NCBI RefSeq assembly: GCF_016925495.1 | Contig: NZ_CP070491.1 | Location: forward strand, 3,918,001-3,982,000 | Direction of reading: 5' to 3' | Source of the DNA: Methylococcus sp. EFPC2 | GTDB lineage: Bacteria > Pseudomonadota > Gammaproteobacteria > Methylococcales > Methylococcaceae | Length of the DNA stretch: 64,000 nt | Part shown: one piece after another, positions 1 through 64,000 of the stretch | How positions within the stretch are numbered: the first letter of the stretch is position 1 | How the letters are laid out: every line of letters starts with the position of its first letter | The notes under the pieces: model-generated | The model's input: the letters and a program-made list of their open reading frames with translations, nothing else | What the model was told of the DNA's origin: nothing | The model's database searches: none | Translations under genes and position numbers: made by a program

Positions 1-40
1 GACCAGGACCGGGTTTGTGAGGCGTTATGGGAGATCATGC

Positions 41-814
41 GTGACTGAAACCACTACTGGGAGCGTCTTTGACGCCTATTCGGTTTACTACGACCTGCTT
101 TACAGAGATAAGGACTATTCTGGCGAAGCGGGCTATGTGTCTGGACTCATACAACAGCATTTGCCAAACGCTAAACGTATCCTCGAGTTGGGCTGCGGTA
201 CAGGCGGTCACGCGCGAGAGCTAGCAAAGTTGGGCTATCGGATCACAGGGCTTGATCGTAGCCCATCGATGATACAAAGGGCTCGGAAACGGGCGTCTGA
301 CACTCCTTTGTTAGCCGATATCGATTTTGTTATTGGTGATCTGCGCGATTTTAGGACGGATACCCAATTCGACGTCGTCTTGGCCTTATTCCATGTGATA
401 AGTTATCAAACCAGTAATGACGACCTTTTGGCTGCCATGACCACGGCAGCAGAACATTTGCATCCTGGTGGGGTGTTTATCTTTGATTGCTGGTATGGTC
501 CCGGAGTTTTAACTGACCCGCCGGTGACTCGCGTAAGGCGTTTGGAAGGTGATGGAGTGACAGTCACTCGTATCGCTGAACCGGTTGTTTACCCCAACGA
601 TAACCGCGTGGATGTCCACTATGAGGTGCTCGTCGAGGGCGAACGTGGATTGAGCCGCATCACCGAAATTCATGCCATGCGCTATTTATTTGCCCCCGAG
701 GTAGGTGTGTTTTTGCAGGCAGCTGGGCTAAGCCCATTACGTTTGCTAAAGTGGCTGGACGAAAGTGAGCCTGATGTGGCCACTTGGAACGCTTGTTTTG
801 TGGCGGTGCGGTGA
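41..814 (+). CDS. Class I SAM-dependent methyltransferase
   Basis: A 257-aa protein with the Rossmann-like fold of class I methyltransferases. The SAM-binding motif ELGCGTGG lies near residues 49-56, followed by the acidic end of strand beta-2 (GLDRS) and DFVIGDLRDF, a typical motif-II region. The substrate cannot be read from the sequence; the two glycosyltransferases that follow suggest methylation of a sugar or of a glycan precursor. I start it at GTG 41 because GGGAGA lies just upstream and the nearby ATGs at 27 and 37 run quickly into stops; an in-frame GTG at 17 is possible. A reading frame ending with TGA at 18-20 may be the tail of a preceding gene of the same cluster. The stop overlaps the next start (GTGA), so translation is probably coupled. 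Confidence 0.8.
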   Translation: MTETTTGSVFDAYSVYYDLLYRDKDYSGEAGYVSGLIQQHLPNAKRILELGCGTGGHARELAKLGYRITGLDRSPSMIQRARKRASDTPLLADIDFVIGDLRDFRTDTQFDVVLALFHVISYQTSNDDLLAAMTTAAEHLHPGGVFIFDCWYGPGVLTDPPVTRVRRLEGDGVTVTRIAEPVVYPNDNRVDVHYEVLVEGERGLSRITEIHAMRYLFAPEVGVFLQAAGLSPLRLLKWLDESEPDVATWNACFVAVR

Positions 815-1989
815 AGCGGATAGGCCTATATCTAGGTTTTCCTCCAGAGGGAGGCGGGGCTTTTCAGTACGCTCAATCGGTCCTCGATGCCTTGCTGAAT
901 CTCCCTCCGAGTCGCTATGAAATCTTGGTAGCGTACTCCCACACCGCCTGGTCGCCAAAACTGCAAAAGCTTGACTCCAGGGTACTAAAAATAGCGACTC
1001 ATGAAGGCAAACTGGAAACTCTTGTCCGCACGGCTTTGCGCTTCGGTCTACCACTTTCGATTTGGCGAAACATTGCTAAATATGTGCACCCCTTCACGCG
1101 GCAGTTGATGGATCAAGGCTGTGATCTGTGGCTTTTCCCTGCGCAAGACGTGTGGACCTATGCTATTCCCTCGCCCACACTCGGCGTCATTCACGACCTG
1201 ATGCATCGGTACGAAAGGCGTTTCCCTGAAGTTTCGGCGTTCGGCCTCTTTCACAGAAGAGAGCGCCACTATCGGCGACTATGCCGCCATGCAAAAGGGG
1301 TCTTGGTGGATTCTGAGGTCGGAAAGCAACAGGTGTTGGAATCATATGACATAAGGGCGGAACACATACATGTGCTTCCCTATGTGGCTCCGGCGTATAT
1401 GCGTAGTGAATATGTACCCGACGACTTTGATAAGAGATACCACCTGCCGCCTAAGTTTTTGTTTTATCCGGCTCAGTTTTGGGAGCACAAGAATCATTGC
1501 CGGCTGCTAAGGGCATTAGCAGCTATTCGGCCCAAGGCGCCCGATCTTCATCTCATACTGGCTGGCTCCAAAAAAAATGCCTACCCACGTGTGCTGGAGG
1601 AAATTCAGCGGTTAGGATTGGAAGATCGGGTGCAGATATTGGGGTATATACCCGATGACGATGTACCCGTATTTTACCGGCGCGCCCGAGCATTGGTGAT
1701 GCCAACCTTTTTCGGCCCGACTAATATCCCCCCCTTAGAGGCAATAGCCGCTGGCTGCCCGTTGGCTGTCTCCAATATTTACGCTATGCCGGCGCAAGTT
1801 GGGAATGCCGCGTTATTATTCGATCCCGAATCAGTTGAGGAAATTGCACAGGCGTTGCTCCAACTTGCCGGAAGTGACGAGCTTTGCGTAAGATTGGCCG
1901 AAGCAGGAAAAGCCAAGTCCCTGCGATGGGGGCAAGTACAATTCAACAAGCGGTTTCAAACGATCGTCGAGTCCATAGTCGGCAAGTGA
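811..1989 (+). CDS. Glycosyltransferase, GT4-like (GT-B fold)
   Basis: A 392-aa GT-B glycosyltransferase. The N-terminal Rossmann domain begins with the glycine-rich strand-loop VKRIGLYLGFPPEGGG. The C-terminal donor-binding domain shows FYPAQFWEHKNH and, near the end, the stretch PTNIPPLEAIAAGCP, equivalent to the E-x7-E region of GT4 enzymes. It probably adds a sugar from a nucleotide-sugar donor during assembly of a cell-surface glycan in the cytoplasm. The start is placed at GTG 811, inside the stop codon of the methyltransferase gene (GTGA); an earlier in-frame TTG at 784 would only add nine residues that resemble no family N-terminus. Donor and acceptor are unknown. Confidence 0.8.
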   Translation: MKRIGLYLGFPPEGGGAFQYAQSVLDALLNLPPSRYEILVAYSHTAWSPKLQKLDSRVLKIATHEGKLETLVRTALRFGLPLSIWRNIAKYVHPFTRQLMDQGCDLWLFPAQDVWTYAIPSPTLGVIHDLMHRYERRFPEVSAFGLFHRRERHYRRLCRHAKGVLVDSEVGKQQVLESYDIRAEHIHVLPYVAPAYMRSEYVPDDFDKRYHLPPKFLFYPAQFWEHKNHCRLLRALAAIRPKAPDLHLILAGSKKNAYPRVLEEIQRLGLEDRVQILGYIPDDDVPVFYRRARALVMPTFFGPTNIPPLEAIAAGCPLAVSNIYAMPAQVGNAALLFDPESVEEIAQALLQLAGSDELCVRLAEAGKAKSLRWGQVQFNKRFQTIVESIVGK

Positions 1990-3056
1990 AACTCCTCTGC
2001 CTTTGTAAACGCCGCCCTCAAGGGCGTGATCTTTTTGCACAGCCCTACGGGCGTTTCTACCATCTTCCGCGACTGCTAGCGGAAAGCGGTCACGAAGTCC
2101 ACTTAGTGCTGTTGAGCTATAAATGTGACCCTCCGCAATATCAGAAGAAAGCCAATCTTCATTGGCATTCCGTTTCCGCGATTCCATGGGGACCTTGTCC
2201 GTTTTTAAGTAAGGCCAAGCAGCTTGCACTCGAAACGAAACCGGACTGGGTAATAGGCTTTTCAGATACTTGGTACGGTATCATGGCCTGCCACATTGCG
2301 CGGTCAGTCGGTGCGCACACGCTGATAGATGCTTACGACAACTACGAAAGCTATATTCCATGGGCCAAGCCATTGCATTGGGCTTGGCGGCAAGCCCTGA
2401 AGAGAGCCGACGCAGTAACGGCCGCCGGACCTCAGTTGGCCGAGCTGATGAGTGTATCCGCTGGCGGCAGGCCAGTACGGATCGTGCCGATGGCGGCTGA
2501 CCCCAATTTTTTCCCCATGGAAAAGGCGACATGTAGAACACGCTTGGGGTTACCCCGAGACCGAATCCTGATCGGTTACACCGGCTCGTTGTACCCGAGC
2601 CGGGATATCGAATTGCTCTTCTCGGTTTTCGAGGCATTGCGGTCCAGCGAGCCCCGCATAGAATTGGTCTTGTCCGGACGTGTGGCAAGTAGAACGAGCG
2701 TACCTGCCGGGACGCATTGGCTGGGTTACCGGCCTCCCGAAGAAGTGCCGCTAATATTGAACAGCCTTGATCTCCTAATTGTCGTTAACAAGCCTGGCGA
2801 TTTTGGCGACTACAGTTATCCAGTGAAAATTTATGAGGCCATGGCCTGCAATGTACCGGTTGTAGCCACGGATGTGGCCGGGACATCTTGGGTGCTGCGT
2901 GACCACCCTAGGCTGTTAGTCCGCACCGCTGAAGTAGAAGATTTCGTAGCTACTGCCACAGATATTCTGAGTCTTAGCCCTGTCTCGTACCCTAAAACTG
3001 GGGGATGGGTAAGTTCGCTAAATATCTTGGAAGGTATATTGCGAAATGGCCTATAA
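1986..3056 (+). CDS. Glycosyltransferase (GT-B fold)
   Basis: A 356-aa glycosyltransferase of the GT-B type. The N-terminal half opens with KLLCLCKRRPQGRD and a long acceptor-binding region. The C-terminal half contains IGYTGSLYPSRDIELL and YSYPVKIYEAMACNVPVV, the donor-binding signature with the conserved Glu near residue 282. The start GTG 1986 again overlaps the preceding stop (GTGA), so the three genes from 41 to 3056 form one coupled operon. The ORF is open further upstream to 1884, but that part is a shadow of the previous gene. Base composition is more AT-rich than in the housekeeping genes further on, in line with a glycan cluster that could have been acquired. No TM segments are seen. 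Substrate unknown. Confidence 0.78.
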   Translation: MKLLCLCKRRPQGRDLFAQPYGRFYHLPRLLAESGHEVHLVLLSYKCDPPQYQKKANLHWHSVSAIPWGPCPFLSKAKQLALETKPDWVIGFSDTWYGIMACHIARSVGAHTLIDAYDNYESYIPWAKPLHWAWRQALKRADAVTAAGPQLAELMSVSAGGRPVRIVPMAADPNFFPMEKATCRTRLGLPRDRILIGYTGSLYPSRDIELLFSVFEALRSSEPRIELVLSGRVASRTSVPAGTHWLGYRPPEEVPLILNSLDLLIVVNKPGDFGDYSYPVKIYEAMACNVPVVATDVAGTSWVLRDHPRLLVRTAEVEDFVATATDILSLSPVSYPKTGGWVSSLNILEGILRNGL

Positions 3057-3215
3057 GGATTACGAAGTTGACTTGGCGAAGCAATCGTAGAACCTATGCG
3101 GAAGTATGAAACCGCCGATAGCCCAAGTACGACAAAATCACGAGTGATACGGTAAGCGCGCGTAAGCCCTGAGTATCAGGGAGAAAATTTATAGCCGTCA
3201 CGAGTGCAACTCCGT

Positions 3216-4352
3216 CTATGCAAGGTGTTGAAAAAACCGCTTGCCAAACCGCTCCCAGGTGAAATTCTCAGCAAATCGTATGATTTCGCTTTTTGGTAAG
3301 GGAGATTCGAGAAGTGCCAGTACCGCCCTGGTAAAGATCTCGCTGTCATTCGGTCCGACCAGCCGGCCGGATACGCCGTTGGCAACTGCATCTACCACGC
3401 CGCCGGTAGCAAAGGCCACTGTGGGCAATCCGTGCGCCGCAGCTTCAACGGCCACCATGCCGAAGCCTTCGGGGTCATTGGGAAGATCGCGTACCGGAAA
3501 AACGTGCACGTCGGCAGCCTGATAGATCTCCGACAGTTCATCATCGGACAGAGTCCCTAAAAAGCGTAAATAGGCAGACATACCCATTTCATCGGCAGTG
3601 GCTCGAATGAGTTCGGGTGTTACGCGCCCGGCATGGAGGGCATGCTTCGGCGTTTCCCCGACGATCAGCAGCAAGCAATCCGAGCGGGCCTTGACGATTG
3701 TCGGGAGTGACACCCTAATGAACTCCAACAGCCCCTTACGTTGGGTCAAACGCCCGACAGACAACAGCAGAGGGCGATCACCCAGACCATGGGCGGCGCG
3801 AAAACGCGCCCGCGCAGCCGGATCGAGCCGCGGTATGTGCACACCGGGATGGACGATCGTTATCCTCCCGGCGGCTATGCCTGCCTGCTCGGCTAGTTTC
3901 GCTGTCGCGTTGCTGTTGGCGATGACGCCATCCAAACGTCGCAGGAAAGGCAGCCAAAGTGTGCGATAGACCGGGTTCGGCACGGTGATGTCTAATCCGT
4001 GGAGATAGGCATAGGCTCGGGCGCCGCAGATGCGAGACGCCAGCCAGGCGATAGGCGCGGTGAGGCCGCTGCCGGCAAGAACCAAGTCAGGGTGCCATTG
4101 GCGAGCAACCTTTAGTGTCCGGATTAACGTCGAGAAGAGAAATTTTGATAAGGGGGAAAGCGCGACCTCTTCGACACGTATCGCGTCAGGTAATCCCGAC
4201 AGGGCCGCCCCTTTCGGTGCAATCACGCGCACGGCACACCGATTGGCCAACTCGTCAGCGATATGCCAGTTAAGCCGCTCCATTCCGCCCCAAAGCGGAG
4301 GAAAATTGCGCGTAATCAGCAAAACTTTGCCGGGTCCCAGTAGCTCGCTCAT
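3216..4352 (-). CDS. Glycosyltransferase family 4
   Basis: A 378-aa retaining GT4 enzyme. The acceptor-side motif FPPLWGGMERLNWHIADEL is near residues 18-36. The donor-binding half begins at LLSVGRLTQRKG (about 200) and the catalytic E-x7-E region is EGFGMVAVEAAAHGLP (about 300-315). It lies last in a minus-strand run after a GT2 and a GT-C membrane protein that follow the pilin gene, so it may build or extend the glycan transferred to pilin; this is inference from position. It converges on the 1986-3056 gene, with about 160 bp between the two stops and no clear T-tailed terminator there. Confidence 0.82.
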   Translation of the reverse strand: MSELLGPGKVLLITRNFPPLWGGMERLNWHIADELANRCAVRVIAPKGAALSGLPDAIRVEEVALSPLSKFLFSTLIRTLKVARQWHPDLVLAGSGLTAPIAWLASRICGARAYAYLHGLDITVPNPVYRTLWLPFLRRLDGVIANSNATAKLAEQAGIAAGRITIVHPGVHIPRLDPAARARFRAAHGLGDRPLLLSVGRLTQRKGLLEFIRVSLPTIVKARSDCLLLIVGETPKHALHAGRVTPELIRATADEMGMSAYLRFLGTLSDDELSEIYQAADVHVFPVRDLPNDPEGFGMVAVEAAAHGLPTVAFATGGVVDAVANGVSGRLVGPNDSEIFTRAVLALLESPLPKSEIIRFAENFTWERFGKRFFQHLA

Positions 4353-4364
4353 CTTTATGCTGCT

Positions 4365-5279
4365 TCAGCCCGGTTCACCCGGCGAACCTTCTATGCCGCG
4401 ATAATGCAGAGACGAGATTTGCTCTGACAAAATACCGATCAGAAATGTAAATAAGGCCGACATGAACAAGAGCAGGCTCATGTTGGTGAAACGCCCTTGA
4501 GTGACGTAGTTATAAGCATAAAGGCCCGTGCCGGAACTGAATAGAAATAGGCTAATAGGAAGAAAAAAGCGCATGGGCGAAAACAAAGCGCCAATTTTCA
4601 AGATAATAAGGAAAAAACGCGCCCCATCGTGCAGGAGGCGGATTTTGCTCTTGCCCTGACGTTTGCCGGCCTGTATGGGTACGTAAGCCACGGGAAAACC
4701 TGCGCGAAAAAAAGCCATGGTGCTGGTCGTAGGATAAGAAAAGCCGTTCGGCAACAGGTATAGAAACTTTCGGAAGCGCCGGGCCTTCACTGCTCGAAAC
4801 CCTGACGTCAAATCGAGAATGCGATAGCCAGTCATGACGCTCGCAAGACGGTTATAAAACCCGTTGGCAATTCGGCGGCCAAACGATGCTTGTGACCGCG
4901 AAGACCGTGCGCCAACGACCATGTAATATCCCTCGGAAATTTTCTCTAACAGCTTGGGTATATCTGCAGGGTCATGCTGCCCGTCCGCGTCCATGAAAAC
5001 GATTACTTCACCTTTTGCCTTGCGTGCGCCGGTCTTTATGGCCGCCCCGTTCCCTAGAGACCGTGGGTGGCGGACGACCTCGGCGCCGGAACCCTGCGCT
5101 TCGGCGAATGTATTATCGGTCGAGCCGTCGTCGATAACCAGGACTTGGGCCGATGGGTAGTTACCCTTGATCTGTCGAACCAAGCTCCCGATAGACGCAG
5201 ACTCGTTTTTTGCTGGAATTACGATGGAGAAGCTTGGCTCTCCCGGAAATATGAAACTGCTATTTGAGTACGTGCCCAT
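4365..5279 (-). CDS. GT2 glycosyltransferase, DPM1/DPMS-like, with C-terminal TM helices
   Basis: A 304-aa family 2 glycosyltransferase resembling dolichyl/polyprenyl-phosphate mannose synthases. Visible motifs are FSIVIPAKNES at the start of the catalytic domain, VLVIDDGSTDNT, and the metal-binding DADGQHDP. Two hydrophobic helices follow residue 220. Such enzymes load a sugar onto a polyprenyl phosphate at the inner membrane face, which GT-C enzymes then use on the outer face. The gene starts at ATG 5279, overlapping the 3' end of the upstream GT-C gene by 20 bp, which indicates co-translation with it. The combination GT2 + GT-C next to pilA fits lipid-linked sugar donation for pilin glycosylation. 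Confidence 0.82.
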   Translation of the reverse strand: MGTYSNSSFIFPGEPSFSIVIPAKNESASIGSLVRQIKGNYPSAQVLVIDDGSTDNTFAEAQGSGAEVVRHPRSLGNGAAIKTGARKAKGEVIVFMDADGQHDPADIPKLLEKISEGYYMVVGARSSRSQASFGRRIANGFYNRLASVMTGYRILDLTSGFRAVKARRFRKFLYLLPNGFSYPTTSTMAFFRAGFPVAYVPIQAGKRQGKSKIRLLHDGARFFLIILKIGALFSPMRFFLPISLFLFSSGTGLYAYNYVTQGRFTNMSLLLFMSALFTFLIGILSEQISSLHYRGIEGSPGEPG

Positions 5280-7176
5280 CTCGTTTTTCTATCCCATCAA
5301 TCAAAACTTCTAACTTAGTTATCTTGTCTTCCCACATTTTGGCCTGGAATATATTCTTAGGCTTTCTCGCCCGCACTTTGGCGATACTCTCCCGCGCCAA
5401 ATCGTAGCGGCCGGCGCTGATGGGGATTTCGATCAGACGCTCGGCGACATCTAAATAAGTACGAAACGAAAAGGCCGCTTCGAGGTGTTCCATGGTGGCA
5501 CTGAAATCCCGCTCGTTGAAATAAAGCATGGCTTGCGCATCATGGAGACAATAGCTGACCTCTCGCGCGCGATCGATATTATGGCTGGCGAGTATCTGCC
5601 GGGAAACCGAGAAAACATCTTGCGAGGAAAACCCAGGGCAGGCGTCTTCGATAACCAGCGTTGCAATCTTTTCCATTGCGCCGCAGATAACCCCGTTGAG
5701 TTTACCTCGCTCAAAGAAGCCCTGCCGTTGCCTCAGGTGCGCTAGCCTCGATGAGGCCGTTCCAGTAAGGCACGCGAGTTGGACAGATTGCATGGCCGCT
5801 CCCACATCCTGAGGGTGGCGATCTGAATAAGCCTGTATAACCGCTGCGCTTGCCGCATAGTCACGGTTAAGCGAGTGGACCAAAGTCAGATTCTGAACGG
5901 CGCGAATCGAATCGGGATGTTCTTGAGCCCATAGAATTGCCGATTGTCTCTTGTCGCCGATGACGGAGGCAACCGAAAAACACACCCAAGTAACTAGGGA
6001 TACATATGCCGCCAGTGTGACCGGCCCGACCCATCGGTTGGGCCAGCGGTGAAGAGCCAGATAGACGATAGCTACGGTCGGCCCCACCGACGGAAAGTAG
6101 TTGCGATGCTCGAAATAGATTTCTAATGGAATGATCGTGGATTCCAGGAGATGGCCGGCGAAGAACCAGAATACGGCGAACGAGAATACGGCGATTTTAT
6201 TGCGTAACGCGACTGCCAGTGCGAGGAGCGAGGCTATCGTCAAGTAACAGAGCAGGGTAATGGGTGGATCGAGCAACCCATTCGATAGTGGGTAATCATC
6301 CTGAAACGGGCCGATGTCCGCCCGCCTCGGGAACAGGATAAGGCCAAGGTAGCGCAAGACAAGGCGGGCTTCGGTCAGAACGCGTTGCTCGAAAGAGAAG
6401 TCGCGGAACTCATAGGCTGCTGGCAGAGTCGGCAGCAGGTACAGCAGATAAGTACCTATGAGAAGTGAAGGAAACACCAAAAACACCAGTCTCCATAACC
6501 GGTAGCCTGGCCCGAGGTCCTGAACGTACCTTCCTAATACCGTTCCCTGGAGAATCAACACCAGCATCGGTAAGAGAGCGCCGTTTTCCTTCGTGAGCAC
6601 GCCAAAAAAAGTACCAAGTACAACACCGAGCGACATTACCCAATAGCCCGAGCGCGAGGACTGTTTGAGCAACTCCAGACCGCGCAAGAAAAGCAGACTT
6701 CCGATCAACCCGAACGTGACCGCCAGCGTTGTCATGCGCTGGACGATCATTAGGCTGGCGGAAACGATGAGCGGCTGTACCATCCACAGCGCCGCCACGG
6801 AGAGCGCAAACCACCCCGCCTGTGCGTGATCGTCGCCAACCATTCTTGCCGCTCGCAAACAGCACCACATCAGCAACATGGCATTCAGCAGATGAATGCA
6901 GATATTCGTAAAGAGAAAATCTTCCGGTGCGACATCCCATGACGAGACATTCAGGAGAAAGCTGAACAGCGCCAGGGGCCGGCCGAGCGGCCCTCCTCTG
7001 GGTTCTAGGGCGAATGCGAGTGCCGAGTTAAGGTCGGAAACCACGGCCAATCCGCTTAGATTGGGGAAATCGTCGAAAAAGAACCCGGCGGTGAGCCCGG
7101 ATCGATAAGCTTGAAAACCAGCTAGAGGCAATAGCAGGATGGTGAAATACAGGAAGAATGGGGATAAGCGCTGCAT
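5260..7176 (-). CDS. Polytopic GT-C-like membrane protein with TPR tail (candidate pilin O-glycosyltransferase)
   Basis: About 638 aa from ATG 7176. The N-terminal two thirds consist of roughly ten hydrophobic helices. The first periplasmic loop carries GFFFDDFPNL, the paired acidic residues expected of GT-C catalytic sites, and a later loop has EIYFEHRNYFPSVG, resembling the conserved E-R-x-Y-x-P-S stretch of TMTC/DUF1736-type proteins. The C-terminal third is soluble and helical, TPR-like (alanine-rich pairs of helices after residue 430). The gene lies directly downstream of pilA and overlaps the GT2 gene. The predicted role is transfer of a polyprenyl-linked sugar to exported protein, possibly PilA. 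Start alternatives are ATG 7257 and TTG 7278; the latter has GGGAGG 11 nt upstream, so an N-terminal extension is possible. Confidence 0.7.
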   Translation of the reverse strand: MQRLSPFFLYFTILLLPLAGFQAYRSGLTAGFFFDDFPNLSGLAVVSDLNSALAFALEPRGGPLGRPLALFSFLLNVSSWDVAPEDFLFTNICIHLLNAMLLMWCCLRAARMVGDDHAQAGWFALSVAALWMVQPLIVSASLMIVQRMTTLAVTFGLIGSLLFLRGLELLKQSSRSGYWVMSLGVVLGTFFGVLTKENGALLPMLVLILQGTVLGRYVQDLGPGYRLWRLVFLVFPSLLIGTYLLYLLPTLPAAYEFRDFSFEQRVLTEARLVLRYLGLILFPRRADIGPFQDDYPLSNGLLDPPITLLCYLTIASLLALAVALRNKIAVFSFAVFWFFAGHLLESTIIPLEIYFEHRNYFPSVGPTVAIVYLALHRWPNRWVGPVTLAAYVSLVTWVCFSVASVIGDKRQSAILWAQEHPDSIRAVQNLTLVHSLNRDYAASAAVIQAYSDRHPQDVGAAMQSVQLACLTGTASSRLAHLRQRQGFFERGKLNGVICGAMEKIATLVIEDACPGFSSQDVFSVSRQILASHNIDRAREVSYCLHDAQAMLYFNERDFSATMEHLEAAFSFRTYLDVAERLIEIPISAGRYDLARESIAKVRARKPKNIFQAKMWEDKITKLEVLIDGIEKRDGHVLK

Positions 7177-7303
7177 CGGTTGCGGAACGCAAAAGTGACT
7201 CAAAATTCGAGATGGAAAAAAGCTTGCTACGGCGGGGCTCGACGGCGAGTTGCGCATGAGCCGGGCGGCACGGTGCAACGAGGGATCTGCCTCCCAGAGC
7301 CAG

Positions 7304-7333
7304 CAAGCAAAAAGCCCCTCGGTTGAGGGGCTC
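7304..7333 (-). terminator. Rho-independent terminator after pilA
   Basis: An 8-bp stem AGCCCCTC / GAGGGGCT with a 4-nt loop, followed in the minus-strand transcript by TTTTTGC. It sits about 28 nt after the pilin stop codon and before the GT-C gene, so most pilin transcripts should end here and the glycosylation genes should be expressed at a lower level by read-through or their own promoter. Confidence 0.85.
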
Positions 7334-7360
7334 TTCTAACAGGTGGAAAATCCCGGAAAA

Positions 7361-7819
7361 TTAGCGGCAGTTACCCGGCAGATATTTCTGCGGCATAGTT
7401 CCACTTCCAACCTTGCACTTCCACACGATGACGCCTCCCGTCGTGGATTGGATCGACAGTAGGAAAGTCTTCCCTGCCGCAGCTGCCGGAAATTGTGTGG
7501 TGTTGGATGTCGTTTTCAAGGTCAAGTACCCAGAAGTGCCGGACACGGTCCAAGCCGGACCTCCCGTTAGACCATAACCCGTGGCTGCGACTCCAGCAGA
7601 CGTCAATGTTTGAGGCAAGTGGCCAGTTGCCGTAAGAAACTCGGCGATGGAGGTCTTCGCTTCTGCGCCCTTGGCCAGTACTTCGGATATTTTGGCGCGC
7701 ACAGTGTAATCCTGATAGGCCGGCAGTGCGATCGCCGCCAATATGCCGATGATCGCCACGACGATCATCAATTCGATCAAGGTAAAACCTTGCTGTCTTC
7801 TGTTGGGCAAGTTGTTCAT
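7361..7819 (-). CDS. pilA: Type IV major pilin PilA
   Basis: A 152-aa type IVa prepilin. The short charged leader [11 protein letters not shown] ends at the prepilin-peptidase site G|FTLIE, followed by the hydrophobic helix [19 protein letters not shown] and the Glu at mature position 5. Two cysteines near the C-terminus (WKC...GNCR) would form the disulfide-bonded D-region loop. The start ATG 7819 is preceded by AAGGAG at nine nucleotides; the TTG at 7828 is not needed. The length and the short D-region are typical of pilins from pseudomonads and methylotrophs. Many Ser/Thr residues in the body ([16 protein letters not shown]) could accept O-glycans from the downstream enzymes. Pili mediate twitching, adhesion and DNA uptake. 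Confidence 0.95.
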
Positions 7820-8016
7820 GGTGTTCAACTCCTTCGTGTTCTTTGTGGGGTGGGTCGAGCGATTAAGCCGTCGGACGAAAGCCTAGACTACAAGTGGTTA
7901 AAAAAAAAGTGAGGCAGTTCACGCTTCTAGGTGTATTCCTTAGGGTGTGCTCAGGTTGTTTGAGCCTATCTCGAGCTGGGCGAACGGCGGTCGCCGTAAG
8001 CCCGCGATACACGGGC

Positions 8017-8298
8017 TCAGGCCATTTGTTCGATGAGCCGTTTCAGGGCTTCGAGCGATGCCGGGTCACGGGTTGATGTCTCGATGCGTTCCTCCAGTCG
8101 TGCCTTGAAGTTTGCGGACGCCCGTCCGTTCTTGACCAGGGTGTAGTCCTGGATCAGATTCGAGAGCCCGTACCAATCACCGTCGGACATGACGGCCTTT
8201 TCTTCGGCCGTGCCCATGCGCGCCCAGCCGTCGCTGTCGCCCCCGTAGCGCAGAAAAATCGCGATTTTTTCTCGGTTGATGTTCAAGGGCTCATCCAA
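8017..8298 (-). CDS. Small conserved-looking protein of unknown function
   Basis: A 93-aa soluble, acidic protein starting at ATG 8298. It has no signal peptide, no TM helix and no cysteines. The C-terminal half is helical and charged (FKARLEERIETSTRDPASLEALKRLIEQ). I do not recognise the family. Its codon use resembles the GC-rich neighbours, and its start lies in a 135-bp region divergent from the thioredoxin-like gene, which supports a real gene. Its stop faces the pilin promoter region. Confidence 0.6.
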   Translation of the reverse strand: MDEPLNINREKIAIFLRYGGDSDGWARMGTAEEKAVMSDGDWYGLSNLIQDYTLVKNGRASANFKARLEERIETSTRDPASLEALKRLIEQMA

Positions 8299-8433
8299 TT
8301 TGGGGTGGGAATGGTCGACGGATGCGATTCGAACGGTCTCGCGTGCCTGAGCCGATTTATAGTGGCTCCGCCGGCACCGGCTTCTCTGATATGATAACCG
8401 GCCTTTTTCGGCCCGAATCGGGAGTCAGCGAGC

Positions 8434-8988
8434 ATGGTGCGTACCGAAACCCCAGTCTGCGATTTTGGCCGGCCGGCCGTCGATTTCGCCTTGCCTGGCG
8501 TCGACGGGCGCATCTGGACGCTTGAACAGAGCCGCGGCGAGCATGGCTTGCTGGTGATGTTCATCTGCAATCACTGCCCCTACGTCAAGGCGGTACGCGA
8601 ACGCATCGTGCGCGATGCCCGAGAGCTGCTGACTTACGGCGTGAATTCCGTGGCGATCATGTCCAACGATCCTGCGGACCACCCGGAGGACGGCTTCGAT
8701 CAGATGAAGGCTGTGGCGGAGCAGTTCGATTTTCCGTTCCCTTATCTGTACGACGAAAGCCAGGAAGTCGCGTTAGCCTACGGGGCGGTCTGCACGCCCG
8801 ATTTCTTCGGCTACAACGGCAAGCTGGAATTACAGTATCGGGGACGGCTGGACGAGAGCCGCAAGGAAGCCGTGGCGAACGCCCGGCGCGATCTTTTCGA
8901 AGCCATGAAGCAGGTCGCCCAAACGGGTTCGGGTCCGCGCGAGCAGATACCCAGCATGGGCTGCTCGATCAAATGGCGTCACGAATAA
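8434..8988 (+). CDS. Thioredoxin-fold (AhpC/TSA-like) protein
   Basis: A 184-aa cytoplasmic protein of the peroxiredoxin/TlpA-like thioredoxin fold. The N-terminal PAVDFALPGVDG strand pair leads to the redox-type motif FICNHCPYVKA around residues 43-53, with CxxC spacing, and the cis-Pro region CTPDFFGY follows near 112-119. The CNHCPYV motif marks a widespread family usually annotated as thioredoxin family protein whose substrate is not established. There is no leader peptide, so it is not a periplasmic TlpA. It lies just upstream of pgk, with about 24 bp between stop and start, and could be co-transcribed with it. Redox function is inferred from the motif. Confidence 0.85.
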   Translation: MVRTETPVCDFGRPAVDFALPGVDGRIWTLEQSRGEHGLLVMFICNHCPYVKAVRERIVRDARELLTYGVNSVAIMSNDPADHPEDGFDQMKAVAEQFDFPFPYLYDESQEVALAYGAVCTPDFFGYNGKLELQYRGRLDESRKEAVANARRDLFEAMKQVAQTGSGPREQIPSMGCSIKWRHE

Positions 8989-9012
8989 TCCATCCAACAA
9001 AAGGAGCATGCC

Positions 9013-10194
9013 ATGACATTCAAACGCTTGACCGATCTCGATCTCGCGGGCAAACGCGTATTCATCCGCGCCGACCTGAACGTGCCGGTGAAGGACGGCA
9101 AGGTGACTTCCGATGCCCGCATCACCGCGTCCATGGCCAGCATCGAGCATGCGCTGAAGGCCGGCGCGCGCGTCATGGTGACCTCGCATCTCGGTCGGCC
9201 GGAAGAAGGCGTGTGGAGCGAGGAAAGTTCGCTCAAACCGGTGGCCGACAACATCGCTGCGCGCCTGGGCAAGCCCGTGCGCCTGATCAAGGATTGGGTG
9301 GACGGCGGCTTCGAAGTGGCCGAGGGGGAGCTGGTGGTGCTGGAAAACGTCCGCATCAACAAGGGCGAGAAGAAGAACGTCGATGAGACGGCGAAAAAAT
9401 ACGCCGCCCTGTGCGATATCTTCGTCATGGATGCCTTCGGCACCGCGCATAGAGCCGAGGCTTCCACCCACGGCATCGCCAAATACGCCCCCGTAGCCGC
9501 CGCCGGCATCCTGGTCGCACAGGAACTGGAGGCGCTGGGCAAGGCGCTGGCCAATCCGGCCCGTCCGCTGGTCGCCATCGTCGGCGGCAGCAAGGTTTCG
9601 ACCAAGCTCACGGTGTTGGAATCTTTGGCCGAAAAAGTGGACCAACTGGTAGTCGGTGGCGGTATCGCCAACACCTTCCTCAAGGCGGCCGGCAAGCCGG
9701 TCGGTAATTCGCTCCATGAAGAAGACCTGGTGCCGACGGCCCAGGCCTTAACCCAAAAGCTGGCCGCCCGTGGCGCCAGCATCCCCATCGCGACGGACGT
9801 CGTGGTGGGCAAGCGGTTTGCCGAAGACGAGCCGGCCGTGTTGAAGAGCGCCGATGATGTGGCCGAAGATGATCTGATCTTCGACATCGGTCCCCAATCG
9901 GCGCAGGAGCTGGCCGACATCATCCTGAAGGCGGGCACCGTGGTGTGGAACGGCCCGGTCGGCGTGTTCGAGTTCGACCAGTTCGGCGAGGGCACCAAGA
10001 CCATCGCCAAGGCGATCGCGGAAACCCAGGCCTTCACCCTGGCCGGCGGCGGCGACACCATCGCGGCGATCCAGAAATACGGCATCTACGACAAGGTGTC
10101 ATACATCTCGACGGCCGGCGGCGCCTTTTTGGAATATCTGGAAGGCAAGGTGTTGCCGGCCGTGGCGATACTGGAGGAGCGGGCGCGAGGCTAA
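9013..10194 (+). CDS. pgk: Phosphoglycerate kinase
   Basis: Length 393 aa, the normal bacterial length. It interconverts 1,3-bisphosphoglycerate + ADP and 3-phosphoglycerate + ATP in glycolysis and gluconeogenesis. Family signatures are [15 protein letters not shown] near residue 16-30 (substrate-binding N-domain), TSHLGRP (about 56-62), and in the C-domain [18 protein letters not shown] and the glycine-rich nucleotide loop [13 protein letters not shown] 9013 is preceded by AAGGAG at 9001-9006. It stands between the thioredoxin-like gene and rpoZ; a GC-rich hairpin follows. Confidence 0.97.
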
Positions 10195-10218
10195 GACCGC
10201 GTTTGGACTGTACAGCCG

Positions 10219-10265
10219 CGGCGCGTTGGGATACAAAGAAACCCCGCGCCGGCGGATGCGTTTTT
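10219..10265 (+). terminator. Probable terminator after pgk
   Basis: A 7-bp GC stem CGGCGCG / CGCGCCG, extended by an inner GGG / CCC pairing, with TTTTTATTT starting nine nucleotides after the stem. The stem-to-T distance is longer than ideal, so this is a moderate call. It separates pgk from the rpoZ operon. Confidence 0.45.
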
Positions 10266-10291
10266 ATTTACACATATAGAGGTTATGCCGA

Positions 10292-10573
10292 ATGGCGAGA
10301 GTGACTATCGAAGATTGCCTGGACAAGGTCGACAACCGCTTCCAGCTGGTATTGCTGGCATCGAAGCGGGCGCGCCATCTGAGCCGCCGCCCGGACGATG
10401 CCCATCTGGAATGGGGAAATGACAAGTCGACCGTGCTGGCTTTGCGGGAAATCGCGGAGGGCAAGATCACCCGCGAGTATCTGAAGGAAGCTCCCTCGCA
10501 CGACCGTTATCCGATCGAGCGGCCGGCCTTCCGGCTGCACACGCCCGATCTGGAAGACGAGGATCTGGAATAA
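10292..10573 (+). CDS. rpoZ: RNA polymerase omega subunit
   Basis: A 93-aa protein with the omega signature [20 protein letters not shown] at the N-terminus, the conserved helix [12 protein letters not shown] and the [10 protein letters not shown] segment. It binds the beta-prime subunit and aids RNA polymerase assembly and the ppGpp response. The gene directly precedes spoT (19 bp gap), the classic arrangement of gammaproteobacteria, which links polymerase composition and ppGpp metabolism in one operon. GAGG lies nine nucleotides upstream of ATG 10292. Confidence 0.95.
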
Positions 10574-10592
10574 ACCCCGATGGGGATCTTTC

Positions 10593-12881
10593 GTGACCGG
10601 AGACCGCCTCGCCGCCGAGTTGCTCGATCATAGTGCCGCCCCGGCTGTAGACGCCGGGCGGTTGCCCGTGCACGACCTGCCTCTTTCCGATCCCACCGAG
10701 TCGCCGCAGGAGAAACTTCTGCGGCGTCTTTGCGTCATACTGGCGGCGTATCTCGATCCGTCGCAGATCGAAGAAGTCCGCCGCGCCTACCGTGTCGGTG
10801 CCGAAGCGCACGAAGGCCAGTTCCGGGTCAGCGGCGAACCCTACATCTGCCATCCCTTGTCCGTGGCCATCATCCTGGCGGGCATGCGCATGGACATGCG
10901 CGGCGTCATGGCGGCCATCCTGCATGACGTCATCGAAGACACGGCCGTCAGCAAGGCCCAATTGGCGGAGTCCTTCGGCCAGGAAGTCGCCGATCTGGTC
11001 GACGGCGTCAGCAAGCTGTCGCAACTGGATTCCAAATCGCGCGCCGAGGCCCAGGCGCAGAATGTGCGCAAGATGGTCATGGCCATGGTCAAGGACTTGC
11101 GCGTCATCATGGTCAAACTGGCCGACCGCCTGCACAACATGCGGACATTGGGCGCCATGGCGGCGGAGCGCCGCCGCCGCATCGCCCGTGAAACCCTGGA
11201 CATCTACGCCCCCATCGCCAACCGGCTGGGCATGAACGAACTGCGGCTGGAACTGGAGGATCTGGGCTTCTCAGCCCTCTATCCGAACCGCTACCGCGTG
11301 CTCGAGCAGGCCGTGCGCAAGGCGCGCGGCAACCGAAAGGAAGTGGTCGCCAATATCGAGGCCAGCATCGTCAAGCGCGTGGCCGAGGGCGGGCTGGATC
11401 GCTGCGAGGTCATCGGACGGGAAAAACACCTTTACAGCATCTACCAGAAGATGCGCGGCAAGCGGCTCTCCTTCAGCCAGGTCTACGACGTTTACGCCTT
11501 TCGCATCGTCACGACCGGCGTCGACGAGTGTTATCGCTCGTTGGGCATCGCCCACAATCTCTACAAACCGGTTCCGGGGCGCTTCAAGGATTACATCGCG
11601 GTGCCCAAGGCCAACGGCTATCAGTCCCTGCACACCGTGCTGGTCGGTCCTTATGGCCTGCCGGTGGAAATCCAGATCCGCACCCGCGCCATGCACCAGA
11701 TGGCGGAATGCGGCATTGCGGCCCACTGGCTTTACAAGTCGGAGAGCGATCAGGCCATCAATTCCCAGGCCCGCGCCCACGAATGGCTCCGCGATCTGCT
11801 GGAAATCCAGAAGGATGCCGGCGATTCGATGGAGTTCCTGGAAAATCTCAAGGTCGATCTGTTCCAGCACGAGGTCTACGTCCTCACGCCCAAGGGCAAA
11901 ATCGTCAAGCTGCCGCGCGGTGCGACCATCGTCGATTTCGCCTACGCGGTGCATACCGATGTCGGCAACGCCTGTGTTTCGGCCCGCGTCGACCGGGTGC
12001 TGGCTCCGTTGCACAGCGTCCTGCAAAACGGCCAGACGGTGGAGATCGTCACCGCCGCCTGGGCCAGGCCCAACCCCTTGTGGCTCAACTACGTGGTGAC
12101 GGCCAAGGCGCGCTCGGCGATCCGCGGCTATCTGCGCAATTTCAAGAAGCAGGAAGCGATCGCCCTGGGGCGCCGGCTGCTGGACAAGGAGTTGGCGGCG
12201 CAAGGTCTGCATCTGGACGAGCTGGCCCCGGCGTGCGTGGAGGGGTTGATCAAGACGGTGGAGGCATCCTCCCTGGACGGCCTGCTCGAAGACATCGGCC
12301 TCGGCAATCGCTTACCCTTTCTGGTGGCGCGTCTGCTGGGGCAGCAAGAGATTGAACTGCCGGCTACCGCGTGCGACAAGCCGGTTCCGGCGCCGACCTC
12401 GCTGGTCATCAAGGGCACCGAAGGCATGGTGGTCAATCTGGCCCGCTGCTGCCGGCCGATACCCGGCGACCCCATTGTGGGCTTCTTCAATCCCGGCAAG
12501 GGCATCGTGGTGCATCTGAGCGACTGCAACAACGTTGCGGACCTGCGCAAGCGCCAGGTGAACTGGCTGGACGTGGAATGGGACAAGCAAGCCAGCGGCG
12601 ATTTTCCGGTCGAGGTCAGGCTGGAATTGCTCAACCGGGTCGGCACCCTGGCCAAGGTGGCGTCGGTGATTTCCACCATGCGCGCCAACATCGAGAACGT
12701 GCAGATCACCAACCAGGACAGTGAGTTGTCCACCGACATCATCACCCTGCGCGTCAAGGACCGGGTGCATCTGGCCAACGTCATGCGGGAACTGAGAAAA
12801 TTGTCGGTGGTGGTAAAAATTTCCCGCAATAAATCCGAGCTAAGACGCAAGAAAAATGACAAGACACATCATACAGACTGA
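10593..12881 (+). CDS. spoT: Bifunctional (p)ppGpp synthetase/hydrolase SpoT
   Basis: A 762-aa RelA/SpoT homolog starting at GTG 10593. Domains in order: an HD hydrolase domain ([10 protein letters not shown] and the intact catalytic pair in ILHDVIEDT, about residues 85-115), a synthetase domain (around 270-400, with [24 protein letters not shown]), a TGS domain (about 425-490, [20 protein letters not shown]), a CC/ZFD region with [10 protein letters not shown] (about 615) and a C-terminal ACT domain. An intact HD motif indicates hydrolysis as well as synthesis of the alarmone during stringent response. The N-terminus is about 30 residues longer than in E. coli SpoT. The end overlaps the start of ridA by 26 bp. 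Confidence 0.96.
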
Positions 12882-13242
12882 CCGGGCGCCGCAGGCGATA
12901 GGCACTTATTCGCAAGCCGTACGGGTGGGCGACACCGTTTACCTTTCGGGGCAGATCCCTCTCGATCCGGCCACCATGACGCTGGTCGAAGGCGACATCG
13001 ACGCGCAGATCCGCCGCGTGTTCGACAACCTGCGGGCGGTGGCCGAAGCGGCCGGCGGTTCGCTCGACGATATCGTCAAACTCAACATCTTCCTTACGGA
13101 CCTGGCCCATTTCCCCCGGGTCAACGAGATCATGGCCGGCTATTTCGCCCAGCCCTATCCGGCGCGCGCGGCCATCGGCGTGGCGTCCCTGCCGCGTGGC
13201 GCGGGCGTGGAAATGGATGGCGTTCTGGTTCTGGCGGACTAA
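12856..13242 (+). CDS. ridA: RidA family enamine/imine deaminase
   Basis: A 128-aa YjgF/YER057c/UK114 family protein. Typical elements are [24 protein letters not shown] (about 15-38) and the C-terminal signature [20 protein letters not shown] containing the catalytic-site Arg. RidA hydrolyses reactive 2-aminoacrylate and other enamines formed by PLP enzymes. The start ATG 12856 lies inside spoT, so the two are probably translationally coupled. In E. coli this position between spoT and recG is held by trmH; the ridA replacement is also seen in other gammaproteobacteria. Confidence 0.93.
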
Positions 13243-13256
13243 AACCTCATCGTTCC

Positions 13257-15335
13257 GTGGCCGCGCCCAAGGCTTTGGACGGCCTGCCGGTCACGGCCCT
13301 CAAGGGCGTGGGGGAGCGGGTGCGGCAGCTATTGGACAAGCTGCATCTGCACTCCGTCCAGGATCTATTGTTCCACCTGCCGCTGCGTTACGAAGACCGC
13401 AGCTACCTCACGCCGATAGGCGGATTGCAGACCGGCGTGCATGCTCAGGTCGAAGGCCGCGTCGAGTTGAGCGAGGTGACGGCCAAGGGGCGCCGCGCCT
13501 TGGTCTGCCGCGTCGCCGACGGCAGCGGTCTGCTCAACCTGCGCTTTTTCCATTTCACCGCCGCCCAGATGGGCAAGTTGTCGCGCGGCGCGCGTGTGCG
13601 CTGTTACGGTGAGCCGCGCGAGGGTTATTACGGCCTGGAGATGGTGCACCCCGATTGGCAAGTCCTGGCCGAAGGCGAGGATCATCCGCTCGGCCATACG
13701 CTGACGCCCATCTATCCGCTTACCGAGGGCTTGCACCAGAAGAGTCTGCGCCGACTGATCGAGCAGGCGCTCGATCTCGCGCTGAACTCCAGCGGGCTGG
13801 TCGACTTGCTTCCGCCGGAATTGCTGGCCCAGCAGGGGCTGCCGTCATTACCGGAAGCCTTGCGCCAGTTGCACCGCCCACCGGCGCGGGCCACTCTGGC
13901 TAGCTTGAAAACCGCGCAGCAGCGTCTGGCTTTCGAGGAACTGCTGGCGCATCACCTCAGCCTCAGCCGCTTGCGGTCCCGTGCACGCTTGCGCCGGGCG
14001 CCCGCCCTGGATTTGCCGGCACGCGAGGCGCAACGGTTTCGCGCGAGCCTACCGTTTCCGTTGACCGCGGCGCAAACGCGGGTCATTGCCGAGATCCTGG
14101 CCGATCTCGCCACCGAACATCCCATGATGCGGCTGGTGCAGGGCGATGTGGGCTCCGGCAAGACCGTGGTCGCCGCGCATGCCGCCCTGGCCGCCCTGGC
14201 CTCCGGCTGTCAGGTCGCCGTCATGGCGCCGACCGAACTCCTGGCCGAACAGCATCACCGCAGTTTTTCGCAGTGGCTCAATCCGCTGGGCGTCGAGGTT
14301 GCCTTTCTGGCGGGCAAGCACAAGGGTGCGGTGCGGCGCGGCGTGCTGGAAGAGATCGCGCATGGCAGTGCCGGCGTGATCGTCGGTACCCACGCCTTGT
14401 TTCAGGAAACAGTGGAGTTTCGCCGGCTGGGACTGATCGTGATCGACGAGCAGCATCGCTTCGGAGTGCATCAACGCTTGGCCTTGCGCGAGAAGGGCGC
14501 GCGCGATGGTCGTTATCCCCACCAGCTCATCATGACCGCCACCCCCATCCCGCGCACCCTGGCCATGCTGGGTTATGCCGACCTGGACGTTTCCGTCATC
14601 GACGAACTGCCGCCCGGCCGCACCCCGGTCAAGACCACGGTGCTGCCCGCCACGCGCAGACCGGACATCATCGCGCGCATCGCCGATTGGGTGCGCAGCG
14701 GCCGGCAGGTCTACTGGGTGTGCACGCTGATCGAGGAATCCGAGCTGCTGCAGTGCGAAGCCGCGGAAAAGGCCGCCGTGGCTCTGGCCGAGGCTTTGCC
14801 GAACGTACGCTGCGCTTTGATACACGGGCGTATGAAGCCCGCGGAAAAAGACGCGGTGATGAGTGCATTCAAGGCGGGCGAATCCGATCTGCTGGTGGCG
14901 ACCACGGTGATCGAAGTCGGCGTCGATGTGCCCAACGCCGGCCTGATGGTGATCGAAAATCCCGAACGCCTGGGTCTGGCCCAGTTGCATCAGTTGCGCG
15001 GCCGCGTGGGGCGCGGGCCGGGCGACAGTCATTGCGTGCTGATGTATCAGCCGCCGCTATCGGCCTCGGCCCAGTCGCGCCTGGCCACCTTGCGGGAAAC
15101 CGGCGACGGTTTCGTGATCGCCGAACGCGATCTCGAACTGCGCGGTCCCGGCGAATTGATGGGCGTGCGGCAGACCGGCCAGGTGCAGTTTCGTGTTGCC
15201 GACCTGCTGCGCGACGGCGCGATGCTGGAGCGGGTCAAATCCTCGGCGGAAACCCTGCTCGATGAAAATCCGGAGCGCGTCCAATTGCTGTTGCGCCGCT
15301 GGCTGGCGCAGGGGGAGCAGTACGTGGAGGTATGA
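13257..15335 (+). CDS. recG: ATP-dependent DNA helicase RecG
   Basis: A 692-aa superfamily 2 helicase that rewinds stalled replication forks and branch-migrates Holliday junctions. The N-terminal wedge/OB region (GVGERVRQLLDKL ... PLRYEDRS) is followed by Walker A GDVGSGKT (about residue 297), the DEQH box VIDEQHRFG, motif III TATPIPRTLAM and motif VI LRGRVGRG. The length is normal. Translation begins at GTG 13257, 14 nt after the ridA stop; no strong ribosome-binding site is visible, so coupling to ridA is likely. It is the last gene of the rpoZ-spoT-ridA-recG operon. Confidence 0.96.
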   Translation: MAAPKALDGLPVTALKGVGERVRQLLDKLHLHSVQDLLFHLPLRYEDRSYLTPIGGLQTGVHAQVEGRVELSEVTAKGRRALVCRVADGSGLLNLRFFHFTAAQMGKLSRGARVRCYGEPREGYYGLEMVHPDWQVLAEGEDHPLGHTLTPIYPLTEGLHQKSLRRLIEQALDLALNSSGLVDLLPPELLAQQGLPSLPEALRQLHRPPARATLASLKTAQQRLAFEELLAHHLSLSRLRSRARLRRAPALDLPAREAQRFRASLPFPLTAAQTRVIAEILADLATEHPMMRLVQGDVGSGKTVVAAHAALAALASGCQVAVMAPTELLAEQHHRSFSQWLNPLGVEVAFLAGKHKGAVRRGVLEEIAHGSAGVIVGTHALFQETVEFRRLGLIVIDEQHRFGVHQRLALREKGARDGRYPHQLIMTATPIPRTLAMLGYADLDVSVIDELPPGRTPVKTTVLPATRRPDIIARIADWVRSGRQVYWVCTLIEESELLQCEAAEKAAVALAEALPNVRCALIHGRMKPAEKDAVMSAFKAGESDLLVATTVIEVGVDVPNAGLMVIENPERLGLAQLHQLRGRVGRGPGDSHCVLMYQPPLSASAQSRLATLRETGDGFVIAERDLELRGPGELMGVRQTGQVQFRVADLLRDGAMLERVKSSAETLLDENPERVQLLLRRWLAQGEQYVEV

Positions 15336-15418
15336 AGCGGGGAAGCGCCCTTCAACAAGGGCTGTCGCGTTCCGGGGCGGCCTCTTAAACGGCGATATCA
15401 TGGGCGGGGAGGTTGGCT

Positions 15419-15448
15419 ATGCCGGACGCTAAGCACACCGTCCGGCAT
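15419..15448. terminator. Strong hairpin between converging genes
   Basis: A perfect 10-bp inverted repeat, ATGCCGGACG / CGTCCGGCAT, separated by 10 nt. It lies 84 bp after recG and just past the Cys-rich lipoprotein remnant on the other strand. It has no T-run on either side, so intrinsic termination is uncertain; it may still shield transcript 3' ends. Confidence 0.4.
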
Positions 15449-15456
15449 GGGAAATC

Positions 15457-15612
15457 CTAACAAGAGGTTGACGGGCAACTGGGGCTGCAATAGTAGGAGC
15501 ATTGGCCGTTCACCTTGACGCCGTGAGAGCATTGGCCTACGGGGCAGGAAAGGGCGGTCGCCGGTTGCAGCGGCCCAGCCTGCCCGCCGCTTGTTTCGGT
15601 TGGCTTGAAACT
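15457..15612 (-). pseudogene. Truncated second copy of the Cys-rich lipoprotein tail
   Basis: On the minus strand an open stretch of 51 codons ending at TAG (15457-15459) encodes a protein closely matching the C-terminal half of the gene at 15675-15908. Both have ALSCP, then QC-x-HGVKVN-x-QC-x-YYC, then further Cys-Pro pairs before the stop. In this copy the frame is closed by a TAG at 15613-15615 and has no ATG, signal peptide or lipobox, so it appears to be a 5'-truncated tandem duplicate. The cysteines themselves are all kept, so it may be recent or may belong to a product I cannot reconstruct. Confidence 0.6.
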
Positions 15613-15674
15613 CTATCGATTTTCGGGGTTGGATCGGGCTGTAGGCTGCTCTCAATTCTTCAACTACGGGGATG

Positions 15675-15908
15675 TTAATTGCAGGGAGTCGCCGGGCAGG
15701 TGCCGCAGTAGTAGGTACACTGGTTGTTCACCTTGACGCCGTGCAAGCACTGGTTCGACGGGCAGGAGAGCGCCGAGGCCGCTTTGGGGGCCTGCACCGT
15801 GGGGGCGGGCGCTTCGGGGGTGGCAGCGCAGCCGCCCAGGGCCAACAAGGTGCCGAACAGCAGGCCGCCGAACAGGGTGGCGCGTGGGGACTTGGTTCTT
15901 GGGGTCAT
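15675..15908 (-). CDS. Small Cys-rich lipoprotein
   Basis: A 77-aa protein with a lipoprotein signal peptide (charged MTPRTKSPR, hydrophobic LFGGLLFGTLLAL, lipobox LGGC near residue 27). A short Ala/Pro linker (EAPAPTVQAPKAA) follows, then a compact domain with six cysteines: SCPSNQCLHGVKVNNQC-x3-C-x2-C-x4-C. The spacing suggests a disulfide-bonded or metal-binding module tethered to a membrane in the periplasm. I do not recognise the family. It is upstream, on the same strand, of the truncated copy at 15457-15612 and just downstream of the large FecR-TPR-barrel gene (22 bp apart), so it may be the last gene of that operon. Confidence 0.7.
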   Translation of the reverse strand: MTPRTKSPRATLFGGLLFGTLLALGGCAATPEAPAPTVQAPKAASALSCPSNQCLHGVKVNNQCTYYCGTCPATPCN

Positions 15909-15930
15909 GCTCTCTCTCCAGAGGTTGTGG

Positions 15931-18900
15931 TTAAAACGCGAGGGTGAAGCGGGCCGTGAAGGTTCTTTCCGGATAGAAAAGAGGCCTTTCTTCGTGGCCC
16001 GTGCGGTAGGCTGGGCCGAAATAAGAGAATTTCTGGCCGAGCAGGTTGTTCACGTCGAACCGGAGCATACCGTGGCGTCCGGGCAGGCGGTAGCCCAGCC
16101 CCGCATCCAGCAGCACGAATTCGTCGTGAAGTTCGGGTTTGCCGTCTACCGCCGGGACGAGGAAGGTCCCGTTCACCCGGGCGGTCTGGTTGACGTAAGT
16201 CGTGGTCAGATGGGCCAGCCAGCCGGCGGGGTGGAAATAGTTGACTGTCAGGGGCGCGGAGTGGGTGCGAGTGTCGGGTTCGTTAGGAAAGCTCATGTTG
16301 TGCCGGTCGAAGACCTCGAGCCGGTAGGCCAGGTTCAGGGCCAGTTCCGCCGAGGGCGCCCAGCTCGCATAGGCTCGGTAGAGGGTTTCCCGGTCCGGCA
16401 CGTAGCGGTAGCCGGGGTCGTCGGGATTGTTCAGCAGCGCCGCTCTGTCCCTGCGGGACACTTCCACGCCGCCGAACAGGCCGGCGCCGAATTTCTGGTC
16501 CAGTCCCACCCCGTAACGCCAGGCCTTGGTGCCGCTCAGGTCGTCGAACAACTGGTTGAACCCGGCGATCTGGGTGGGTTCTATGGTCTGGTCGGTTAGC
16601 AGGGAACGCTTGAGGGTGCGGAAGGCCGCGGCCCTCAGGGTGGTCGAGGGGGTGATGTCCCAGCTCACGCCGACTTTCGGGTTGAGCAGATTGAACCGCT
16701 GGGCGAACTGCTTGTCGTCGTAGGTGTTGAGGCTGCCGCCCAGGGTCCAGGTTACTTGCTGCGGCGCATGAATATGGGAATAAACGTAAGCGGTTCCCTG
16801 GCTGACCGTCGCCGCCGGGCGGGAAAGATCGATGGGAAAACCGAAGAAGTCCAGCGGCGTGGCATCGCTATGCGTCCGGTTTTCGTGATAGCCGCCGCCG
16901 ACATTCAAATCGAGATAATGGCTACTGAAGAGATACTGGCCTTCGACCATGTAGCCGCGGTTCGGCGAATTGAACTGAACTGTCGGAGCCGTGGGGGGCG
17001 GTAAGTAAGAGGATGCCTCCAAGGCTTCGTTCTCCGAACGATAGATGCCGGAAGCGATGAATTGCGACTGCGGCGTAAGCGTGTAACGCGCTCCGACACG
17101 GTAAGTATCGCTTTCCAGCTTGCGGCTATACAAAGGATCGAGCCTGTTGTTGGCCGAGTCGAACAAGTCGAACTTGTAAAGCAGGTCGCCGTGGCTGATG
17201 CCACGGTGGCGGTATTCGGCCTGGACGTTCAAATCAGGCGTCAGGTTCCCCTGAAAGAAGGCATTGTAGATGTCCTGGCTGACCCGGTTGTTTGGGCGGA
17301 AGCCGTCGGTCTCGTGGTGGAACTGGCCCAGGCTGTAGGAGAAGTTGTTCCACAACCCGGAATGCACCACTTCGTCGCCGTAAGTGTCGTTGCTGCCCAC
17401 CACGCCGGACGTTTGCAGATTGAAGCCGTTGCGCAGAAACATCGGATTGAATTCGTTGAAGCTGCTCTGCGAAGGACCGGAACCCGGAGCAATCGCCAGA
17501 TTGCGTTCCGCCAGATGGGGTTGTAAGGGCGTCACGTTGAGAGGCTGCAGCAACTGGGACTGCAGCAGTTCGCTGACCCGGGCCAGTTCGTGGTTGGGCA
17601 GGTTGGCGTAATTGTCCGCCAGCAGGCGGTGTGCGGAATAGTCGCCGGGATCGGCGTTCACCGATTTCCAGCCTTCCACCAGGGCGCGCTGGCCGAAGCC
17701 CAGGTCGTTGTAGATGCGGCCTTGTGCCGCGCTGCGGGCGGCGAGATCGCTGTCCAGCAGTTGTTTGGAACGATAGACGGCGCGATTGCCGTTGAGTCGG
17801 GTCGCCTGCTGCATGTCCTGCAAGGCTTCCACCGGCCGGTTCACGGTCTGCTTGCGGATGGCGTCGTAGAACCAGGGGGTCGGATCGAGCGGATCCAGTT
17901 GTTTGGCGATTTCGAGTTCCGTCGCGGCGACCTTGGCGTTTTTCTGTTCGAAATAGGCCTTGCCCAGATAGCTGCGGCTGAGCGCGTCGTTCGGATCGAG
18001 GCTGGCGGCGATTTCCAACTCCGCCGTACCGTCATCGAGTCGGCCCCGGCGTATTTTCGCCAACCCCAGCCCGAAATGAGCGAGTGGATCGGCCGAGTCC
18101 AGGCGCGCGGCTTCCTGGAGGGTGGCTTCGGCCTGAGCGATGTCGCCTTCGTTCAATTGCGCCAATCCGCGCAGCACCCAGGCGCGGGCCAGGTGCGGGT
18201 TGAAGCTCACCGCCCGTTCGGTCAACTGCCTAGCCTCGGAGGCCCGGCCCAAGGCGGCCGTCAATTCGGCCTGCCGGGCCAACGCACGGGCGTTTTCGGG
18301 CGTCAGTTCGCTGGCCTTGTGGGCGCTATCCAGCGCTTGTTCGAGGCGGAATTCGGACTGTTCCACGTAGGACAAGGCGGTCCAGGCGGCCGGTGAGCGT
18401 GGGAGGCGGACCGTGGCCTGCTCGGCCAGGGTGCGCGCATGGGTTTTGTCGTTGCGGGCCAGCGCGATGACCGATTGCAGAGGCAGCGCCGCGTCGCGGT
18501 GCGGACTCCCCATGGGCAAGGTATCGAGCAGCGCGCTCGCCTCGTCGGCCCGGCCGACTTCCAGCAACAGGGCGGATCTGGCGATTGTCGATGCGTCGGA
18601 TGCACCCAGTGCGGCCAGCGCGGCGGCGGTGTCTCCGTCCTCGTAAAAATGGGCGGCGGCGGGTGAGAGACGGCGCAGTTCGGCCGTATCCAATACGGGC
18701 GGGTAATACAAGGCCCAGTGTACGGCGTCGCGTGGGGTCAGCAGTATCTTGCGCTGCGGTGCCGCACCGATGCGGCCGATGGCGCTCTGCCCGGCTGTCA
18801 ATAGCACGCTGCCCCGCGGGTTGGAGGCCTCGATGCGGCCTTCGAGCACGCTGACTTGGCCCTGCTGGTCATCGCTTTCCACCAGGAATTCGGTTCCCTT

Positions 18901-19329
18901 GATCGCGGCGTTGATGAAAGGCGTGCGGATATCCAGGCTGCTGGGGGTACGGCTGCGCAGATAGATGGCGCCTTTCACCAGATCGAGCCAGGACGGTTCG
19001 TGCGGCTTGAGGCCGGAAAATACGATGGTGGTCCGCTGTTCCAGCGAGAGGTAGGTCTTGTTGGCGAGCTCCAGGGTGGCGCGGCTGTGTTCGCCGGTGC
19101 GGATGCGGTCGCCGGCGCAAAAAGATCGCTCCGGCGCGGATTTGGTCCAGCGGTCGGTACCCACGGCTTGTTCCTCTGCCTCGCCCTGAAAGGCCACCAA
19201 GCGGGCGACCGGGTGTTCGCAAGGCGCCGATAGCGCAAAGGCGGGAACCAGCAGGGAAACGAGTGATAAATATGGGCTTATCAAGCGGCGCGGTTTGGTG
19301 GCAGGACTTTGTTGCTGTTTCCAGCGCAT
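15931..19329 (-). CDS. Exported FecR-domain / TPR / outer-membrane beta-barrel fusion protein
   Basis: About 1132 aa from ATG 19329, which has CGGGAG six nucleotides upstream. After a signal peptide (LISPYLSLVSLLVPAFALSA) comes a FecR-type domain (about 40-190: GDRIRTGEHSRATLELANKT, TPFINAAIKGTEFLVE, GRIEASNPRGSVLLTAGQ). An Ala-rich array of TPR repeats spans about 220-600. The last 480 residues are alternating aromatic strands rich in Tyr/Asn, ending in FTARFTLAF with the C-terminal Phe expected of a BAM substrate. The N-terminal part should be periplasmic and the barrel in the outer membrane. The domain order recalls TPR-barrel exporters such as PgaA, but the FecR module is unusual there. 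It follows the CHASE2 cyclase gene on the same strand. The frame is open upstream of 19329, but that stretch is only a shadow of the cyclase gene. Confidence 0.75.
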   Translation of the reverse strand: MRWKQQQSPATKPRRLISPYLSLVSLLVPAFALSAPCEHPVARLVAFQGEAEEQAVGTDRWTKSAPERSFCAGDRIRTGEHSRATLELANKTYLSLEQRTTIVFSGLKPHEPSWLDLVKGAIYLRSRTPSSLDIRTPFINAAIKGTEFLVESDDQQGQVSVLEGRIEASNPRGSVLLTAGQSAIGRIGAAPQRKILLTPRDAVHWALYYPPVLDTAELRRLSPAAAHFYEDGDTAAALAALGASDASTIARSALLLEVGRADEASALLDTLPMGSPHRDAALPLQSVIALARNDKTHARTLAEQATVRLPRSPAAWTALSYVEQSEFRLEQALDSAHKASELTPENARALARQAELTAALGRASEARQLTERAVSFNPHLARAWVLRGLAQLNEGDIAQAEATLQEAARLDSADPLAHFGLGLAKIRRGRLDDGTAELEIAASLDPNDALSRSYLGKAYFEQKNAKVAATELEIAKQLDPLDPTPWFYDAIRKQTVNRPVEALQDMQQATRLNGNRAVYRSKQLLDSDLAARSAAQGRIYNDLGFGQRALVEGWKSVNADPGDYSAHRLLADNYANLPNHELARVSELLQSQLLQPLNVTPLQPHLAERNLAIAPGSGPSQSSFNEFNPMFLRNGFNLQTSGVVGSNDTYGDEVVHSGLWNNFSYSLGQFHHETDGFRPNNRVSQDIYNAFFQGNLTPDLNVQAEYRHRGISHGDLLYKFDLFDSANNRLDPLYSRKLESDTYRVGARYTLTPQSQFIASGIYRSENEALEASSYLPPPTAPTVQFNSPNRGYMVEGQYLFSSHYLDLNVGGGYHENRTHSDATPLDFFGFPIDLSRPAATVSQGTAYVYSHIHAPQQVTWTLGGSLNTYDDKQFAQRFNLLNPKVGVSWDITPSTTLRAAAFRTLKRSLLTDQTIEPTQIAGFNQLFDDLSGTKAWRYGVGLDQKFGAGLFGGVEVSRRDRAALLNNPDDPGYRYVPDRETLYRAYASWAPSAELALNLAYRLEVFDRHNMSFPNEPDTRTHSAPLTVNYFHPAGWLAHLTTTYVNQTARVNGTFLVPAVDGKPELHDEFVLLDAGLGYRLPGRHGMLRFDVNNLLGQKFSYFGPAYRTGHEERPLFYPERTFTARFTLAF

Positions 19330-19388
19330 CGGATGCTCCCGGGCGAGAGTGGCCATTTTAGGGTCGCGGGTATTGCGGAGACAATCGC

Positions 19389-21419
19389 TCAAATCGACTT
19401 GTGCTGCAGTATCAACGGCTTGTCGATGCGGACGATGGATTCGGCTTGGGGATTGAGAACGCGCGCACGGGCCGCATCGCGAAAAAATCGCACCGGCCCG
19501 TCCGCGGGGAAGCGGTCCGCGAGCGCGTCGAAGGCGGTCCAGGCTTCCTCCCAGAGTTCGTCCTGGAATAGCGTCAAGGCCTGGGCAAATTCCGGGCCGT
19601 TGTCCAGGGTGCCCAGTTCCACGGCAGACGGCAGCACCTCGCGAACCGCCACCGGTTGCGTCTTGCCGGCCAGAAGAAATCGTCCCAGGGATCGGGACGG
19701 ATGGTCCCCACAGGCATACAACAACCAGTCGGAGGCCAGCACGCGAGTACCGAGCACTTTGTTCAAGGCCTCCAGGCGGGCGGCCGTATTGACCGTATCG
19801 CCCACGGCCCGGTATTCCCCGTGTTCGTGTGCGCCGACAAACCCGACCCGCATCGGTCCGCAGTTCAATCCTATGCGCAGCGGAAGATGAATGCCGTGCT
19901 CCCGTTCGAAATCTTCGATGACGTTCTGCATCGCCAGGGCCGCGCTGAGAGCGCTGCGGTGCAATTCGACATCGTCTTCCGCGCCGATCCAGAGCGCCAT
20001 CATGGCATCGCCCTGCACGTCGGAAACGCGGCCGCCGTGGGCTGTGACCAGCGGAAACAAGCGGGCGTAATAGGCGTTCATCAGCTGGCCCAGCGCCATG
20101 GGTTCGGTCCTCTCCGCCAGCGCGGTATATTGGCCGGCGTCGCTGGCCAGACAGATTCCGTAACAAAGCCGTCCGTCCCAGTCCTGCCGGCCTTCCGGAT
20201 GGATCAGGCGGCTCGCCACTTCCACGGGAATGAATCGGCGTATGGCGGCATGGATTTGACGATGCTCGCGGGTTCGGCGCCGGTAATTGCCGATCAGGCC
20301 GCCGAGCAGCGTCAGCGGCGTAAGCCAGAGTAGCGGCAATATCAGCGGAAGGATCAGCCCTTCAAGTCCGAAAAGCACGCCCGCGAGGCCGGTGTACGCC
20401 GCGACGGACAGGGTGACGACCAGAACGCAGCGCGACATGCGCGCGCGCCGCGCCAAAACTCCCAGCGCAACGCCCAGGACGAACAGAAAAGCGGCCTGAC
20501 CGCCGGTGCCCAGCAAGGGGCGCGGGGCGCGATTCTCCAGCAGGTTCGCGATCGCCGTTGCGGTCAGTTCCAATGAACTGACCCATGAAAAGGGCGAAAA
20601 CTGCAGGCTGGTTTCGGGCTGAAAATCCTCCGCATAACCCACCACCACCACCTTGCCGCGCAAATCGGGCAATTCGCCGGCTTCGGCTCTCAGCAGGCGC
20701 GAATAGGACAGCCGCCGGATGGAGCCGGCGGGGCCGTAGTGATCGAAAAAGCGAGGTCCCCGGTTGGAAAGGACGTCACTCCAACCCTCTTGGGCCGCAC
20801 TCCGCGCCGAGCCCGTTTCGGCGTGCCGCAGGTAATGCTGCACGGCCAACAGGGGCAACGTGGGCTGATCTTCGCGCTCCCCGTGCCAGGGCAGGAAGCG
20901 GATCGTTTCGGGGCCCTGAGCCAGCAGGAAGGGCCCCGTACCCAGAGCGGCTGCGCCCAGTGTCGGGGCCGGGGACTCCTGAATTTCCGCATAAGCGTCC
21001 CCCTGCACATGCTTGAGCTTGAGCAAGGTGGCCAGCACGGAGATACCGGTCTCGTTCATCGCCCGGGCCAGCACGGCGTCCTGGGCATCGCGCGGCTCAC
21101 CGAAGACGATATCGAACACGGCGATTTCCGCACCCGCCGCTTTTAGCCGCCGCAACGCTTCCGCATGGAGCTCGCGGGGCCACTGGCCGGGATCGTCGGG
21201 TGCCTGCAAGTCCAAAGCGGATGCCCGGTCGATCGCCAGGGTCGCAACCTGTTCCGGGGGCGTTCTCGCACCTCGCAAAGCGAATAGCAGATCCAGTCCC
21301 AGCGACTCTTCCAGCAGGATGGCGTGAGGGGTCAGCCCCAGCAACGCCGTCGTCAGGCCCAAGGCAAGGCCCCACAAATTGCGCCTGAGCGAACTCGAAA
21401 GCCATGACCATGCTTTCAT
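19389..21419 (-). CDS. CHASE2-domain adenylate/guanylate cyclase
   Basis: About 676 aa from ATG 21419 (an in-frame TTG at 21458 would add 13 residues). The N-terminal membrane helix is followed by a periplasmic CHASE2 sensor domain (about 30-320: ATLAIDRASALDLQAPDDPGQWPRE in parts, FDIVFGEPRDAQDA, GKVVVVGYAEDF). Three hydrophobic segments follow (about 315-390), then a class III cyclase domain with metal-binding aspartates in LASDAGQYTAL and VQGDAMMAL and the VGDTVNTAARLEAL transition-state region. It should make cAMP (or cGMP) in response to a periplasmic signal. It lies 59 bp upstream of the FecR-TPR-barrel gene, indicating a sensor/envelope-protein pair. It is divergent from the PlcP-like gene. 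Confidence 0.85.
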   Translation of the reverse strand: MKAWSWLSSSLRRNLWGLALGLTTALLGLTPHAILLEESLGLDLLFALRGARTPPEQVATLAIDRASALDLQAPDDPGQWPRELHAEALRRLKAAGAEIAVFDIVFGEPRDAQDAVLARAMNETGISVLATLLKLKHVQGDAYAEIQESPAPTLGAAALGTGPFLLAQGPETIRFLPWHGEREDQPTLPLLAVQHYLRHAETGSARSAAQEGWSDVLSNRGPRFFDHYGPAGSIRRLSYSRLLRAEAGELPDLRGKVVVVGYAEDFQPETSLQFSPFSWVSSLELTATAIANLLENRAPRPLLGTGGQAAFLFVLGVALGVLARRARMSRCVLVVTLSVAAYTGLAGVLFGLEGLILPLILPLLWLTPLTLLGGLIGNYRRRTREHRQIHAAIRRFIPVEVASRLIHPEGRQDWDGRLCYGICLASDAGQYTALAERTEPMALGQLMNAYYARLFPLVTAHGGRVSDVQGDAMMALWIGAEDDVELHRSALSAALAMQNVIEDFEREHGIHLPLRIGLNCGPMRVGFVGAHEHGEYRAVGDTVNTAARLEALNKVLGTRVLASDWLLYACGDHPSRSLGRFLLAGKTQPVAVREVLPSAVELGTLDNGPEFAQALTLFQDELWEEAWTAFDALADRFPADGPVRFFRDAARARVLNPQAESIVRIDKPLILQHKSI

Positions 21420-21667
21420 GAGGCGGGGCTCAGGGTTGGGAACGATGCCATATTTCAAAGAGACACTGATGGACAGGCCAATGGAGTGGGGGGCGCGCGT
21501 AGTAGATGGATGAAGCGAAAAGTCGTTTTAAAATCAGCTTACTACGTGCGGCTTTATGGTAGCCGGTTCTGCGCGGCCCGTCTCGTCCCTCCATAAGCCG
21601 CGCCAAATTTCCCAGGATCCCGAGCGCGCAAGCGCTCCAAGCGGCGGGCGCTATAGGGAAGGGGTCG

Positions 21668-21711
21668 TGTCATGCAATCGTTACCCCCGCGTTACCCGAC
21701 TGTAACAAAGC
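21668..21711 (+). promoter_or_regulatory. Candidate PhoB box, four 11-bp units, upstream of plcP-like gene
   Basis: Four hexamers repeat with exact 11-bp phase: TGTCAT (21668), CGTTAC (21679), CGTTAC (21690) and TGTAAC (21701). PhoB dimers bind tandem 11-bp units of the form CTGTCATAAAW, and the first and last units match well. The array ends 46 bp before the ATG at 21758 and reads toward it. It lies in the 338-bp gap that also separates the divergent CHASE2 cyclase gene; no other clear element was seen there. Confidence 0.7.
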
Positions 21712-21757
21712 CTGCTTACGCTAACCCGCGGTATTAGCTTGTGCCCGGGGTAGCCCC

Positions 21758-22567
21758 ATGACACTCCATCACCGGACCCTCTGGATCTCCGACGTGCATC
21801 TCGGCACGCGCGGCTGTAAGGATGAATATCTGCTCGACTTCCTGCGCCACAACGACTGCGAGCGGCTCTACCTGGTCGGCGACATCGTCGATTTCTGGAA
21901 GCTGAAGAACGGGTTTTACTGGCCCGCCCGGCACAACGAGATCGTACGTGCGGTCCTCGAAAAGGCTGCGCGCGGCACCGAGGTCATCTACATCCCCGGC
22001 AATCACGACGAGATCTTCCGCGGTTATATCGGCACCACCTTCAACGGCGTCGAAATCCGCGAGCGTGCAATCCATCGAACCGCCGACGGGCGCCACCTCC
22101 TCGTATTGCACGGCGACGAATTCGACGGGGTGGTGTGCTCTAGCCGCTGGCTGGCGGTCCTGGGCAGCGAGGCATATGACCTGCTGCTGGTGGTCAATCG
22201 CTGGTTCAACCATGGCCGCCGTCTGCTCGGATTCCCCTATTGGTCCATGTCGGCCTACATCAAACACAAGGTCAAAAACGCCGTCAGCTTCATCTTCGAT
22301 TTCGAAAAGGCGCTCATGCACGCCGCCGAGGAAGAGAAACTGGACGGGGTGGTCTGCGGCCACATCCATCACGCCGCCATGCATACCCTGGACAACGGCA
22401 TCACTTACTGCAACACCGGCGATTGGGTGGAAAGCTGCACGGCGCTCGCCGAGAGCTCCGCCGGCGAGCTGACTGTCATCCGTTGGGTGGAAGAAAGCGC
22501 TCGATTACTGGAGGAACACACGCTTGAAAATTGCCCTGATAACGGACGCCTGGCGCCCACAAGTTAA
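21758..22567 (+). CDS. plcP: PlcP-like metallophosphoesterase (phospholipase C type; LpxH-like superfamily)
   Basis: A 269-aa calcineurin-like phosphoesterase. Metal-ligand motifs are intact: SDVHLGTRGC (D-x-H), LVGDIVDFW (GD), IPGNHDE (GNHD), LHGDEFD, CGHIHH and TGDWVESC. Databases often label this type UDP-2,3-diacylglucosamine diphosphatase. However, the SDVHLGTRG start, the FPYWSMSAYIKHKVKNAVS segment and the GDWVESCTA end are features I associate with rhizobial PlcP, which hydrolyses phosphatidylcholine and other phospholipids to diacylglycerol in phosphate starvation. It overlaps a GT4 gene by 44 bp and has a PhoB-box array upstream, both as expected for plcP. LpxH function is not excluded by sequence alone. 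Confidence 0.75.
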   Translation: MTLHHRTLWISDVHLGTRGCKDEYLLDFLRHNDCERLYLVGDIVDFWKLKNGFYWPARHNEIVRAVLEKAARGTEVIYIPGNHDEIFRGYIGTTFNGVEIRERAIHRTADGRHLLVLHGDEFDGVVCSSRWLAVLGSEAYDLLLVVNRWFNHGRRLLGFPYWSMSAYIKHKVKNAVSFIFDFEKALMHAAEEEKLDGVVCGHIHHAAMHTLDNGITYCNTGDWVESCTALAESSAGELTVIRWVEESARLLEEHTLENCPDNGRLAPTS

Positions 22568-23576
22568 CGGTGTCGTCACCACGCTGACGCGGAACTGCGA
22601 GCAGCTAAAAGCGCGCGGACATATCGTCGAGCTGTTCACGCCAGACCGCTTCCGCAACTGGCCATGCCCCGGTTACCAGGAGATTCGCCTCGCGTTGGGC
22701 TGCGGGCGCAAGCTGCACCGTATGCTCGACGAATTCCAGCCGGATGCCGTCCACATCGCCACCGAGGGGCCTTTGGGGCTTGCGGCGCGCGGCTATTGCC
22801 GCTCGCGCGGCTTTCCCTTTACGACGTCGTTCCATACGCGCTTCGCCGAATACGTCAACGTGCGTAGCGGCATACCGGTGGGCTGGATTTACCGGCTTTT
22901 GCGTTGGTTCCACAACGGTGCCGAGCGCACGATGACCGCGACCCCGGCCTTGATCGAAGAGCTGAAAGGGCGGGGCTTCAAGAACCCGGTCCTGTGGTCG
23001 CGGGGGGTCGATACGGCCTTGTTCAAGCCGCTGGCCAAACCGGACAGGCAGGAGCCGGTTTTTCTTTACGCCGGTCGCGTCGCCATTGAAAAAAATATCG
23101 ACGCTTTCCTGTCCCTGGATCTACCGGGCCGCAAGGTCGTGGTCGGCGATGGCCCGCAGCGGGCGGAACTGGAATCCAAATACCCGGCCGTTCGTTTCGT
23201 CGGTTACCGATTCGGCCAGGAGTTGGCGGAAGAAATCGCGGCGGCCGATGTTTTCGTTTTCCCCAGCAAGACCGACACTTTCGGCCTGGTGATGCTGGAG
23301 GCCCTGGCTTGCGGCGTCCCGGTGGCCGCGCTGCCGGTGCAGGGGCCGGTCGATGTGATACTCAGCGACAAGGTGGGTCGCCTTCACGACGACCTGTGCA
23401 AAGCCGCCCTGGCCGCGCTGGATCTGAGGCCGGAAGATTGCCGCGCCTACGCCATGAACTATTCCTGGGAAAACTGCGCTGGCCAGTTCGAAAGCCATCT
23501 GGCGCCTATCTCCCGAACCGTCATTCGACCCACCGCCTGGTGGCAGCGTCATTCGGGCGGCCGGTCTTCGACCTGA
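22524..23576 (+). CDS. GT4 glycosyltransferase, Agt-like (diacylglycerol glycosyltransferase candidate)
   Basis: A 350-aa GT4 enzyme. Motifs: ITDAWRPQVNGVVTTL at the N-terminus (typical of PimB/Agt/MgtA-type enzymes), SFHTRFAEYV, LYAGRVAIEKNI in the donor domain, and the E-x7-E site TDTFGLVMLEALACGVP near residue 252-268. It starts at TTG 22524, inside the plcP-like gene, with GGAGGA eight nucleotides upstream. In plcP-agt pairs the enzyme adds glucose or glucuronate to the diacylglycerol released by PlcP to form phosphate-free glycolipids. That role is inferred from pairing and the upstream PhoB box; other GT4 acceptors are possible. Confidence 0.78.
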   Translation: MKIALITDAWRPQVNGVVTTLTRNCEQLKARGHIVELFTPDRFRNWPCPGYQEIRLALGCGRKLHRMLDEFQPDAVHIATEGPLGLAARGYCRSRGFPFTTSFHTRFAEYVNVRSGIPVGWIYRLLRWFHNGAERTMTATPALIEELKGRGFKNPVLWSRGVDTALFKPLAKPDRQEPVFLYAGRVAIEKNIDAFLSLDLPGRKVVVGDGPQRAELESKYPAVRFVGYRFGQELAEEIAAADVFVFPSKTDTFGLVMLEALACGVPVAALPVQGPVDVILSDKVGRLHDDLCKAALAALDLRPEDCRAYAMNYSWENCAGQFESHLAPISRTVIRPTAWWQRHSGGRSST

Positions 23577-24567
23577 GGCCGCCGTGCTTTTCGCTTTCGA
23601 GACGGTGGCATGTGCCTTGACCGCTATCCGCGTTCGTCCTGAGGGGCGGGCTTGTCCTGCGTGGCGGGGGGCTAACACATCGCGAATATCATCACCGCGC
23701 CTCTCCGTTGCGAACCGGCATGCGCCGCCGAGCAACATCCCGTCGATATCCGTAAATGCCGGTTACGTCGCGGCTACGGCGGCTCCGGTTCGTTTCTGAT
23801 TTACGCCGCGCGAATATACGGCCGCAATGGCCGCCGTGGACGAATCGGCCAGCACTCCCCCGTCTAATTGATCCGCTTCGCCCTCTCCCAAGCCGCCTCC
23901 GGCGCGACAGAGCCTAAGTTGGCGGCCGGCTGAGGCGATCTCCAAGCCGGCGGGTCGAATTACGATGTAGCAACGAACCTTCTGCTTTGACCTCCCCCTC
24001 ACAAAAGGCCCCAGGCGTCATGGCCAGGTGTTTCCGCCCGGATGCTGTCGTCGTCACTCCAAAATCTAGCCAAACGCGGCAGGCAACGGCTGGGCGCTTT
24101 GCACCAATCTGCTATGGCCGTTGCCCGGTCTCTTGAAGGTGCGCCAGCACCACGCACCGATATGACAACCGTGGGTAAGGAATAAGCCTCGCGGCTGTCG
24201 CATATCTGTTACAACCCGAAAATCGTCCACAACTAATTGTTATATCGGGTTTTTCTTGCCCAGCAAGATATACCTGTCTCACTTCTGGAACACCTTGTTT
24301 TGCGGCGCTGCAAGGTACGCTAATTTTTTCCCTTTCATATCATGACCATAGGTGTATGGCATACGCATTGCGTCGGTATCGGCGAACAGAAAACGCTTCC
24401 GTAGTAATTCAGGGCGATGTCTCTCCGAGACATTCAATCGAATGCCCAATGAAGAAAACGTACTTGTGGTGGCATATCCAAAGCGTTTTATGGCGGCGCG
24501 GGTATTCCAGAAAAGCCTGCCGCCGGCCCCGGTATTTAGAGATATGACTAATTAGGAGCATGTCGAG
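23577..24567. other. About 1 kb without a convincing gene
   Basis: Composition falls from GC-rich to AT-rich across this stretch, marking the edge of the 24-33 kb accessory region. Short open frames on both strands lack ribosome-binding sites and recognisable motifs. The only structured element is the hairpin with a T-tail at 24213-24255. It probably contains the promoter of the 24568 gene. Confidence 0.5.
24213..24255 (+). terminator. Possible terminator hairpin in the intergenic stretch
   Basis: A 7-bp stem AACCCGA / TCGGGTT with a 25-nt loop that can fold further, followed by TTTTC. No protein gene ends nearby on this strand (the GT4 gene stops 637 bp upstream), so it may close a long 3' UTR or a small RNA, or be fortuitous. 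Confidence 0.3.
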
Positions 24568-25197
24568 ATGAATAACATATATAAGAAGTTTTCATGGCTA
24601 TTGGCGTTGGCGGTTTTTTATTCCGTATCGTCAGATGCCAATACATTATATGACAGCCTAGGCAGCGCAGAGGATGAAGCTTTGGCCGTCGGCGTGTTGG
24701 GCGGCGACGGCAAGAGCGAATGGGTGGCACACGGCTTCAATACCGGCAACCATGGATGGGATTTGGGGGATATAACACTCAATCTGAATCTTCCTAATGG
24801 CGGGGCCATTGCAACCCTGGCCATATATAACGGAAATCCGGGACAGCTCGGATCAACATTGGTCGGAACGCTGTCTCCCCTCGCGGCCCTCCAAAACGGA
24901 CACAACACATTTGCGCCGGCCGCCGATATATTCCTTGCCCCCGCCACGACTTACTGGGCCAAGTTGTCGCCCTCAGCCGGATACCTGGAATGGTTCGGAA
25001 GAACAAGTGGCGTTCTCGAAGGTGAAATTGCCGTTCATTTGACCAATTTCGACGTCACTAGCAGTCCTTCGCCATTAATGTTGCGCATAGAAGGAACGCC
25101 AACGCTAGAAGCGCCGGTTCCCATACCTGCGGCAGTGTGGCTGCTTGGATCGGGGCTAGCGGCATTGTTTGTCGCTAGGGGCAGGGCAAAAGCTTAG
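24568..25197 (+). CDS. Exported protein with VPxPA/PEP-CTERM-type sorting signal
   Basis: A 209-aa protein with an N-terminal signal peptide (YKKFSWLLALAVFYSVSSDA) and a C-terminal tripartite sorting tail: the motif PVPIPAAVWLLGSG, a hydrophobic helix (LAALFV) and a basic end (ARGRAKA). Such tails are processed by exosortase/archaeosortase-like enzymes and mark surface or exopolysaccharide-associated proteins. The body (VAHGFNTGNHGWDLGDITLNL, LAIYNGNPGQLGSTL) is a beta-rich module like the choice-of-anchor domains of PEP-CTERM proteins. No exosortase gene is present in this window. GGAGCATGTCGAG before ATG 24568 supplies the ribosome-binding site. Confidence 0.8.
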   Translation: MNNIYKKFSWLLALAVFYSVSSDANTLYDSLGSAEDEALAVGVLGGDGKSEWVAHGFNTGNHGWDLGDITLNLNLPNGGAIATLAIYNGNPGQLGSTLVGTLSPLAALQNGHNTFAPAADIFLAPATTYWAKLSPSAGYLEWFGRTSGVLEGEIAVHLTNFDVTSSPSPLMLRIEGTPTLEAPVPIPAAVWLLGSGLAALFVARGRAKA

Positions 25198-25276
25198 TTA
25201 CCAATAAAGGCTATCGAGTTATTGGCTTCCAGGAATTTAGGTATTGTTCTGTGCCACCCGGAATGCCGAAGAACGA

Positions 25277-25295
25277 ATTGAGCGGAACGCTCAAT
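25277..25295. promoter_or_regulatory. Perfect inverted repeat upstream of first secreted paralog
   Basis: ATTGAGCG / CGCTCAAT with a 3-nt spacer (GAA), 68 bp before the ATG at 25363. There is no T-run after it. It could be an operator for a dimeric regulator or a hairpin at the transcript start. The second paralog lacks an equivalent. Confidence 0.4.
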
Positions 25296-25362
25296 ACTCA
25301 GTGCAATTCTATATAAAGGGCATTGAGTGATTCATAAAACCCAAATGTTAAGGAGTATTACT

Positions 25363-26214
25363 ATGAGCGCTAAATTAACGGTGACCAGCGTAACAACGAC
25401 GCTACTGGCCGGGTTCGCGACTGCCGCGGTGAGTGCCGTGCCTCCCGATGCGCCGGGATTGTATGCGGGAGGCCCCACCTCGCCCCAGGTAGCCGTAACC
25501 GACCTAACGGCGTCGGAACGGTCGGCATATAGTCTGCTGGAGGCCGTTCAGCAGATAGCAGAAGCCCGGATTCATGCTCTGGGTTGCGATGACAGCGCGG
25601 GCTCTTTTCCGCTAACCATTTTCGCCAATGGTCAAAAGGGCAGCCCGGCTTCCAATACGGTTACGGTGGAGTCTCCCGGAGGGATAGGTTCCTTCACCGT
25701 ACAAGCGAATCCGGGTGGTTATGTGAACTTCCGGGGCGAAAAGATCGCTGTCAATCAGGTCGGCGCGGGTACCCTGAAAGGGAAAGCCGTGGCCAGTTAT
25801 CATGCCGATCTCGCTTATAACAGTATCAATACCATTTTGGATGGCACGGCCAGCCTGCAGCAGCAAAGCATCAATGGTATTTTGGATGCCTATTCAGGCA
25901 AGGTAATCAAGGACTTCTACCGAGACGCTTCTTGGCCGAGTGACTACCACATCTACGATTGGGGCTTGCAGTCTCTCTCGAAATTGGGATATCCGGTCAA
26001 CAAGTACTGGCAGCGGTCTATTAGCCAACGCTGGAATGGCGTGGACGGCTTCACGATCTTCGTCAAAGACCGGCTAGTTGGTGCGACCTCATGCCGCATC
26101 CAGGTAAGAACCACGGGCTTCAACGAACCGGACTATTTCTCGCAATCCGGCTACCTGGTGGTTCAAAGAGTCGCTCCTGCGGCGCCTGTAGATTGGAATC
26201 CGTTGGACGATTGA
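25363..26214 (+). CDS. Secreted protein of unknown family, paralog 1
   Basis: A 283-aa protein starting at ATG 25363 (AAGGAG seven nucleotides upstream; the GTG at 25327 is disregarded). A signal peptide (LTVTSVTTTLLAGFATAAVSA) precedes a mature domain. Comparison with the next gene shows conserved blocks: SERSAYSLLEA-x3-IAEARI, IAVNQVGAGTLK, AYSGKVIKDFY, DWGLQSLSKLGYPVNKYWQRS and VKDRLVGATSCRI. Two cysteines (in LGCDDS and TSCRI) are kept in both, consistent with one disulfide. No TM helix, no sorting signal and no known catalytic motif were seen. I do not recognise the family. Position between a PEP-CTERM-type protein and a metzincin suggests an extracellular role. Confidence 0.75.
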   Translation: MSAKLTVTSVTTTLLAGFATAAVSAVPPDAPGLYAGGPTSPQVAVTDLTASERSAYSLLEAVQQIAEARIHALGCDDSAGSFPLTIFANGQKGSPASNTVTVESPGGIGSFTVQANPGGYVNFRGEKIAVNQVGAGTLKGKAVASYHADLAYNSINTILDGTASLQQQSINGILDAYSGKVIKDFYRDASWPSDYHIYDWGLQSLSKLGYPVNKYWQRSISQRWNGVDGFTIFVKDRLVGATSCRIQVRTTGFNEPDYFSQSGYLVVQRVAPAAPVDWNPLDD

Positions 26215-26257
26215 GGCAACCGAAAATACCGCATAGTTACGTCTAATGCGAGTAAAT

Positions 26258-26292
26258 GAGCGCGCCTGGTTTATCGCTAGGCGCGCATTTTT
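26258..26292 (+). terminator. Rho-independent terminator after paralog 1
   Basis: An 8-bp stem GCGCGCCT / AGGCGCGC with a loop of 11 nt, followed by ATTTTT. It lies 45 nt after the stop codon at 26214. The rest of the 319-bp gap up to 26534 shows no other element. Confidence 0.8.
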
Positions 26293-26533
26293 ACCGCATG
26301 GACAGGGTTACCATGATAATACACTATCAAGTAGTCGTGGGGAGTGGCCGGCTATAACTCATGGATGTTTGCTTATTAAGGAGGCTATAAGCTTCAGCCG
26401 CGGCTCGGGGGCTGTTTATTATTCGCCAATTAATGGCGGGCCAATAAGGGTATCGGGTAGGTCGACTTGGTAACTTTGAAATAACCCGAGCAACAGGTGG
26501 AGCTTGTAGATCATAAACTAGGCATGAGATGGG

Positions 26534-27364
26534 ATGAATATGAATGCCAAATTTGTCGCTACATACGTGCTTAGCGGTTTACTCGGCTCAGCTTTAGCAG
26601 CCGAGCCCCCGGGCCCGCCGGATATTTATTCTGCTGGTCCCGCTGCTCCGTTCGTAGTTACCAATCTCTATACAGCCGAACGCGCAGCCTACGCATTGCT
26701 TGAAGCTGCTATGCAGATAGCGGCGGCTCGCATCATGGAAACGAGCTGTTCGCTTTCTGTGGGTGTCTATGACGTATTTGTTTTTAGCGACGGTTCCGTC
26801 CACAAACCGGATTATAGCTTTGTGGTCGTGGACTCTCCCGCCTCGACATTTACCCTCATGGCCGATCTCGATCCACCAAACACGTTTAGGGGGCAGCGAA
26901 TTGCGGTAAATCAAAGCGGATCAGGATCGTTCAAGAAGGTAGTGTTTTCAAGTTACACGGCCAAGGTATCGTTCAACTCACAAGGAACGATCATGGCCAT
27001 GGATACTTCCGTGAGCGTAATAAACGCAAGCGGCCTGCCCAATGCTTATTCGGGAAAGCTTATTGAGGACTATTACCAGGCCGTGGACGAAATAAGCGGG
27101 TTGCCCTATGTCATCGACTGGGGCTTGCAGTCTTTCTCGAAGATAGGTTATCCGGTACAAAAATATTGGCAAAGATCAAAAAGCGTGCGCGATAACTCGG
27201 TTCAGGGGCGAACCGTATTTGTCAAAGATCGTCTTGTTGGGCCAACGTCGTGTCGTATCGTTATCGATACTCATGATTATAATAATCCTGACTACTTTTA
27301 CCAGAGCGGAACGCTGACGATATCAACAGATACGCCATACCCTGGGTATCAATTCGATTTCTGA
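26534..27364 (+). CDS. Secreted protein of unknown family, paralog 2
   Basis: A 276-aa exported protein (signal peptide ATYVLSGLLGSALA, then AEPPGPPDIYSAGP). It aligns over its whole length with the gene at 25363-26214: same AERAAYALLEA-x2-QIAAARI start, IAVNQSGSGSFKK, AYSGKLIEDYY, DWGLQSFSKIGYPVQKYW and VKDRLVGPTSCRI, and the two conserved cysteines. The paralogs diverge at the C-terminus, where this copy ends in TPYPGYQFDF. Each has its own upstream gap and the first copy ends in a terminator, so they are separately expressed. No function can be assigned; carbohydrate or matrix binding is only a guess. Confidence 0.75.
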   Translation: MNMNAKFVATYVLSGLLGSALAAEPPGPPDIYSAGPAAPFVVTNLYTAERAAYALLEAAMQIAAARIMETSCSLSVGVYDVFVFSDGSVHKPDYSFVVVDSPASTFTLMADLDPPNTFRGQRIAVNQSGSGSFKKVVFSSYTAKVSFNSQGTIMAMDTSVSVINASGLPNAYSGKLIEDYYQAVDEISGLPYVIDWGLQSFSKIGYPVQKYWQRSKSVRDNSVQGRTVFVKDRLVGPTSCRIVIDTHDYNNPDYFYQSGTLTISTDTPYPGYQFDF

Positions 27365-27547
27365 ACTTTAAAAAAAATACCGTAATTGATCTTAAATCTG
27401 CCCCCAAGGTTGGGGCGTGCATATTAGCATATTGGTGTGGAGAAGTTCCGTTTAAGCCGGTCCTGGTATCGGCGCGTGTCAAAATGCAGCGGTCGGTTCA
27501 TATGATCGTTATTCTGCGTTCATTAAAATAAATAAAGCAGGAAAAAG

Positions 27548-29830
27548 ATGAAAACGCCATTTGCCTTAATACATCCTGCGGCCAGCGGCAGGCGTTTTAT
27601 GTGGGGCCTTTTCCTGGGGAATATAATATGGCAAAGCGCACAGGCGGACGCCGGTGACGGAGTTCAAGAAATAAGCCTTGGTTGGCACTCTATAACGCCG
27701 GCTCGGGCCGGCGCCTATCAGCCGGCCGGAGACGACGATTTGCTTCGGGAACTCCGCGGATATAACTATGTCATGAAAATTGGCCGCAACCATGACATCG
27801 AATCAGTATACGTTTCTGGAAAAAACGGGTCCGGCAAGGGGCTTAACCCCTTATTTTCGCCATTGATGGCGGGTGCCGCGTCTGGTCTTGACGCTCAAAC
27901 GGTCCAAGCTACGTGGCCGTCGCTAAATATCAAGGGGAAAGTCCGGGGAAAGCAAGCTGTTCGGATTTTGGGTGGTTTGTTGCCCCGAATCGCTGCGGTT
28001 CATGGCATGGCGCCCGAACGATTTAGGAATATATTGGAGACCGACGTCACGGCATGGCTTGACGCCAGCGGCCGATTATTCTTTGCGGAAACGCCTCCCG
28101 CTATCAGTTATGCGTCGAGCGAGCAGGCCGGACCGTTTCCTGTTGATAATCCCGTTGTATTCGATTTATCGAAGACTTTTCATTTACATAGCCGACCCGG
28201 CTCGAAAAAGCTCGTTTACCTGGATTTTACAGGCCATTTGGTTATTGGAACCGCTTGGAACACCGCTTATGGAAAAGCGGCAATCGACGCACCTCCGTTC
28301 GACTTGAACGGCGATCCGACCGTATTCGACGAAAAGGAGCAGGAATGGATACAGCGCGTCTGGCAGCGAGTGGCGGAAGACTATTCGTCTTTCGATGTCG
28401 ACATCACCACCGAAGAACCGGCGGAGGCCAATCTGCTGCGAGTAGATGCGGAAGATCAGGCTTATGGTACGCGCGCATTGATCACGAAAGATGTCTTAAA
28501 TTGTGTATGTGGTGGCGTATCCTTCCTGGGTGTCTTCGATCTGCTAAATCCCAAATATAAGCCATCCTGGATTTTTTACGACCGACTGGGTACCGGTAAC
28601 GAAAAGTTCGTGGCCGATTCGGTTTCCCATGAAATCGGACATAGTCTCGGTCTATCCCATGACGGCACGTCGACTTCCCAGTACTACCGAGGACACGGGG
28701 GCGGTGCGACGGGATGGGCTTCTATCATGGGCGTCGGATATTTCAAGAACCTCGTACAATGGAGTCGTGGAGAGTATCCGGATGCCAATAATAAAGAAGA
28801 TGACATCAGTATAATTCAGAGCCACGGTGCGAAATTACGACCTGATGATATCGGAGATACTGTGGAAAAAGCCAGCCTTCTAACGGGGCAGGCTGATAGT
28901 GCCGGGCAGGTCGCGGTGGAGCAAGCCGGAGTAATCGAACGGCGTGGCGACGTCGATTATTTTGTGTTTGCGTCATCGGCAGGATCGGTTGAGCTTCACA
29001 TCTCTCCTGCGCGTCACGGTCCCAACCTGGATATACTGGCTGAACTCTATAATTCATCGGGGGAGCTTTTGGTGTCCTCAAACCCAGCAGGATCCCTCGA
29101 TGCGCACATTTCGGAATTATTACCATCGGGAACCTACTATCTTAAAGTAACGGGTGTCGGCAAGCAGGCGAGCGGATCTGACCCGGGCTATCCGTATTAC
29201 GGAAGTATCGGGCAATATAGACTCGGCGGAAGCTACATTCGTTACACCGAAGTTCCACCGGTCGCGCGGGCTACGGGCAATCCACAAGCGGGAGTGGCCC
29301 CTCTAGCCGTCAGTTTTTCGAGTGATGGTTCTGTGGATGCCCCAGATATAGTGAGTTATTTCTGGGATTTCGGTGATGGAACAATGGCGTCGGATATCCG
29401 TAATCCGGTTCATACCTATAAAAACGCAGGCACCTATGAGGCTAACCTTAAAGTAACTGGCAAATCCGGTCTTACGGGAACGAAATCGGTAAAGATCAAT
29501 GTTGTGGCCGGAGATCCGGCAATGACTCTGCAAATTGGCCAATTAGCGCTAAGCCCTTTAGGAAGCGCCGACAGGGTTTGGGTCATCGTAGGCGTAGTTA
29601 ATGGAAATAGGCAAATTATCAGCAACGCGACAGTCAAGGGAAAATGGAGTGGCATAGTCGAAGGAGAAGGCTCCGTAGTAACCAATGCATCGGGGCTTGC
29701 GGCGATTTTGTCGCCGCCCTTGGGTGAGGGTGGGGGAACTCTCACGTTCACGGTCGTTGATGTTAGTCGCGACGATTATACCTATGTTCCGGGAAACGAC
29801 CTGGCAACGCAAGTAAGTATATCGAAATAA
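27548..29830 (+). CDS. Secreted metzincin-type zinc protease with PPC and PKD domains
   Basis: A 760-aa protein. After an N-terminal export segment (MWGLFLGNIIWQSAQA) and a propeptide-like region of about 170 residues, the catalytic domain carries HEIGHSLGLSHDG (residues 361-373), the full HExxHxxGxxHD metzincin zinc site, with a Met-turn candidate at residue 394 (SIMG). A beta-sandwich resembling bacterial pre-peptidase C-terminal domains (about 430-560, VDYFVFASSAG ... LPSGTYYLKVTG) and a PKD domain (about 570-653, WDFGDGT and HTYKNAGTYEA) follow. The last 100 residues form another Ig-like beta domain. Such enzymes are exported and degrade extracellular protein. It follows the two secreted paralogs on the same strand. 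Confidence 0.85.
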   Translation: MKTPFALIHPAASGRRFMWGLFLGNIIWQSAQADAGDGVQEISLGWHSITPARAGAYQPAGDDDLLRELRGYNYVMKIGRNHDIESVYVSGKNGSGKGLNPLFSPLMAGAASGLDAQTVQATWPSLNIKGKVRGKQAVRILGGLLPRIAAVHGMAPERFRNILETDVTAWLDASGRLFFAETPPAISYASSEQAGPFPVDNPVVFDLSKTFHLHSRPGSKKLVYLDFTGHLVIGTAWNTAYGKAAIDAPPFDLNGDPTVFDEKEQEWIQRVWQRVAEDYSSFDVDITTEEPAEANLLRVDAEDQAYGTRALITKDVLNCVCGGVSFLGVFDLLNPKYKPSWIFYDRLGTGNEKFVADSVSHEIGHSLGLSHDGTSTSQYYRGHGGGATGWASIMGVGYFKNLVQWSRGEYPDANNKEDDISIIQSHGAKLRPDDIGDTVEKASLLTGQADSAGQVAVEQAGVIERRGDVDYFVFASSAGSVELHISPARHGPNLDILAELYNSSGELLVSSNPAGSLDAHISELLPSGTYYLKVTGVGKQASGSDPGYPYYGSIGQYRLGGSYIRYTEVPPVARATGNPQAGVAPLAVSFSSDGSVDAPDIVSYFWDFGDGTMASDIRNPVHTYKNAGTYEANLKVTGKSGLTGTKSVKINVVAGDPAMTLQIGQLALSPLGSADRVWVIVGVVNGNRQIISNATVKGKWSGIVEGEGSVVTNASGLAAILSPPLGEGGGTLTFTVVDVSRDDYTYVPGNDLATQVSISK

Positions 29831-30274
29831 TGCGTCGAATGTCCTGCGGGGCATGGGAGTTTGTTTAAAAACCGCGCAGGATATGAAATCCGCGTGACGT
29901 GGCGCTGGTTATTGATTGTTTTGACGTTTTCAGGATCGTTGGAGTCCGATGGTCATGCATGTTTGACGCGGTGCTCTATAGTTTTCTCGATTCCCGGTCC
30001 GCGTGCTAGTCCTGCGGTCCATACCCACCTATTTTCAGTGCCATTTCCGGCCGCTATTTTCCATACAAAAACGCGCTCATCGACGGCATAGATGCTCCAG
30101 CGGTGTGTATGCTATTCAATGGCCGGATCGAAGGCGTCGTTTTTCCTGGTCAAAATCAGTAACAATCCCTCTCGCGTCCCCTACTTCTTTAGGCGCTGGC
30201 TTTGTGTGGTCGGCGGTCTTTGATTCATTCTTCGTGTCCAATCGGCTGTCAACACATTGATAGGCCGATCCGGG

Positions 30275-30292
30275 GTGTCAGCTTTTTTTACA
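30275..30292 (+). repeat. T-rich motif, copy 1
   Basis: GTGTCAGCTTTTTTTACA. It agrees at 16 of 18 positions with copy 2 at 30498-30515 in the same orientation. The 3' end overlaps a small palindrome TTACA-TTG-TGTAA. Only these two copies were noticed in the window. Confidence 0.55.
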
Positions 30293-30497
30293 TTGTGTAA
30301 CGGCTCGTTGTGAGCGTTCAGGCTGGCTTTTAAAAAACGCAGCCATTAATAATAAGAGTTGGGTAATATTATAGTATTAGAGGGTTATTTAATATTGATT
30401 TGTCTATCGGTGTATGGTGTAAGTAATTGCATTGACGGCGCATCATTTCATAATAATCAACAAAGGGGCTCTTAACGAACCAATGTGAGAAATTCGT

Positions 30498-30515
30498 GTG
30501 TCGGTTTTTTTTACA
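30498..30515 (+). repeat. T-rich motif, copy 2
   Basis: GTGTCGGTTTTTTTTACA, 223 bp downstream of copy 1 and in the same orientation. The shared core is GTGTC-R-G-Y-T7-ACA. It could be a regulator site in the leader of the activator gene. Confidence 0.55.
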
Positions 30516-30621
30516 GGCGCCATGGGAAAAACTGGGTCGAAATTTCAATGTATTGAATTTTCTGAAAAAAAAATTCTTACATCGATGGGCACGTTCATTG
30601 CTCTTGGTATTCCTGCTTGCT

Positions 30622-30637
30622 TGGTTGTTCGCTTGCG
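30622..30637 (+). promoter_or_regulatory. Sigma-54-like -24/-12 element
   Basis: TGGTTGTTCGCTTGCG has GG and GC exactly ten bases apart and a good -12 half (TTGC), but the -24 half (TGGTTG) departs from TGGCAC. It lies about 350 bp before a sigma-54 activator gene, which fits autoregulation but leaves a long leader. Confidence 0.35.
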
Positions 30638-30985
30638 GATCGCATGACGGATTTATGTGAAAAGTAGCGATGCCGTTGAAACATCATGACGGTGTTCTTT
30701 TGTTTTTTCCGCAAAGGCCGGTAGTTTGCCAAGGCGGGCGGATAGAGTCGTTTCCATTTCAAAATCAAGTTATGTGACCGTCGGCTCTTTATTTCGGCAA
30801 ACTTGAGTTGTGCCGAAAAAGCCGGAATATTCCGAGGTTACTCGTTCATTTTTTGGAGCCGTGTTTCGGCGGTAGGTTGTTTCTTTTCCTAGGAAGCGGT
30901 TTGTAAGCTGCTGCGCATGAGTGTTCGCGGTTTGCATAAATGGAATGGAGGATACTAATTGGGTTTGTGAGGAGGGGGCTGTGAG

Positions 30986-32518
30986 ATGATGGCGCTAAAG
31001 CAAGCAAGTTCAAGCGATTTATTAGTTGAGTGCCAAAGTAGTATAAAGTCCGGCGCTAAGGTTCCTGTTGAGGTATTGGCTGCGGAAAAGTGTGAAGTAC
31101 CGAAAAAAAGGGCGCTCATCTATCTTCATTCCGCGTTAGTAGATTGCTCTTTCCTACGTCAGGAGCTTGATTCACAAGGATGGCTTGGGACGTGCTGCGA
31201 AACTATTCTTGAAGCGGGCGAAGCTATGCAGGAGCAGAATTTCTCTGTCGGCTTGCTCGATATAGAAATTCTCCTCGATAGCGAGGTTAGGGCGCAGTGG
31301 GAACTGCTTCGAGGTCGTTTCCCCTACTGCGAATGGATTGCTTCAGTGGCACCGGCGGCGGTGACGGATCCGAGCATTCGTCATCTGATAGTGGAGTATT
31401 TCTATGATTTCCAAACCCGCCCCATCGATTCGTCCATTTTGGCAAATACGCTCGGGCATGCTTCGGGTATGGCATTTCTTCGTCAGACCGCCGCCGAGAA
31501 CGGTTATGGATGCAACAAGGTGGACGGGATTATCGGCAGTAGTCCCGTGATGCAAAAGCTGTTCAAGGACTTATACAAAATCAAGGCGGTGGAAGCCCCC
31601 ATTCTTATCGGTGGGGAAAGCGGAACAGGGAAGGAGCTCGTGGCGCAGTCGATACATCGGCAATCGCGCCGCAAAGCGGGTAATTTCGTCGCAGTTAATT
31701 GCGGAGCGATACCTGCCAATCTCATACAGTCGGAATTGTTCGGCTATGAAAAGGGCGCCTTTACTGGAGCGTTCAAATGTAGGATAGGGAAGATAGAGCA
31801 GGCGAGCGGCGGCACGATATTCCTGGATGAGATCGGCGATTTGCCCTTGGAGGCGCAGATTAATCTTCTGCGTTTTCTGCAGGAAAAAACCATAGAAAGA
31901 GTGGGAGGCAGTAAATCCATCACTTGCGACGTCAGGGTGATCGCCGCGACCCATGTGGATCTGGAAAAGGCGGTTTCGGAAGGCCGATTCAGGGAAGACC
32001 TCTACCACCGCTTGAATGTCATTCATATTTCGGTGCCGGCTTTGCGAGAGCGGGGTGAGGATATAGAAGGGCTCGCACGCGCTTTTTTCGAGCGGTATGC
32101 GGATGAGAGAAGTGCGCGCGTACGCGGATTTTCGCGCGAGGCTATAGACGCCTTATATCGGCACCATTGGCCGGGGAACGTTAGGGAACTGATCAACCGG
32201 GTCAGGCAGGCGCTGGTCATGTCGGAAAACGCTCTGATCAGTGCTGAGGATTTGCGTCTTGAGAAGTGCAGCGCGTATGGCAATGGCTGCCCTTCGGAAC
32301 TTGCCGCCGCGAAGGCTACAGCGGAAAAGCAGGCGATTGTGGAAATGCTCGGTGGAAAATCGAAGTCGATGTCTCAGGCCGCGCGTAACTTGGGTATTTC
32401 GAGAGCGACGCTGTACAGACTATTGGACAAGTATGAAATTCGAGTGCCCGAAACACTGGTGAAGCACGGCGGGTCTTCGGCTGCCGTCAAAATCGATGCC
32501 GGGCAAGACAGGACATGA
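30986..32518 (+). CDS. Sigma-54-dependent transcriptional activator, VpsR-like
   Basis: A 510-aa enhancer-binding protein. The N-terminal 170 residues look like a degenerate receiver domain (strand-helix pattern with ALIYLHSALVDCSFL and VGLLDIEIL), lacking the usual acidic pocket and thus probably not a normal phosphoacceptor, as in VpsR. The AAA+ domain has Walker A GGESGTGKE (about 209), the sigma-54 contact loop GAFTGA (257-262), Walker B GGTIFLDEIGDL and the arginine-rich sensor FREDLYHRLNV. A Fis-type HTH ends the protein (MSQAARNLGISRATLYRLLDKY). VpsR relatives control exopolysaccharide genes, in keeping with a PEP-CTERM-type protein nearby. AGGAGGGGG precedes the ATG pair at 30986/30989. 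Confidence 0.85.
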   Translation: MMALKQASSSDLLVECQSSIKSGAKVPVEVLAAEKCEVPKKRALIYLHSALVDCSFLRQELDSQGWLGTCCETILEAGEAMQEQNFSVGLLDIEILLDSEVRAQWELLRGRFPYCEWIASVAPAAVTDPSIRHLIVEYFYDFQTRPIDSSILANTLGHASGMAFLRQTAAENGYGCNKVDGIIGSSPVMQKLFKDLYKIKAVEAPILIGGESGTGKELVAQSIHRQSRRKAGNFVAVNCGAIPANLIQSELFGYEKGAFTGAFKCRIGKIEQASGGTIFLDEIGDLPLEAQINLLRFLQEKTIERVGGSKSITCDVRVIAATHVDLEKAVSEGRFREDLYHRLNVIHISVPALRERGEDIEGLARAFFERYADERSARVRGFSREAIDALYRHHWPGNVRELINRVRQALVMSENALISAEDLRLEKCSAYGNGCPSELAAAKATAEKQAIVEMLGGKSKSMSQAARNLGISRATLYRLLDKYEIRVPETLVKHGGSSAAVKIDAGQDRT

Positions 32519-33162
32519 ACGGCGACCGTCGGCGACGTGCGCCGGGCGTCATCCGCCGGCATGGAACCGAGGCGCTGAAGGAACACATGGGTGCGGTGGC
32601 GGTTGTATGGATGCTGCTTTGCAATGTCACGGTGGCAATGCCCGCCGCGCGGGAGTCTGGAGAACTCCATGCGGAAGCGAAGCTGATGGCCGATGCCGGG
32701 GGCGGATTGTGGCCAGCAGGCCCTGCCGTAGGGGGCTGCGAATACGCTTACGAAGTGGGAATGGGCGATCTGCCACGGAATATCCTGAATAGTCCCAATA
32801 TAGAGTTTCTGCACGCCCGGGATACCCCGGCAATGGGTCAGTCGAAAAGCGCCGATGCGCCACCTTTCGAAGCGGTGTCATCGCCGGCATTTTTCCACTA
32901 CGCCGCCGGGTCGCACGAAGCGGCTTCGATGTCCTGTTCGGGTGCTGGCGCTTCTCCTCTGGCGGAACGCTCCGGGGTGTCGGGTGGCCTCGGCACGGCG
33001 CTGTCCCTTGAGGCCCTGTCTTTTGGGTGGCCGGATGCGACGGAAGGGAAAGCAGGACGGTTCGCCGGCACGTCCATTTCGTCTCAGTTGAGCCGGATTT
33101 TTTTCTTCGCGCTGCTGGCGGTTCTGGGGATCGAGTCTCTGCGGATCAAGCGAAATCGCTGA
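32515..33162 (+). CDS. Hypothetical exported protein with C-terminal membrane anchor
   Basis: Up to 215 aa from ATG 32515, which overlaps the activator's stop (ATGA); ATG 32587, preceded by AAGGA, would give a shorter product that begins with a signal-like helix (MGAVAVVWMLLCNVTVAM). The middle is low-complexity, rich in Ala, Gly and Ser. The C-terminus has one hydrophobic helix (IFFFALLAVLGIESL) followed by the basic RIKRNR, an arrangement like a sorting tail but without a recognisable PEP or VPxPA motif. No known domain. Coupling to the activator gene suggests a shared role. The 3' end overlaps the converging gene at 33146 by 17 bp. Confidence 0.55.
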   Translation: MNGDRRRRAPGVIRRHGTEALKEHMGAVAVVWMLLCNVTVAMPAARESGELHAEAKLMADAGGGLWPAGPAVGGCEYAYEVGMGDLPRNILNSPNIEFLHARDTPAMGQSKSADAPPFEAVSSPAFFHYAAGSHEAASMSCSGAGASPLAERSGVSGGLGTALSLEALSFGWPDATEGKAGRFAGTSISSQLSRIFFFALLAVLGIESLRIKRNR

Positions 33163-34897
33163 GCCGACCCGGGTCCAGGTTCGGTTCGAGCGGCGCCGTC
33201 TCCTCCGCAACAATCTCGCTCAGGTGCTTCTGCCGCCGGGCCAGATCGGCCTCCACGGCTTCTATCCAGCGGCGGTGCGAAAGCCCTGTCGGATCGAGGG
33301 GGCGCCCGCCCGCCACCCGGCGATGCTGCAGTGCCTGGTCGTAAGGAGGCACGGACTCTGCGCCGAAATAGTCCGGTTTTTTGCCGTGCTGAGCTCGACC
33401 GCCCGCACTGATGCTGTCGGGCGGGCGCGCTTCGTAGAGGCGGTGCGCTCTGATGGGTTCCGTCTGCTGGATCAAGCGCGCCAGTTCGAGCACGAACCAG
33501 TACGCGGGCTCGTGTGACGACTTGCCTTTCGCTCCGGTCCGATCTGCGGTCCGCGCCGCGGTGGCTGGGAATTTGCGCTGGACCGTGGGGTGGCTCCAGG
33601 CGCTGCAGGGGCCGGACAGCGTTACCCGGCTGAGCGCATGGTGATCGTCGGAGACGACCAGGCTGGCATAGGGGTTACTCCAGAGTTTGGCCGTGTGCGC
33701 ATGGACCATGTTGCCGGGATGGTATGGGACGAGTACGAACACGGTTTTGCCGCGTCGTTCGACGAAAGCGATTTTGCCCCGATCGCCGTTGCGCGGTGAG
33801 GTTCCCGGCAGGCCGGTGGCGGACACCGTTACCTGGAAGGATTCGAACTGATCCGCCAATAGCTGTTCCAGCGGCATCATCGGATTCCATGCGTCAGAAG
33901 GGGAGGGCCTTTCGTCGGACGTCCCTCCCGGACGCTTGACGAACAGATTTTGCGAGCATTGCGTGTAGGTTTCTTCCGTGCCGCCTACGAAAAACCGCAG
34001 CAAGCTTCCCGTGTCCCGCGCGGCATTGCGGTGTGCCTGTAATACCGAAGGCGGCAGGCCGTATTCTCGCTCGATTTGACTCGCTTCCAGCGGGACGACG
34101 CCGAACAGGGTGATATGCAAGCCCATGGCGTCCGGGTCCATGGGGTGGAGTGCGAGCAGGGCCAGCCTGTCGTTGTGCAACGCGGCTTCCACCGTTTCGA
34201 TCAGGGCACCGGCGGCGCCCCGACGGCGGGCGTCGACTGCCGGATAGCGGCAGGACACCGGCTCACCTTCGCTCAGGCCGCGGTAATAGTCCGGCATTGC
34301 CCCTTTTCTATTCAGCCAGCGTTGTACCGCGGTCAACTCGCCGGCCCGCTTGGGGTAGGGCAGGAAGAGCGGAACGACGACCGTCGCGGCATCGATGACT
34401 GCGATGGGCTTGGCACTGCCGGTCTGCTCCACCACCGCGGCAAAGGTGCGTCGGTGACGCTGTCGTCCATGTCCTTGCGCTTCCCCACCGCTACCGATGA
34501 TGACCTGGGTGGCCGTCATGGCGTATGCGCCCATGGCGGTGTTCAGATATTGCCGGTATTGCCTGCGGTAAAAATGATCGGCGCCGATGGCGTCGGCGGC
34601 TTCCTGGCGTTTCCGGTTTCCCGGTTTGGTCGAGCCGATCAGGTATTGGTAGACATGCTCGGCCGCAGGGCCGGGGGCATCTTTGCGGCGGAAGTAGCGC
34701 TCGGCGATGGCTTCCCGTCGGTGCGGAGCGAAAACCGAGAGCCAGCGGTAGATGCGGGTTTTCCACCTTCGCACAAGGTAGCGGTCGTCCCCGGCGGGCG
34801 TCGCCGGGCTATGAGGCGCGGGCCTTGCCGGTTCGGTGCCGGTTACTGCAGAGGAGTCATCCAGACTCGGCTTCAAGCTAGAGTCGACGCGTTTCAT
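33146..34897 (-). CDS. 583-aa protein of unknown function; C-terminal half may be a PNPOx-like split barrel
   Basis: It starts at ATG 34897 with TAGGAG eight nucleotides upstream, so the gene is well supported, but I do not recognise the whole protein. The N-terminus is disordered and Pro-rich, then Arg/Tyr-rich helices (RRWKTRIYRWLSVFAPHRREAIAERYF). No signal peptide or TM helix is clear. Around residues 375-440 the pattern GKIAFVERRGKTVFVLVPYHPGN in parts, then YASLVVSDDHHALSRVTLSG, resembles the strand order of pyridoxamine-phosphate-oxidase-like flavin/heme-binding domains (HugZ type); this is weak. It is convergent with the 32515 gene and divergent from the PAP2 operon. Confidence 0.6.
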   Translation of the reverse strand: MKRVDSSLKPSLDDSSAVTGTEPARPAPHSPATPAGDDRYLVRRWKTRIYRWLSVFAPHRREAIAERYFRRKDAPGPAAEHVYQYLIGSTKPGNRKRQEAADAIGADHFYRRQYRQYLNTAMGAYAMTATQVIIGSGGEAQGHGRQRHRRTFAAVVEQTGSAKPIAVIDAATVVVPLFLPYPKRAGELTAVQRWLNRKGAMPDYYRGLSEGEPVSCRYPAVDARRRGAAGALIETVEAALHNDRLALLALHPMDPDAMGLHITLFGVVPLEASQIEREYGLPPSVLQAHRNAARDTGSLLRFFVGGTEETYTQCSQNLFVKRPGGTSDERPSPSDAWNPMMPLEQLLADQFESFQVTVSATGLPGTSPRNGDRGKIAFVERRGKTVFVLVPYHPGNMVHAHTAKLWSNPYASLVVSDDHHALSRVTLSGPCSAWSHPTVQRKFPATAARTADRTGAKGKSSHEPAYWFVLELARLIQQTEPIRAHRLYEARPPDSISAGGRAQHGKKPDYFGAESVPPYDQALQHRRVAGGRPLDPTGLSHRRWIEAVEADLARRQKHLSEIVAEETAPLEPNLDPGRLSDFA

Positions 34898-35142
34898 CTT
34901 GGGTGCTCCTACTGATAGGAGCCGGACTGACTTCGACCGGCAGGCATTGCATGGGATTCTTTTAGTCCCTCCATGGACTCGCGTCTATACGGTCGTTTAC
35001 TGACCAACGGTGAAATATTGCCCAGCGCTTCTGGAGCCGGATTTCGCGCTCGTCGGCAGTCGGTTGAAAATCTGGGGCGGCGGGTGCTCCGACGTGCGCA
35101 CCTCGTTACGGTAACAGCATCAGGACCGCAGGCCATTCGTGC

Positions 35143-35187
35143 CTGTCATCGCTTCGTCATGTAACTTTCATCGCTTCGTCATCCGCC
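35143..35187 (+). promoter_or_regulatory. Candidate PhoB box, four 11-bp units, upstream of PAP2-GT28-dgkA
   Basis: TGTCAT (35144), CGTCAT (35155), TTTCAT (35166) and CGTCAT (35177) repeat with exact 11-bp phase on the plus strand, matching the tandem CTGTCATNNNN design of PhoB sites, enough for two PhoB dimers. The array ends 44 bp before the PAP2 ATG at 35231. It lies in the 333-bp gap to the divergent 583-aa gene; nothing else notable was seen there. Confidence 0.75.
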
Positions 35188-35230
35188 GCAACTACCGTAG
35201 GCATCGTAACGCTTGCGGTGGAGGTGTGCC

Positions 35231-35755
35231 ATGAAATTGATGCAGACGATACACGGCTACGATGTGACCCTGTTCAGCTGGGTCATGCGGCGCAAGACGC
35301 AGAAACTCCAGGTTCGCTGCGCGCGCTGGGTGTCACGGTCGGGCGATGGCTATTTGTATTTGACGCTGGCACTGCTGCTCGCGTGGGCCGGGCGGCCCGA
35401 CGACTATGCCTTGTTGGCTTGCCTCGTGTTGGGTTTTGCTTTGGAGCGCCCGCTTTATTTCGTCATCAAGAACGGATTCAAGCGGGACCGGCCACCGGCG
35501 GCGCTGAACATCAAGAGCTTTGTCACGCCTTCCGACCGATTCAGCTTTCCCTCCGGGCATACCTCGGCGGCTTTTCTGGTTGCCACCCTGCTGGGTTATT
35601 TCCATCCTGTTTTGCTGCCGCCGCTACTCGTATGGGCGGGGCTGATCGGCATGGCCCGCGTGGTCTTGGGCGTGCATTTTCCCACCGATACCCTGATCGG
35701 CGCCTTGATGGGGGCGGCCGTGGCGATGTTGAGCCTGGAGATATTGATCGCGTGA
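35231..35755 (+). CDS. PAP2 family phosphatase (phosphatidate/lipid phosphatase)
   Basis: A 174-aa integral membrane phosphatase from ATG 35231, preceded by GGAGG. All three PAP2 catalytic motifs are present: KNGFKRDRP (motif 1, K-x6-RP), FPSGHTSAAF (motif 2, PSGH) and ARVVLGVHFPTD (motif 3, R-x5-H-x3-D). Five to six hydrophobic helices surround them. Such enzymes dephosphorylate phosphatidic acid, phosphatidylglycerophosphate or undecaprenyl pyrophosphate at the outer face of the inner membrane. The stop overlaps the start of the glycosyltransferase gene (GTGA), and a four-unit PhoB-type box lies upstream. In this setting release of phosphate and diacylglycerol from lipid is the likeliest job; BacA-type undecaprenyl recycling is the alternative. 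Confidence 0.88.
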   Translation: MKLMQTIHGYDVTLFSWVMRRKTQKLQVRCARWVSRSGDGYLYLTLALLLAWAGRPDDYALLACLVLGFALERPLYFVIKNGFKRDRPPAALNIKSFVTPSDRFSFPSGHTSAAFLVATLLGYFHPVLLPPLLVWAGLIGMARVVLGVHFPTDTLIGALMGAAVAMLSLEILIA

Positions 35756-36792
35756 GAGTCTTTTTCGGGGTGCAGGCGACCGGCAACGGTCACATCACCC
35801 GCGCCCGGGCGCTGGCGCCCAAGTTCAAGGCGGCGGGCGCGGAGATTACCTGGATGTTCACGGGACGCCCCTGGGAACATCTGTTCGAGATGGAGGCGTT
35901 CGGCGATTTCGAGTGGCGGGCGGGTTTGACTTTCGCCACACGGGCGGGACGCATTCAATATCTGAAAACCGCACGCAACAACCGCCTCGGTACTTTCGTA
36001 CGCGATGTCCGCGCCTTGGACTTGGGCGGTTACGACGTGGTGGTCAGCGATTTCGAGCCCGTCACCGCTTGGGCCGCCCGCCTGCAAGGCATCCCCTGCG
36101 TGGGCATCGGCCACCAGTACGCGTTCGATTACGACATCCCCAAGGCCGGGGCCGATTTCTTCGGCGAGCAGGTGCTGCGCTGGTTCGCGCCGGTATCGGT
36201 GGGCTTGGGGCTGCACTGGCACCATTTTCATCGTGCCATCCTGCCGCCGCTGATCGAGTCGCCGGCCGCGACCCCCGTGCAGCGGGACAAGATCGTCGTG
36301 TATCTGCCTTTCGAAGACGTGAACCAGGTCATACACCTGTTGAAGCGTTACCGCCATTACCGCTTCTATGTCTACAGCCCGCACCTGCCGCACGCGCGGC
36401 ACGAAAAAGCGGACCATATCCATGTGCGGCAGTTATCCAGGGCGGGATTCTTCCAGGATTTCGCCGAGGCCGCGGGTGTCATCTGCAATGCGGGTTTCGA
36501 GCTTCCCAGCGAGGCCTTGCTCGCAGGTAAGAAACTGCTGGTCAAGCCGCTCAGGGGACAGATGGAGCAGCTTTCCAATGCGCTGGCCCTAGACGTGTTG
36601 CAACTCGGCCAGGTGATGCAGTCGCTGGACGCGGCCACGATCACGACCTGGCTGGAGCAGAGCCAGGCCATCCGGGTGGACTACCCCGACGTGGCGCAGG
36701 CTGTGGTAGATTGGCTGAGTGCCGGTGATCTGCGCATCGACCAGTCCTGGATCGACGAGGTTTGGTCCCGGGCGACGCGTCACACCGTTTAA
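35752..36792 (+). CDS. GT28/MJ1255-type glycosyltransferase
   Basis: A 346-aa GT-B enzyme starting at GTG 35752 within the PAP2 stop. The N-terminal glycine loop FGVQATGNGHITRARALAPKF is typical of MurG/UGT-like and MJ1255-family transferases. The C-terminal half carries KIVVYLPFEDVNQVI and the donor-site loop GVICNAGFELPSEALLAGKKLLVKPL. This superfamily (GT28) includes the diacylglycerol sugar transferases UgtP and plant MGD1, so a diacylglycerol acceptor is reasonable here between a PAP2 phosphatase and diacylglycerol kinase. A cell-wall or other polyprenyl acceptor cannot be excluded. The frame is open upstream to 35218, but that part shadows the PAP2 gene. Confidence 0.8.
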   Translation: MRVFFGVQATGNGHITRARALAPKFKAAGAEITWMFTGRPWEHLFEMEAFGDFEWRAGLTFATRAGRIQYLKTARNNRLGTFVRDVRALDLGGYDVVVSDFEPVTAWAARLQGIPCVGIGHQYAFDYDIPKAGADFFGEQVLRWFAPVSVGLGLHWHHFHRAILPPLIESPAATPVQRDKIVVYLPFEDVNQVIHLLKRYRHYRFYVYSPHLPHARHEKADHIHVRQLSRAGFFQDFAEAAGVICNAGFELPSEALLAGKKLLVKPLRGQMEQLSNALALDVLQLGQVMQSLDAATITTWLEQSQAIRVDYPDVAQAVVDWLSAGDLRIDQSWIDEVWSRATRHTV

Positions 36793-36812
36793 CCCCTTTA
36801 TCGACGGAATTT

Positions 36813-37184
36813 ATGGCAGGTCAGAATTTGACGGGCTGGGCCCGCATCAACGCAGCGTTTTTCAACTCCATCAAGGGCTTTCGCGCCACTTGGGAAAACG
36901 AGGAAGCGTTCCGGCAGGAGGTCTATCTGTTGATCGTCGCAGCGCCTTTGGCCTTATGGCTGGGGGGCAGCGGCATCGAGAAGGCGCTGCTGCTGGGCAG
37001 CGTGCTGCTGGTCCTGATCGTCGAGTTGCTCAATACCGGCATCGAGGTGGTGGTCGACCGCATCAGCTTCGATCGCCACGAACTGTCCGGCCGGGCCAAG
37101 GATATCGGTTCGGCGGCGGTATTGACCTCGCTGGTGCTGGCGGCCATCGTATGGGTGAGCGTGCTGGGGTCGCGTTTCCTTTGA
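36813..37184 (+). CDS. dgkA: Diacylglycerol kinase DgkA
   Basis: A 123-aa membrane kinase from ATG 36813, close to the E. coli DgkA length. It has the amphipathic N-terminal helix (INAAFFNSIKGFRATWENEEAFRQE), three TM helices and the family signature ELLNTGIEVVVDRIS with the catalytic Glu/Asn. It phosphorylates diacylglycerol to phosphatidic acid with ATP. It lies 20 bp after the glycosyltransferase gene, so the operon contains both directions of the phosphatidate-diacylglycerol interconversion (PAP2 and DgkA) plus a glycosyltransferase. Confidence 0.93.
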   Translation: MAGQNLTGWARINAAFFNSIKGFRATWENEEAFRQEVYLLIVAAPLALWLGGSGIEKALLLGSVLLVLIVELLNTGIEVVVDRISFDRHELSGRAKDIGSAAVLTSLVLAAIVWVSVLGSRFL

Positions 37185-37272
37185 TGTCGTGGGGGGTGAT
37201 CCCGAGACCTGGGGCGTTCGGACGGTTTCCTGATAGAATGCACGCCGTTTTTTCAAATCCCTCGCTCCACCT

Positions 37273-37821
37273 ATGCCGCGCATCGCCATCCTGCTCTGTT
37301 CCGCATTTTTTCTGGTCAGCCGATCCTGGGCCGGCGAAGAAGCGGGTAACCGGTTGCGGGAGAAAGTCGTCATGGGCTGGCTGGAATCCGTTTACCTCAA
37401 ACCCTGGAACACGCGTCTGACCGCCAAGCTCGACACGGGAGCGCAGACTTCGTCGCTGCATTCGGACCGGATCGAACGTTTCAGCCGGGAGGGCGAGCCT
37501 TGGGTGCGTTTTACCGTGAGGGATCTGGACGACGATCACGAAAAACCCATCGTCATCGAGCGCCCCTTGGTCCGTACCGCCTACATCAAGAGTCACCAGC
37601 GCGAAGTGTCCAAGCGCGACGTCGTGACCCTGACCGTTTGCAAGAACGGCAGGGACTACACGTCCGAGTTCAATCTGGTCGATCGCAGCAAATTCAATTA
37701 TCCCGTGTTGCTGGGGCGCAGCTTCCTCAAAGACGTGGCGCTGGTCGATGCCTCGTCGACCTTTCTGTTCCGCGGCGAAGACGACCCCTGCGTGAATCGG
37801 GCCGGGGCGGCCAAGCCTTGA
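37273..37821 (+). CDS. Exported retropepsin-like aspartic protease (PF05618-type, 'ATP-dependent zinc protease')
   Basis: A 182-aa protein with a signal peptide (IAILLCSAFFLVSRSWA) and a retropepsin-like core: KLDTGAQTSSLHS supplies the catalytic DTGA near residue 55, and FNYPVLLGRSFLKD is the conserved end of the fold. Databases label the family 'putative ATP-dependent zinc protease', but the DTG motif shows an aspartic peptidase fold. It is followed after 37 bp by a transglutaminase-like 7TM protein and then an ATP-grasp ligase, a conserved three-gene neighbourhood thought to make and trim a peptide or amide product, linked in some bacteria with osmotic stress. Periplasmic location is predicted. 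Confidence 0.85.
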   Translation: MPRIAILLCSAFFLVSRSWAGEEAGNRLREKVVMGWLESVYLKPWNTRLTAKLDTGAQTSSLHSDRIERFSREGEPWVRFTVRDLDDDHEKPIVIERPLVRTAYIKSHQREVSKRDVVTLTVCKNGRDYTSEFNLVDRSKFNYPVLLGRSFLKDVALVDASSTFLFRGEDDPCVNRAGAAKP

Positions 37822-37858
37822 TCGCCAAGTATCGCCGCAGACAGCGCGGGGCATCGGC

Positions 37859-39388
37859 TTGAAAAATCTGCATCTGAAGATACTCGCCCTGCTGCTGGTA
37901 TTGATCGGCGTGGGCTTGTGTTATTACAAGGTGACACGCCTCGGTTTGCCCCTGCTGCCGACCGAACAGGCGGATGTATGGACCTTGGAGGCGAGGATCG
38001 AATTCAAGGCGCGCAAGGACGTACCGGTCAAAGTCCAGTTCTTCATCCCCAGACAACCCGCCGGCTACACGGTGGTGGACGAGAACTTCGTATCCAGCAG
38101 CTACGGCCTGACCACCGAGGACGACGGCGTAAGGCGCTCGGCGCAGTGGGCCGCGCGATCCGCCAACGGCTACCAGGTGCTTTATTACCGCCTGCATCTC
38201 GCCAAGGATCCGTCGACCCCGCCTCCGCCGGCCGAGGCCTATCCGATCAAGCTGGAAACGCCGGATTATCCCGAATTGCTGCGTCCGGCGGTCACTGCCG
38301 TGATCGAGGAGGCGCGCAGCAAGTCCGCCGACCCGCTCTCGTTCGGGCGCGAGATCCTGCTGCGCTTGAATTCCGGGGTCGCCGACGCCAATGTCAGCCT
38401 GTTGCGGCAAGACATACAATCGCCTTCCGAGTGGGCCAAACGGCAGATTTACGTCCTGGCTGGCGCGAACATCCCGGCCCGCCTGCTCCACGTCCTGCAG
38501 TTGCGCGACGGGGTGAAACACGGCGAGCTCACGCCCTGGCTGGAGATCCATGACGGCCATGCCTGGCAGGCGGTGAATCCGCAGACCGCCGAGCTGGGCC
38601 TGCCCCATGACGCGGTGGTTTGGCACGTGGGCACCGGGCCGGTGCTGAGCGTATCGGGGGGGCGGTTCGGCAACGCCGAGTATTCGGTCACCCGGCACGC
38701 CCAGGAGATGACCTCGGTCGCCGAACAGCGCGCGCGCCAGATGGGCTCCCGGCTGATGGAGTTTTCTCTGTTCGGCCTGCCGGTGCAGACGCAGAATGTC
38801 TATCGCGTGCTGTTGCTGGTGCCTCTCGGCGCTTTCCTGATCGTGCTGCTGCGCAACGTGGTCGGATTCAAGAGTTTCGGCACCTTCATGCCCATACTGA
38901 TCGCACTGGCCTTCCGCGAGACCAAGATCTGGTGGGGGCTGGCCTTATTCAGTCTGGTGGTGGCGCTGGGCTTGATGATCCGCTTCTACCTGGAATACCT
39001 CAAGCTGCTGCTGGTGCCGCGTCTGGCGGCGGTGTTGATCATCGTCATCATGCTGATGGCTACGGTCAGCCTGCTGAGCCACAAGCTGGGCGTGGACCGC
39101 GGCGTGTCGGTGGCCTTGTTCCCTATGGTCATCCTCGCCATGACGGTCGAGCGCATGTCGCTGGTGTGGGAAGAGTCGGGGCCCTGGGAGGCCTTGCAGC
39201 AAGGGGTGGGTAGTCTGCTGGTCGCGTCCCTGGGTTACCTGGTGATGAGCAGCAGCCTGCTCGGCCACCTGGTTTTCGTATTTCCCGAACTGCTGCTGGT
39301 GGTGCTGGCCGCGACCCTGTTGCTGGGGCGCTATACCGGCTACCGGCTGACCGAACTGTGGCGCTTCCGCTCGGCGCTGAGGGAATAG
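37859..39388 (+). CDS. Inactive transglutaminase-like domain fused to multi-TM (7TM) region
   Basis: A 509-aa inner-membrane protein. One N-terminal helix (LHLKILALLLVLIGVGLCYY) leads to a periplasmic region of about 290 residues with a transglutaminase-like fold (AGANIPARLLHVLQL, LEIHDGHAWQAVNP). The catalytic Cys of active transglutaminases is not evident; the position is occupied by the AGANIPAR segment, in line with the family name. About seven TM helices follow from residue 310. It starts at the TTG/ATG-like codon at 37859 close after the protease gene and ends 4 bp before the ATP-grasp gene. Family knowledge: these always travel with a retropepsin and an ATP-grasp enzyme. Confidence 0.85.
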   Translation: MKNLHLKILALLLVLIGVGLCYYKVTRLGLPLLPTEQADVWTLEARIEFKARKDVPVKVQFFIPRQPAGYTVVDENFVSSSYGLTTEDDGVRRSAQWAARSANGYQVLYYRLHLAKDPSTPPPPAEAYPIKLETPDYPELLRPAVTAVIEEARSKSADPLSFGREILLRLNSGVADANVSLLRQDIQSPSEWAKRQIYVLAGANIPARLLHVLQLRDGVKHGELTPWLEIHDGHAWQAVNPQTAELGLPHDAVVWHVGTGPVLSVSGGRFGNAEYSVTRHAQEMTSVAEQRARQMGSRLMEFSLFGLPVQTQNVYRVLLLVPLGAFLIVLLRNVVGFKSFGTFMPILIALAFRETKIWWGLALFSLVVALGLMIRFYLEYLKLLLVPRLAAVLIIVIMLMATVSLLSHKLGVDRGVSVALFPMVILAMTVERMSLVWEESGPWEALQQGVGSLLVASLGYLVMSSSLLGHLVFVFPELLLVVLAATLLLGRYTGYRLTELWRFRSALRE

Positions 39389-39392
39389 CCGC

Positions 39393-40340
39393 GTGTCCTG
39401 GGTCGACCGGCTGATGCCGTGGCGCAAGCTGCGCGAGCAAGGCATCATGGGCATGAATGAACGCAACGCGGGTTTTACCTTGCGCTACAACCCGCGCAGT
39501 TATTATCCCCTGGTGGACGACAAGCGCATCACCAAGCAACTGGCCCTGGACGCCGGCATCGCGGTGCCCGCGTTGTACGCGGTGATCGAGATCGAGCATC
39601 AGCTCGAAAACCTGAGGCGGATCCTCGCGGACTACGAGGATTTCGTGGTCAAGCCCGCCCACGGCAGCGGTGGGGAAGGCATACTGGTGGTCACCGGGCG
39701 CAGCAACGGGCGGTACCGGCTCAGCAGCGGCCTGGCGCTGACGGAAGACGAGCTGGCCCACCACATCTCCAATATCCTGAGCGGCCTATACAGCCTGGGC
39801 GGTCTGCCGGACTGCGCGCTGATCGAATACCGGGTCGATTTCGATCCCCTGTTCGACGACGTCAGTTTTCAGGGCGTGCCGGACATCCGCACGGTGGTGT
39901 TCCGGGGAGTGCCGGTGATGGCCATGATACGCCTGCCGACCCGCGTGTCCGACGGCAAGGCGAATTTGCACCAGGGTGCGGTGGGCGTCGGCATAGACCT
40001 GGCTACCGGCGTCACGTTTTCGGGGGTTTGGCGGGAAATGCCGGTGGACCATCATCCGGATACCGGAGGGACCATCGCCGGCATCAGGATTCCCCACTGG
40101 GAGGACATTTTGGCGCTCACGGCGCTCTGTGACGATCTGACCGGGCTGGGTTATATCGGCGTCGACATCGTGCTGGACAGGACGCTGGGCCCGTTGATGC
40201 TGGAAATGAACGCCCGACCGGGCTTGAGCATACAGATCGCTAACCGGCGGGGCCTGCTGCCCCGCCTGCGTTATCTGGAGGGGCTGAATGCCATACCGGA
40301 ATCGATCGCGGATCGGGTGGCCCTGGCTCGGTCCCTGTGA
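39393..40340 (+). CDS. ATP-grasp alpha-L-glutamate ligase-like protein (RimK-like)
   Basis: A 315-aa ATP-grasp enzyme. The ATP-binding loop is VVKPAHGSGGEGILVV (about residues 86-101) and the metal-binding end is GPLMLEMNARPGLSIQIANRRG. The N-terminal NERNAGFTLRYNPRSYYPLVDDK is characteristic of the subfamily that partners the inactive-transglutaminase membrane protein. It should form an amide or peptide bond in the cytoplasm with ATP hydrolysis; the substrate is not known. It is the last gene of the three-gene cassette begun at 37273 and is followed by the pstS promoter region. Confidence 0.88.
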   Translation: MSWVDRLMPWRKLREQGIMGMNERNAGFTLRYNPRSYYPLVDDKRITKQLALDAGIAVPALYAVIEIEHQLENLRRILADYEDFVVKPAHGSGGEGILVVTGRSNGRYRLSSGLALTEDELAHHISNILSGLYSLGGLPDCALIEYRVDFDPLFDDVSFQGVPDIRTVVFRGVPVMAMIRLPTRVSDGKANLHQGAVGVGIDLATGVTFSGVWREMPVDHHPDTGGTIAGIRIPHWEDILALTALCDDLTGLGYIGVDIVLDRTLGPLMLEMNARPGLSIQIANRRGLLPRLRYLEGLNAIPESIADRVALARSL

Positions 40341-40393
40341 ATGGCAGGGGTGGGGGCTTCGGCGCGTGGATAAGACGCGGTAGAATTATGACA

Positions 40394-40426
40394 ATGACAC
40401 GGGCTTGTCATATTAGGGTGTTATAA
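40394..40426 (+). promoter_or_regulatory. Candidate PhoB box and -10 upstream of pstS
   Basis: TGACAC (40395) and TGTCAT (40406) are 11 bp apart, matching a two-unit PhoB box with one mismatch, and a good -10 (TTATAA, 40421-40426) lies six bases after it. Extra half-sites (ATGACA at 40388 and 40394) surround the box. Confidence 0.5.
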
Positions 40427-40509
40427 AGCGGGCGCTTGAGGCCTGCCCGGCCGTTTCCGGGGCGAGTCTCGAAAAAATTTCCTAATCCACCTCAGTAGGG
40501 GATGTATGC

Positions 40510-41571
40510 ATGAGTAGCAAGTTTTTGGCGCTGGGCGCGGCCCTTTCCGTAGCGGTATTCGGATTCGCGGGGGCGGCACACGCCGAGGGCGGTCGCGACA
40601 CCATCAGCATCGTCGGCTCGTCGACGGTTTATCCCTTCGCTACCGTGGTGGCCGAGCAGTTCGGCAAGACCGGCAAGGTTAAGACCCCCAAGGTCGAATC
40701 CACCGGCACGGGCGGCGGCATCAAGCTATTCTGCAGCGGCGTGGGCGTCGAATTTCCGGATATCGCCAATGCGTCCCGCCGCATCAAGAAATCCGAGTTT
40801 GAGGCCTGCCAGAAATCGGGCGTGAAAGACATCGTCGAGGTCAAGATCGGTTTCGATGGCATCGTGCTGGCACAGGCGAAGAAGGCGAAGCGCATCGCGT
40901 TGACCCGCAAGGAGATTTACCTCGCCCTGGCCAAACGCGTCCCGGATCCAAAGTGCAAGGATTGCGACACCCTGGTTGCCAATCCCTACAAGACCTGGAA
41001 TCAGATCAACCCCGCCCTGCCCAACAGCAAGATCGAGGTGCTGGGCCCGCCGCCGACTTCCGGCACCCGCGATGCTTTCGCCGAACTGGCCTTGGAGGGC
41101 GGTTGCCAGGCGTTTCCCGGGATCAAGGCCAGGAAGGACAAGGACGAGGCGGAATACAAGAATATCTGCCAGACCGTGCGCGAGGACGGCGCTTATATCG
41201 AAGCCGGCGAAAACGACAACCTGATCGTCCAGAAGCTGGGCGCCAATCCCAATGCCTTGGGCATCTTCGGTTTCAGCTTCCTCGATCAGAACGCCGACAA
41301 GGTCGCCGCGGCGACGGTCGACGGCGTCGAGCCCAGCTACGACACCATCTCCGGCGGCGAATATTCGATCTCCCGTCCGCTGTACTTCTACGTGAAGAAG
41401 GCTCACGTCGGCAAGATTTTCGGGATCGAGGGTTTTATCGCCGAGTTCGTGAGCGACAAGGCGACCGGTCCGGAAGGCTATCTGACCGACAAGGGCTTGA
41501 TCCCCTTGCCCGATAAGGAACGCAAAGCCGTGGTCGAAGACGCCAAGAAGCTGAAGAACCTTGCTTTGTAA
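40510..41571 (+). CDS. pstS: Phosphate ABC transporter substrate-binding protein PstS
   Basis: A 353-aa periplasmic protein with signal peptide (FLALGAALSVAVFGFAGAAHA). Phosphate-binding elements are SIVGSSTVYPF (Ser/Thr loop after residue 35), STGTGGGIKLFC and PPPTSGTRDAF. The family is the longer PstS type with inserted cysteine pairs (CKDCDT). It delivers phosphate to the PstCA channel. A terminator-like hairpin lies between pstS and pstC, expected to keep the binding protein in excess over the membrane subunits. A PhoB-type box is upstream. Confidence 0.94.
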   Translation: MSSKFLALGAALSVAVFGFAGAAHAEGGRDTISIVGSSTVYPFATVVAEQFGKTGKVKTPKVESTGTGGGIKLFCSGVGVEFPDIANASRRIKKSEFEACQKSGVKDIVEVKIGFDGIVLAQAKKAKRIALTRKEIYLALAKRVPDPKCKDCDTLVANPYKTWNQINPALPNSKIEVLGPPPTSGTRDAFAELALEGGCQAFPGIKARKDKDEAEYKNICQTVREDGAYIEAGENDNLIVQKLGANPNALGIFGFSFLDQNADKVAAATVDGVEPSYDTISGGEYSISRPLYFYVKKAHVGKIFGIEGFIAEFVSDKATGPEGYLTDKGLIPLPDKERKAVVEDAKKLKNLAL

Positions 41572-41596
41572 CAATCAGGTGACCACGAGTTGCCGC

Positions 41597-41633
41597 GCGG
41601 CCGATGTCATCCGACATCGGCCGCCCGTTTTTT
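41597..41633 (+). terminator. Intra-operon terminator between pstS and pstC
   Basis: A perfect 12-bp stem GCGGCCGATGTC / GACATCGGCCGC with 4-nt loop, then CCG and TTTTTT. It is 25 nt after the pstS stop and 8 nt before pstC begins, so it should attenuate transcription into pstCAB. Confidence 0.85.
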
Positions 41634-41640
41634 AGCCGGT

Positions 41641-43020
41641 ATGTACATGCAAAAATCGACGCTCTTGTTCCTATTGCTGTTTCTCAGCGCCCTGGCTTTC
41701 CATCTGGGGCGGCAGCGCTCTTACAAGATCGCCGGGGGGCGGATCGCGAATCTGCACTCCCTGCCCAGCTACTACGGCTATTTCACCGCCCTGTGGTGCG
41801 GCATACCGGCCCTGGTGATTCTGTTGTTCTGGCTGGGGCTGGAGTCGACGGTCATCAGCCAACTGGTGCTGGCCGATCTGCCGCCCGAACTGCAGGGCCT
41901 GCCAGCGGACCGCCAGGGGCTGCTGCTCAACGAAATTCGCAACATCGCCGGCGGAGAAGGGGAGGCGACGGCAGAGATACGCGCCGCGGCCGACCACTAT
42001 CGGCGGTTGCGGGAATGGAGCAACACGCTGCTGGGCATCCTGGGCGTGAGCGTCGCCCTGGCCGGTGCGGCCTATGCCAGGCAGAAGATCCAGCGCGCGC
42101 AACGGGCGCGGAATTCTGTCGAAAAGGCCGTGATGATTATGTTGGTCGGCAGTTCGCTGGTCGCGGTGCTGACCACCGTGGGCATCGTGCTCTCCGTGCT
42201 GTTCGAATCCATACGGTTTTTTGAGCGGATATCCCTGACCGAATTCCTGTTCGGTTTGAGCTGGAGCCCGCAGATCGCCATCCGCGCCGATCAGGTTGGC
42301 TCTTCCGGCGCTTTCGGGGCGGTGCCCTTGTTCGCCGGCACCCTGTTGATTTCGTCCATCGCCATGGCCGTCGCCGTGCCTATCGGTTTGTTGTCTGCGA
42401 TTTACCTGGCGGAATACGCCACCAAGCGAGTGCGCGCGGTGATCAAACCGCTGCTGGAGATTCTGGCCGGCATCCCCACCGTGGTTTACGGGTTTTTCGC
42501 GGCCTTGACGGTGGCGCCCTTCATCCGCGATATCGGTGCGCAACTGGGGCTGACGGTTTCGTCGGAGAGCGCTCTGGGGGCGGGACTGGTGATGGGCATC
42601 ATGATCATCCCCTTCGTATCTTCCCTGTCCGACGACTTCATCAACGCCGTTCCGCAGTCGCTGCGCGATGGCGCCTACGCCCTCGGCGCCACCCGCTCCG
42701 AAACCATACGCAAGGTGGTGATACCGGCGGCCTTGCCGGGCATCGTCGGCGGCATCCTGCTGGCGGTTTCGCGCGCCATCGGTGAAACCATGATCGTGGT
42801 GATGGCCGCGGGACTTTCCGCCAACCTCACCGCCAACCCCCTGCAGGCGGTCACCACGGTGACCACCCAGATCGTCACCCTGCTGGTGGGCGACCAGGAG
42901 TTCGACAGCCCCAAGACCCTGGCGGCTTTCGCCCTGGGGCTGGTGCTCTTCATCGTGACCCTGGCGCTGAATGTCCTGGCCCTGTATATCGTCCGCAAAT
43001 ATCGGGAGCAATATGAATAA
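41641..43020 (+). CDS. pstC: Phosphate ABC transporter permease PstC
   Basis: A 459-aa inner-membrane permease from ATG 41641 (an ATG at 41647 is an alternative). It is longer than E. coli PstC because of an N-terminal extension with two TM helices and a periplasmic/cytoplasmic helical insert (about residues 1-150), as in the PstC subfamily of many marine and methylotrophic proteobacteria. The transport domain has the EAA-type loop DGAYALGATRSETIRKVVIPAALPG near 345. It pairs with PstA to form the phosphate channel. Its last eight bases overlap pstA. Confidence 0.93.
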   Translation: MYMQKSTLLFLLLFLSALAFHLGRQRSYKIAGGRIANLHSLPSYYGYFTALWCGIPALVILLFWLGLESTVISQLVLADLPPELQGLPADRQGLLLNEIRNIAGGEGEATAEIRAAADHYRRLREWSNTLLGILGVSVALAGAAYARQKIQRAQRARNSVEKAVMIMLVGSSLVAVLTTVGIVLSVLFESIRFFERISLTEFLFGLSWSPQIAIRADQVGSSGAFGAVPLFAGTLLISSIAMAVAVPIGLLSAIYLAEYATKRVRAVIKPLLEILAGIPTVVYGFFAALTVAPFIRDIGAQLGLTVSSESALGAGLVMGIMIIPFVSSLSDDFINAVPQSLRDGAYALGATRSETIRKVVIPAALPGIVGGILLAVSRAIGETMIVVMAAGLSANLTANPLQAVTTVTTQIVTLLVGDQEFDSPKTLAAFALGLVLFIVTLALNVLALYIVRKYREQYE

Positions 43021-44314
43021 TACCGAACCGTCGCGTGGAGAAAAGGCCAGAGCCACCGTGAAGGCCGGCCTGGCGCGCCGCCGTCGCGCGGAATTGCGTT
43101 TCCGTCTTTATGGTTTGGTTTCCATCGCCGTCGGCCTGCTGTTCCTGGTCATTCTGTTCGGCAGCATCATCAGCAACGGCTATAGCGCCTTCCGGCAGAC
43201 CTATCTCGCCCTGGATGTGAATTTTGATGAGACGGTCATCGCACCGGAAGGCAGGCGCGATGCCGAAACGCTGGCCGCCGCCGATTATTCCGCCTTGCTC
43301 AGGCAAAGCCTTGGGGCCTTGTTTCCCGAAGTGACGGAGCGGCAGAAAAAAAGGGCGCTCGGCGCGTTGGTGAGCTCGGGTGCGAGTTATGATTTGCGGC
43401 GCATGGTGGAAGCCGAGCCCGGCCTGATCGGTCAGACCCGGCGCGTCTGGGTGCCTGCGGACGACGAGCTGGACTTGTTCGCCAAGGGCCAGGTCGACCG
43501 CTCGCTGCCGGAGGATGAGCGCCACTTCAAGGATTATCAGATCGCCTGGATAGACCGCTTGTCGGCCGAGGGCCGGTTGGAAACGCGCTTCAACGCCCAG
43601 TTTTTCAGCGCCGGCGATTCGCGCGAACCGGAACTGGCCGGCATCTGGGGGGCGGTGGCCGGCAGCGCGCTCACCCTCATGGTGACCCTGGGCCTGTCCC
43701 TGCCCCTGGGGATGGCCAGCGCGATCTACCTGGAGGAATTCGCCCCGCGCAATCGCTGGACCGATCTGATCGAGGTCAACATCAACAACCTCGCGGCGGT
43801 ACCGTCCATCGTGTTCGGCCTGTTGGGCCTGGCGGTCTTCATCAATTTCTTCGGCCTGCCGCGTTCTTCGCCGCTGGTGGGCGGGCTGGTGCTGACCTTG
43901 ATGACCCTGCCCGTCATCATCATCGCCGGTCGTTCCGCGCTGAAATCGGTGCCGCCCTCGATCCGCGAGGCCGCGCTCGGCATCGGCGCCTCGCACATGC
44001 AGACGGTTTTGCATCATGTGCTGCCGCTGGCCATGCCGGGCATGCTGACCGGCGCCATCATCGGCATGGCGCGCGCCCTCGGCGAGAGTGCGCCGCTGCT
44101 GATGATAGGCATGGTGGCCTTCATCGTCGACGTCCCGAAAGGGACGATGGACCCCTCCACGGTCCTGCCGGTACAGATCTACCTCTGGGCGGACAGCCCG
44201 GAACGTGGCTTCGTCGAACGCACTTCCGCGGCGATCATGGTCTTGCTGGCCTTCCTGATCGTCATGAACGGCGCCGCGGTCTATTTGCGCAAGCGCTTCG
44301 AACGCCGTTGGTAA
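43013..44314 (+). CDS. pstA: Phosphate ABC transporter permease PstA
   Basis: A 433-aa permease from ATG 43013 (GGGAGC upstream), overlapping pstC. After the first TM helix (LVSIAVGLLFLVILFGSII) there is a periplasmic insert of some 150 residues (FDETVIAPEGRRDAETL ... QFFSAGDSREPEL) not found in E. coli PstA but usual in this long subfamily. The EAA loop IREAALGIGASHMQTVLHHVLP contacts PstB. Function: inner-membrane translocation of phosphate. Confidence 0.93.
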   Translation: MNNTEPSRGEKARATVKAGLARRRRAELRFRLYGLVSIAVGLLFLVILFGSIISNGYSAFRQTYLALDVNFDETVIAPEGRRDAETLAAADYSALLRQSLGALFPEVTERQKKRALGALVSSGASYDLRRMVEAEPGLIGQTRRVWVPADDELDLFAKGQVDRSLPEDERHFKDYQIAWIDRLSAEGRLETRFNAQFFSAGDSREPELAGIWGAVAGSALTLMVTLGLSLPLGMASAIYLEEFAPRNRWTDLIEVNINNLAAVPSIVFGLLGLAVFINFFGLPRSSPLVGGLVLTLMTLPVIIIAGRSALKSVPPSIREAALGIGASHMQTVLHHVLPLAMPGMLTGAIIGMARALGESAPLLMIGMVAFIVDVPKGTMDPSTVLPVQIYLWADSPERGFVERTSAAIMVLLAFLIVMNGAAVYLRKRFERRW

Positions 44315-44328
44315 ACTGAGGTGCCCCC

Positions 44329-45213
44329 GTGACCATCGCCATAGCCCCCAATTCAAGCATTAACGAGAACTTCAGGATGAGAAATCCGGACAAAACCTCT
44401 TCCACCGCGTCGTTCGATCGTGAGCACGGCAGGACGGTGGGCGATATTCACGCCCAGAATCCGCGCATCCAGTGCCGCAATGTCAATGTGTTCTACGGTG
44501 AGAAGCAGGGTATTCAGGACATCAGTCTGGAAATCGGCCGTAACGAAGTCATCGCCCTGATCGGGCCCTCGGGATGCGGCAAATCGACCTTCCTGCGCTG
44601 CATGAACCGGATGAACGACACCATCGTGGGTTGCCGGGTGAGCGGGGAAATCCTGGTGGACGGCAACGATATCTACGACGAGGATATGGATGTGGTGCCG
44701 CTGCGCGCGCAGGTCGGCATGGTGTTCCAGAAGCCGAATCCCTTTCCCAAGTCCATCTTCGAAAACGTCGCCTACGGACCCCGGATACACGGCCTGGCCA
44801 ATTCCAAGGTGGAGCTGGAAGAGATCGTCGAGACGTCCCTGCGCCGGGCCGGCTTGTGGGACGAGGTGAAGGACAATCTGCATCATCCCGGCACCGGTCT
44901 TTCCGGCGGCCAGCAGCAGCGCTTGTGCATCGCGCGAACCATCGCGGTCAGCCCGGAAGTCATCCTGATGGACGAACCCTGCTCGGCCCTGGATCCGATC
45001 GCCACCGCGCGCATCGAGCAATTGATCGACGAGTTGCGCGACGATTACACCATCGCTATCGTCACGCACTCCATGCAGCAGGCCGCGCGAGTTTCGCAAC
45101 GCACAGCCTATTTCCACATGGGCAAGCTGATCGAGGTGGGCGACACCGCGCAGATATTCACCAACCCGCGCCATCAGCTCACCGAAGACTACATCACCGG
45201 GCGTTTCGGCTAG
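44329..45213 (+). CDS. pstB: Phosphate ABC transporter ATP-binding protein PstB
   Basis: A 294-aa ATPase starting at GTG 44329 (GAGG upstream); the N-terminal 45 residues are a poorly conserved extension. Walker [10 protein letters not shown] (about 85), Q-loop [10 protein letters not shown], signature LSGGQQQR and Walker [14 protein letters not shown] are all intact, and the [15 protein letters not shown] stretch is PstB-specific. It energises phosphate import. The gene ends the pst operon; no phoU follows, as the next gene, gltA, converges from the other strand 33 bp away. Confidence 0.95.
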
Positions 45214-45246
45214 TCTCGCTTCCGGCTGCCGGCCTCGCGCCGGCGG

Positions 45247-46539
45247 TCAGCGCTGTTTCAGCGGCACGTAATCGCGCGGCGGGGAGCCGACGTAGAGCTG
45301 TCTCGGCCGCGCGATCTTCTGCGCCGGATCGGCCTTCATTTCCAGCCAGTGAGACACCCAGCCGGCGGTGCGGGCGATGGCGAACATCACCGTGAACATG
45401 TTGGTGGGGATGCTGAGCGCGCGGTAAATGATGCCCGAATAAAAATCTACGTTCGGGTACAGCTTCCGTTCGATGAAGTAATCGTCCTTGAGGGCGATCT
45501 CCTCCAGCGCCAGCGCCAGTTCGAACAAGGGATCGGGGTGCGCCAGTTTCTCCAGCACCTGATGGCAGGCCTTGCGGATGAGGGTGGCGCGGGGATCGAA
45601 ATTCTTGTAGACCCGGTGGCCAAAGCCCATCAAGCGGAAAGGGTCGTTCTTGTCCTTGGCCCGATCCAGATATTCCGGGATGCGCTTGATGTCGCCGATC
45701 TCCGCCAGCATGGCCAGCACCGCTTCGTTGGCCCCGCCGTGTGCCGGTCCCCATAGCGCGGCGATGCCGGCCGCGATGCAGGCGTAAGGATTGGCGCCGG
45801 TGCTGCTGGCCACGCGCACGGTGGACGTGCTGGCGTTCTGTTCGTGGTCGGCGTGCAGGATGAACAATAGGTTGAGCGCCCGCACGAACACCGGATCCAC
45901 GTAATACGGCTGGCCCGGTATCGAGAACATCATGTTGAGGAAGTTCTCGCAATAGTTCAGGTCGGTTCTGGGGTAGACGAAGGGCATGCCGACCGAATGC
46001 CGGTAACAGGCGGCGGCGATCGTCGGCATCTTGGCCAGCAACTGTACCGCCGACTTGCGCCGGTGGTCTTCGAGTGCAATGTTGAGTTCGCTGTGATAGA
46101 AAGCGGACAGGGAGCCGACGACCCCGACCATCATGGCCATGGGATGGGCGTCGTAGTGGAAGCCGCTGAAGAACGAGCGGAGCGCCTCGTGTATCATCCA
46201 GTGGCGCTGGATATCGGCGTTGAAGCTATAGAGCTGATGCGACGTCGGAAGCTCGCCGTGCATCAGCAAATAGGCGACCTCCGGGAAGGTGCTGTGTTCC
46301 GCCAGTTGCTCGATCGGGTAGCCTCGATGCAGCAATATTCCGGCGTCGCCGTCGATATAGGTGATGGCGCTCTTGCAACTGGCCGTGGAGACGAAGCCGG
46401 GATCGAGACTCAAATAGCCGAGCTGCGCCGCCAGCGGCCCGATGTCCACGGTGGCGGCGCCCGCCGTGCCGTCGAGCAACGGGAGTTCCGCAGTCTTCCC
46501 GCTACGATTGTCCTTGACGGTAATCGTATCTCCCGGCAC
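45247..46539 (-). CDS. gltA: Citrate synthase
   Basis: A 430-aa type II (hexameric, NADH-sensitive type) citrate synthase, condensing oxaloacetate and acetyl-CoA. Catalytic residues appear in [15 protein letters not shown] (His), [14 protein letters not shown] (His/Arg) and NVDFYSG (Asp). It starts at GTG 46539, with GAGGAG eight nucleotides upstream. It follows rpmE on the minus strand, separated by a hairpin, and converges with pstB. Confidence 0.96.
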
Positions 46540-46557
46540 GGGGTGCTCCTCGGTAGA

Positions 46558-46580
46558 AGAAGGCCGTCAGAGGACGGCCG
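46558..46580 (-). terminator. Hairpin after rpmE
   Basis: A 7-bp stem GGCCGTC / GACGGCC with 4-nt loop; the minus-strand transcript continues with TTCTTC, a weak U-tract. It separates rpmE from gltA. Confidence 0.5.
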
Positions 46581-46589
46581 TCTAGCGGA

Positions 46590-46793
46590 TCAGGCGCGGC
46601 CGTACTTGCGGCGGAATTTGTCCACCCGGCCTGCCGTGTCGACCACTCTCTGCTTGCCCGTGTAGAAGGGGTGGCAGGACGAGCAGACTTCGACGTTCAG
46701 ATCCTTGCCTATGGTCGACTTGGTCTCGAAAGTCGCGCCGCAGCTGCAGTTGACGGTGATGGTCTTGTAATTGGGATGAATGTCCGGCTTCAT
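46590..46793 (-). CDS. rpmE: 50S ribosomal protein L31 (zinc-binding, C+ form)
   Basis: A 67-aa protein beginning [19 protein letters not shown], with four cysteines (NCSCG and [11 protein letters not shown]) that bind zinc in the C+ form, and the basic C-terminus [10 protein letters not shown]. It bridges ribosomal subunits. Forms lacking the cysteines (C-) are used during zinc limitation; none was seen here. Confidence 0.96.
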
Positions 46794-46927
46794 GGAAGGC
46801 CTCAGGATAGGAAAAGCGATAGAAACAAACGCGCCATGCTACGCAAAACTGGCGGCCACCGCAAGATAGTAGAGGTGTTCGCGGCTTGCTGATGCCGAAT
46901 TTTCTTCGCGGGCTCGACCGATTTCGC

Positions 46928-47350
46928 CTAGGTCGACGACAGACTCAGCGCGATCTCTGCGAAACGCTTGTCGTCGTCCAGGCGGAATCCTCGCATCTCC
47001 AGCACACCCTTGGTATTCAGCGAGATGATCAGATACAGCGCCTCGGGATGGCTCGCTTCGGCAAAATCGGCCGGGGACGGTTCGGCCGGGGCGCTGGGGT
47101 GCGAGTGAAAGATGGCGAACAGCGATTCGCCGCGCTCGCGCATCAAACGTATGGCTTCGATTTGTCCGGCAGGGTCCAGTTCGAACCGGCGCGCGGGGTC
47201 GGCAGCCGCGTTGGGCACCGGGTAACAACGATAAGCCCCGTTCGGGCCGGCGCCGATCAGCCCGCAAATCTCCGCTTCGGGCGTGAGCTGGGCGTAGTGC
47301 AGGAGCTGATTGATTAGCGGTCGGGGGAGGGTGACGGGTACATTGCTCAT
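46928..47350 (-). CDS. JAB/MPN+ domain metalloprotease-like protein
   Basis: A 140-aa M67-type protein. The JAMM motif is complete: Glu in AEICGLIGAG (about residue 27), then FAIFHSHPSAPAEPSPADF (H-x-H-x10-D). Bacterial members cleave ubiquitin-like sulfur-carrier fusions or cysteine-biosynthesis carrier adducts (CysO/Mec+ type). No ThiS/MoaD-like gene is next to it, so the substrate is unknown. Confidence 0.87.
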   Translation of the reverse strand: MSNVPVTLPRPLINQLLHYAQLTPEAEICGLIGAGPNGAYRCYPVPNAAADPARRFELDPAGQIEAIRLMRERGESLFAIFHSHPSAPAEPSPADFAEASHPEALYLIISLNTKGVLEMRGFRLDDDKRFAEIALSLSST

Positions 47351-47443
47351 ATCGGTGTCCGTGGCGATAAGGTGCGATTGATTGTAGAAATAGATCTTGG
47401 GCCGATGATCGGCAGGCGGAGTTTGCCGGTGGAAACCTTAATC

Positions 47444-47956
47444 CTAAGCGCCGCAGCACTTCTTGAACTTTTTCCCGCTGCCGCACGAGCAGGGATCGTT
47501 GCGGCCGGGTCGGGTCTTCCGGGTGCCGGCGCTACCGTCGAGATAGAGCCAGCAGCCGTCTTCCCGCACGAAGCGGCTGATCTCGTGCAACTGACGATCC
47601 GAGCCGCCCTGCCGGTAACGAGCGATGAATTCCACCACGCCCTCGGTGTCGTCGGGTTGGCCGCGCTCACGGTTCAGGAGGGCCAGGCCCAGCCAGTCGC
47701 TGTCGTCGTTCGCCAAATCCAGAACCGGTGGACGGCTGGACGGGTGCCATGTGCGCAGCACGTAGGCCGCGTCGCGCAGTGTATAGGCCGTGTAGCGCGA
47801 ACGCATCAGGGCCGCGGCGGTGGGCGCGGGGCTCAGCCCTTGCAGATAGGGGCCGCAACAGTCGGAGAAATCGGCGCCGGAGCCGCAGGGGCAGGCGTGG
47901 CGATTATCGGTCGTGGCGAGTGGCTGGTCTTGCGGCAGGTTTCCCACCGGGCTCAT
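47444..47956 (-). CDS. YchJ family protein with two SEC-C motifs
   Basis: A 170-aa protein with a zinc-binding SEC-C motif at each end: CPCGSGADFSDCCGPYLQG near the N-terminus and DPCSCGSGKKFKKCC at the C-terminus. Between them is the NTF2-like UPF0225 domain (TAAALMRSRYTAYTLRDAAYVLRTW). Family function is not established; SEC-C modules bind zinc and interact with SecB or ribosomes in other proteins. Start ATG 47956. Confidence 0.9.
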   Translation of the reverse strand: MSPVGNLPQDQPLATTDNRHACPCGSGADFSDCCGPYLQGLSPAPTAAALMRSRYTAYTLRDAAYVLRTWHPSSRPPVLDLANDDSDWLGLALLNRERGQPDDTEGVVEFIARYRQGGSDRQLHEISRFVREDGCWLYLDGSAGTRKTRPGRNDPCSCGSGKKFKKCCGA

Positions 47957-48059
47957 CCTCGGCTGCGGTCATTTATTGGATAATAGGCGGCACGTCCTCA
48001 GGGACGGCTTATTGTGACCCAAGCGAGGGTCGAAAACACAGCGCTCAGCGGAGCCCAGC

Positions 48060-48434
48060 GTGGATATAGCAGCGATACAACAAAGCTTGCGGGAGTTTGC
48101 CGCCGAGCGCGACTGGGATCGGTTCCACAGCCCGAAGAATCTGGCCGCAGCCCTCAGCGTGGAGGCCGCGGAATTGCTGGAACCTTTCCAATGGCTCACC
48201 GAAGATGAGTCGCGGCGGCTGACCGAGCGTCCCGAGGAGCTGGCGTCGGTGCGGGAAGAAATGGCCGATGTGCTGATTTATCTGCTGCGTCTGGCCGATC
48301 AGCTGAATGTCGATCTGAACCGCGCGGTGGTCGACAAGATGCGCCGGAACGCCGAGAAATACCCCGTCGCCCTGGCCCGGGGCAACGCCGTCAAATACAA
48401 TCGCCGCCCCCAGGACCCGCCGAACGCGCCATGA
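48060..48434 (+). CDS. MazG-like nucleotide pyrophosphohydrolase
   Basis: A 124-aa all-alpha NTP pyrophosphatase of the RS21-C6/dCTPase type. The metal-binding acidic motifs are VEAAELLEPFQW (E-x2-E) and EEMADVLIYLLRLAD (E-x2-D). It hydrolyses (deoxy)nucleoside triphosphates to monophosphate and PPi, cleaning modified or excess nucleotides. It starts at GTG 48060 and ends in an ATGA overlap with the HflD gene. Confidence 0.88.
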   Translation: MDIAAIQQSLREFAAERDWDRFHSPKNLAAALSVEAAELLEPFQWLTEDESRRLTERPEELASVREEMADVLIYLLRLADQLNVDLNRAVVDKMRRNAEKYPVALARGNAVKYNRRPQDPPNAP

Positions 48435-49051
48435 TAAAAACCCTCGAAAACCAGACCATCGCTTTGGCCGGCCTGACTCAGGCGGTTTATCTGGTGCAGC
48501 GCATCGCGCGCACCGGTTCGGCCGACGCCGAGGAGCTGGAAGCGTCGCTGGCCAGCGTGCTGAAACTGAATCCCGACGATGTGCTCGGCGTCTACGACGG
48601 CCTGGACAAGCTCAGGACCGGCCTGCGCGTGTTGGAAAAACAACTGGGCGCGCCCGACCGCGTGGACACCGAACTTGCCCGCTACGCCGCCTCGCTGATC
48701 TTCCTCGAACGCAAGCTCCAGCAGAATCCCGCCATGCTGGAAAAAATCCGTGCCGGCGTGGAGCGCGCGACCGCACAGACCGCCCATTTCGGCCTGGCAC
48801 ACGAGAACGTGATCGCGGGGCTCGCCGACATCTACCAGGAAACCATCAGCCAGCTCAGGCCGCGCGTCATGGTGGTGGGCGAACCTTTGCACTTGAACAA
48901 TACGGCCAATGCCAACCGCATCCGCGCCCTGCTGCTGGCCGGCATCCGCGCTGCCGTATTGTGGCGGCAGTGCGGCGGCAGCCGCTGGAAGTTCCTGCTG
49001 CATCGCCGCAAGATGCAGGCCGAAGCGGTCCGTTTGCTCAAATCCGCGTAA
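48431..49051 (+). CDS. hflD: HflD family protein (lysogenization regulator homolog)
   Basis: A 206-aa helical, peripheral membrane protein. The conserved C-terminal part PRVMVVGEPLHLNN and IRALLLAGIRAAVLWRQCGG identifies HflD, which in E. coli binds lambda CII. Its normal cellular role is not known. In many gammaproteobacteria it follows mnmA; here it is coupled to the MazG-like gene. Confidence 0.9.
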   Translation: MIKTLENQTIALAGLTQAVYLVQRIARTGSADAEELEASLASVLKLNPDDVLGVYDGLDKLRTGLRVLEKQLGAPDRVDTELARYAASLIFLERKLQQNPAMLEKIRAGVERATAQTAHFGLAHENVIAGLADIYQETISQLRPRVMVVGEPLHLNNTANANRIRALLLAGIRAAVLWRQCGGSRWKFLLHRRKMQAEAVRLLKSA

Positions 49052-49061
49052 GGGAGGCTGT

Positions 49062-49661
49062 ATGAGCGTCGCCGAACTGAAGGTCATGAGCCTGGAGGAA
49101 TACCTGGACTGGGAATCCCGCCAGGAAACCAAGCACGAGTTCTACAACGGGCTGGTGTACGAGGTGTACGCCATGACCGGTGCCCGCGACGCGCACGTCA
49201 CCGTCGCCGGCAACGTGTTCAGCCTGCTGAGGTCGCATTTGCGCGGCACGCCCTGCCGCACCTATATCGCCGACATGAGGCTCAAGGTTGATGCGGCCAA
49301 CGCGGTGTTCTATCCCGACGTGTTCGTGACCTGCGACCCGCGCGACAAGCCGGTCGAATACGAGAAAGCGTTCCCGGCCCTGATCGTCGAAGTGCTCTCG
49401 CCTTCCACGGCGGCCTACGATCGCGGCAGTAAGTTCGCCGCCTATCGATTGATAGCGACGCTCAAGGAATATGTGTTGATCGATACGGCCAGCCGCAGCG
49501 TCGATGTGTTCCGCAAGGACGAATCGGGGCATTGGGTGCTTTATCCCAGTGAGGGATGTACTCGCGTGGAGTTCGCCAGCGTTGGCTTGCGGGCCGAGCT
49601 GGAAGCCGTGTTCGAAGATGTGGAGGCCGGGCGTGAGCAATGGCCGCCGCAGACCCACTGA
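49062..49661 (+). CDS. Uma2 family (DUF820) putative restriction-endonuclease-fold protein
   Basis: A 199-aa protein from ATG 49062 (GGGAGG upstream), 10 bp after hflD. It begins with MSLEEYLDWESRQETKHEFYNG, typical of Uma2 proteins, and has the PD-(D/E)xK active-site pattern: D in FYPDVFVTCDP, E-x-L in LIVEVLSPST and K in RGSKFAAYR. These genes abound in cyanobacteria and some methanotrophs; nuclease activity is predicted from the fold only. No methylase is next to it. Confidence 0.88.
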   Translation: MSVAELKVMSLEEYLDWESRQETKHEFYNGLVYEVYAMTGARDAHVTVAGNVFSLLRSHLRGTPCRTYIADMRLKVDAANAVFYPDVFVTCDPRDKPVEYEKAFPALIVEVLSPSTAAYDRGSKFAAYRLIATLKEYVLIDTASRSVDVFRKDESGHWVLYPSEGCTRVEFASVGLRAELEAVFEDVEAGREQWPPQTH

Positions 49662-49691
49662 TTACTTTTTCAACATTACTAAGGTCGACTC

Positions 49692-51122
49692 ATGAGTAAT
49701 AGTCCTGCCAACCCCGCCGAATTGAATGCCGAAGTCCTCGTATTGGGTGGCGGCCCCGGCGGTTATACGGCCGCTTTCCGCGCGGCGGATCTGGGCAAGA
49801 AAGTGGTGCTGGTGGAACGTTTTCCGGTGTTGGGCGGCGTTTGTCTCAACGTCGGCTGCATCCCGTCCAAGGCCCTGCTGCATCTGGCCCAGATCATCCA
49901 CGAGGCGGAGGATGTGGCGAGCCACGGCGTCAGCTTCGGTAAGCCGCAACTGGATCTCGATAAAATCCGCGATTGGAAGAGCCGGGTGGTGAAGACCCTC
50001 AACACCGGCCTGTCAGGCTTGGCCAAGCAGCGTCAGGTGACGGTGCTCACTGGCCTAGGCCAATTTACCTCGCCCAACACCCTGAAGGTGACGAGCGCCG
50101 ATGGCGAACAGAGCGTGCGCTTCGACAACGCCATCATCGCCGCCGGCTCCCGCGCCACCCAGATTCCCGGTTTCCCCTATGACGACCCGCGCTTGATCGA
50201 TTCCACCGGCGCATTGGCGTTGGAAGACATACCCGGCCGACTGCTGGTGGTGGGCGGCGGCATCATCGGTCTGGAAATGGCCAACGTCTATCACGCGCTG
50301 GGCTCGAAAATCAGTGTCGTGGAATTGCTGGATCAGTTGATTCCGGGCGCCGATCCGGATTTGGTCAAGCCTCTGCATCAACGCATCCAGAAGCAGTACG
50401 AAAAGATCTGGCTCAAGACCAAGGTCAGTCGGATCGAATCCGCACCGGAAGGACTCCGGGTTTACTTCGAAGGCGAGGGCGCTCCCGAATCGGAAATCTA
50501 CGACCGGGTGCTGGTCGCGGTCGGGCGCCGGCCCAATGGCTCGTTGATCGGTGCCGAGGCGGCCGGCGTGACCGTGGACGGCGCCGGGTTCATACCCGTG
50601 GACGACAGACAGCGCACCAACGTGCCGCATATTTATGCGATCGGCGACATCGTCGGCAATCCCATGCTGGCGCACAAGGCCACTCACGAAGCCAAGGTGG
50701 CTGCCGAAGTCATCGCCGGCCATCCGTCCGCCTTCCAGGCGCTCACCATTCCTTCGGTGGCTTATACCGACCCGGAAATCGCCTGGATGGGCCTGACCGA
50801 AACTCAGGCCAAGGCCCAGGGCATCGCCTACGAAACCGCGACCTTCCCCTGGGCGGCCAGCGGCCGGGCCCTGGGGATAGGGCGACGCGAGGGGTTGACC
50901 AAGATCGTGGTCGACAAGGAGAGCAAGCGCATCCTCGGTACCGGCCTGGTTGGTCCGCACGCCGGTGAGTTGGTCGCCGAAGCGGTGCTGGCGCTGGAGA
51001 TGGGGGCCGACGTCGAGGACATTGCGTTGAGCGTGCATCCTCATCCGACCCTGTCGGAGACTTTCGCCTTCGCCGCCGAGATGATAGAAGGCTCGATCAC
51101 CGACCTTTACATCAAAAAGTAG
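49692..51122 (+). CDS. lpdA: Dihydrolipoyl dehydrogenase
   Basis: A 476-aa flavoprotein, E3 of 2-oxoacid dehydrogenase and glycine-cleavage complexes. FAD loop GGGPGGYTAAF (about 19-29), redox disulfide GGVCLNVGCIPSK, NAD loop VVGGGIIGLEMA and the C-terminal catalytic HPHPTLSE are intact. E1/E2 genes are not in the window and would lie elsewhere. It is followed by phoB after 112 bp. Confidence 0.95.
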   Translation: MSNSPANPAELNAEVLVLGGGPGGYTAAFRAADLGKKVVLVERFPVLGGVCLNVGCIPSKALLHLAQIIHEAEDVASHGVSFGKPQLDLDKIRDWKSRVVKTLNTGLSGLAKQRQVTVLTGLGQFTSPNTLKVTSADGEQSVRFDNAIIAAGSRATQIPGFPYDDPRLIDSTGALALEDIPGRLLVVGGGIIGLEMANVYHALGSKISVVELLDQLIPGADPDLVKPLHQRIQKQYEKIWLKTKVSRIESAPEGLRVYFEGEGAPESEIYDRVLVAVGRRPNGSLIGAEAAGVTVDGAGFIPVDDRQRTNVPHIYAIGDIVGNPMLAHKATHEAKVAAEVIAGHPSAFQALTIPSVAYTDPEIAWMGLTETQAKAQGIAYETATFPWAASGRALGIGRREGLTKIVVDKESKRILGTGLVGPHAGELVAEAVLALEMGADVEDIALSVHPHPTLSETFAFAAEMIEGSITDLYIKK

Positions 51123-51170
51123 ATAGTCACCTCGCCGGGAACGGGCAGCAGCCTCGATGTGCAGATTAGC

Positions 51171-51204
51171 GTTTAACGCATTCGTAACAATGCCCACCTA
51201 AGAT
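51171..51204 (+). promoter_or_regulatory. Candidate two-unit PhoB box and -10 upstream of phoB
   Basis: TTTAAC (51172) and CGTAAC (51183) are 11 bp apart; the second unit, TCGTAACAATG, closely resembles CTGTAACAAAG of the plcP box. A -10-like TAAGAT lies at 51199-51204. This would allow autoregulation of phoBR. Confidence 0.45.
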
Positions 51205-51234
51205 GGCCCTTTTGGCTGACACGAGATTCCTGAC

Positions 51235-51933
51235 ATGGCTGCAATCCCGGTACTGGTGGTCGAGGACGAAGACGCGATACGCGAAATGCTGATCATGGCT
51301 CTGGAACAGGCGGACTTTTCCGTTCGCTCCGCTGCGGATACCCAGCAGGCGACCGATTTGTTGAACGACTTCGTGCCCGATTTGATACTGCTGGACTGGA
51401 TGCTGCCGGGCATGAGCGGAGTCGAGTGGGCCAAGCGGCTGAAGAAGGACAAGGATCACGGCGATATTCCGGTCATCCTGCTGACGGCCCGCGGCGAGGA
51501 AGAGGACAAGGTGCGCGGACTCGAAGTCGGTGCCGACGACTATGTCACGAAGCCCTTTTCGCCGCGCGAACTCGTGGCTCGCATCCGCGCCGTGCTGCGG
51601 CGCGCGGGCCGTTTCGGCCAGACCGGCAAGCTGCAATTGGGGCCCATCGTCCTGGATGCCGACGAGCATCGCCTGAGTATCGACGATCAGCCTGTCATGC
51701 TCAGTCCGACCGAACACCGCCTCCTGGAGTTCTTCCTCACCCATCCGGGCAAGGTCTACAGCCGCACCCAGTTACTCGACCAGGTGTGGGGGCGCAGCGC
51801 CTATATCGAGGAACGCACGGTGGACGTGCATATCCGCCGTCTGCGCAAGATTCTGGGGGAGTATAGTTGCGAAGATCTCATACAAACCGTGCGCGGCTTC
51901 GGTTATCGCTTCTCCCTTCAAGACCGGGTTTAG
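51235..51933 (+). CDS. phoB: Phosphate regulon response regulator PhoB
   Basis: A 232-aa OmpR-family regulator. The receiver domain has the acidic pair VVEDED, phosphoacceptor Asp54 in LILLDWMLPG and the Lys of YVTKPFSPREL. The winged-helix domain ends with VDVHIRRLRKIL and VRGFGYRFS. Identity as PhoB rests on the receiver sequence (RGEEEDKVRGLEVGADDYVTKPF in part is PhoB-like) and on phoR following at once. Phosphorylated PhoB binds the 11-bp repeated boxes found elsewhere in this window. Confidence 0.94.
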   Translation: MAAIPVLVVEDEDAIREMLIMALEQADFSVRSAADTQQATDLLNDFVPDLILLDWMLPGMSGVEWAKRLKKDKDHGDIPVILLTARGEEEDKVRGLEVGADDYVTKPFSPRELVARIRAVLRRAGRFGQTGKLQLGPIVLDADEHRLSIDDQPVMLSPTEHRLLEFFLTHPGKVYSRTQLLDQVWGRSAYIEERTVDVHIRRLRKILGEYSCEDLIQTVRGFGYRFSLQDRV

Positions 51934-53226
51934 ATGCTTAGCCCCTGGCGCTCGGAACTCTACTGGATAAGCTGGCTGGGGCTCGTCGCCGCCTTTTTCG
52001 GCAAGCTGACCGGTCAATATTTCCTTGCGTTCTGGCTGGCCAGTCTGATCTATCTCGCCCGTCATCTCTTCCATATCAATGGCTTGCTGGTCTGGTTGCG
52101 CCTGGGAGGCAAGGTGCCTTCGGGCGGCGGCATCTGGGAGGAGATCTACTACCTCATCTATCGGTTGCGCCGCCGCAACAAGCGCCGCAAGAAGCGCTTG
52201 ATCGTCATGCTGGAGCGTTTCCGCACCGCCACCGCCGCCTTGCCCGACGCCACCGTGGTGCTGGGGCCGCGCGATGAAATCGAGTGGTTCAACGAAGCGG
52301 CCGGGGAGTTGCTCGGTTTGCAGCGTTATGACATCGGCCAGCAGATCGCCAATCTGCTACGCGCGCCCAAGTTCGCCGAATTTCTGCGCGCCTGCGATTA
52401 CGACAACACCGTCAGCGTTCCTGCTCCCGGCACGGACAACCGGCAGCTGGAAATCCGCGTGGTGCCTTACGGCGACGACCTGCGCCTCCTGGTGGCCCAG
52501 GACATCACCCAGTTGCGTCTGATGGAGCGTGTTCGCAGCGATTTCGTCGCCAACGTTTCCCACGAGCTGCGCACTCCGCTCACGGTGCTCAAGGGTTACA
52601 TGGAAACCCTGACGGACGAAGCCCAGGTGTCGGAACGCCATCTCAAGATATTCCGCCGCATGGAAGAACAGACCGAGCGCATGCAAAACCTGGTCGACGG
52701 CCTGCTTTCCCTGACCCGCCTCGAATCGGGTGCGCAGTCCTCGCCCCAGGAAGTCAACGTCGCCGCCTTGCTACGCAGTTTGACCGAGGAAGTGTCGCTG
52801 CTACAAGGGCCGCAGCCGAATTTGGAACTCCTCATCGAAACCGACGCTCGCCTATCGGGTTCCGAAACGGAGTTGCGCAGCGCATTTTCCAATCTCGTCG
52901 TCAACGCGCTGAAATACACGCCGGCTGCCGGACATGTGCAGGTGATCTGGCATGACGACGGTGAAGGCGCGCGCCTGGACGTGAGGGATGATGGACCCGG
53001 CATAGCGGCCGAGCATGTCTCGCGGATCACTGAGCGTTTCTATCGCGTGGAAAGCGCCGATGTTCCCCGGCGCAACGGTGCCGGTTTGGGTCTGTCCATC
53101 GTCAAACACGTGTTGAGCCGGCACGATGCCAGGCTGGAAATCGTCAGCAAGCCGGGCGAAGGCAGTTGTTTCAGTGCGATTTTTCCCGCGCGCCGGGTAT
53201 CGCGGTCGGCAAAAATCACGGCATGA
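51934..53226 (+). CDS. phoR: Phosphate regulon sensor histidine kinase PhoR
   Basis: A 430-aa kinase that starts directly after the phoB stop. The N-terminus has two TM helices with a minimal periplasmic part (ISWLGLVAAFFGKLTG, FLAFWLASLIYLARHL), then the basic RLRRRNKRRKKR linker, a PAS domain (about 90-190), the dimerisation/phosphoacceptor H-box VSHELRTPLTVLKGY (His210) and an HATPase domain with N-box NLVVNALKYTP and G1/G2 boxes. The lack of a large sensor domain is usual for PhoR, which senses through the Pst transporter and PhoU. Confidence 0.95.
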   Translation: MLSPWRSELYWISWLGLVAAFFGKLTGQYFLAFWLASLIYLARHLFHINGLLVWLRLGGKVPSGGGIWEEIYYLIYRLRRRNKRRKKRLIVMLERFRTATAALPDATVVLGPRDEIEWFNEAAGELLGLQRYDIGQQIANLLRAPKFAEFLRACDYDNTVSVPAPGTDNRQLEIRVVPYGDDLRLLVAQDITQLRLMERVRSDFVANVSHELRTPLTVLKGYMETLTDEAQVSERHLKIFRRMEEQTERMQNLVDGLLSLTRLESGAQSSPQEVNVAALLRSLTEEVSLLQGPQPNLELLIETDARLSGSETELRSAFSNLVVNALKYTPAAGHVQVIWHDDGEGARLDVRDDGPGIAAEHVSRITERFYRVESADVPRRNGAGLGLSIVKHVLSRHDARLEIVSKPGEGSCFSAIFPARRVSRSAKITA

Positions 53227-53337
53227 AAAACGACAATTTCGCGGAATTGATTTGCCAACGCTCGTAGTGAGCTATATTATCGCCCATGTTGCGTTATTAT
53301 CTAATTCCGTTGTGAAATTGCTACAAGGGGGTAAGCT

Positions 53338-54387
53338 ATGGATAAGAATTTGTTTTTGAAGGCCTTTGCCTTGGCCAGTCTGGCGACTGTAGCTCTGGCG
53401 GCACAAGCCGACGGCACCTACGATGATCGTTACTACATCGCTCCGTTCGGAACCTTCGTGAAGCCGGGCGGCGATCGCGAGCTGAAGGAAGGCTGGGGCG
53501 CCGGCCTGGGCGTCGGCCGTGCGATCAACGAATATTTCAATGTCGAACTGCGCGGTTTCTGGCAGGGCCTGGATGGCGAACACCGCGGCGGACGCGCCGA
53601 TTTAACCGGCGGTGGCGTGGATCTCCAATACTACCTGCAGCGCGATACCTTCTCGCCGTACACCGTTATCGGCCTGGGTGGCTTGAACACCAGCGCCAAT
53701 GGCAAGAGCGGTGCTTCCTTTTTCGGTGAGGCCGGTGTGGGTGCGAGCTATGAGTTGCTCGACAATCTCCAGTTGCGCGCCGATGTTCGTTATCGCTACA
53801 ACAACGAAGGTAACTCGGGCGTATTGCCGAACGGCAACGAGTTCCACGATCTGGTGGTCAATGCCGGTTTCGTGATTCCTTTCGGCGACAAGCCTGCACC
53901 GACCCGGATCGAACCCGTGGCGGCAGCGCCGGCGCCCAAGCCCGAGTGTTCCACGCGCGATTCCGACCACGACGGCGTTAGCGATTGCGAAGACAAGTGC
54001 CCCAACACACTGAAAGGCGCGAAGGTCGACGAGACCGGCTGCCCCATCCGTATCGAGCTGAAGGGCGTGAACTTCCACGTCGATTCTGCTGAACTCACTC
54101 CGACGGCCAAGTCGATCCTCGACGACGTGGCAGCCCAGTTGGCCGCCTACCCGATCAAGAAGGACATCGAAGTCCAGGGGCACACCAGCAGCGAGGCGAG
54201 CGCGGCTCACAACCTGAAGCTGTCGGTCCGCCGTTCGCAGTCGGTCGCCGACTACCTGAAGCGCAAGGGCGTCACCAACACCCTGCACGCCAAGGGCTAC
54301 GGCGAGGATTATCCGATCGCCGACAACAGCACCGAAGCCGGCCGCGAGAAGAACCGCCGCGTAGAGCTGATCTGGATCGGCGACTGA
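53338..54387 (+). CDS. OmpA family outer-membrane protein
   Basis: A 349-aa protein: signal peptide (AFALASLATVALAAQA), an eight-stranded OmpA-like barrel (about 27-185), a Pro/Ala linker, a thrombospondin type 3-like calcium repeat (DSDHDGVSDCEDKCPNT) and a C-terminal OmpA peptidoglycan-binding domain (LKGVNFHVDSAELTP, NLKLSVRRSQSVADYL, NRRVELIW). It anchors the outer membrane to the cell wall. A strong terminator follows, so it is transcribed alone. Confidence 0.92.
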   Translation: MDKNLFLKAFALASLATVALAAQADGTYDDRYYIAPFGTFVKPGGDRELKEGWGAGLGVGRAINEYFNVELRGFWQGLDGEHRGGRADLTGGGVDLQYYLQRDTFSPYTVIGLGGLNTSANGKSGASFFGEAGVGASYELLDNLQLRADVRYRYNNEGNSGVLPNGNEFHDLVVNAGFVIPFGDKPAPTRIEPVAAAPAPKPECSTRDSDHDGVSDCEDKCPNTLKGAKVDETGCPIRIELKGVNFHVDSAELTPTAKSILDDVAAQLAAYPIKKDIEVQGHTSSEASAAHNLKLSVRRSQSVADYLKRKGVTNTLHAKGYGEDYPIADNSTEAGREKNRRVELIWIGD

Positions 54388-54414
54388 TCCGTCTTCAGCC
54401 TCCGCGTACTACCG

Positions 54415-54446
54415 AACAAACCCGCCGCATGGCGGGTTTGTTTTTT
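54415..54446 (+). terminator. Rho-independent terminator after the OmpA-like gene
   Basis: A 12-bp perfect stem AACAAACCCGCC / GGCGGGTTTGTT with loop GCAT and a T-run continuing to 54446, 28 nt after the stop. Confidence 0.93.
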
Positions 54447-54496
54447 GCGGGTGACCAAGCGCGTTGTGCTACTATCTAGCCCAAGTTATAGGGTTG

Positions 54497-54928
54497 GTGG
54501 ACATCGTGATCATCGCGTTGCGCTCCCAAAGTTACCGTTCTTGCCTGCACATCCTGGTGTATGTGTTGCTGGTGAGTTGGTTGGCTTCCATTGTCTCGTC
54601 CACCTGTGTCATGCCCGCTTCCTGGCGCGCCACTCTCGTTTCCCTCTCCGCACCGGCAGGATGTCCGGACCACGGGCATACCCTGGGACATGAGCCACGC
54701 CCCACGCCGGACTGCTCCTTCAAATCCTGCCTGGTACACGCCCTCGACCCGACTCTGGGGTACGAGGAGTCCAAACCGCAGATTCCAGTGTTCGGGCTGT
54801 TCCTGCTCGGGTTCATAGTCATCCCCCTCCCCGCACAAATCCGCTCCTGCCTGTTGTGCCGTACCGCGGGTCCACCGGCCGGCCGGCACGTTCCCCTCAT
54901 CTACCGCTACTGCGTCCTGCTGAATTAG
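54497..54928 (+). CDS. Small Cys/His-containing membrane protein at the head of the efflux operon
   Basis: About 143 aa if started at GTG 54497; GTG 54464 would add 11 residues. Two hydrophobic segments (LHILVYVLLVSWLASIVSS and IPVFGLFLLGFIVIPL) flank a loop with several Cys and His residues (CPDHGHTLGHE, CSFKSCLVHAL). It resembles in layout the small exported metal-related proteins that precede copper or CzcCBA-type operons, but I do not recognise a named family. It lies between the ompA-like terminator and the lipoprotein gene on the same strand. Start and function are uncertain. Confidence 0.5.
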   Translation: MDIVIIALRSQSYRSCLHILVYVLLVSWLASIVSSTCVMPASWRATLVSLSAPAGCPDHGHTLGHEPRPTPDCSFKSCLVHALDPTLGYEESKPQIPVFGLFLLGFIVIPLPAQIRSCLLCRTAGPPAGRHVPLIYRYCVLLN

Positions 54929-55089
54929 CCCACGGGGGCTAAACCACGCGCCATTACGGCGAGGGGCCGTCGTGCACCTTGCTGAAACCGGCGTTGCGAG
55001 GGCGGAAGGACGCCCGTCCGCTCCCAGGACCCCGAGCACAAGGAAAGGCTTTTGATTAAACGATGTCATCGACCGATCGGAGTTGTGCC

Positions 55090-55449
55090 ATGAACAACGT
55101 CATCAAGACTTTGCTGTTTGCATTCGTTATCGCCGGGCTATTGGCTGGCTGCGCCCAGCCCAATCCTCACCCCATGGACATGAGCGCGGCGGTGCAAAGC
55201 GCCAAGACCAGAACGGACCACGAGGCACTGGCCACCCATTACGAGCAGGCGGCCAGGGATGCGGAAGCGGCGGTTAAGGAACACCGGAGCCTGCTCGACC
55301 AGTACAAGGCGCAGAGCTATCTGTACGGCAGGCAGGCGGCCACGGTTCAGGCGCATTGCGAAGCGCTGATCCGCTCGTACGAGCAAGTGGCGAAGGCGAA
55401 CAAGGAACTGGCTGCATTGCACCATAGCCTGGGCCAGACTGTGAAATGA
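55090..55449 (+). CDS. Small helical lipoprotein
   Basis: A 119-aa protein from ATG 55090. The signal peptide LLFAFVIAGLLAGC ends in a lipobox with Cys near residue 21; the mature part starts with His/Met residues (PNPHPMDM) and continues as one long charged helix (HYEQAARDAEAAVKEHRSLLDQYKAQS), probably coiled-coil. It lies 66 bp upstream of the outer-membrane efflux gene and may act with it in the periplasm. Family unknown. Confidence 0.75.
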   Translation: MNNVIKTLLFAFVIAGLLAGCAQPNPHPMDMSAAVQSAKTRTDHEALATHYEQAARDAEAAVKEHRSLLDQYKAQSYLYGRQAATVQAHCEALIRSYEQVAKANKELAALHHSLGQTVK

Positions 55450-55515
55450 GCAGAATCGCGCGAGAAGCCCGCATGCGGGCTTCTCGGCCGCGCCGCAACG
55501 GGAAGGAGCAACGCC

Positions 55516-56733
55516 ATGAAACCGCTTATCCTTGGGCTGGTTCTGTTATGGCCCTGGTGGTGCTGCGCGGAGGGCCTCAGTACACAGGCTAGCCTGGAAC
55601 GGCTGGTCGAGGAGGCGCGGGAGCGCAACCCCGACATCCAGGCGGCGCGCCGGCGCTGGGAGTCTTCCCGGGCCGTGATTCCGCAGGTGCAGACCCTGCC
55701 CGATCCCAAGCTGATCGTCGGCTACAAGGACATGGCGCCGCAGCGGGAGTTGATGTACGGCGCGAGCCAGGAAGTGCCTTTTCCCGGCAAGCTGCGCCTC
55801 AAGGGTGAGATCGCCTCGCGCGATGCCGAGCGCATGGAGCAGGATTATCGGGCGACCGAGTTGGCGGTCGTCGCCCGGCTCAAGGAAGCCTATTACGACC
55901 TGCACTACGTTCATGATGCGATCGACGTGCTGGGTAAAACCAAGCAACTGTTGGAAGAGTTCGAGGCCACCGCAACGGCCCGCTATTCCGTCGGGCAATC
56001 CGCCCAGCAGGACGTGTTGCGCGCGCAGACCGAGATCTCCCGCCTGCTGGCCCGCCTGGCTTCCCTGGAACAAAAGCGGCAATCGCTGCACGCGGACATC
56101 AACCGCATCCTCAACCGCTTGCCCGCAGACCCGCTCGCGCCGCCGGGAGAATTGGCGTTCACGCGGCTGCGCCATGTCCCCGCCGAGCTGAACACGCTCT
56201 TGGAACAGTCCTCCCCTCTCTTGCACGGCCAACAAAAGAATCTGGAACGGGGCGATCAGACCATCGCCCTGGCCAAGCGGGAGTATTACCCGGACTTCGA
56301 GCTGGACGCGCGGGGACTGCACGACAATGCCATGAAGACCGACGGCTACCAGGTCATGCTGAACGTCAAGGTGCCGCTCTATTACGCCAGCAAGCAGCGA
56401 GAAGGCGTGAACGAGGCGGTGGCGGGACGCGAAGCCGCCTACCAGGAACTGGTGGCCCTGCGGCAGGAATTGCTGGCCCGCATCCGGGACAATCTGGCCC
56501 AGGCCGAACGCGCGGACAAACTCGTCAATCTGCTGAAAGGGGCCATCATCCCGCAATCGCGCCTGACCCTCGCTGCCGCCCAGGCGAGTTATGCGGTCGG
56601 TAAGGTGGATTTCCTCACCCTGCTCAACAGCCTGCTGACCCTGCAGGAAAACGAGCTGGAGTTCCACAGCGAGCTGACCGAGCACGAGAAGGCCGTGGCC
56701 CGGCTGGAAGGCATCCTGGGGGAAGCGCCATGA
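55516..56733 (+). CDS. TolC-like outer-membrane factor (CusC/CzcC type)
   Basis: A 405-aa outer-membrane efflux protein with signal peptide (MKPLILGLVLLWPWWCCAEG) and the internally duplicated helical/barrel pattern of the OEP family (RNPDIQAARRRWESS, DFELDARGLHDNAM, LLKGAIIPQSRLTLAAAQASYAVGKVDFLTLLNS). It forms the outer-membrane duct of a tripartite RND pump. The ATGA overlap with the adaptor gene shows co-translation. Confidence 0.9.
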   Translation: MKPLILGLVLLWPWWCCAEGLSTQASLERLVEEARERNPDIQAARRRWESSRAVIPQVQTLPDPKLIVGYKDMAPQRELMYGASQEVPFPGKLRLKGEIASRDAERMEQDYRATELAVVARLKEAYYDLHYVHDAIDVLGKTKQLLEEFEATATARYSVGQSAQQDVLRAQTEISRLLARLASLEQKRQSLHADINRILNRLPADPLAPPGELAFTRLRHVPAELNTLLEQSSPLLHGQQKNLERGDQTIALAKREYYPDFELDARGLHDNAMKTDGYQVMLNVKVPLYYASKQREGVNEAVAGREAAYQELVALRQELLARIRDNLAQAERADKLVNLLKGAIIPQSRLTLAAAQASYAVGKVDFLTLLNSLLTLQENELEFHSELTEHEKAVARLEGILGEAP

Positions 56734-57962
56734 ATCCGCGCTTCCGCGACCTGTTCATCGGCCTAGTCTTCGGCGTCCTGGCCAGCCTGGTTTTCGTGAG
56801 CATCTACCGCACCGAAACCCCGGTCGTCGCCAGGGTCGAACCGGAGCCAGCCCCCGCCGTGGCTCCGGAGCACGCAGGCCACGTCGGCCATGCCTCCGAA
56901 CCCAAAGTCGACCACACCGCCCATGCGCCGGCGGCATCGGAACATAGCCTGCTCATCGGTCTGGAGCGGCTGCAGTCCATTGGCGTCAAGTTCGAGCCGG
57001 CCGCCTTGCGCCCGCTGGAGCGGACCATACGCACGGTCGGACGGGTGGAGGTGGACGAACGCTATCTCGCCCGCGTCACGGTCAAGCTGGAGGGCTGGAT
57101 CGACCGGCTTTACGTCAACTACACCGGGGAGTCGGTCAAACAAGGCCAGATCCTGTTCACGCTCTACAGCCCGGAACTGCTGGCCACCCAGGAGGAATAC
57201 CTGATCGCGTTGCGCAGCAGCCGCACGCTGGGGAAAAGCGAATTCCCCGAAGTGGCCGAAGGCGCCCATTCCCTGCTGGAGGCCTCGCGCCGGCGGTTGC
57301 GGCTGTGGGACATCCGGGAAAACCATATCCGCGACCTGGAGCGTACCGGGCAGGTCGTGACCGCCTTGCCTATCCATGCCCCGCTTTCCGGCACGGTGAT
57401 CAGCAAGACGGCCGTGGCGGGCATGCAGACCAGGCCGGGCGAGGAGTTGTACACCATCGCCGATTTGTCGCATATCTGGATCGTGGGCGACATCTACGAA
57501 TACGAGATGCCGCTGATCGCCGTCGGGCAGAAGGCCGGCGTCAGCCTGTCCTACGCGCCGGATTCCACCTTGCAGGCGCATATCGGCTTCATCTATCCCA
57601 CCGTGGATCCGCAGACCCGCACCGCCAAGGTTCGCTTCGAGCTGGACAATCCGGGCGAAAAGCTCAAACCCGGCATGTACACCAACCTGGAGCTGAAGAT
57701 TCCGCTCGGCTTGAGGCTGGCCGTACCCAAGGACGCCGTGCTGGAATCCGGCGAGCGGCAGGTCGTGTTCATCCATTCGGGGGAAGGACGGATCGAATGG
57801 CGCAACGCCAAAATCGGCCTGCGCAGTGGCGACAGGGTGGAGATCCTGGAGGGTGTGCATGAAGGCGAGCACGTCGTCACCTCGGCCAACTTTCTCATCG
57901 ATTCCGAGAGCCAGTTGAAGGCGGCGATCGGTGGCATGCCCGGCGCGACACACCAGCACTGA
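56730..57962 (+). CDS. Efflux RND periplasmic adaptor, heavy-metal type (CusB-like)
   Basis: A 410-aa membrane-fusion protein. One N-terminal anchor (FIGLVFGVLASLVFVSIY) is followed by a His-rich stretch (EHAGHVGHASEPKVDHTAHA), a likely metal-binding entry site, then the MFP domains: barrel-sandwich (GWIDRLYVNYTGESVKQGQ), helical hairpin (about 150-210) and beta-barrel (GTVISKTAVAGMQTRPGEEL; VGDIYEYEMPLIAVGQ). It links pump and outer-membrane duct and in Cus systems passes Cu(I)/Ag(I) to CusA. Confidence 0.9.
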   Translation: MNPRFRDLFIGLVFGVLASLVFVSIYRTETPVVARVEPEPAPAVAPEHAGHVGHASEPKVDHTAHAPAASEHSLLIGLERLQSIGVKFEPAALRPLERTIRTVGRVEVDERYLARVTVKLEGWIDRLYVNYTGESVKQGQILFTLYSPELLATQEEYLIALRSSRTLGKSEFPEVAEGAHSLLEASRRRLRLWDIRENHIRDLERTGQVVTALPIHAPLSGTVISKTAVAGMQTRPGEELYTIADLSHIWIVGDIYEYEMPLIAVGQKAGVSLSYAPDSTLQAHIGFIYPTVDPQTRTAKVRFELDNPGEKLKPGMYTNLELKIPLGLRLAVPKDAVLESGERQVVFIHSGEGRIEWRNAKIGLRSGDRVEILEGVHEGEHVVTSANFLIDSESQLKAAIGGMPGATHQH

Positions 57963-57971
57963 GACAGGGCC

Positions 57972-60900
57972 ATGGTCGAAAAACTCATCGAGTTTTGCGC
58001 CGGCAACCGGCTCGTCGTCCTGCTTCTGGTGCTGGCCTTGTCGGGCGGCGGTTACTGGTCCATGAAGCAGACGCCCATAGACGCGCTGCCCGATCTCTCC
58101 GATACCCAGGTCATCGTCTATACGCCCTGGATGGGGCGCTCCCCGGACCTAGTGGAAGACCAGGTCACCTATCCCATCATCACCGCCCTGCTGTCGGCCC
58201 CCAATGTCACCGTGGTACGGGGCTTTTCCGATTTCGGTTATTCCTACGTCTACGTCTTGTTCAAGGACGGCACCGACATTTATTGGGCACGTTCCCGCGT
58301 GCTGGAATATCTCAACCAGTTGGCCGGCAAGCTGCCGGAAGGCGTGGCGCCACAGCTCGGGCCGGACGCCACGGCGGTCGGCTGGGTGTATCAATATGCC
58401 CTGGTGGACACGAGCGGTCAGCAGGACCTGGCCTCGCTGCGCTCATTCCAGGACTGGTATTTGCGCTACTGGTTGCGCAGCGTCGACGGGGTGGCCGAAG
58501 TGGCGAGCGTGGGTGGATTCGTGCGTCAGTACCAGATCGCCCTCGACCCCAACAAAGTGCTGGCCTACCGGCTCAACCTGAACGAGATCATCGAGAAGGT
58601 ACGCATGAGCAACCTCGACGTCGGCGGGCGGGTCGTCGAGTTTTCCGGCATCGAATACATGATACGCGGGCGGGGCTACATCAGGTCCACACACGACATC
58701 GAACAGATTGCCGTCGGCGCCAACCCCAGCGGTACACCCGTCCTGCTGCGCGAGGTGGCGACGGTCAGCCTCGGTCCGGACATGCGGCGCGGGCTCGTGG
58801 AACTCGATGGCAAAGGCGAGGCGGTGGGTGGGGTGGTCATCATGCGCTACGGCGAGGACGCGATGGAGGTCATAGACCGCGTCAAGGCCAAGCTCAAGGA
58901 GGTGGAAGCCTCGCTGCCCAAGGGCGTGAAGATCGTGACCGCTTACGATCGCAGCGACCTCATCCGCGGTGCGGTGGCCACCGCCAACGAAAACCTGCTG
59001 GAGGAACTCGTCACGGTCAGCGTGCTGATCGTGGTGTTCCTGCTGCATTTCCGCTCGGCCTTGATCCCCATCCTGACCCTGCCCATCGCCATCCTGATTG
59101 CATTCATCCCCATGCATATCCTCGGGGTCGGCATGAACATCATGTCCATAGGCGGCATCATCGTCGCCGTGGGCGACATGGTGGACGCCTCCATCGTGAT
59201 GGTGGACAACGCCCACCGGAGGCTGGAGGAATGGGAAAGGAACGGGAAGGCGGGCGAACGCCGCCGGGTACTGATCGATTCCGCCAAGGAGGTTGGCCCG
59301 CCGATATTCGCATCGCTCTTGGTGATCGCCGTCGCCTTCATGCCGGTGTTCACCCTGGAAGCCCAGGAAGGCCGGCTGTTCAAGCCGCTGGCCCTGACCA
59401 AGAACCTGTCCATCGCCGTCAGCGCGGTGCTGGCCGTGACGCTGATTCCGGCCCTGCTGTCTTTCTTCGTCCGCGGACGCATCATCCCGGAGCGGCGCAA
59501 TCCGGTCAGCCAGCTATTGCAATGGGCCTACGCACCCGTGCTGAGACTGGCCCTGCGTTATCGCGTATCGCTGGTGGTCTTGGCCTTGGCGCTGGTGGCG
59601 AGCATCGCCGTACCCTTTCAGCGCATGGGGTCGGAATTCATGCCGCCTCTGTACGAAGGCACCATCCTTTACATGCCGACCACCTTGCCGGGCATCTCGG
59701 TCACCGAGGCGGGCAGGCTCCTGCAGCAGATGGACCGCAAGCTCATGGCCTTTCCCGAGGTCGAGCATGTGTTCGGCAAGTCCGGCCGCGCCGAGACCTC
59801 CACCGACCCGGCGCCTTTCTCCATGATGGAAATCGTGGTGGAGCTCAAGCCCAAGGCGCAATGGCGGGCGGGCCTGGGCTACGAAGACCTGATCGCCGAG
59901 ATGGACCGCGCCCTGCAATTTCCCGGCGTGACCAATGCCTGGACCATGCCGATCAAGGCGCGCATCGACATGCTGTCCACCGGCGTGCGCACGCCGGTCG
60001 GCATCAAGATATTCGGGCCGGATCTGAAGCGCATCGAGGAGATCGGCATGTCCATCGAGTCAGCGGCACAAGCCGTGCCCGGCACCCGCAGCGTTTATGC
60101 CGAGCGGGTGTCGGGCGGCTATTTCCTGGATTTCACGGTCAAGCGCGAGGAGATCGCCCGTTACGGGTTCACCGTCGCGGACATCAGCAAGATCATCGAA
60201 TCGGCCATAGGGGGGGAAAGTATCACCACCACCGTCGAGGGACGCGAGCGCTATTCCGTCAATCTGCGCTATCTGCGGGAGTTGCGCGACGACGTGGACA
60301 AACTGGGCCGACTGACGGTCAGCGCGCCCGGCGGCGCCCAGGTGCCCATCGCCCAGCTCGCCGACATCCGCATGGTGAGCGGTCCCTCGATGATACGCGA
60401 CGAAGACGGCATGTTGTCCGGCTACGTCTACGTGGACATGACCGGGCGCGACGTGGGCGGCTATGTGGACGACTTGAAGCGGGTCGTGAAGGAACGCATC
60501 GAATTGCCGGCGGGCTATACCCTGACCTGGTCGGGCCAATACGAATTCATGGAACGCGTGCGGGAGCGGCTGAGCCTGTTCATCCCGCTGACGCTGGCCA
60601 TCATCTTCGTGCTCTATTACTTCACCTTCCGTTCGGTCGCCCAGACCCTCATGGTCATGCTGGGCGTGCCGCTCGCCCTGGTCGGCGGGATGTGGACCTT
60701 GTACGGACTCGGCTACCACCTCAGCATCGCCGTCTGGGTCGGGTTGATCGCCCTGGCCGGCGTCGCGGCCGAAACCAGCGCGGTGATGCTGTCCTACCTG
60801 GATGAAGCGGTCCGCCGCCGCCGGGATGCCGGCCGACTCAACGGCGTGGAGGATTTGCTGGAAGCGGTGCACACCGGCGCCATGGAGCGCATACGCCCGG

Positions 60901-61076
60901 TGATGATGACGGGCTTGGCCAACATCGTCGGCTTGTTTCCGACCATGCTGGCGACCGGCATAGGCGCGGACGTGATGAAGCGTCTCGCCGCTCCGATGAT
61001 AGGCGGCATCGGTTCGGCCATGCTGCTGACCCTGCTGGTCATCCCGGCGATCTACGTAATCTGGCGCGGGCGCTAG
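57972..61076 (+). CDS. cusA: Heavy-metal efflux RND pump, CusA-type (Cu(I)/Ag(I))
   Basis: A 1034-aa inner-membrane proton/metal antiporter of the HME-RND family. It shows the RND layout of TM1, a large periplasmic loop, TM2-6 (with GDMVDASIVMVDNAHRRLEEW after GGIIVAVG), a second loop and TM8-12 (ALAGVAAETSAVML). The cleft region has TMPIKARIDMLSTGVRTP; Met-containing forms of this segment mark Cu/Ag pumps, whereas divalent-cation CzcA pumps differ. Methionines at about 618 and 667 are candidate ligands. The genes 54497-61076 form one operon for copper or silver tolerance. Assignment to Cu/Ag rather than Co/Zn/Cd is likely but not certain. Confidence 0.85.
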   Translation: MVEKLIEFCAGNRLVVLLLVLALSGGGYWSMKQTPIDALPDLSDTQVIVYTPWMGRSPDLVEDQVTYPIITALLSAPNVTVVRGFSDFGYSYVYVLFKDGTDIYWARSRVLEYLNQLAGKLPEGVAPQLGPDATAVGWVYQYALVDTSGQQDLASLRSFQDWYLRYWLRSVDGVAEVASVGGFVRQYQIALDPNKVLAYRLNLNEIIEKVRMSNLDVGGRVVEFSGIEYMIRGRGYIRSTHDIEQIAVGANPSGTPVLLREVATVSLGPDMRRGLVELDGKGEAVGGVVIMRYGEDAMEVIDRVKAKLKEVEASLPKGVKIVTAYDRSDLIRGAVATANENLLEELVTVSVLIVVFLLHFRSALIPILTLPIAILIAFIPMHILGVGMNIMSIGGIIVAVGDMVDASIVMVDNAHRRLEEWERNGKAGERRRVLIDSAKEVGPPIFASLLVIAVAFMPVFTLEAQEGRLFKPLALTKNLSIAVSAVLAVTLIPALLSFFVRGRIIPERRNPVSQLLQWAYAPVLRLALRYRVSLVVLALALVASIAVPFQRMGSEFMPPLYEGTILYMPTTLPGISVTEAGRLLQQMDRKLMAFPEVEHVFGKSGRAETSTDPAPFSMMEIVVELKPKAQWRAGLGYEDLIAEMDRALQFPGVTNAWTMPIKARIDMLSTGVRTPVGIKIFGPDLKRIEEIGMSIESAAQAVPGTRSVYAERVSGGYFLDFTVKREEIARYGFTVADISKIIESAIGGESITTTVEGRERYSVNLRYLRELRDDVDKLGRLTVSAPGGAQVPIAQLADIRMVSGPSMIRDEDGMLSGYVYVDMTGRDVGGYVDDLKRVVKERIELPAGYTLTWSGQYEFMERVRERLSLFIPLTLAIIFVLYYFTFRSVAQTLMVMLGVPLALVGGMWTLYGLGYHLSIAVWVGLIALAGVAAETSAVMLSYLDEAVRRRRDAGRLNGVEDLLEAVHTGAMERIRPVMMTGLANIVGLFPTMLATGIGADVMKRLAAPMIGGIGSAMLLTLLVIPAIYVIWRGR

Positions 61077-61316
61077 CCGCCACGCTGGACTTGAGTCCGC
61101 TCCCCCTTATCGGGCGCCGAGGTGTGGCCCCTCGACACCGACGTGGAAATTACAGACACCGTGCCCGGGTGTTCCGGGATGTGGCCGTAGGGAAGACCGA
61201 TAGCGTCGGTCGACCATAGCGGTTGCGTTGAATGGATTATCAACGATGGGCGGCACCCTAGTTCCACGAACAAGTGGCAAACTCCAAGCTCTACTGTGTT
61301 TCAATATATTCCTTTT

Positions 61317-61372
61317 GTTCATAAGCATGTAAGTATCATGTCATTTACGGAATAAAGCCGAGTTTGTATAGT
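61317..61372 (+). promoter_or_regulatory. Candidate PhoB box and -10 upstream of the porin gene
   Basis: GTTCAT (61317), TGTAAG (61328) and TGTCAT (61339) follow each other at 11-bp steps, and TATAGT (61367-61372) is a good -10. The porin ATG is 130 nt further on. The rest of the 426-bp gap after the efflux operon holds nothing recognisable. Confidence 0.55.
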
Positions 61373-61502
61373 TCCGCGCGCTTTATCCAGTGTTCGTGAC
61401 ATGAGGAAATGGTCCACCGTACCGATGGCGACCCAAACCATTTGCGACTCATAAGCGAACTCACCGGACTGCCGGAAGTTCTTTAGCCACTGGAGTGAAT
61501 CC

Positions 61503-63152
61503 ATGAAAAAAACCAAATTATTGGCTCTCGCCGCGGTCGCCAATGGCCTGCTGTTGGGCCAGATCGGTGCGGTCGAGGCGAAAGCCAAGGCCTCGCCCAA
61601 GGACGCACAAATCGAAGCGCTGACGAAGCGGCTCGAATTGCTGGAAAAGCGTCTGGAGGAAAGTGAAAAACGTAATACGCAGTTGGCGACCAAGCCCCCG
61701 GAGGTTGAAAGCCCGGTGGTTAAGCAACTGGACCGCAAGGTAAAAATCATCGAGCGGAAGTTGGAAGTCGACAAGGAGGTTGCCGACGCCGCCAAGAAAA
61801 CCAGTCCCCGGTTGGAGGCGGGGGCCGATGGGGTCCGCTTCGTGTCGCCCGAGGGCGATCATGTCGTGCGCTTGCGCGGTGCCTTGCAGACGGACGGCAA
61901 GTTCTACATGGACGACAACCACGCCGTGGTGGGGGGCGAAGCCAACGGCATCAACATTCCCGACCGCTTCGAGCTCAAGCAGGCGCGCGTCTGGCTGGAA
62001 GGCACGCTGTTCAAGCACTTCGATTTCAAGATCATGCCGGACTTCGGCAAGAATGGCGGCACGCTGCTGCAGGACGCCTATCTGGACGCGCATTACTTCC
62101 CCTACGCCAGCCTGAACATCGGCAAGCAGAAGACGCCTCTGAGTCTGGAGCGCTTGCAGGGCGACTCCGACGGCACCTTCCTGGAACGCGCCTATCCCAC
62201 GCAACTGGCCAGCAACCGCGATGTCGGGGTGATGCTGCACGGTTCGTTCGCCAAACCGGGTTACGACGTCACTTACGGCGGCCCGGTCGATTTCAGGAAC
62301 TTCATCAGCTACCAGCTCGGCGTGTTCAACGGCAGCGGCGACAACGGTGCGGCCTCCAATCTGAGCGATTCCAGCAAGCAGGACGACAAGGAGTTCGTCG
62401 GCCGCATCTGGGCGCATCCCTTCCAGCATTCGGGCATAGAGGCCCTGGAGGGCTTGGGCGTGGGTGTGGCGGGGAGTTGGGAGCAACCGAACCATAAAGG
62501 CACGTTGAACAATATATCGAGTGCCAACGGCGGTAATACCATAGTGAATTATGGTGCGCTCGGAGGGGCCACCGGAGCGAATACCAAGACTACTTCTCTG
62601 GTGGCCGACGGCGATCACTACCGAATCTACCCTCAAGCCTACTGGTATAGCGGACCATTTGGCTTGATGGCGGAATACGCAATTTCATCCCAAGAGCTGT
62701 TGGGAGGGAAATCAAACGGCTCCAATGGCGCGGCTGGCGACACTGCGCGCATACAGCAAGACAATCGTGCTTGGCAGGTGCTGTTTTCCTACGTGCTGAC
62801 CGGCGAGGACAATACTTTCCAGGGTGTGAAGCCGCGCGAAGCCTTCGACCCGCTCAACGGCAAATGGGGCGCGCTGCAACTGGCTGCTCGCTGGACCGAA
62901 CTGGAAATCGACAAAGACAGCTTCAAGACCCAAACGGTCAATGGACGGCCGTTCCAATTGCTTGATCCCAGTAGGTCGATCCGAAATGCAACGGCCTGGT
63001 CTTTGGGGGCGAACTGGTATCTGAATAAGTTCACCCTGATTCGCGCCGACTACGAGCAGACCTATTTCGATGGTGGAGCAGGTACTCTGGCGCACGTCAA
63101 AGACCGACCCAACGAAAAAGTCTTTTCCACCCGTTTCCAGTTGTCATTCTAA
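61503..63152 (+). CDS. OprO/OprP-type anion (phosphate) porin
   Basis: A 549-aa outer-membrane porin. The signal peptide (LLALAAVANGLLLGQIGAVEA) is followed by a coiled-coil region (IEALTKRLELLEKRLEESEKRNTQL) typical of OprP-like trimers, then a 16-strand barrel (GADGVRFVSPEGDHVVRLRGALQTDGKFY ... GTFLERAYPTQLASNRDVGVML) ending in FSTRFQLSF with terminal Phe. LFKHFDFKIMPDFGKNGGTLLQDAY is a signature of the phosphate-selective porin family. A PhoB-type box upstream agrees with phosphate as substrate; the sulfate-binding-protein gene 91 bp downstream raises sulfate as an alternative. Confidence 0.88.
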   Translation: MKKTKLLALAAVANGLLLGQIGAVEAKAKASPKDAQIEALTKRLELLEKRLEESEKRNTQLATKPPEVESPVVKQLDRKVKIIERKLEVDKEVADAAKKTSPRLEAGADGVRFVSPEGDHVVRLRGALQTDGKFYMDDNHAVVGGEANGINIPDRFELKQARVWLEGTLFKHFDFKIMPDFGKNGGTLLQDAYLDAHYFPYASLNIGKQKTPLSLERLQGDSDGTFLERAYPTQLASNRDVGVMLHGSFAKPGYDVTYGGPVDFRNFISYQLGVFNGSGDNGAASNLSDSSKQDDKEFVGRIWAHPFQHSGIEALEGLGVGVAGSWEQPNHKGTLNNISSANGGNTIVNYGALGGATGANTKTTSLVADGDHYRIYPQAYWYSGPFGLMAEYAISSQELLGGKSNGSNGAAGDTARIQQDNRAWQVLFSYVLTGEDNTFQGVKPREAFDPLNGKWGALQLAARWTELEIDKDSFKTQTVNGRPFQLLDPSRSIRNATAWSLGANWYLNKFTLIRADYEQTYFDGGAGTLAHVKDRPNEKVFSTRFQLSF

Positions 63153-63242
63153 GCGGATGTGGATGTCGTTCGTCCCCCAACCCTGCGGGAGGAAGCTTCG
63201 TATGAGTTTTATCAAGTCATCTTTCCAACAAAGGAATATCGC

Positions 63243-64000
63243 GTGAAAACAAAAATCTTCAATAACGTGCTGGGCGCCGTACTTTCGGCTCTATTGTTCA
63301 ACGCGGCGTCCGTGCAGGCCGCCGACGTCAAGCTCTTGAACGTCTCCTATGATCCGACCCGCGAGTTCTACCAGGAATACAACGAACTCTTCGCCAAGCA
63401 CTGGAAGCAGAAGACCGGCAAGTCTTTGGAGGTGCAGCAGTCTCACGGTGGCAGCGGCAAGCAGGCGCGCGCCGTGGTCGATGGCCTGGACGCGGACGTG
63501 GTCACTCTGGCGCTTTCCTACGATGTCGATCAGCTGAGCAGCAAAGCCAAGCTGATCCCTGAAGACTGGCAGAAGCGCCTGCCGAACAACAGCGCGCCCT
63601 ACACCTCGACCATGGTGTTCCTGGTGCGCAAGGGCAACCCGCTCAAAATCAAGGATTGGGACGATCTGGTCAAGCCGGGTGTCTCAGTCGTCACGCCGAA
63701 TCCTAAGACTTCCGGCGGCGCGCGCTGGAACTATCTGGCCGCGTGGGGCTACGCGCTGAAGAAGCTCGGCAACGAAGCGGCAGCCAAGGATTTCGTCAAG
63801 AAGCTCTACAAGAACACCGCCGTTCTGGATACCGGGGCCCGCGGTTCCACCGTGTCGTTTGCCGAGCGCGAAATCGGCGACGTGCTGATCACCTGGGAAA
63901 ACGAAGCCTATCTGACGCTCAAGGAGTTCGGCGAAGACAAATATGAACTGGTCGCTCCTTCCCTCAGCATACTGGCCGAGCCGCCCGTCGCCTGGGTGGA
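63243..64000 (+). CDS. sbp: Sulfate ABC transporter substrate-binding protein (truncated by window end)
   Basis: The first 252 codons of a periplasmic binding protein, starting at GTG 63243 (AAGGA seven nucleotides upstream). Signal peptide [17 protein letters not shown], then [58 protein letters not shown] and [26 protein letters not shown], all characteristic of Sbp/CysP. It binds sulfate or thiosulfate for CysTWA; those genes would lie beyond the window. No stop codon is reached. Confidence 0.93.

Follow-up and report, generated by a model that had tools for sequence, protein, structure and literature searches.

In plastids, a phosphatidate phosphatase and MGDG synthase lead from phosphatidate through diacylglycerol (DAG) to galactolipid. 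A bacterial system close to the locus considered here is PlcP-Agt remodelling as found in SAR11, Pseudomonas aeruginosa and Methylosinus trichosporium OB3b, in which a DAG-producing enzyme is encoded beside a glycosyltransferase (GT) under phosphate control; a precedent for two Agt enzymes is described in P. aeruginosa (PMC8528852). Scanlan et al. (2022, PMC9239053) report the plcP-agt pair for the genus Methylococcus and note that type Ia methanotrophs lack agt beside plcP; in several of these they point to another putative DAG glycosyltransferase near plcP, which they compare with that of B. subtilis. Neither "phosphatase" nor "diacylglycerol kinase" occurs as a term in the main text of that study.

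The window analysed here, a stretch of 64,000 nucleotides from Methylococcus sp. EFPC2, contains an operon for a PAP2-family phosphatase, an MJ1255-family GT and the DAG kinase DgkA (Table 1). The operon is a probable variant of known phosphate-starvation lipid remodelling with another GT family, a PAP2 phosphatase and a kinase. In contrast to PlcP-Agt, its transferase belongs to TIGR00661/PF13528 rather than to GT4, and the phosphatase and the DAG kinase are encoded with it. The proposed path from phosphatidate over DAG to glycolipid resembles the plastid route, from which the operon differs in its unrelated GT family, its predicted PhoB control and its attached DAG kinase. In the open-licence PMC literature neither PAP2-GT-DgkA nor a lipid enzyme from TIGR00661/PF13528 was found described, in agreement with an earlier note on this DNA whose author knew of no account of the exact trio as a lipid-remodelling system; a term search in PMC11828411 gave no match.

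Table 1. Features of the window discussed in the text (coordinates refer to the window)
Feature	Coordinates	Strand	Basis
Weaker Pho-box-like array ahead of plcP-agt	21667..21706	+	17/28 matches
PlcP-type metallophosphoesterase (predicted phospholipase C)	21758..22567	+	PF00149/PF12850, name by arrangement
Agt-type GT4 glycosyltransferase (predicted DAG glycosyltransferase)	22524..23576	+	PF13439/PF00534
PhoB-box array, four 7-mers, 11-nt period	35143..35182	+	motif scoring and recurrence in relatives
PAP2-family membrane lipid phosphatase	35231..35755	+	PF01569, 79.7 bits
GT-B glycosyltransferase, MJ1255/VC2487 family (TIGR00661), predicted lipid (DAG) glycosyltransferase	35752..36792	+	TIGR00661, 238.7 bits
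DgkA diacylglycerol kinase	36813..37184	+	PF01219, 116.7 bits

The operon and its PhoB-box array

The GT gene starts with GTG, its start codon overlapping the stop codon of the PAP2 gene in the sequence GTGA, and is separated from dgkA by 20 nt; this overlap and the domain matches bear out the assignment of a PAP2 protein, a GT-B transferase and DgkA to one operon. Its conservation was followed in 29 relatives' loci, drawn from a search of 43 GT genomes that kept the 30 best loci, in the best 80 of at least 567 confirmed matches (named loci) and in a phylum sample with loci obtained for 30 of 32 matches; these sets overlap, the own locus being among the phylum-sample 30 and named locus L126 lying in relatives' genome G017, and their counts are not additive. 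The PAP2 gene lies directly 5' of the GT gene in 27/29 relatives' loci, 69/80 named loci and, with the own locus counted, 29/30 phylum-sample loci. DgkA follows the pair in 16/29 relatives' loci, is absent beside it in the other 13 and, among the 80 named loci, is mostly missing from the flanks (up to 7 kb). Hence, of the trio for which the earlier note proposed a survey of genomes, PAP2-GT with its upstream array proved widespread but DgkA did not: the conserved core is PAP2-GT and the trio with DgkA is local. Membership of the downstream RloA-C genes (37273-40340) in the module is not supported: when 31 loci were compared with flanks of about 1.5 kb, RloA turned up in none but L001 and L002, both from the own genome.

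Ahead of the operon, with 88 nt between the array start and the PAP2 ATG, stand the units CTGTCAT (35143-35149), TCGTCAT (35154-35160), CTTTCAT (35165-35171) and TCGTCAT (35176-35182), at a period of exactly 11 nt. CTGTCAT-type 7-mers are what we take to be the consensus unit of the PhoB box, and at this period upstream of the operon they mark it as a predicted member of the Pho regulon. With 23/28 matches to (CTGTCAT N4) x4 the array has the highest four-unit score on both strands of the window, the runner-up independent site (at 14196) scoring 20, and a score of 23 was attained in 0/200 copies of the window generated by a first-order Markov model. The four phased units noticed earlier are thus confirmed. 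The array ahead of plcP-agt shares its score of 17 with several other sites in the window and is weak taken alone.

Among the named loci, 79 of 80 were scanned for the array, L170 being left out for its short upstream sequence. An array at p≤0.05 precedes 56/68 PAP2-led named loci and 26/30 phylum-sample loci (own locus counted), and is lacking at that level from 12/68 PAP2-led and 6/11 GT-led named loci; p≤0.02 was reached by 14/255 control upstreams. Scores of at least 18 occur in 46/79 named loci versus 8/255 control ORF upstreams. By a strict count the array lies on the coding strand in 29/30 phylum-sample loci; the strand count for the named loci assigns ties to the coding strand, and controls by that count stand at 171/255. 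In genus g11 of the own family (L018, L021, L023, L027) no array was found ahead of the lead gene. Recurrence of the array in position, phase and strand ahead of PAP2-GT argues for the Pho control suggested earlier.

The encoded enzymes and their possible acceptors

Apart from the PAP2 gene, no PF01569 match was found in the genome. Its product carries K-x6-RP, PSGH and R-x5-H-x3-D, which we take to be the three-part catalytic signature of PAP2 phosphatases, with K80, R87-P88, PSGH 107-110, R143, H149 and D153 invariant in 17 aligned sequences. The solved structure nearest to its model (pLDDT 89.6) is LpxE of A. aeolicus (TM 0.79/0.84, 31% identity), and the PAP2 substrate may therefore be lipid A, PGP or C55-PP. 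The LpxE lipid A 1-phosphatase equivalog model NF007159 is matched at 12.4 bits against a cut-off of 177 and the PgpB equivalog model NF007975 at 33.3 bits against 261.

The GT, the only match of its kind found in the genome, exceeds the curated cut-off of TIGR00661 (195.9 bits) and matches PF13528 at 108.5 bits; it matched no further family, GT4 included. Its structure model (pLDDT 90.8) has a GT-B fold and superimposes on YojK (Z 23.2, rmsd 3.4 over 310) and MurG (Z 22.2, rmsd 3.1 over 286); such a fold fits any GT-B acceptor, the Foldseek/VIA lists establish the fold class only, and the absence of a family from these lists excludes nothing. Queried on its own against the sequences of solved structures, the GT matched nothing at E≤10. 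The label "GT28-like" given to the enzyme in the earlier note is apt for the fold, with MurG and GT1 enzymes nearest, but not for the domain, since PF06925 (MGDG synthase/UgtP, GT28) has no match in it at E≤0.1; the comparison protein L200:7312-8487 matches PF06925 at 9e-27. The GT was accordingly ruled out as an MGDG synthase by the absent PF06925 match. A gene of this other family (MGDG_synth/PF06925) lies close downstream of plcP in the genomes G011 and G049; at E≤1e-5 the stretches around the 80 named loci contain no homologue of it. The candidate of Scanlan et al. is better fitted by this MGDG_synth gene, and some cases may be the MJ1255-family GT.

The open-licence PMC papers found assign no function to MJ1255/VC2487 family glycosyltransferases; where PMC11856585 names VC2487, it does so only in a list of genes preceded by a ChiS binding peak. 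V. cholerae is the species of the namesake VC2487, and its low-phosphate lipidome, with lipid identification by phospholipid and ornithine-lipid libraries only, is reported to contain about 90% ornithine lipid (PMC13157583), a result that counts against the glycolipid reading.

DgkA covers positions 2-102 of the 102 of PF01219 (cut-off 22.3 bits) and matches 2kdc, presumably E. coli DgkA, at 113 bits over residues 4-122. As the only DgkA-type (PF01219) gene found in the genome, it must also do housekeeping work; together with PAP2 it could form an ATP-burning cycle.

An alternative, which we consider unlikely, places all three enzymes in the envelope: PAP2 would dephosphorylate lipid A, PGP or C55-PP in the manner of LpxE or PgpB, the GT would glycosylate polyprenyl phosphate or a precursor of lipid A and so spare surface phosphate, and DgkA would clear DAG from envelope reactions. 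The closeness of PAP2 to A. aeolicus LpxE and of the GT to MurG agrees with this, as does the textbook role of DgkA, the recycling of DAG left by envelope reactions. The low score on the LpxE equivalog model speaks against it, as does a separate BacA-family gene elsewhere in the genome, which also weakens the idea of PAP2 as the cell's sole C55-PP phosphatase, and the links to PlcP and Agt described below favour DAG.

Links to PlcP and Agt across genomes

The PlcP-Agt pair that had been recognised in the same window consists of a metallophosphoesterase gene overlapping a GT4 gene. No NCBIfam model is matched over its cut-off by either (the best for the PlcP-type gene is LpxH, 45 bits, cut-off 134), and the names follow domains and arrangement, not a family model. 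Methylococcus capsulatus Texas (G017) has orthologues of both with 66% identity each and the same overlap. The operon had been proposed as a possible second module that differs from PlcP-Agt; it is not separate from PlcP-Agt, because PlcP, Agt, PAP2, GT and DgkA are contiguous in three relatives' loci (L209, L210, L219). In the single-contig genome G005, PlcP-PAP2-GT-DgkA lie together and no Agt is found at E≤1e-40; G012, without the MJ1255-family GT, has PlcP-GT4-DgkA. PlcP and GT share a contig in 22/38 relatives' genomes with both and lie within 15 kb in 15/38, a same-contig count that favours close pairs where assemblies are fragmented; in 7 of the 22 one-contig genomes they are more than 500 kb apart. 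PlcP also lies in the flanks (up to 7 kb) of 15/80 named loci.

PlcP occurs in 43/50 GT-carrying genomes, hand-picked from the 80 named, and in 10/12 GT genomes of a class sample, versus 93/357 GT-less genomes (Fisher p 2.5e-16 and 8e-5, respectively, with genomes treated as independent, kinship uncorrected and the choice of the 50 uncorrected for). A further difference from PlcP-Agt is that the MJ1255-family GT is also present in the 7/50 genomes in which PlcP was not found at E≤1e-30. GT-carrying strains in which PlcP was not found include Vibrio sp. HDW18 and Pseudoalteromonas denitrificans.

Outside the own family, Agt (E<1e-55) was found in 0/8 PlcP-carrying class-sample genomes with the GT versus 53/93 without it (p 0.002), and the GT therefore looks as if it stands in for Agt beside PlcP; the threshold was chosen after a gap was seen in the match list, scoring was limited to the top five candidates of each genome, and 33/91 genomes with weaker matches, G095 included, were dropped from the list. 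Agt is absent as well from 40/93 PlcP-carrying GT-less genomes, so its lack is common. Among 24 order-level genomes, nine have the GT, five have Agt and none has both. Within the own family, Agt and the MJ1255-family GT occur together in 31/37 genomes. This co-occurrence, along with the contiguity of the two genes in L209, L210 and L219, would suit a sequential scheme in which Agt forms monoglycosyl-DAG and the GT adds another sugar to give a diglycosyl lipid. Against it, the GT occurs without Agt outside the family (Agt in 0/8 in the class sample and 0/9 at order level) and, inside it, in G005, so that it can hardly need the product of Agt there, and we rate the scheme as quite unlikely.

DgkA is replaced in all six Nitrosomonas-type loci among the 80 named by a PF00781 lipid kinase, unrelated to DgkA, directly after the GT. 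Three of these loci have the order PAP2-GT-kinase, one of them with PlcP upstream, and the other three have PlcP-patatin-GT-kinase without PAP2.

A proposed glycolipid branch of phosphate-starvation remodelling

PlcP linkage, PlcP co-occurrence and Agt complementarity strengthen the tie to glycolipid remodelling that had been suggested for the operon. Very improbable, by comparison, is an ordinary lipid phosphatase with a GT for exopolysaccharide or a secondary glycan, with separate grounds for their Pho control and with DgkA as a chance neighbour: the loci without DgkA (13/29) and the acceptor left unfixed by the GT-B fold would allow it, but PAP2-GT adjacency in the phylum sample, kinase replacement in every Nitrosomonas-type locus and PlcP in most GT genomes oppose it.

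The reading favoured here, which seems on balance somewhat probable, is that the operon forms a glycolipid branch, induced by PhoB, of the membrane remodelling that accompanies phosphate starvation. As phosphate falls, PhoB would bind the array and switch on PAP2, the MJ1255-family GT and DgkA. PAP2 would remove and recover the phosphate of phosphatidate, perhaps of similar lipid phosphates too, leaving DAG, and PlcP would add to the DAG supply by cleaving phospholipid that is already there. The GT would then transfer the sugar of a nucleotide-sugar to DAG, in the way of Agt elsewhere and beside Agt here, and DgkA would turn excess DAG back into phosphatidate, which would keep DAG from building up and allow phospholipid to be remade. 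We infer in this scheme the induction by phosphate limitation, the acceptor (DAG) and sugar donor of the GT, the action of PAP2 on phosphatidate, and the activities of PlcP and Agt in Methylococcus sp. EFPC2. With the operon the cell can probably exchange membrane lipids that contain phosphate for sugar lipids.

More tentatively, and with some doubt, PAP2 and the MJ1255-family GT may by themselves make up a PhoB-controlled route to glycolipid, in part independent of PlcP, that is widespread in Gammaproteobacteria (in the GTDB sense, with Nitrosomonas), replaces Agt as the partner of PlcP in many lineages, operates alone in the strains in which PlcP was not found and has recruited two unrelated lipid-kinase families; lipid glycosylation would then be the first function for MJ1255/VC2487 enzymes. 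If true, a glycosyltransferase family whose name still comes from two uncharacterised genes would gain a function, and PlcP a candidate partner where Agt is missing, as in methanotrophs, ammonia oxidisers and marine Gammaproteobacteria; phosphate-sparing glycolipid synthesis would also extend to bacteria overlooked in surveys for plcP/agt.

A Pho-box-led operon in the window

The earlier note placed a Pho-box array ahead of an operon encoding PAP2, a glycosyltransferase (GT) and DgkA, and this description was confirmed in its coordinates, gene families and stop/start overlap. At 23/28, the array outscores every other four-unit Pho site of the window; 0 of 200 Markov copies reach this score. 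It ends 48 nt before the ATG of PAP2. The GTG start of the GT overlaps the PAP2 stop, a 20-nt gap separates the GT from the DgkA gene, and phosphate-transport genes come after the trio. TIGR00661, PF01219, PF01569 and BacA each have a single match in the 4.56-Mb genome. No RloA turned up in 29 relatives' loci within roughly 1.5 kb of the GT.

Features of the window and their positions
Feature	Position	Strand	Remarks
PlcP-type metallophosphoesterase	21758-22567
Agt (GT4 glycosyltransferase type)	22524-23576
ORF, 583 aa	33146-34897	-	divergent from the trio; no Pfam match at E<=0.001
PhoB-box array	35143-35182	+	four 7-mers, direct repeat, exact 11-nt spacing; read from the window sequence
PAP2 gene	35231-35755	+	PF01569
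GT gene	35752-36792	+	PF13528; TIGR00661 'MJ1255/VC2487 family glycosyltransferase'
DgkA gene	36813-37184	+	PF01219
RloA-like/RloB-like/ATP-grasp set	37273-40340		ATP-grasp gene TIGR02291; set lies past the trio, before the pst genes
PstS-like binding protein	40510		PF12849; TIGR02136 at 156.5 bits, under the cut-off of 206.6
PstC-like permease	41590		downstream of the trio
ABC ATPase	44329		downstream of the trio
phoB-type gene	51235
phoR-type gene	51934
Three-unit Pho-box-like site	61316-61344		weak (14/21), a score common to several other window sites
Porin_O_P (phosphate-selective porin) gene	61503		about 160 nt past the preceding site

Recurrence of the PAP2-GT core and its array

The GT was found in 43 of 61 relatives' genomes, own included. 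When the best 30 of these 43 were fetched, the own locus among them, PAP2 stood directly upstream of the GT in 27 of the 29 others, its alignment ending at most 9 nt from the GT start in all 27, and DgkA followed within about 170 nt in 16 of the 29. Of the trio proposed earlier, the PAP2-GT pair is therefore conserved and DgkA is not universal. The same upstream position of PAP2 was seen in 69 of 80 named loci, the best 80 of at least 567 confirmed relatives. In a phylum sample the GT occurred in 32 of 398 genomes, all 32 from the own class (the classes of the genomes lacking it are mostly not given), and PAP2 adjoined it in 29 of the 30 loci read, own included. Since TIGR00661 is matched at E<=1e-30 in only 12 of 369 class-sample genomes (seven over the cut-off), the GT is patchy at class scale, yet it is nearly universal in the own family (34/37 genomes). 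The PAP2 match is split in L007/L211 (genome G014) and the GT is split over two frames in L050 (G111), through either sequencing error or decay.

The array recurs ahead of many PAP2-GT loci. For the named loci, the 250 nt preceding the lead gene were scored against 200 dinucleotide-preserving shuffles; among these best 80 of at least 567, the array reached p<=0.05 in 56 of 68 PAP2-led loci (p<=0.005 in 34), leaving 12 without a significant array, and in 5 of 11 GT-led loci, one locus being skipped. A Pho score of at least 18 was obtained for 46 of the 79 target upstreams vs 8 of 255 control regions ahead of other long ORFs in the same loci, and p<=0.02 for 14 of these 255 controls (50 shuffles). 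In the phylum sample the array was significant (p<=0.05) in 26 of 30 loci, started 78-98 nt ahead of the lead gene in 24 and scored strictly higher on the coding strand in 29. In one genus of the own family (g11), no array was found ahead of the lead gene.

Association with PlcP, Agt and lipid kinases

PlcP denotes homologues of the window's metallophosphoesterase, named by domain and arrangement. The best NCBIfam match of the window protein is LpxH, at 45 bits vs a cut-off of 134; the name is supported by the Methylococcus capsulatus Texas orthologue (66% identity), which overlaps an Agt orthologue, and by plcP-agt reported for the genus (PMC9239053). Every proteobacterial methanotroph examined by Scanlan et al. 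(2022, PMC9239053) is reported to carry plcP, with agt adjoining it in type II genomes and usually in those of type Ib; several type Ia genomes carry 'another putative DAG glycosyltransferase' likened to the B. subtilis enzyme. Of six plcP neighbourhoods described by Sebastian et al. (PMC4796936), some include further putative glycosyltransferases. Searches of the open-licence literature found no account of PAP2-GT-DgkA, and none that assigns the TIGR00661 GT family a role in lipid synthesis or modification.

PlcP was present in 43 of 50 named GT genomes, chosen by hand from the best 80 of at least 567, and in 10 of 12 GT genomes of the class sample vs 93 of the 357 others. GT and PlcP share a contig in 22 of the 38 relatives' genomes with both genes: 15 pairs lie within 15 kb, 14 of them within 7 kb (start to start), and seven are more than 500 kb apart. 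Direct reading showed PlcP-Agt-PAP2-GT-DgkA to be contiguous in three loci (L209, L210, L219), PlcP-PAP2-GT-DgkA in L206, Agt beside GT-DgkA in L122 and beside PAP2-GT-DgkA in L123, and PlcP followed directly by the GT in L207 and L048; in the present window the PlcP-Agt and PAP2-GT-DgkA halves are 11.6 kb apart. The earlier interpretation of the operon pointed in the right direction, but its PAP2-GT core belongs to the PlcP locus and does not make up a second module of its own. Two PAP2-GT loci with Pho-box-like arrays, from Vibrio sp. HDW18 (L195, 19/28) and Pseudoalteromonas denitrificans (L186, 18/28), come from genomes with no PlcP at E<=1e-30.

Agt and the TIGR00661 GT occur together in 31 of 37 own-family genomes. 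Outside the family, Agt (E<1e-55, a threshold placed at a gap in the match list seen afterwards) was found in 0 of 8 class-sample genomes with PlcP and GT vs 53 of 93 with PlcP and no GT; the GT4 match of one genome (G095), at 1e-43, falls short of this threshold. Five best candidates per genome were scored in the class sample, and all or all but one in the relatives. Among 24 order-level relatives, nine have the GT, five have Agt (E<=1e-40) and none has both. Neither enzyme was found in 40 of the 93 PlcP genomes, so other partners of PlcP exist. An MGDG-synthase-type GT (PF06925) lies close downstream of PlcP in G011 and G049, and may be what PMC9239053 calls 'another putative DAG glycosyltransferase'. 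In both (L202:2387-6778 and L200:5199-8490, respectively) PlcP, an MFS transporter and this GT share one strand; in L202 a mechanical ORF lies on the opposite strand between the latter two.

The place of DgkA beside the GT is meaningful, though DgkA is not universal. The best 80 of at least 567 include six Nitrosomonas-type loci, of which five bear Nitrosomonas in their titles and one is an 'uncultured beta proteobacterium isolate AOB'. In all six, the first gene past the GT, on the same strand, encodes a DAGK_cat kinase (PF00781), a family unrelated to DgkA. Three read PAP2-GT-kinase (L137, L162, L165), with PlcP also upstream in L162, and three PlcP-patatin-GT-kinase without PAP2 (L131, L132, L145). 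G012 has PlcP-GT4-DgkA without a TIGR00661 GT, and in L248 DgkA is divergent from PAP2-GT. The combination of an enzyme supplying DAG with a GT and a lipid kinase thus recurs in different versions. Because PF00781 comprises lipid kinases of several kinds and the three Nitrosomonas-type kinases tested stayed below the cut-off of every NCBIfam kinase model, DAG is a presumed substrate there. In four of these six loci (L131, L132, L145, L162), a gene for a patatin-like phospholipase (PF01734) lies between PlcP and the GT or PAP2-GT, and may add a further phospholipid-degrading step.

Predicted enzymes and a proposed model of lipid remodelling

The GT model (pLDDT 90.8, pTM 0.89) is a GT-B enzyme whose best structural match by Z is YojK (23.2, rmsd 3.4 over 310); P. 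aeruginosa MurG is among those that score about 1 lower (22.2, rmsd 3.1 over 286). The fold suggests a nucleotide-sugar donor and gives no clue to the acceptor. The PAP2 model (pLDDT 89.6) has A. aeolicus LpxE as its nearest structural match (TM 0.79/0.84, 31% identity), a B. subtilis PGP phosphatase being another close one (0.75/0.66), and residues 4-122 of the 123 of DgkA match solved DgkA chains.

In the simplest account, the trio and PlcP/Agt would form a PhoB-induced branch making glycolipid: PAP2 and PlcP would produce DAG, releasing phosphate or phospho-headgroups, the GT and Agt would convert it into glycolipid, and DgkA would return surplus DAG to phosphatidate. PAP2 and PlcP are each candidate DAG sources for either glycosyltransferase. 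Two glycosyltransferases in one phosphate response have a reported precedent in P. aeruginosa, where Agt1 yields MGDG, Agt2 yields GADG and an additional glycolipid is attributed to a different glycosyltransferase still to be identified (PMC8528852). Ornithine lipid is reported as the main substitute in the low-phosphate lipidome of V. cholerae (PMC13157583), the species of VC2487, one of the two genes after which the GT family is named. With its enzyme roles predicted, the PAP2-GT core would be a variant within the known PlcP phosphate-starvation remodelling rather than a separate second module.
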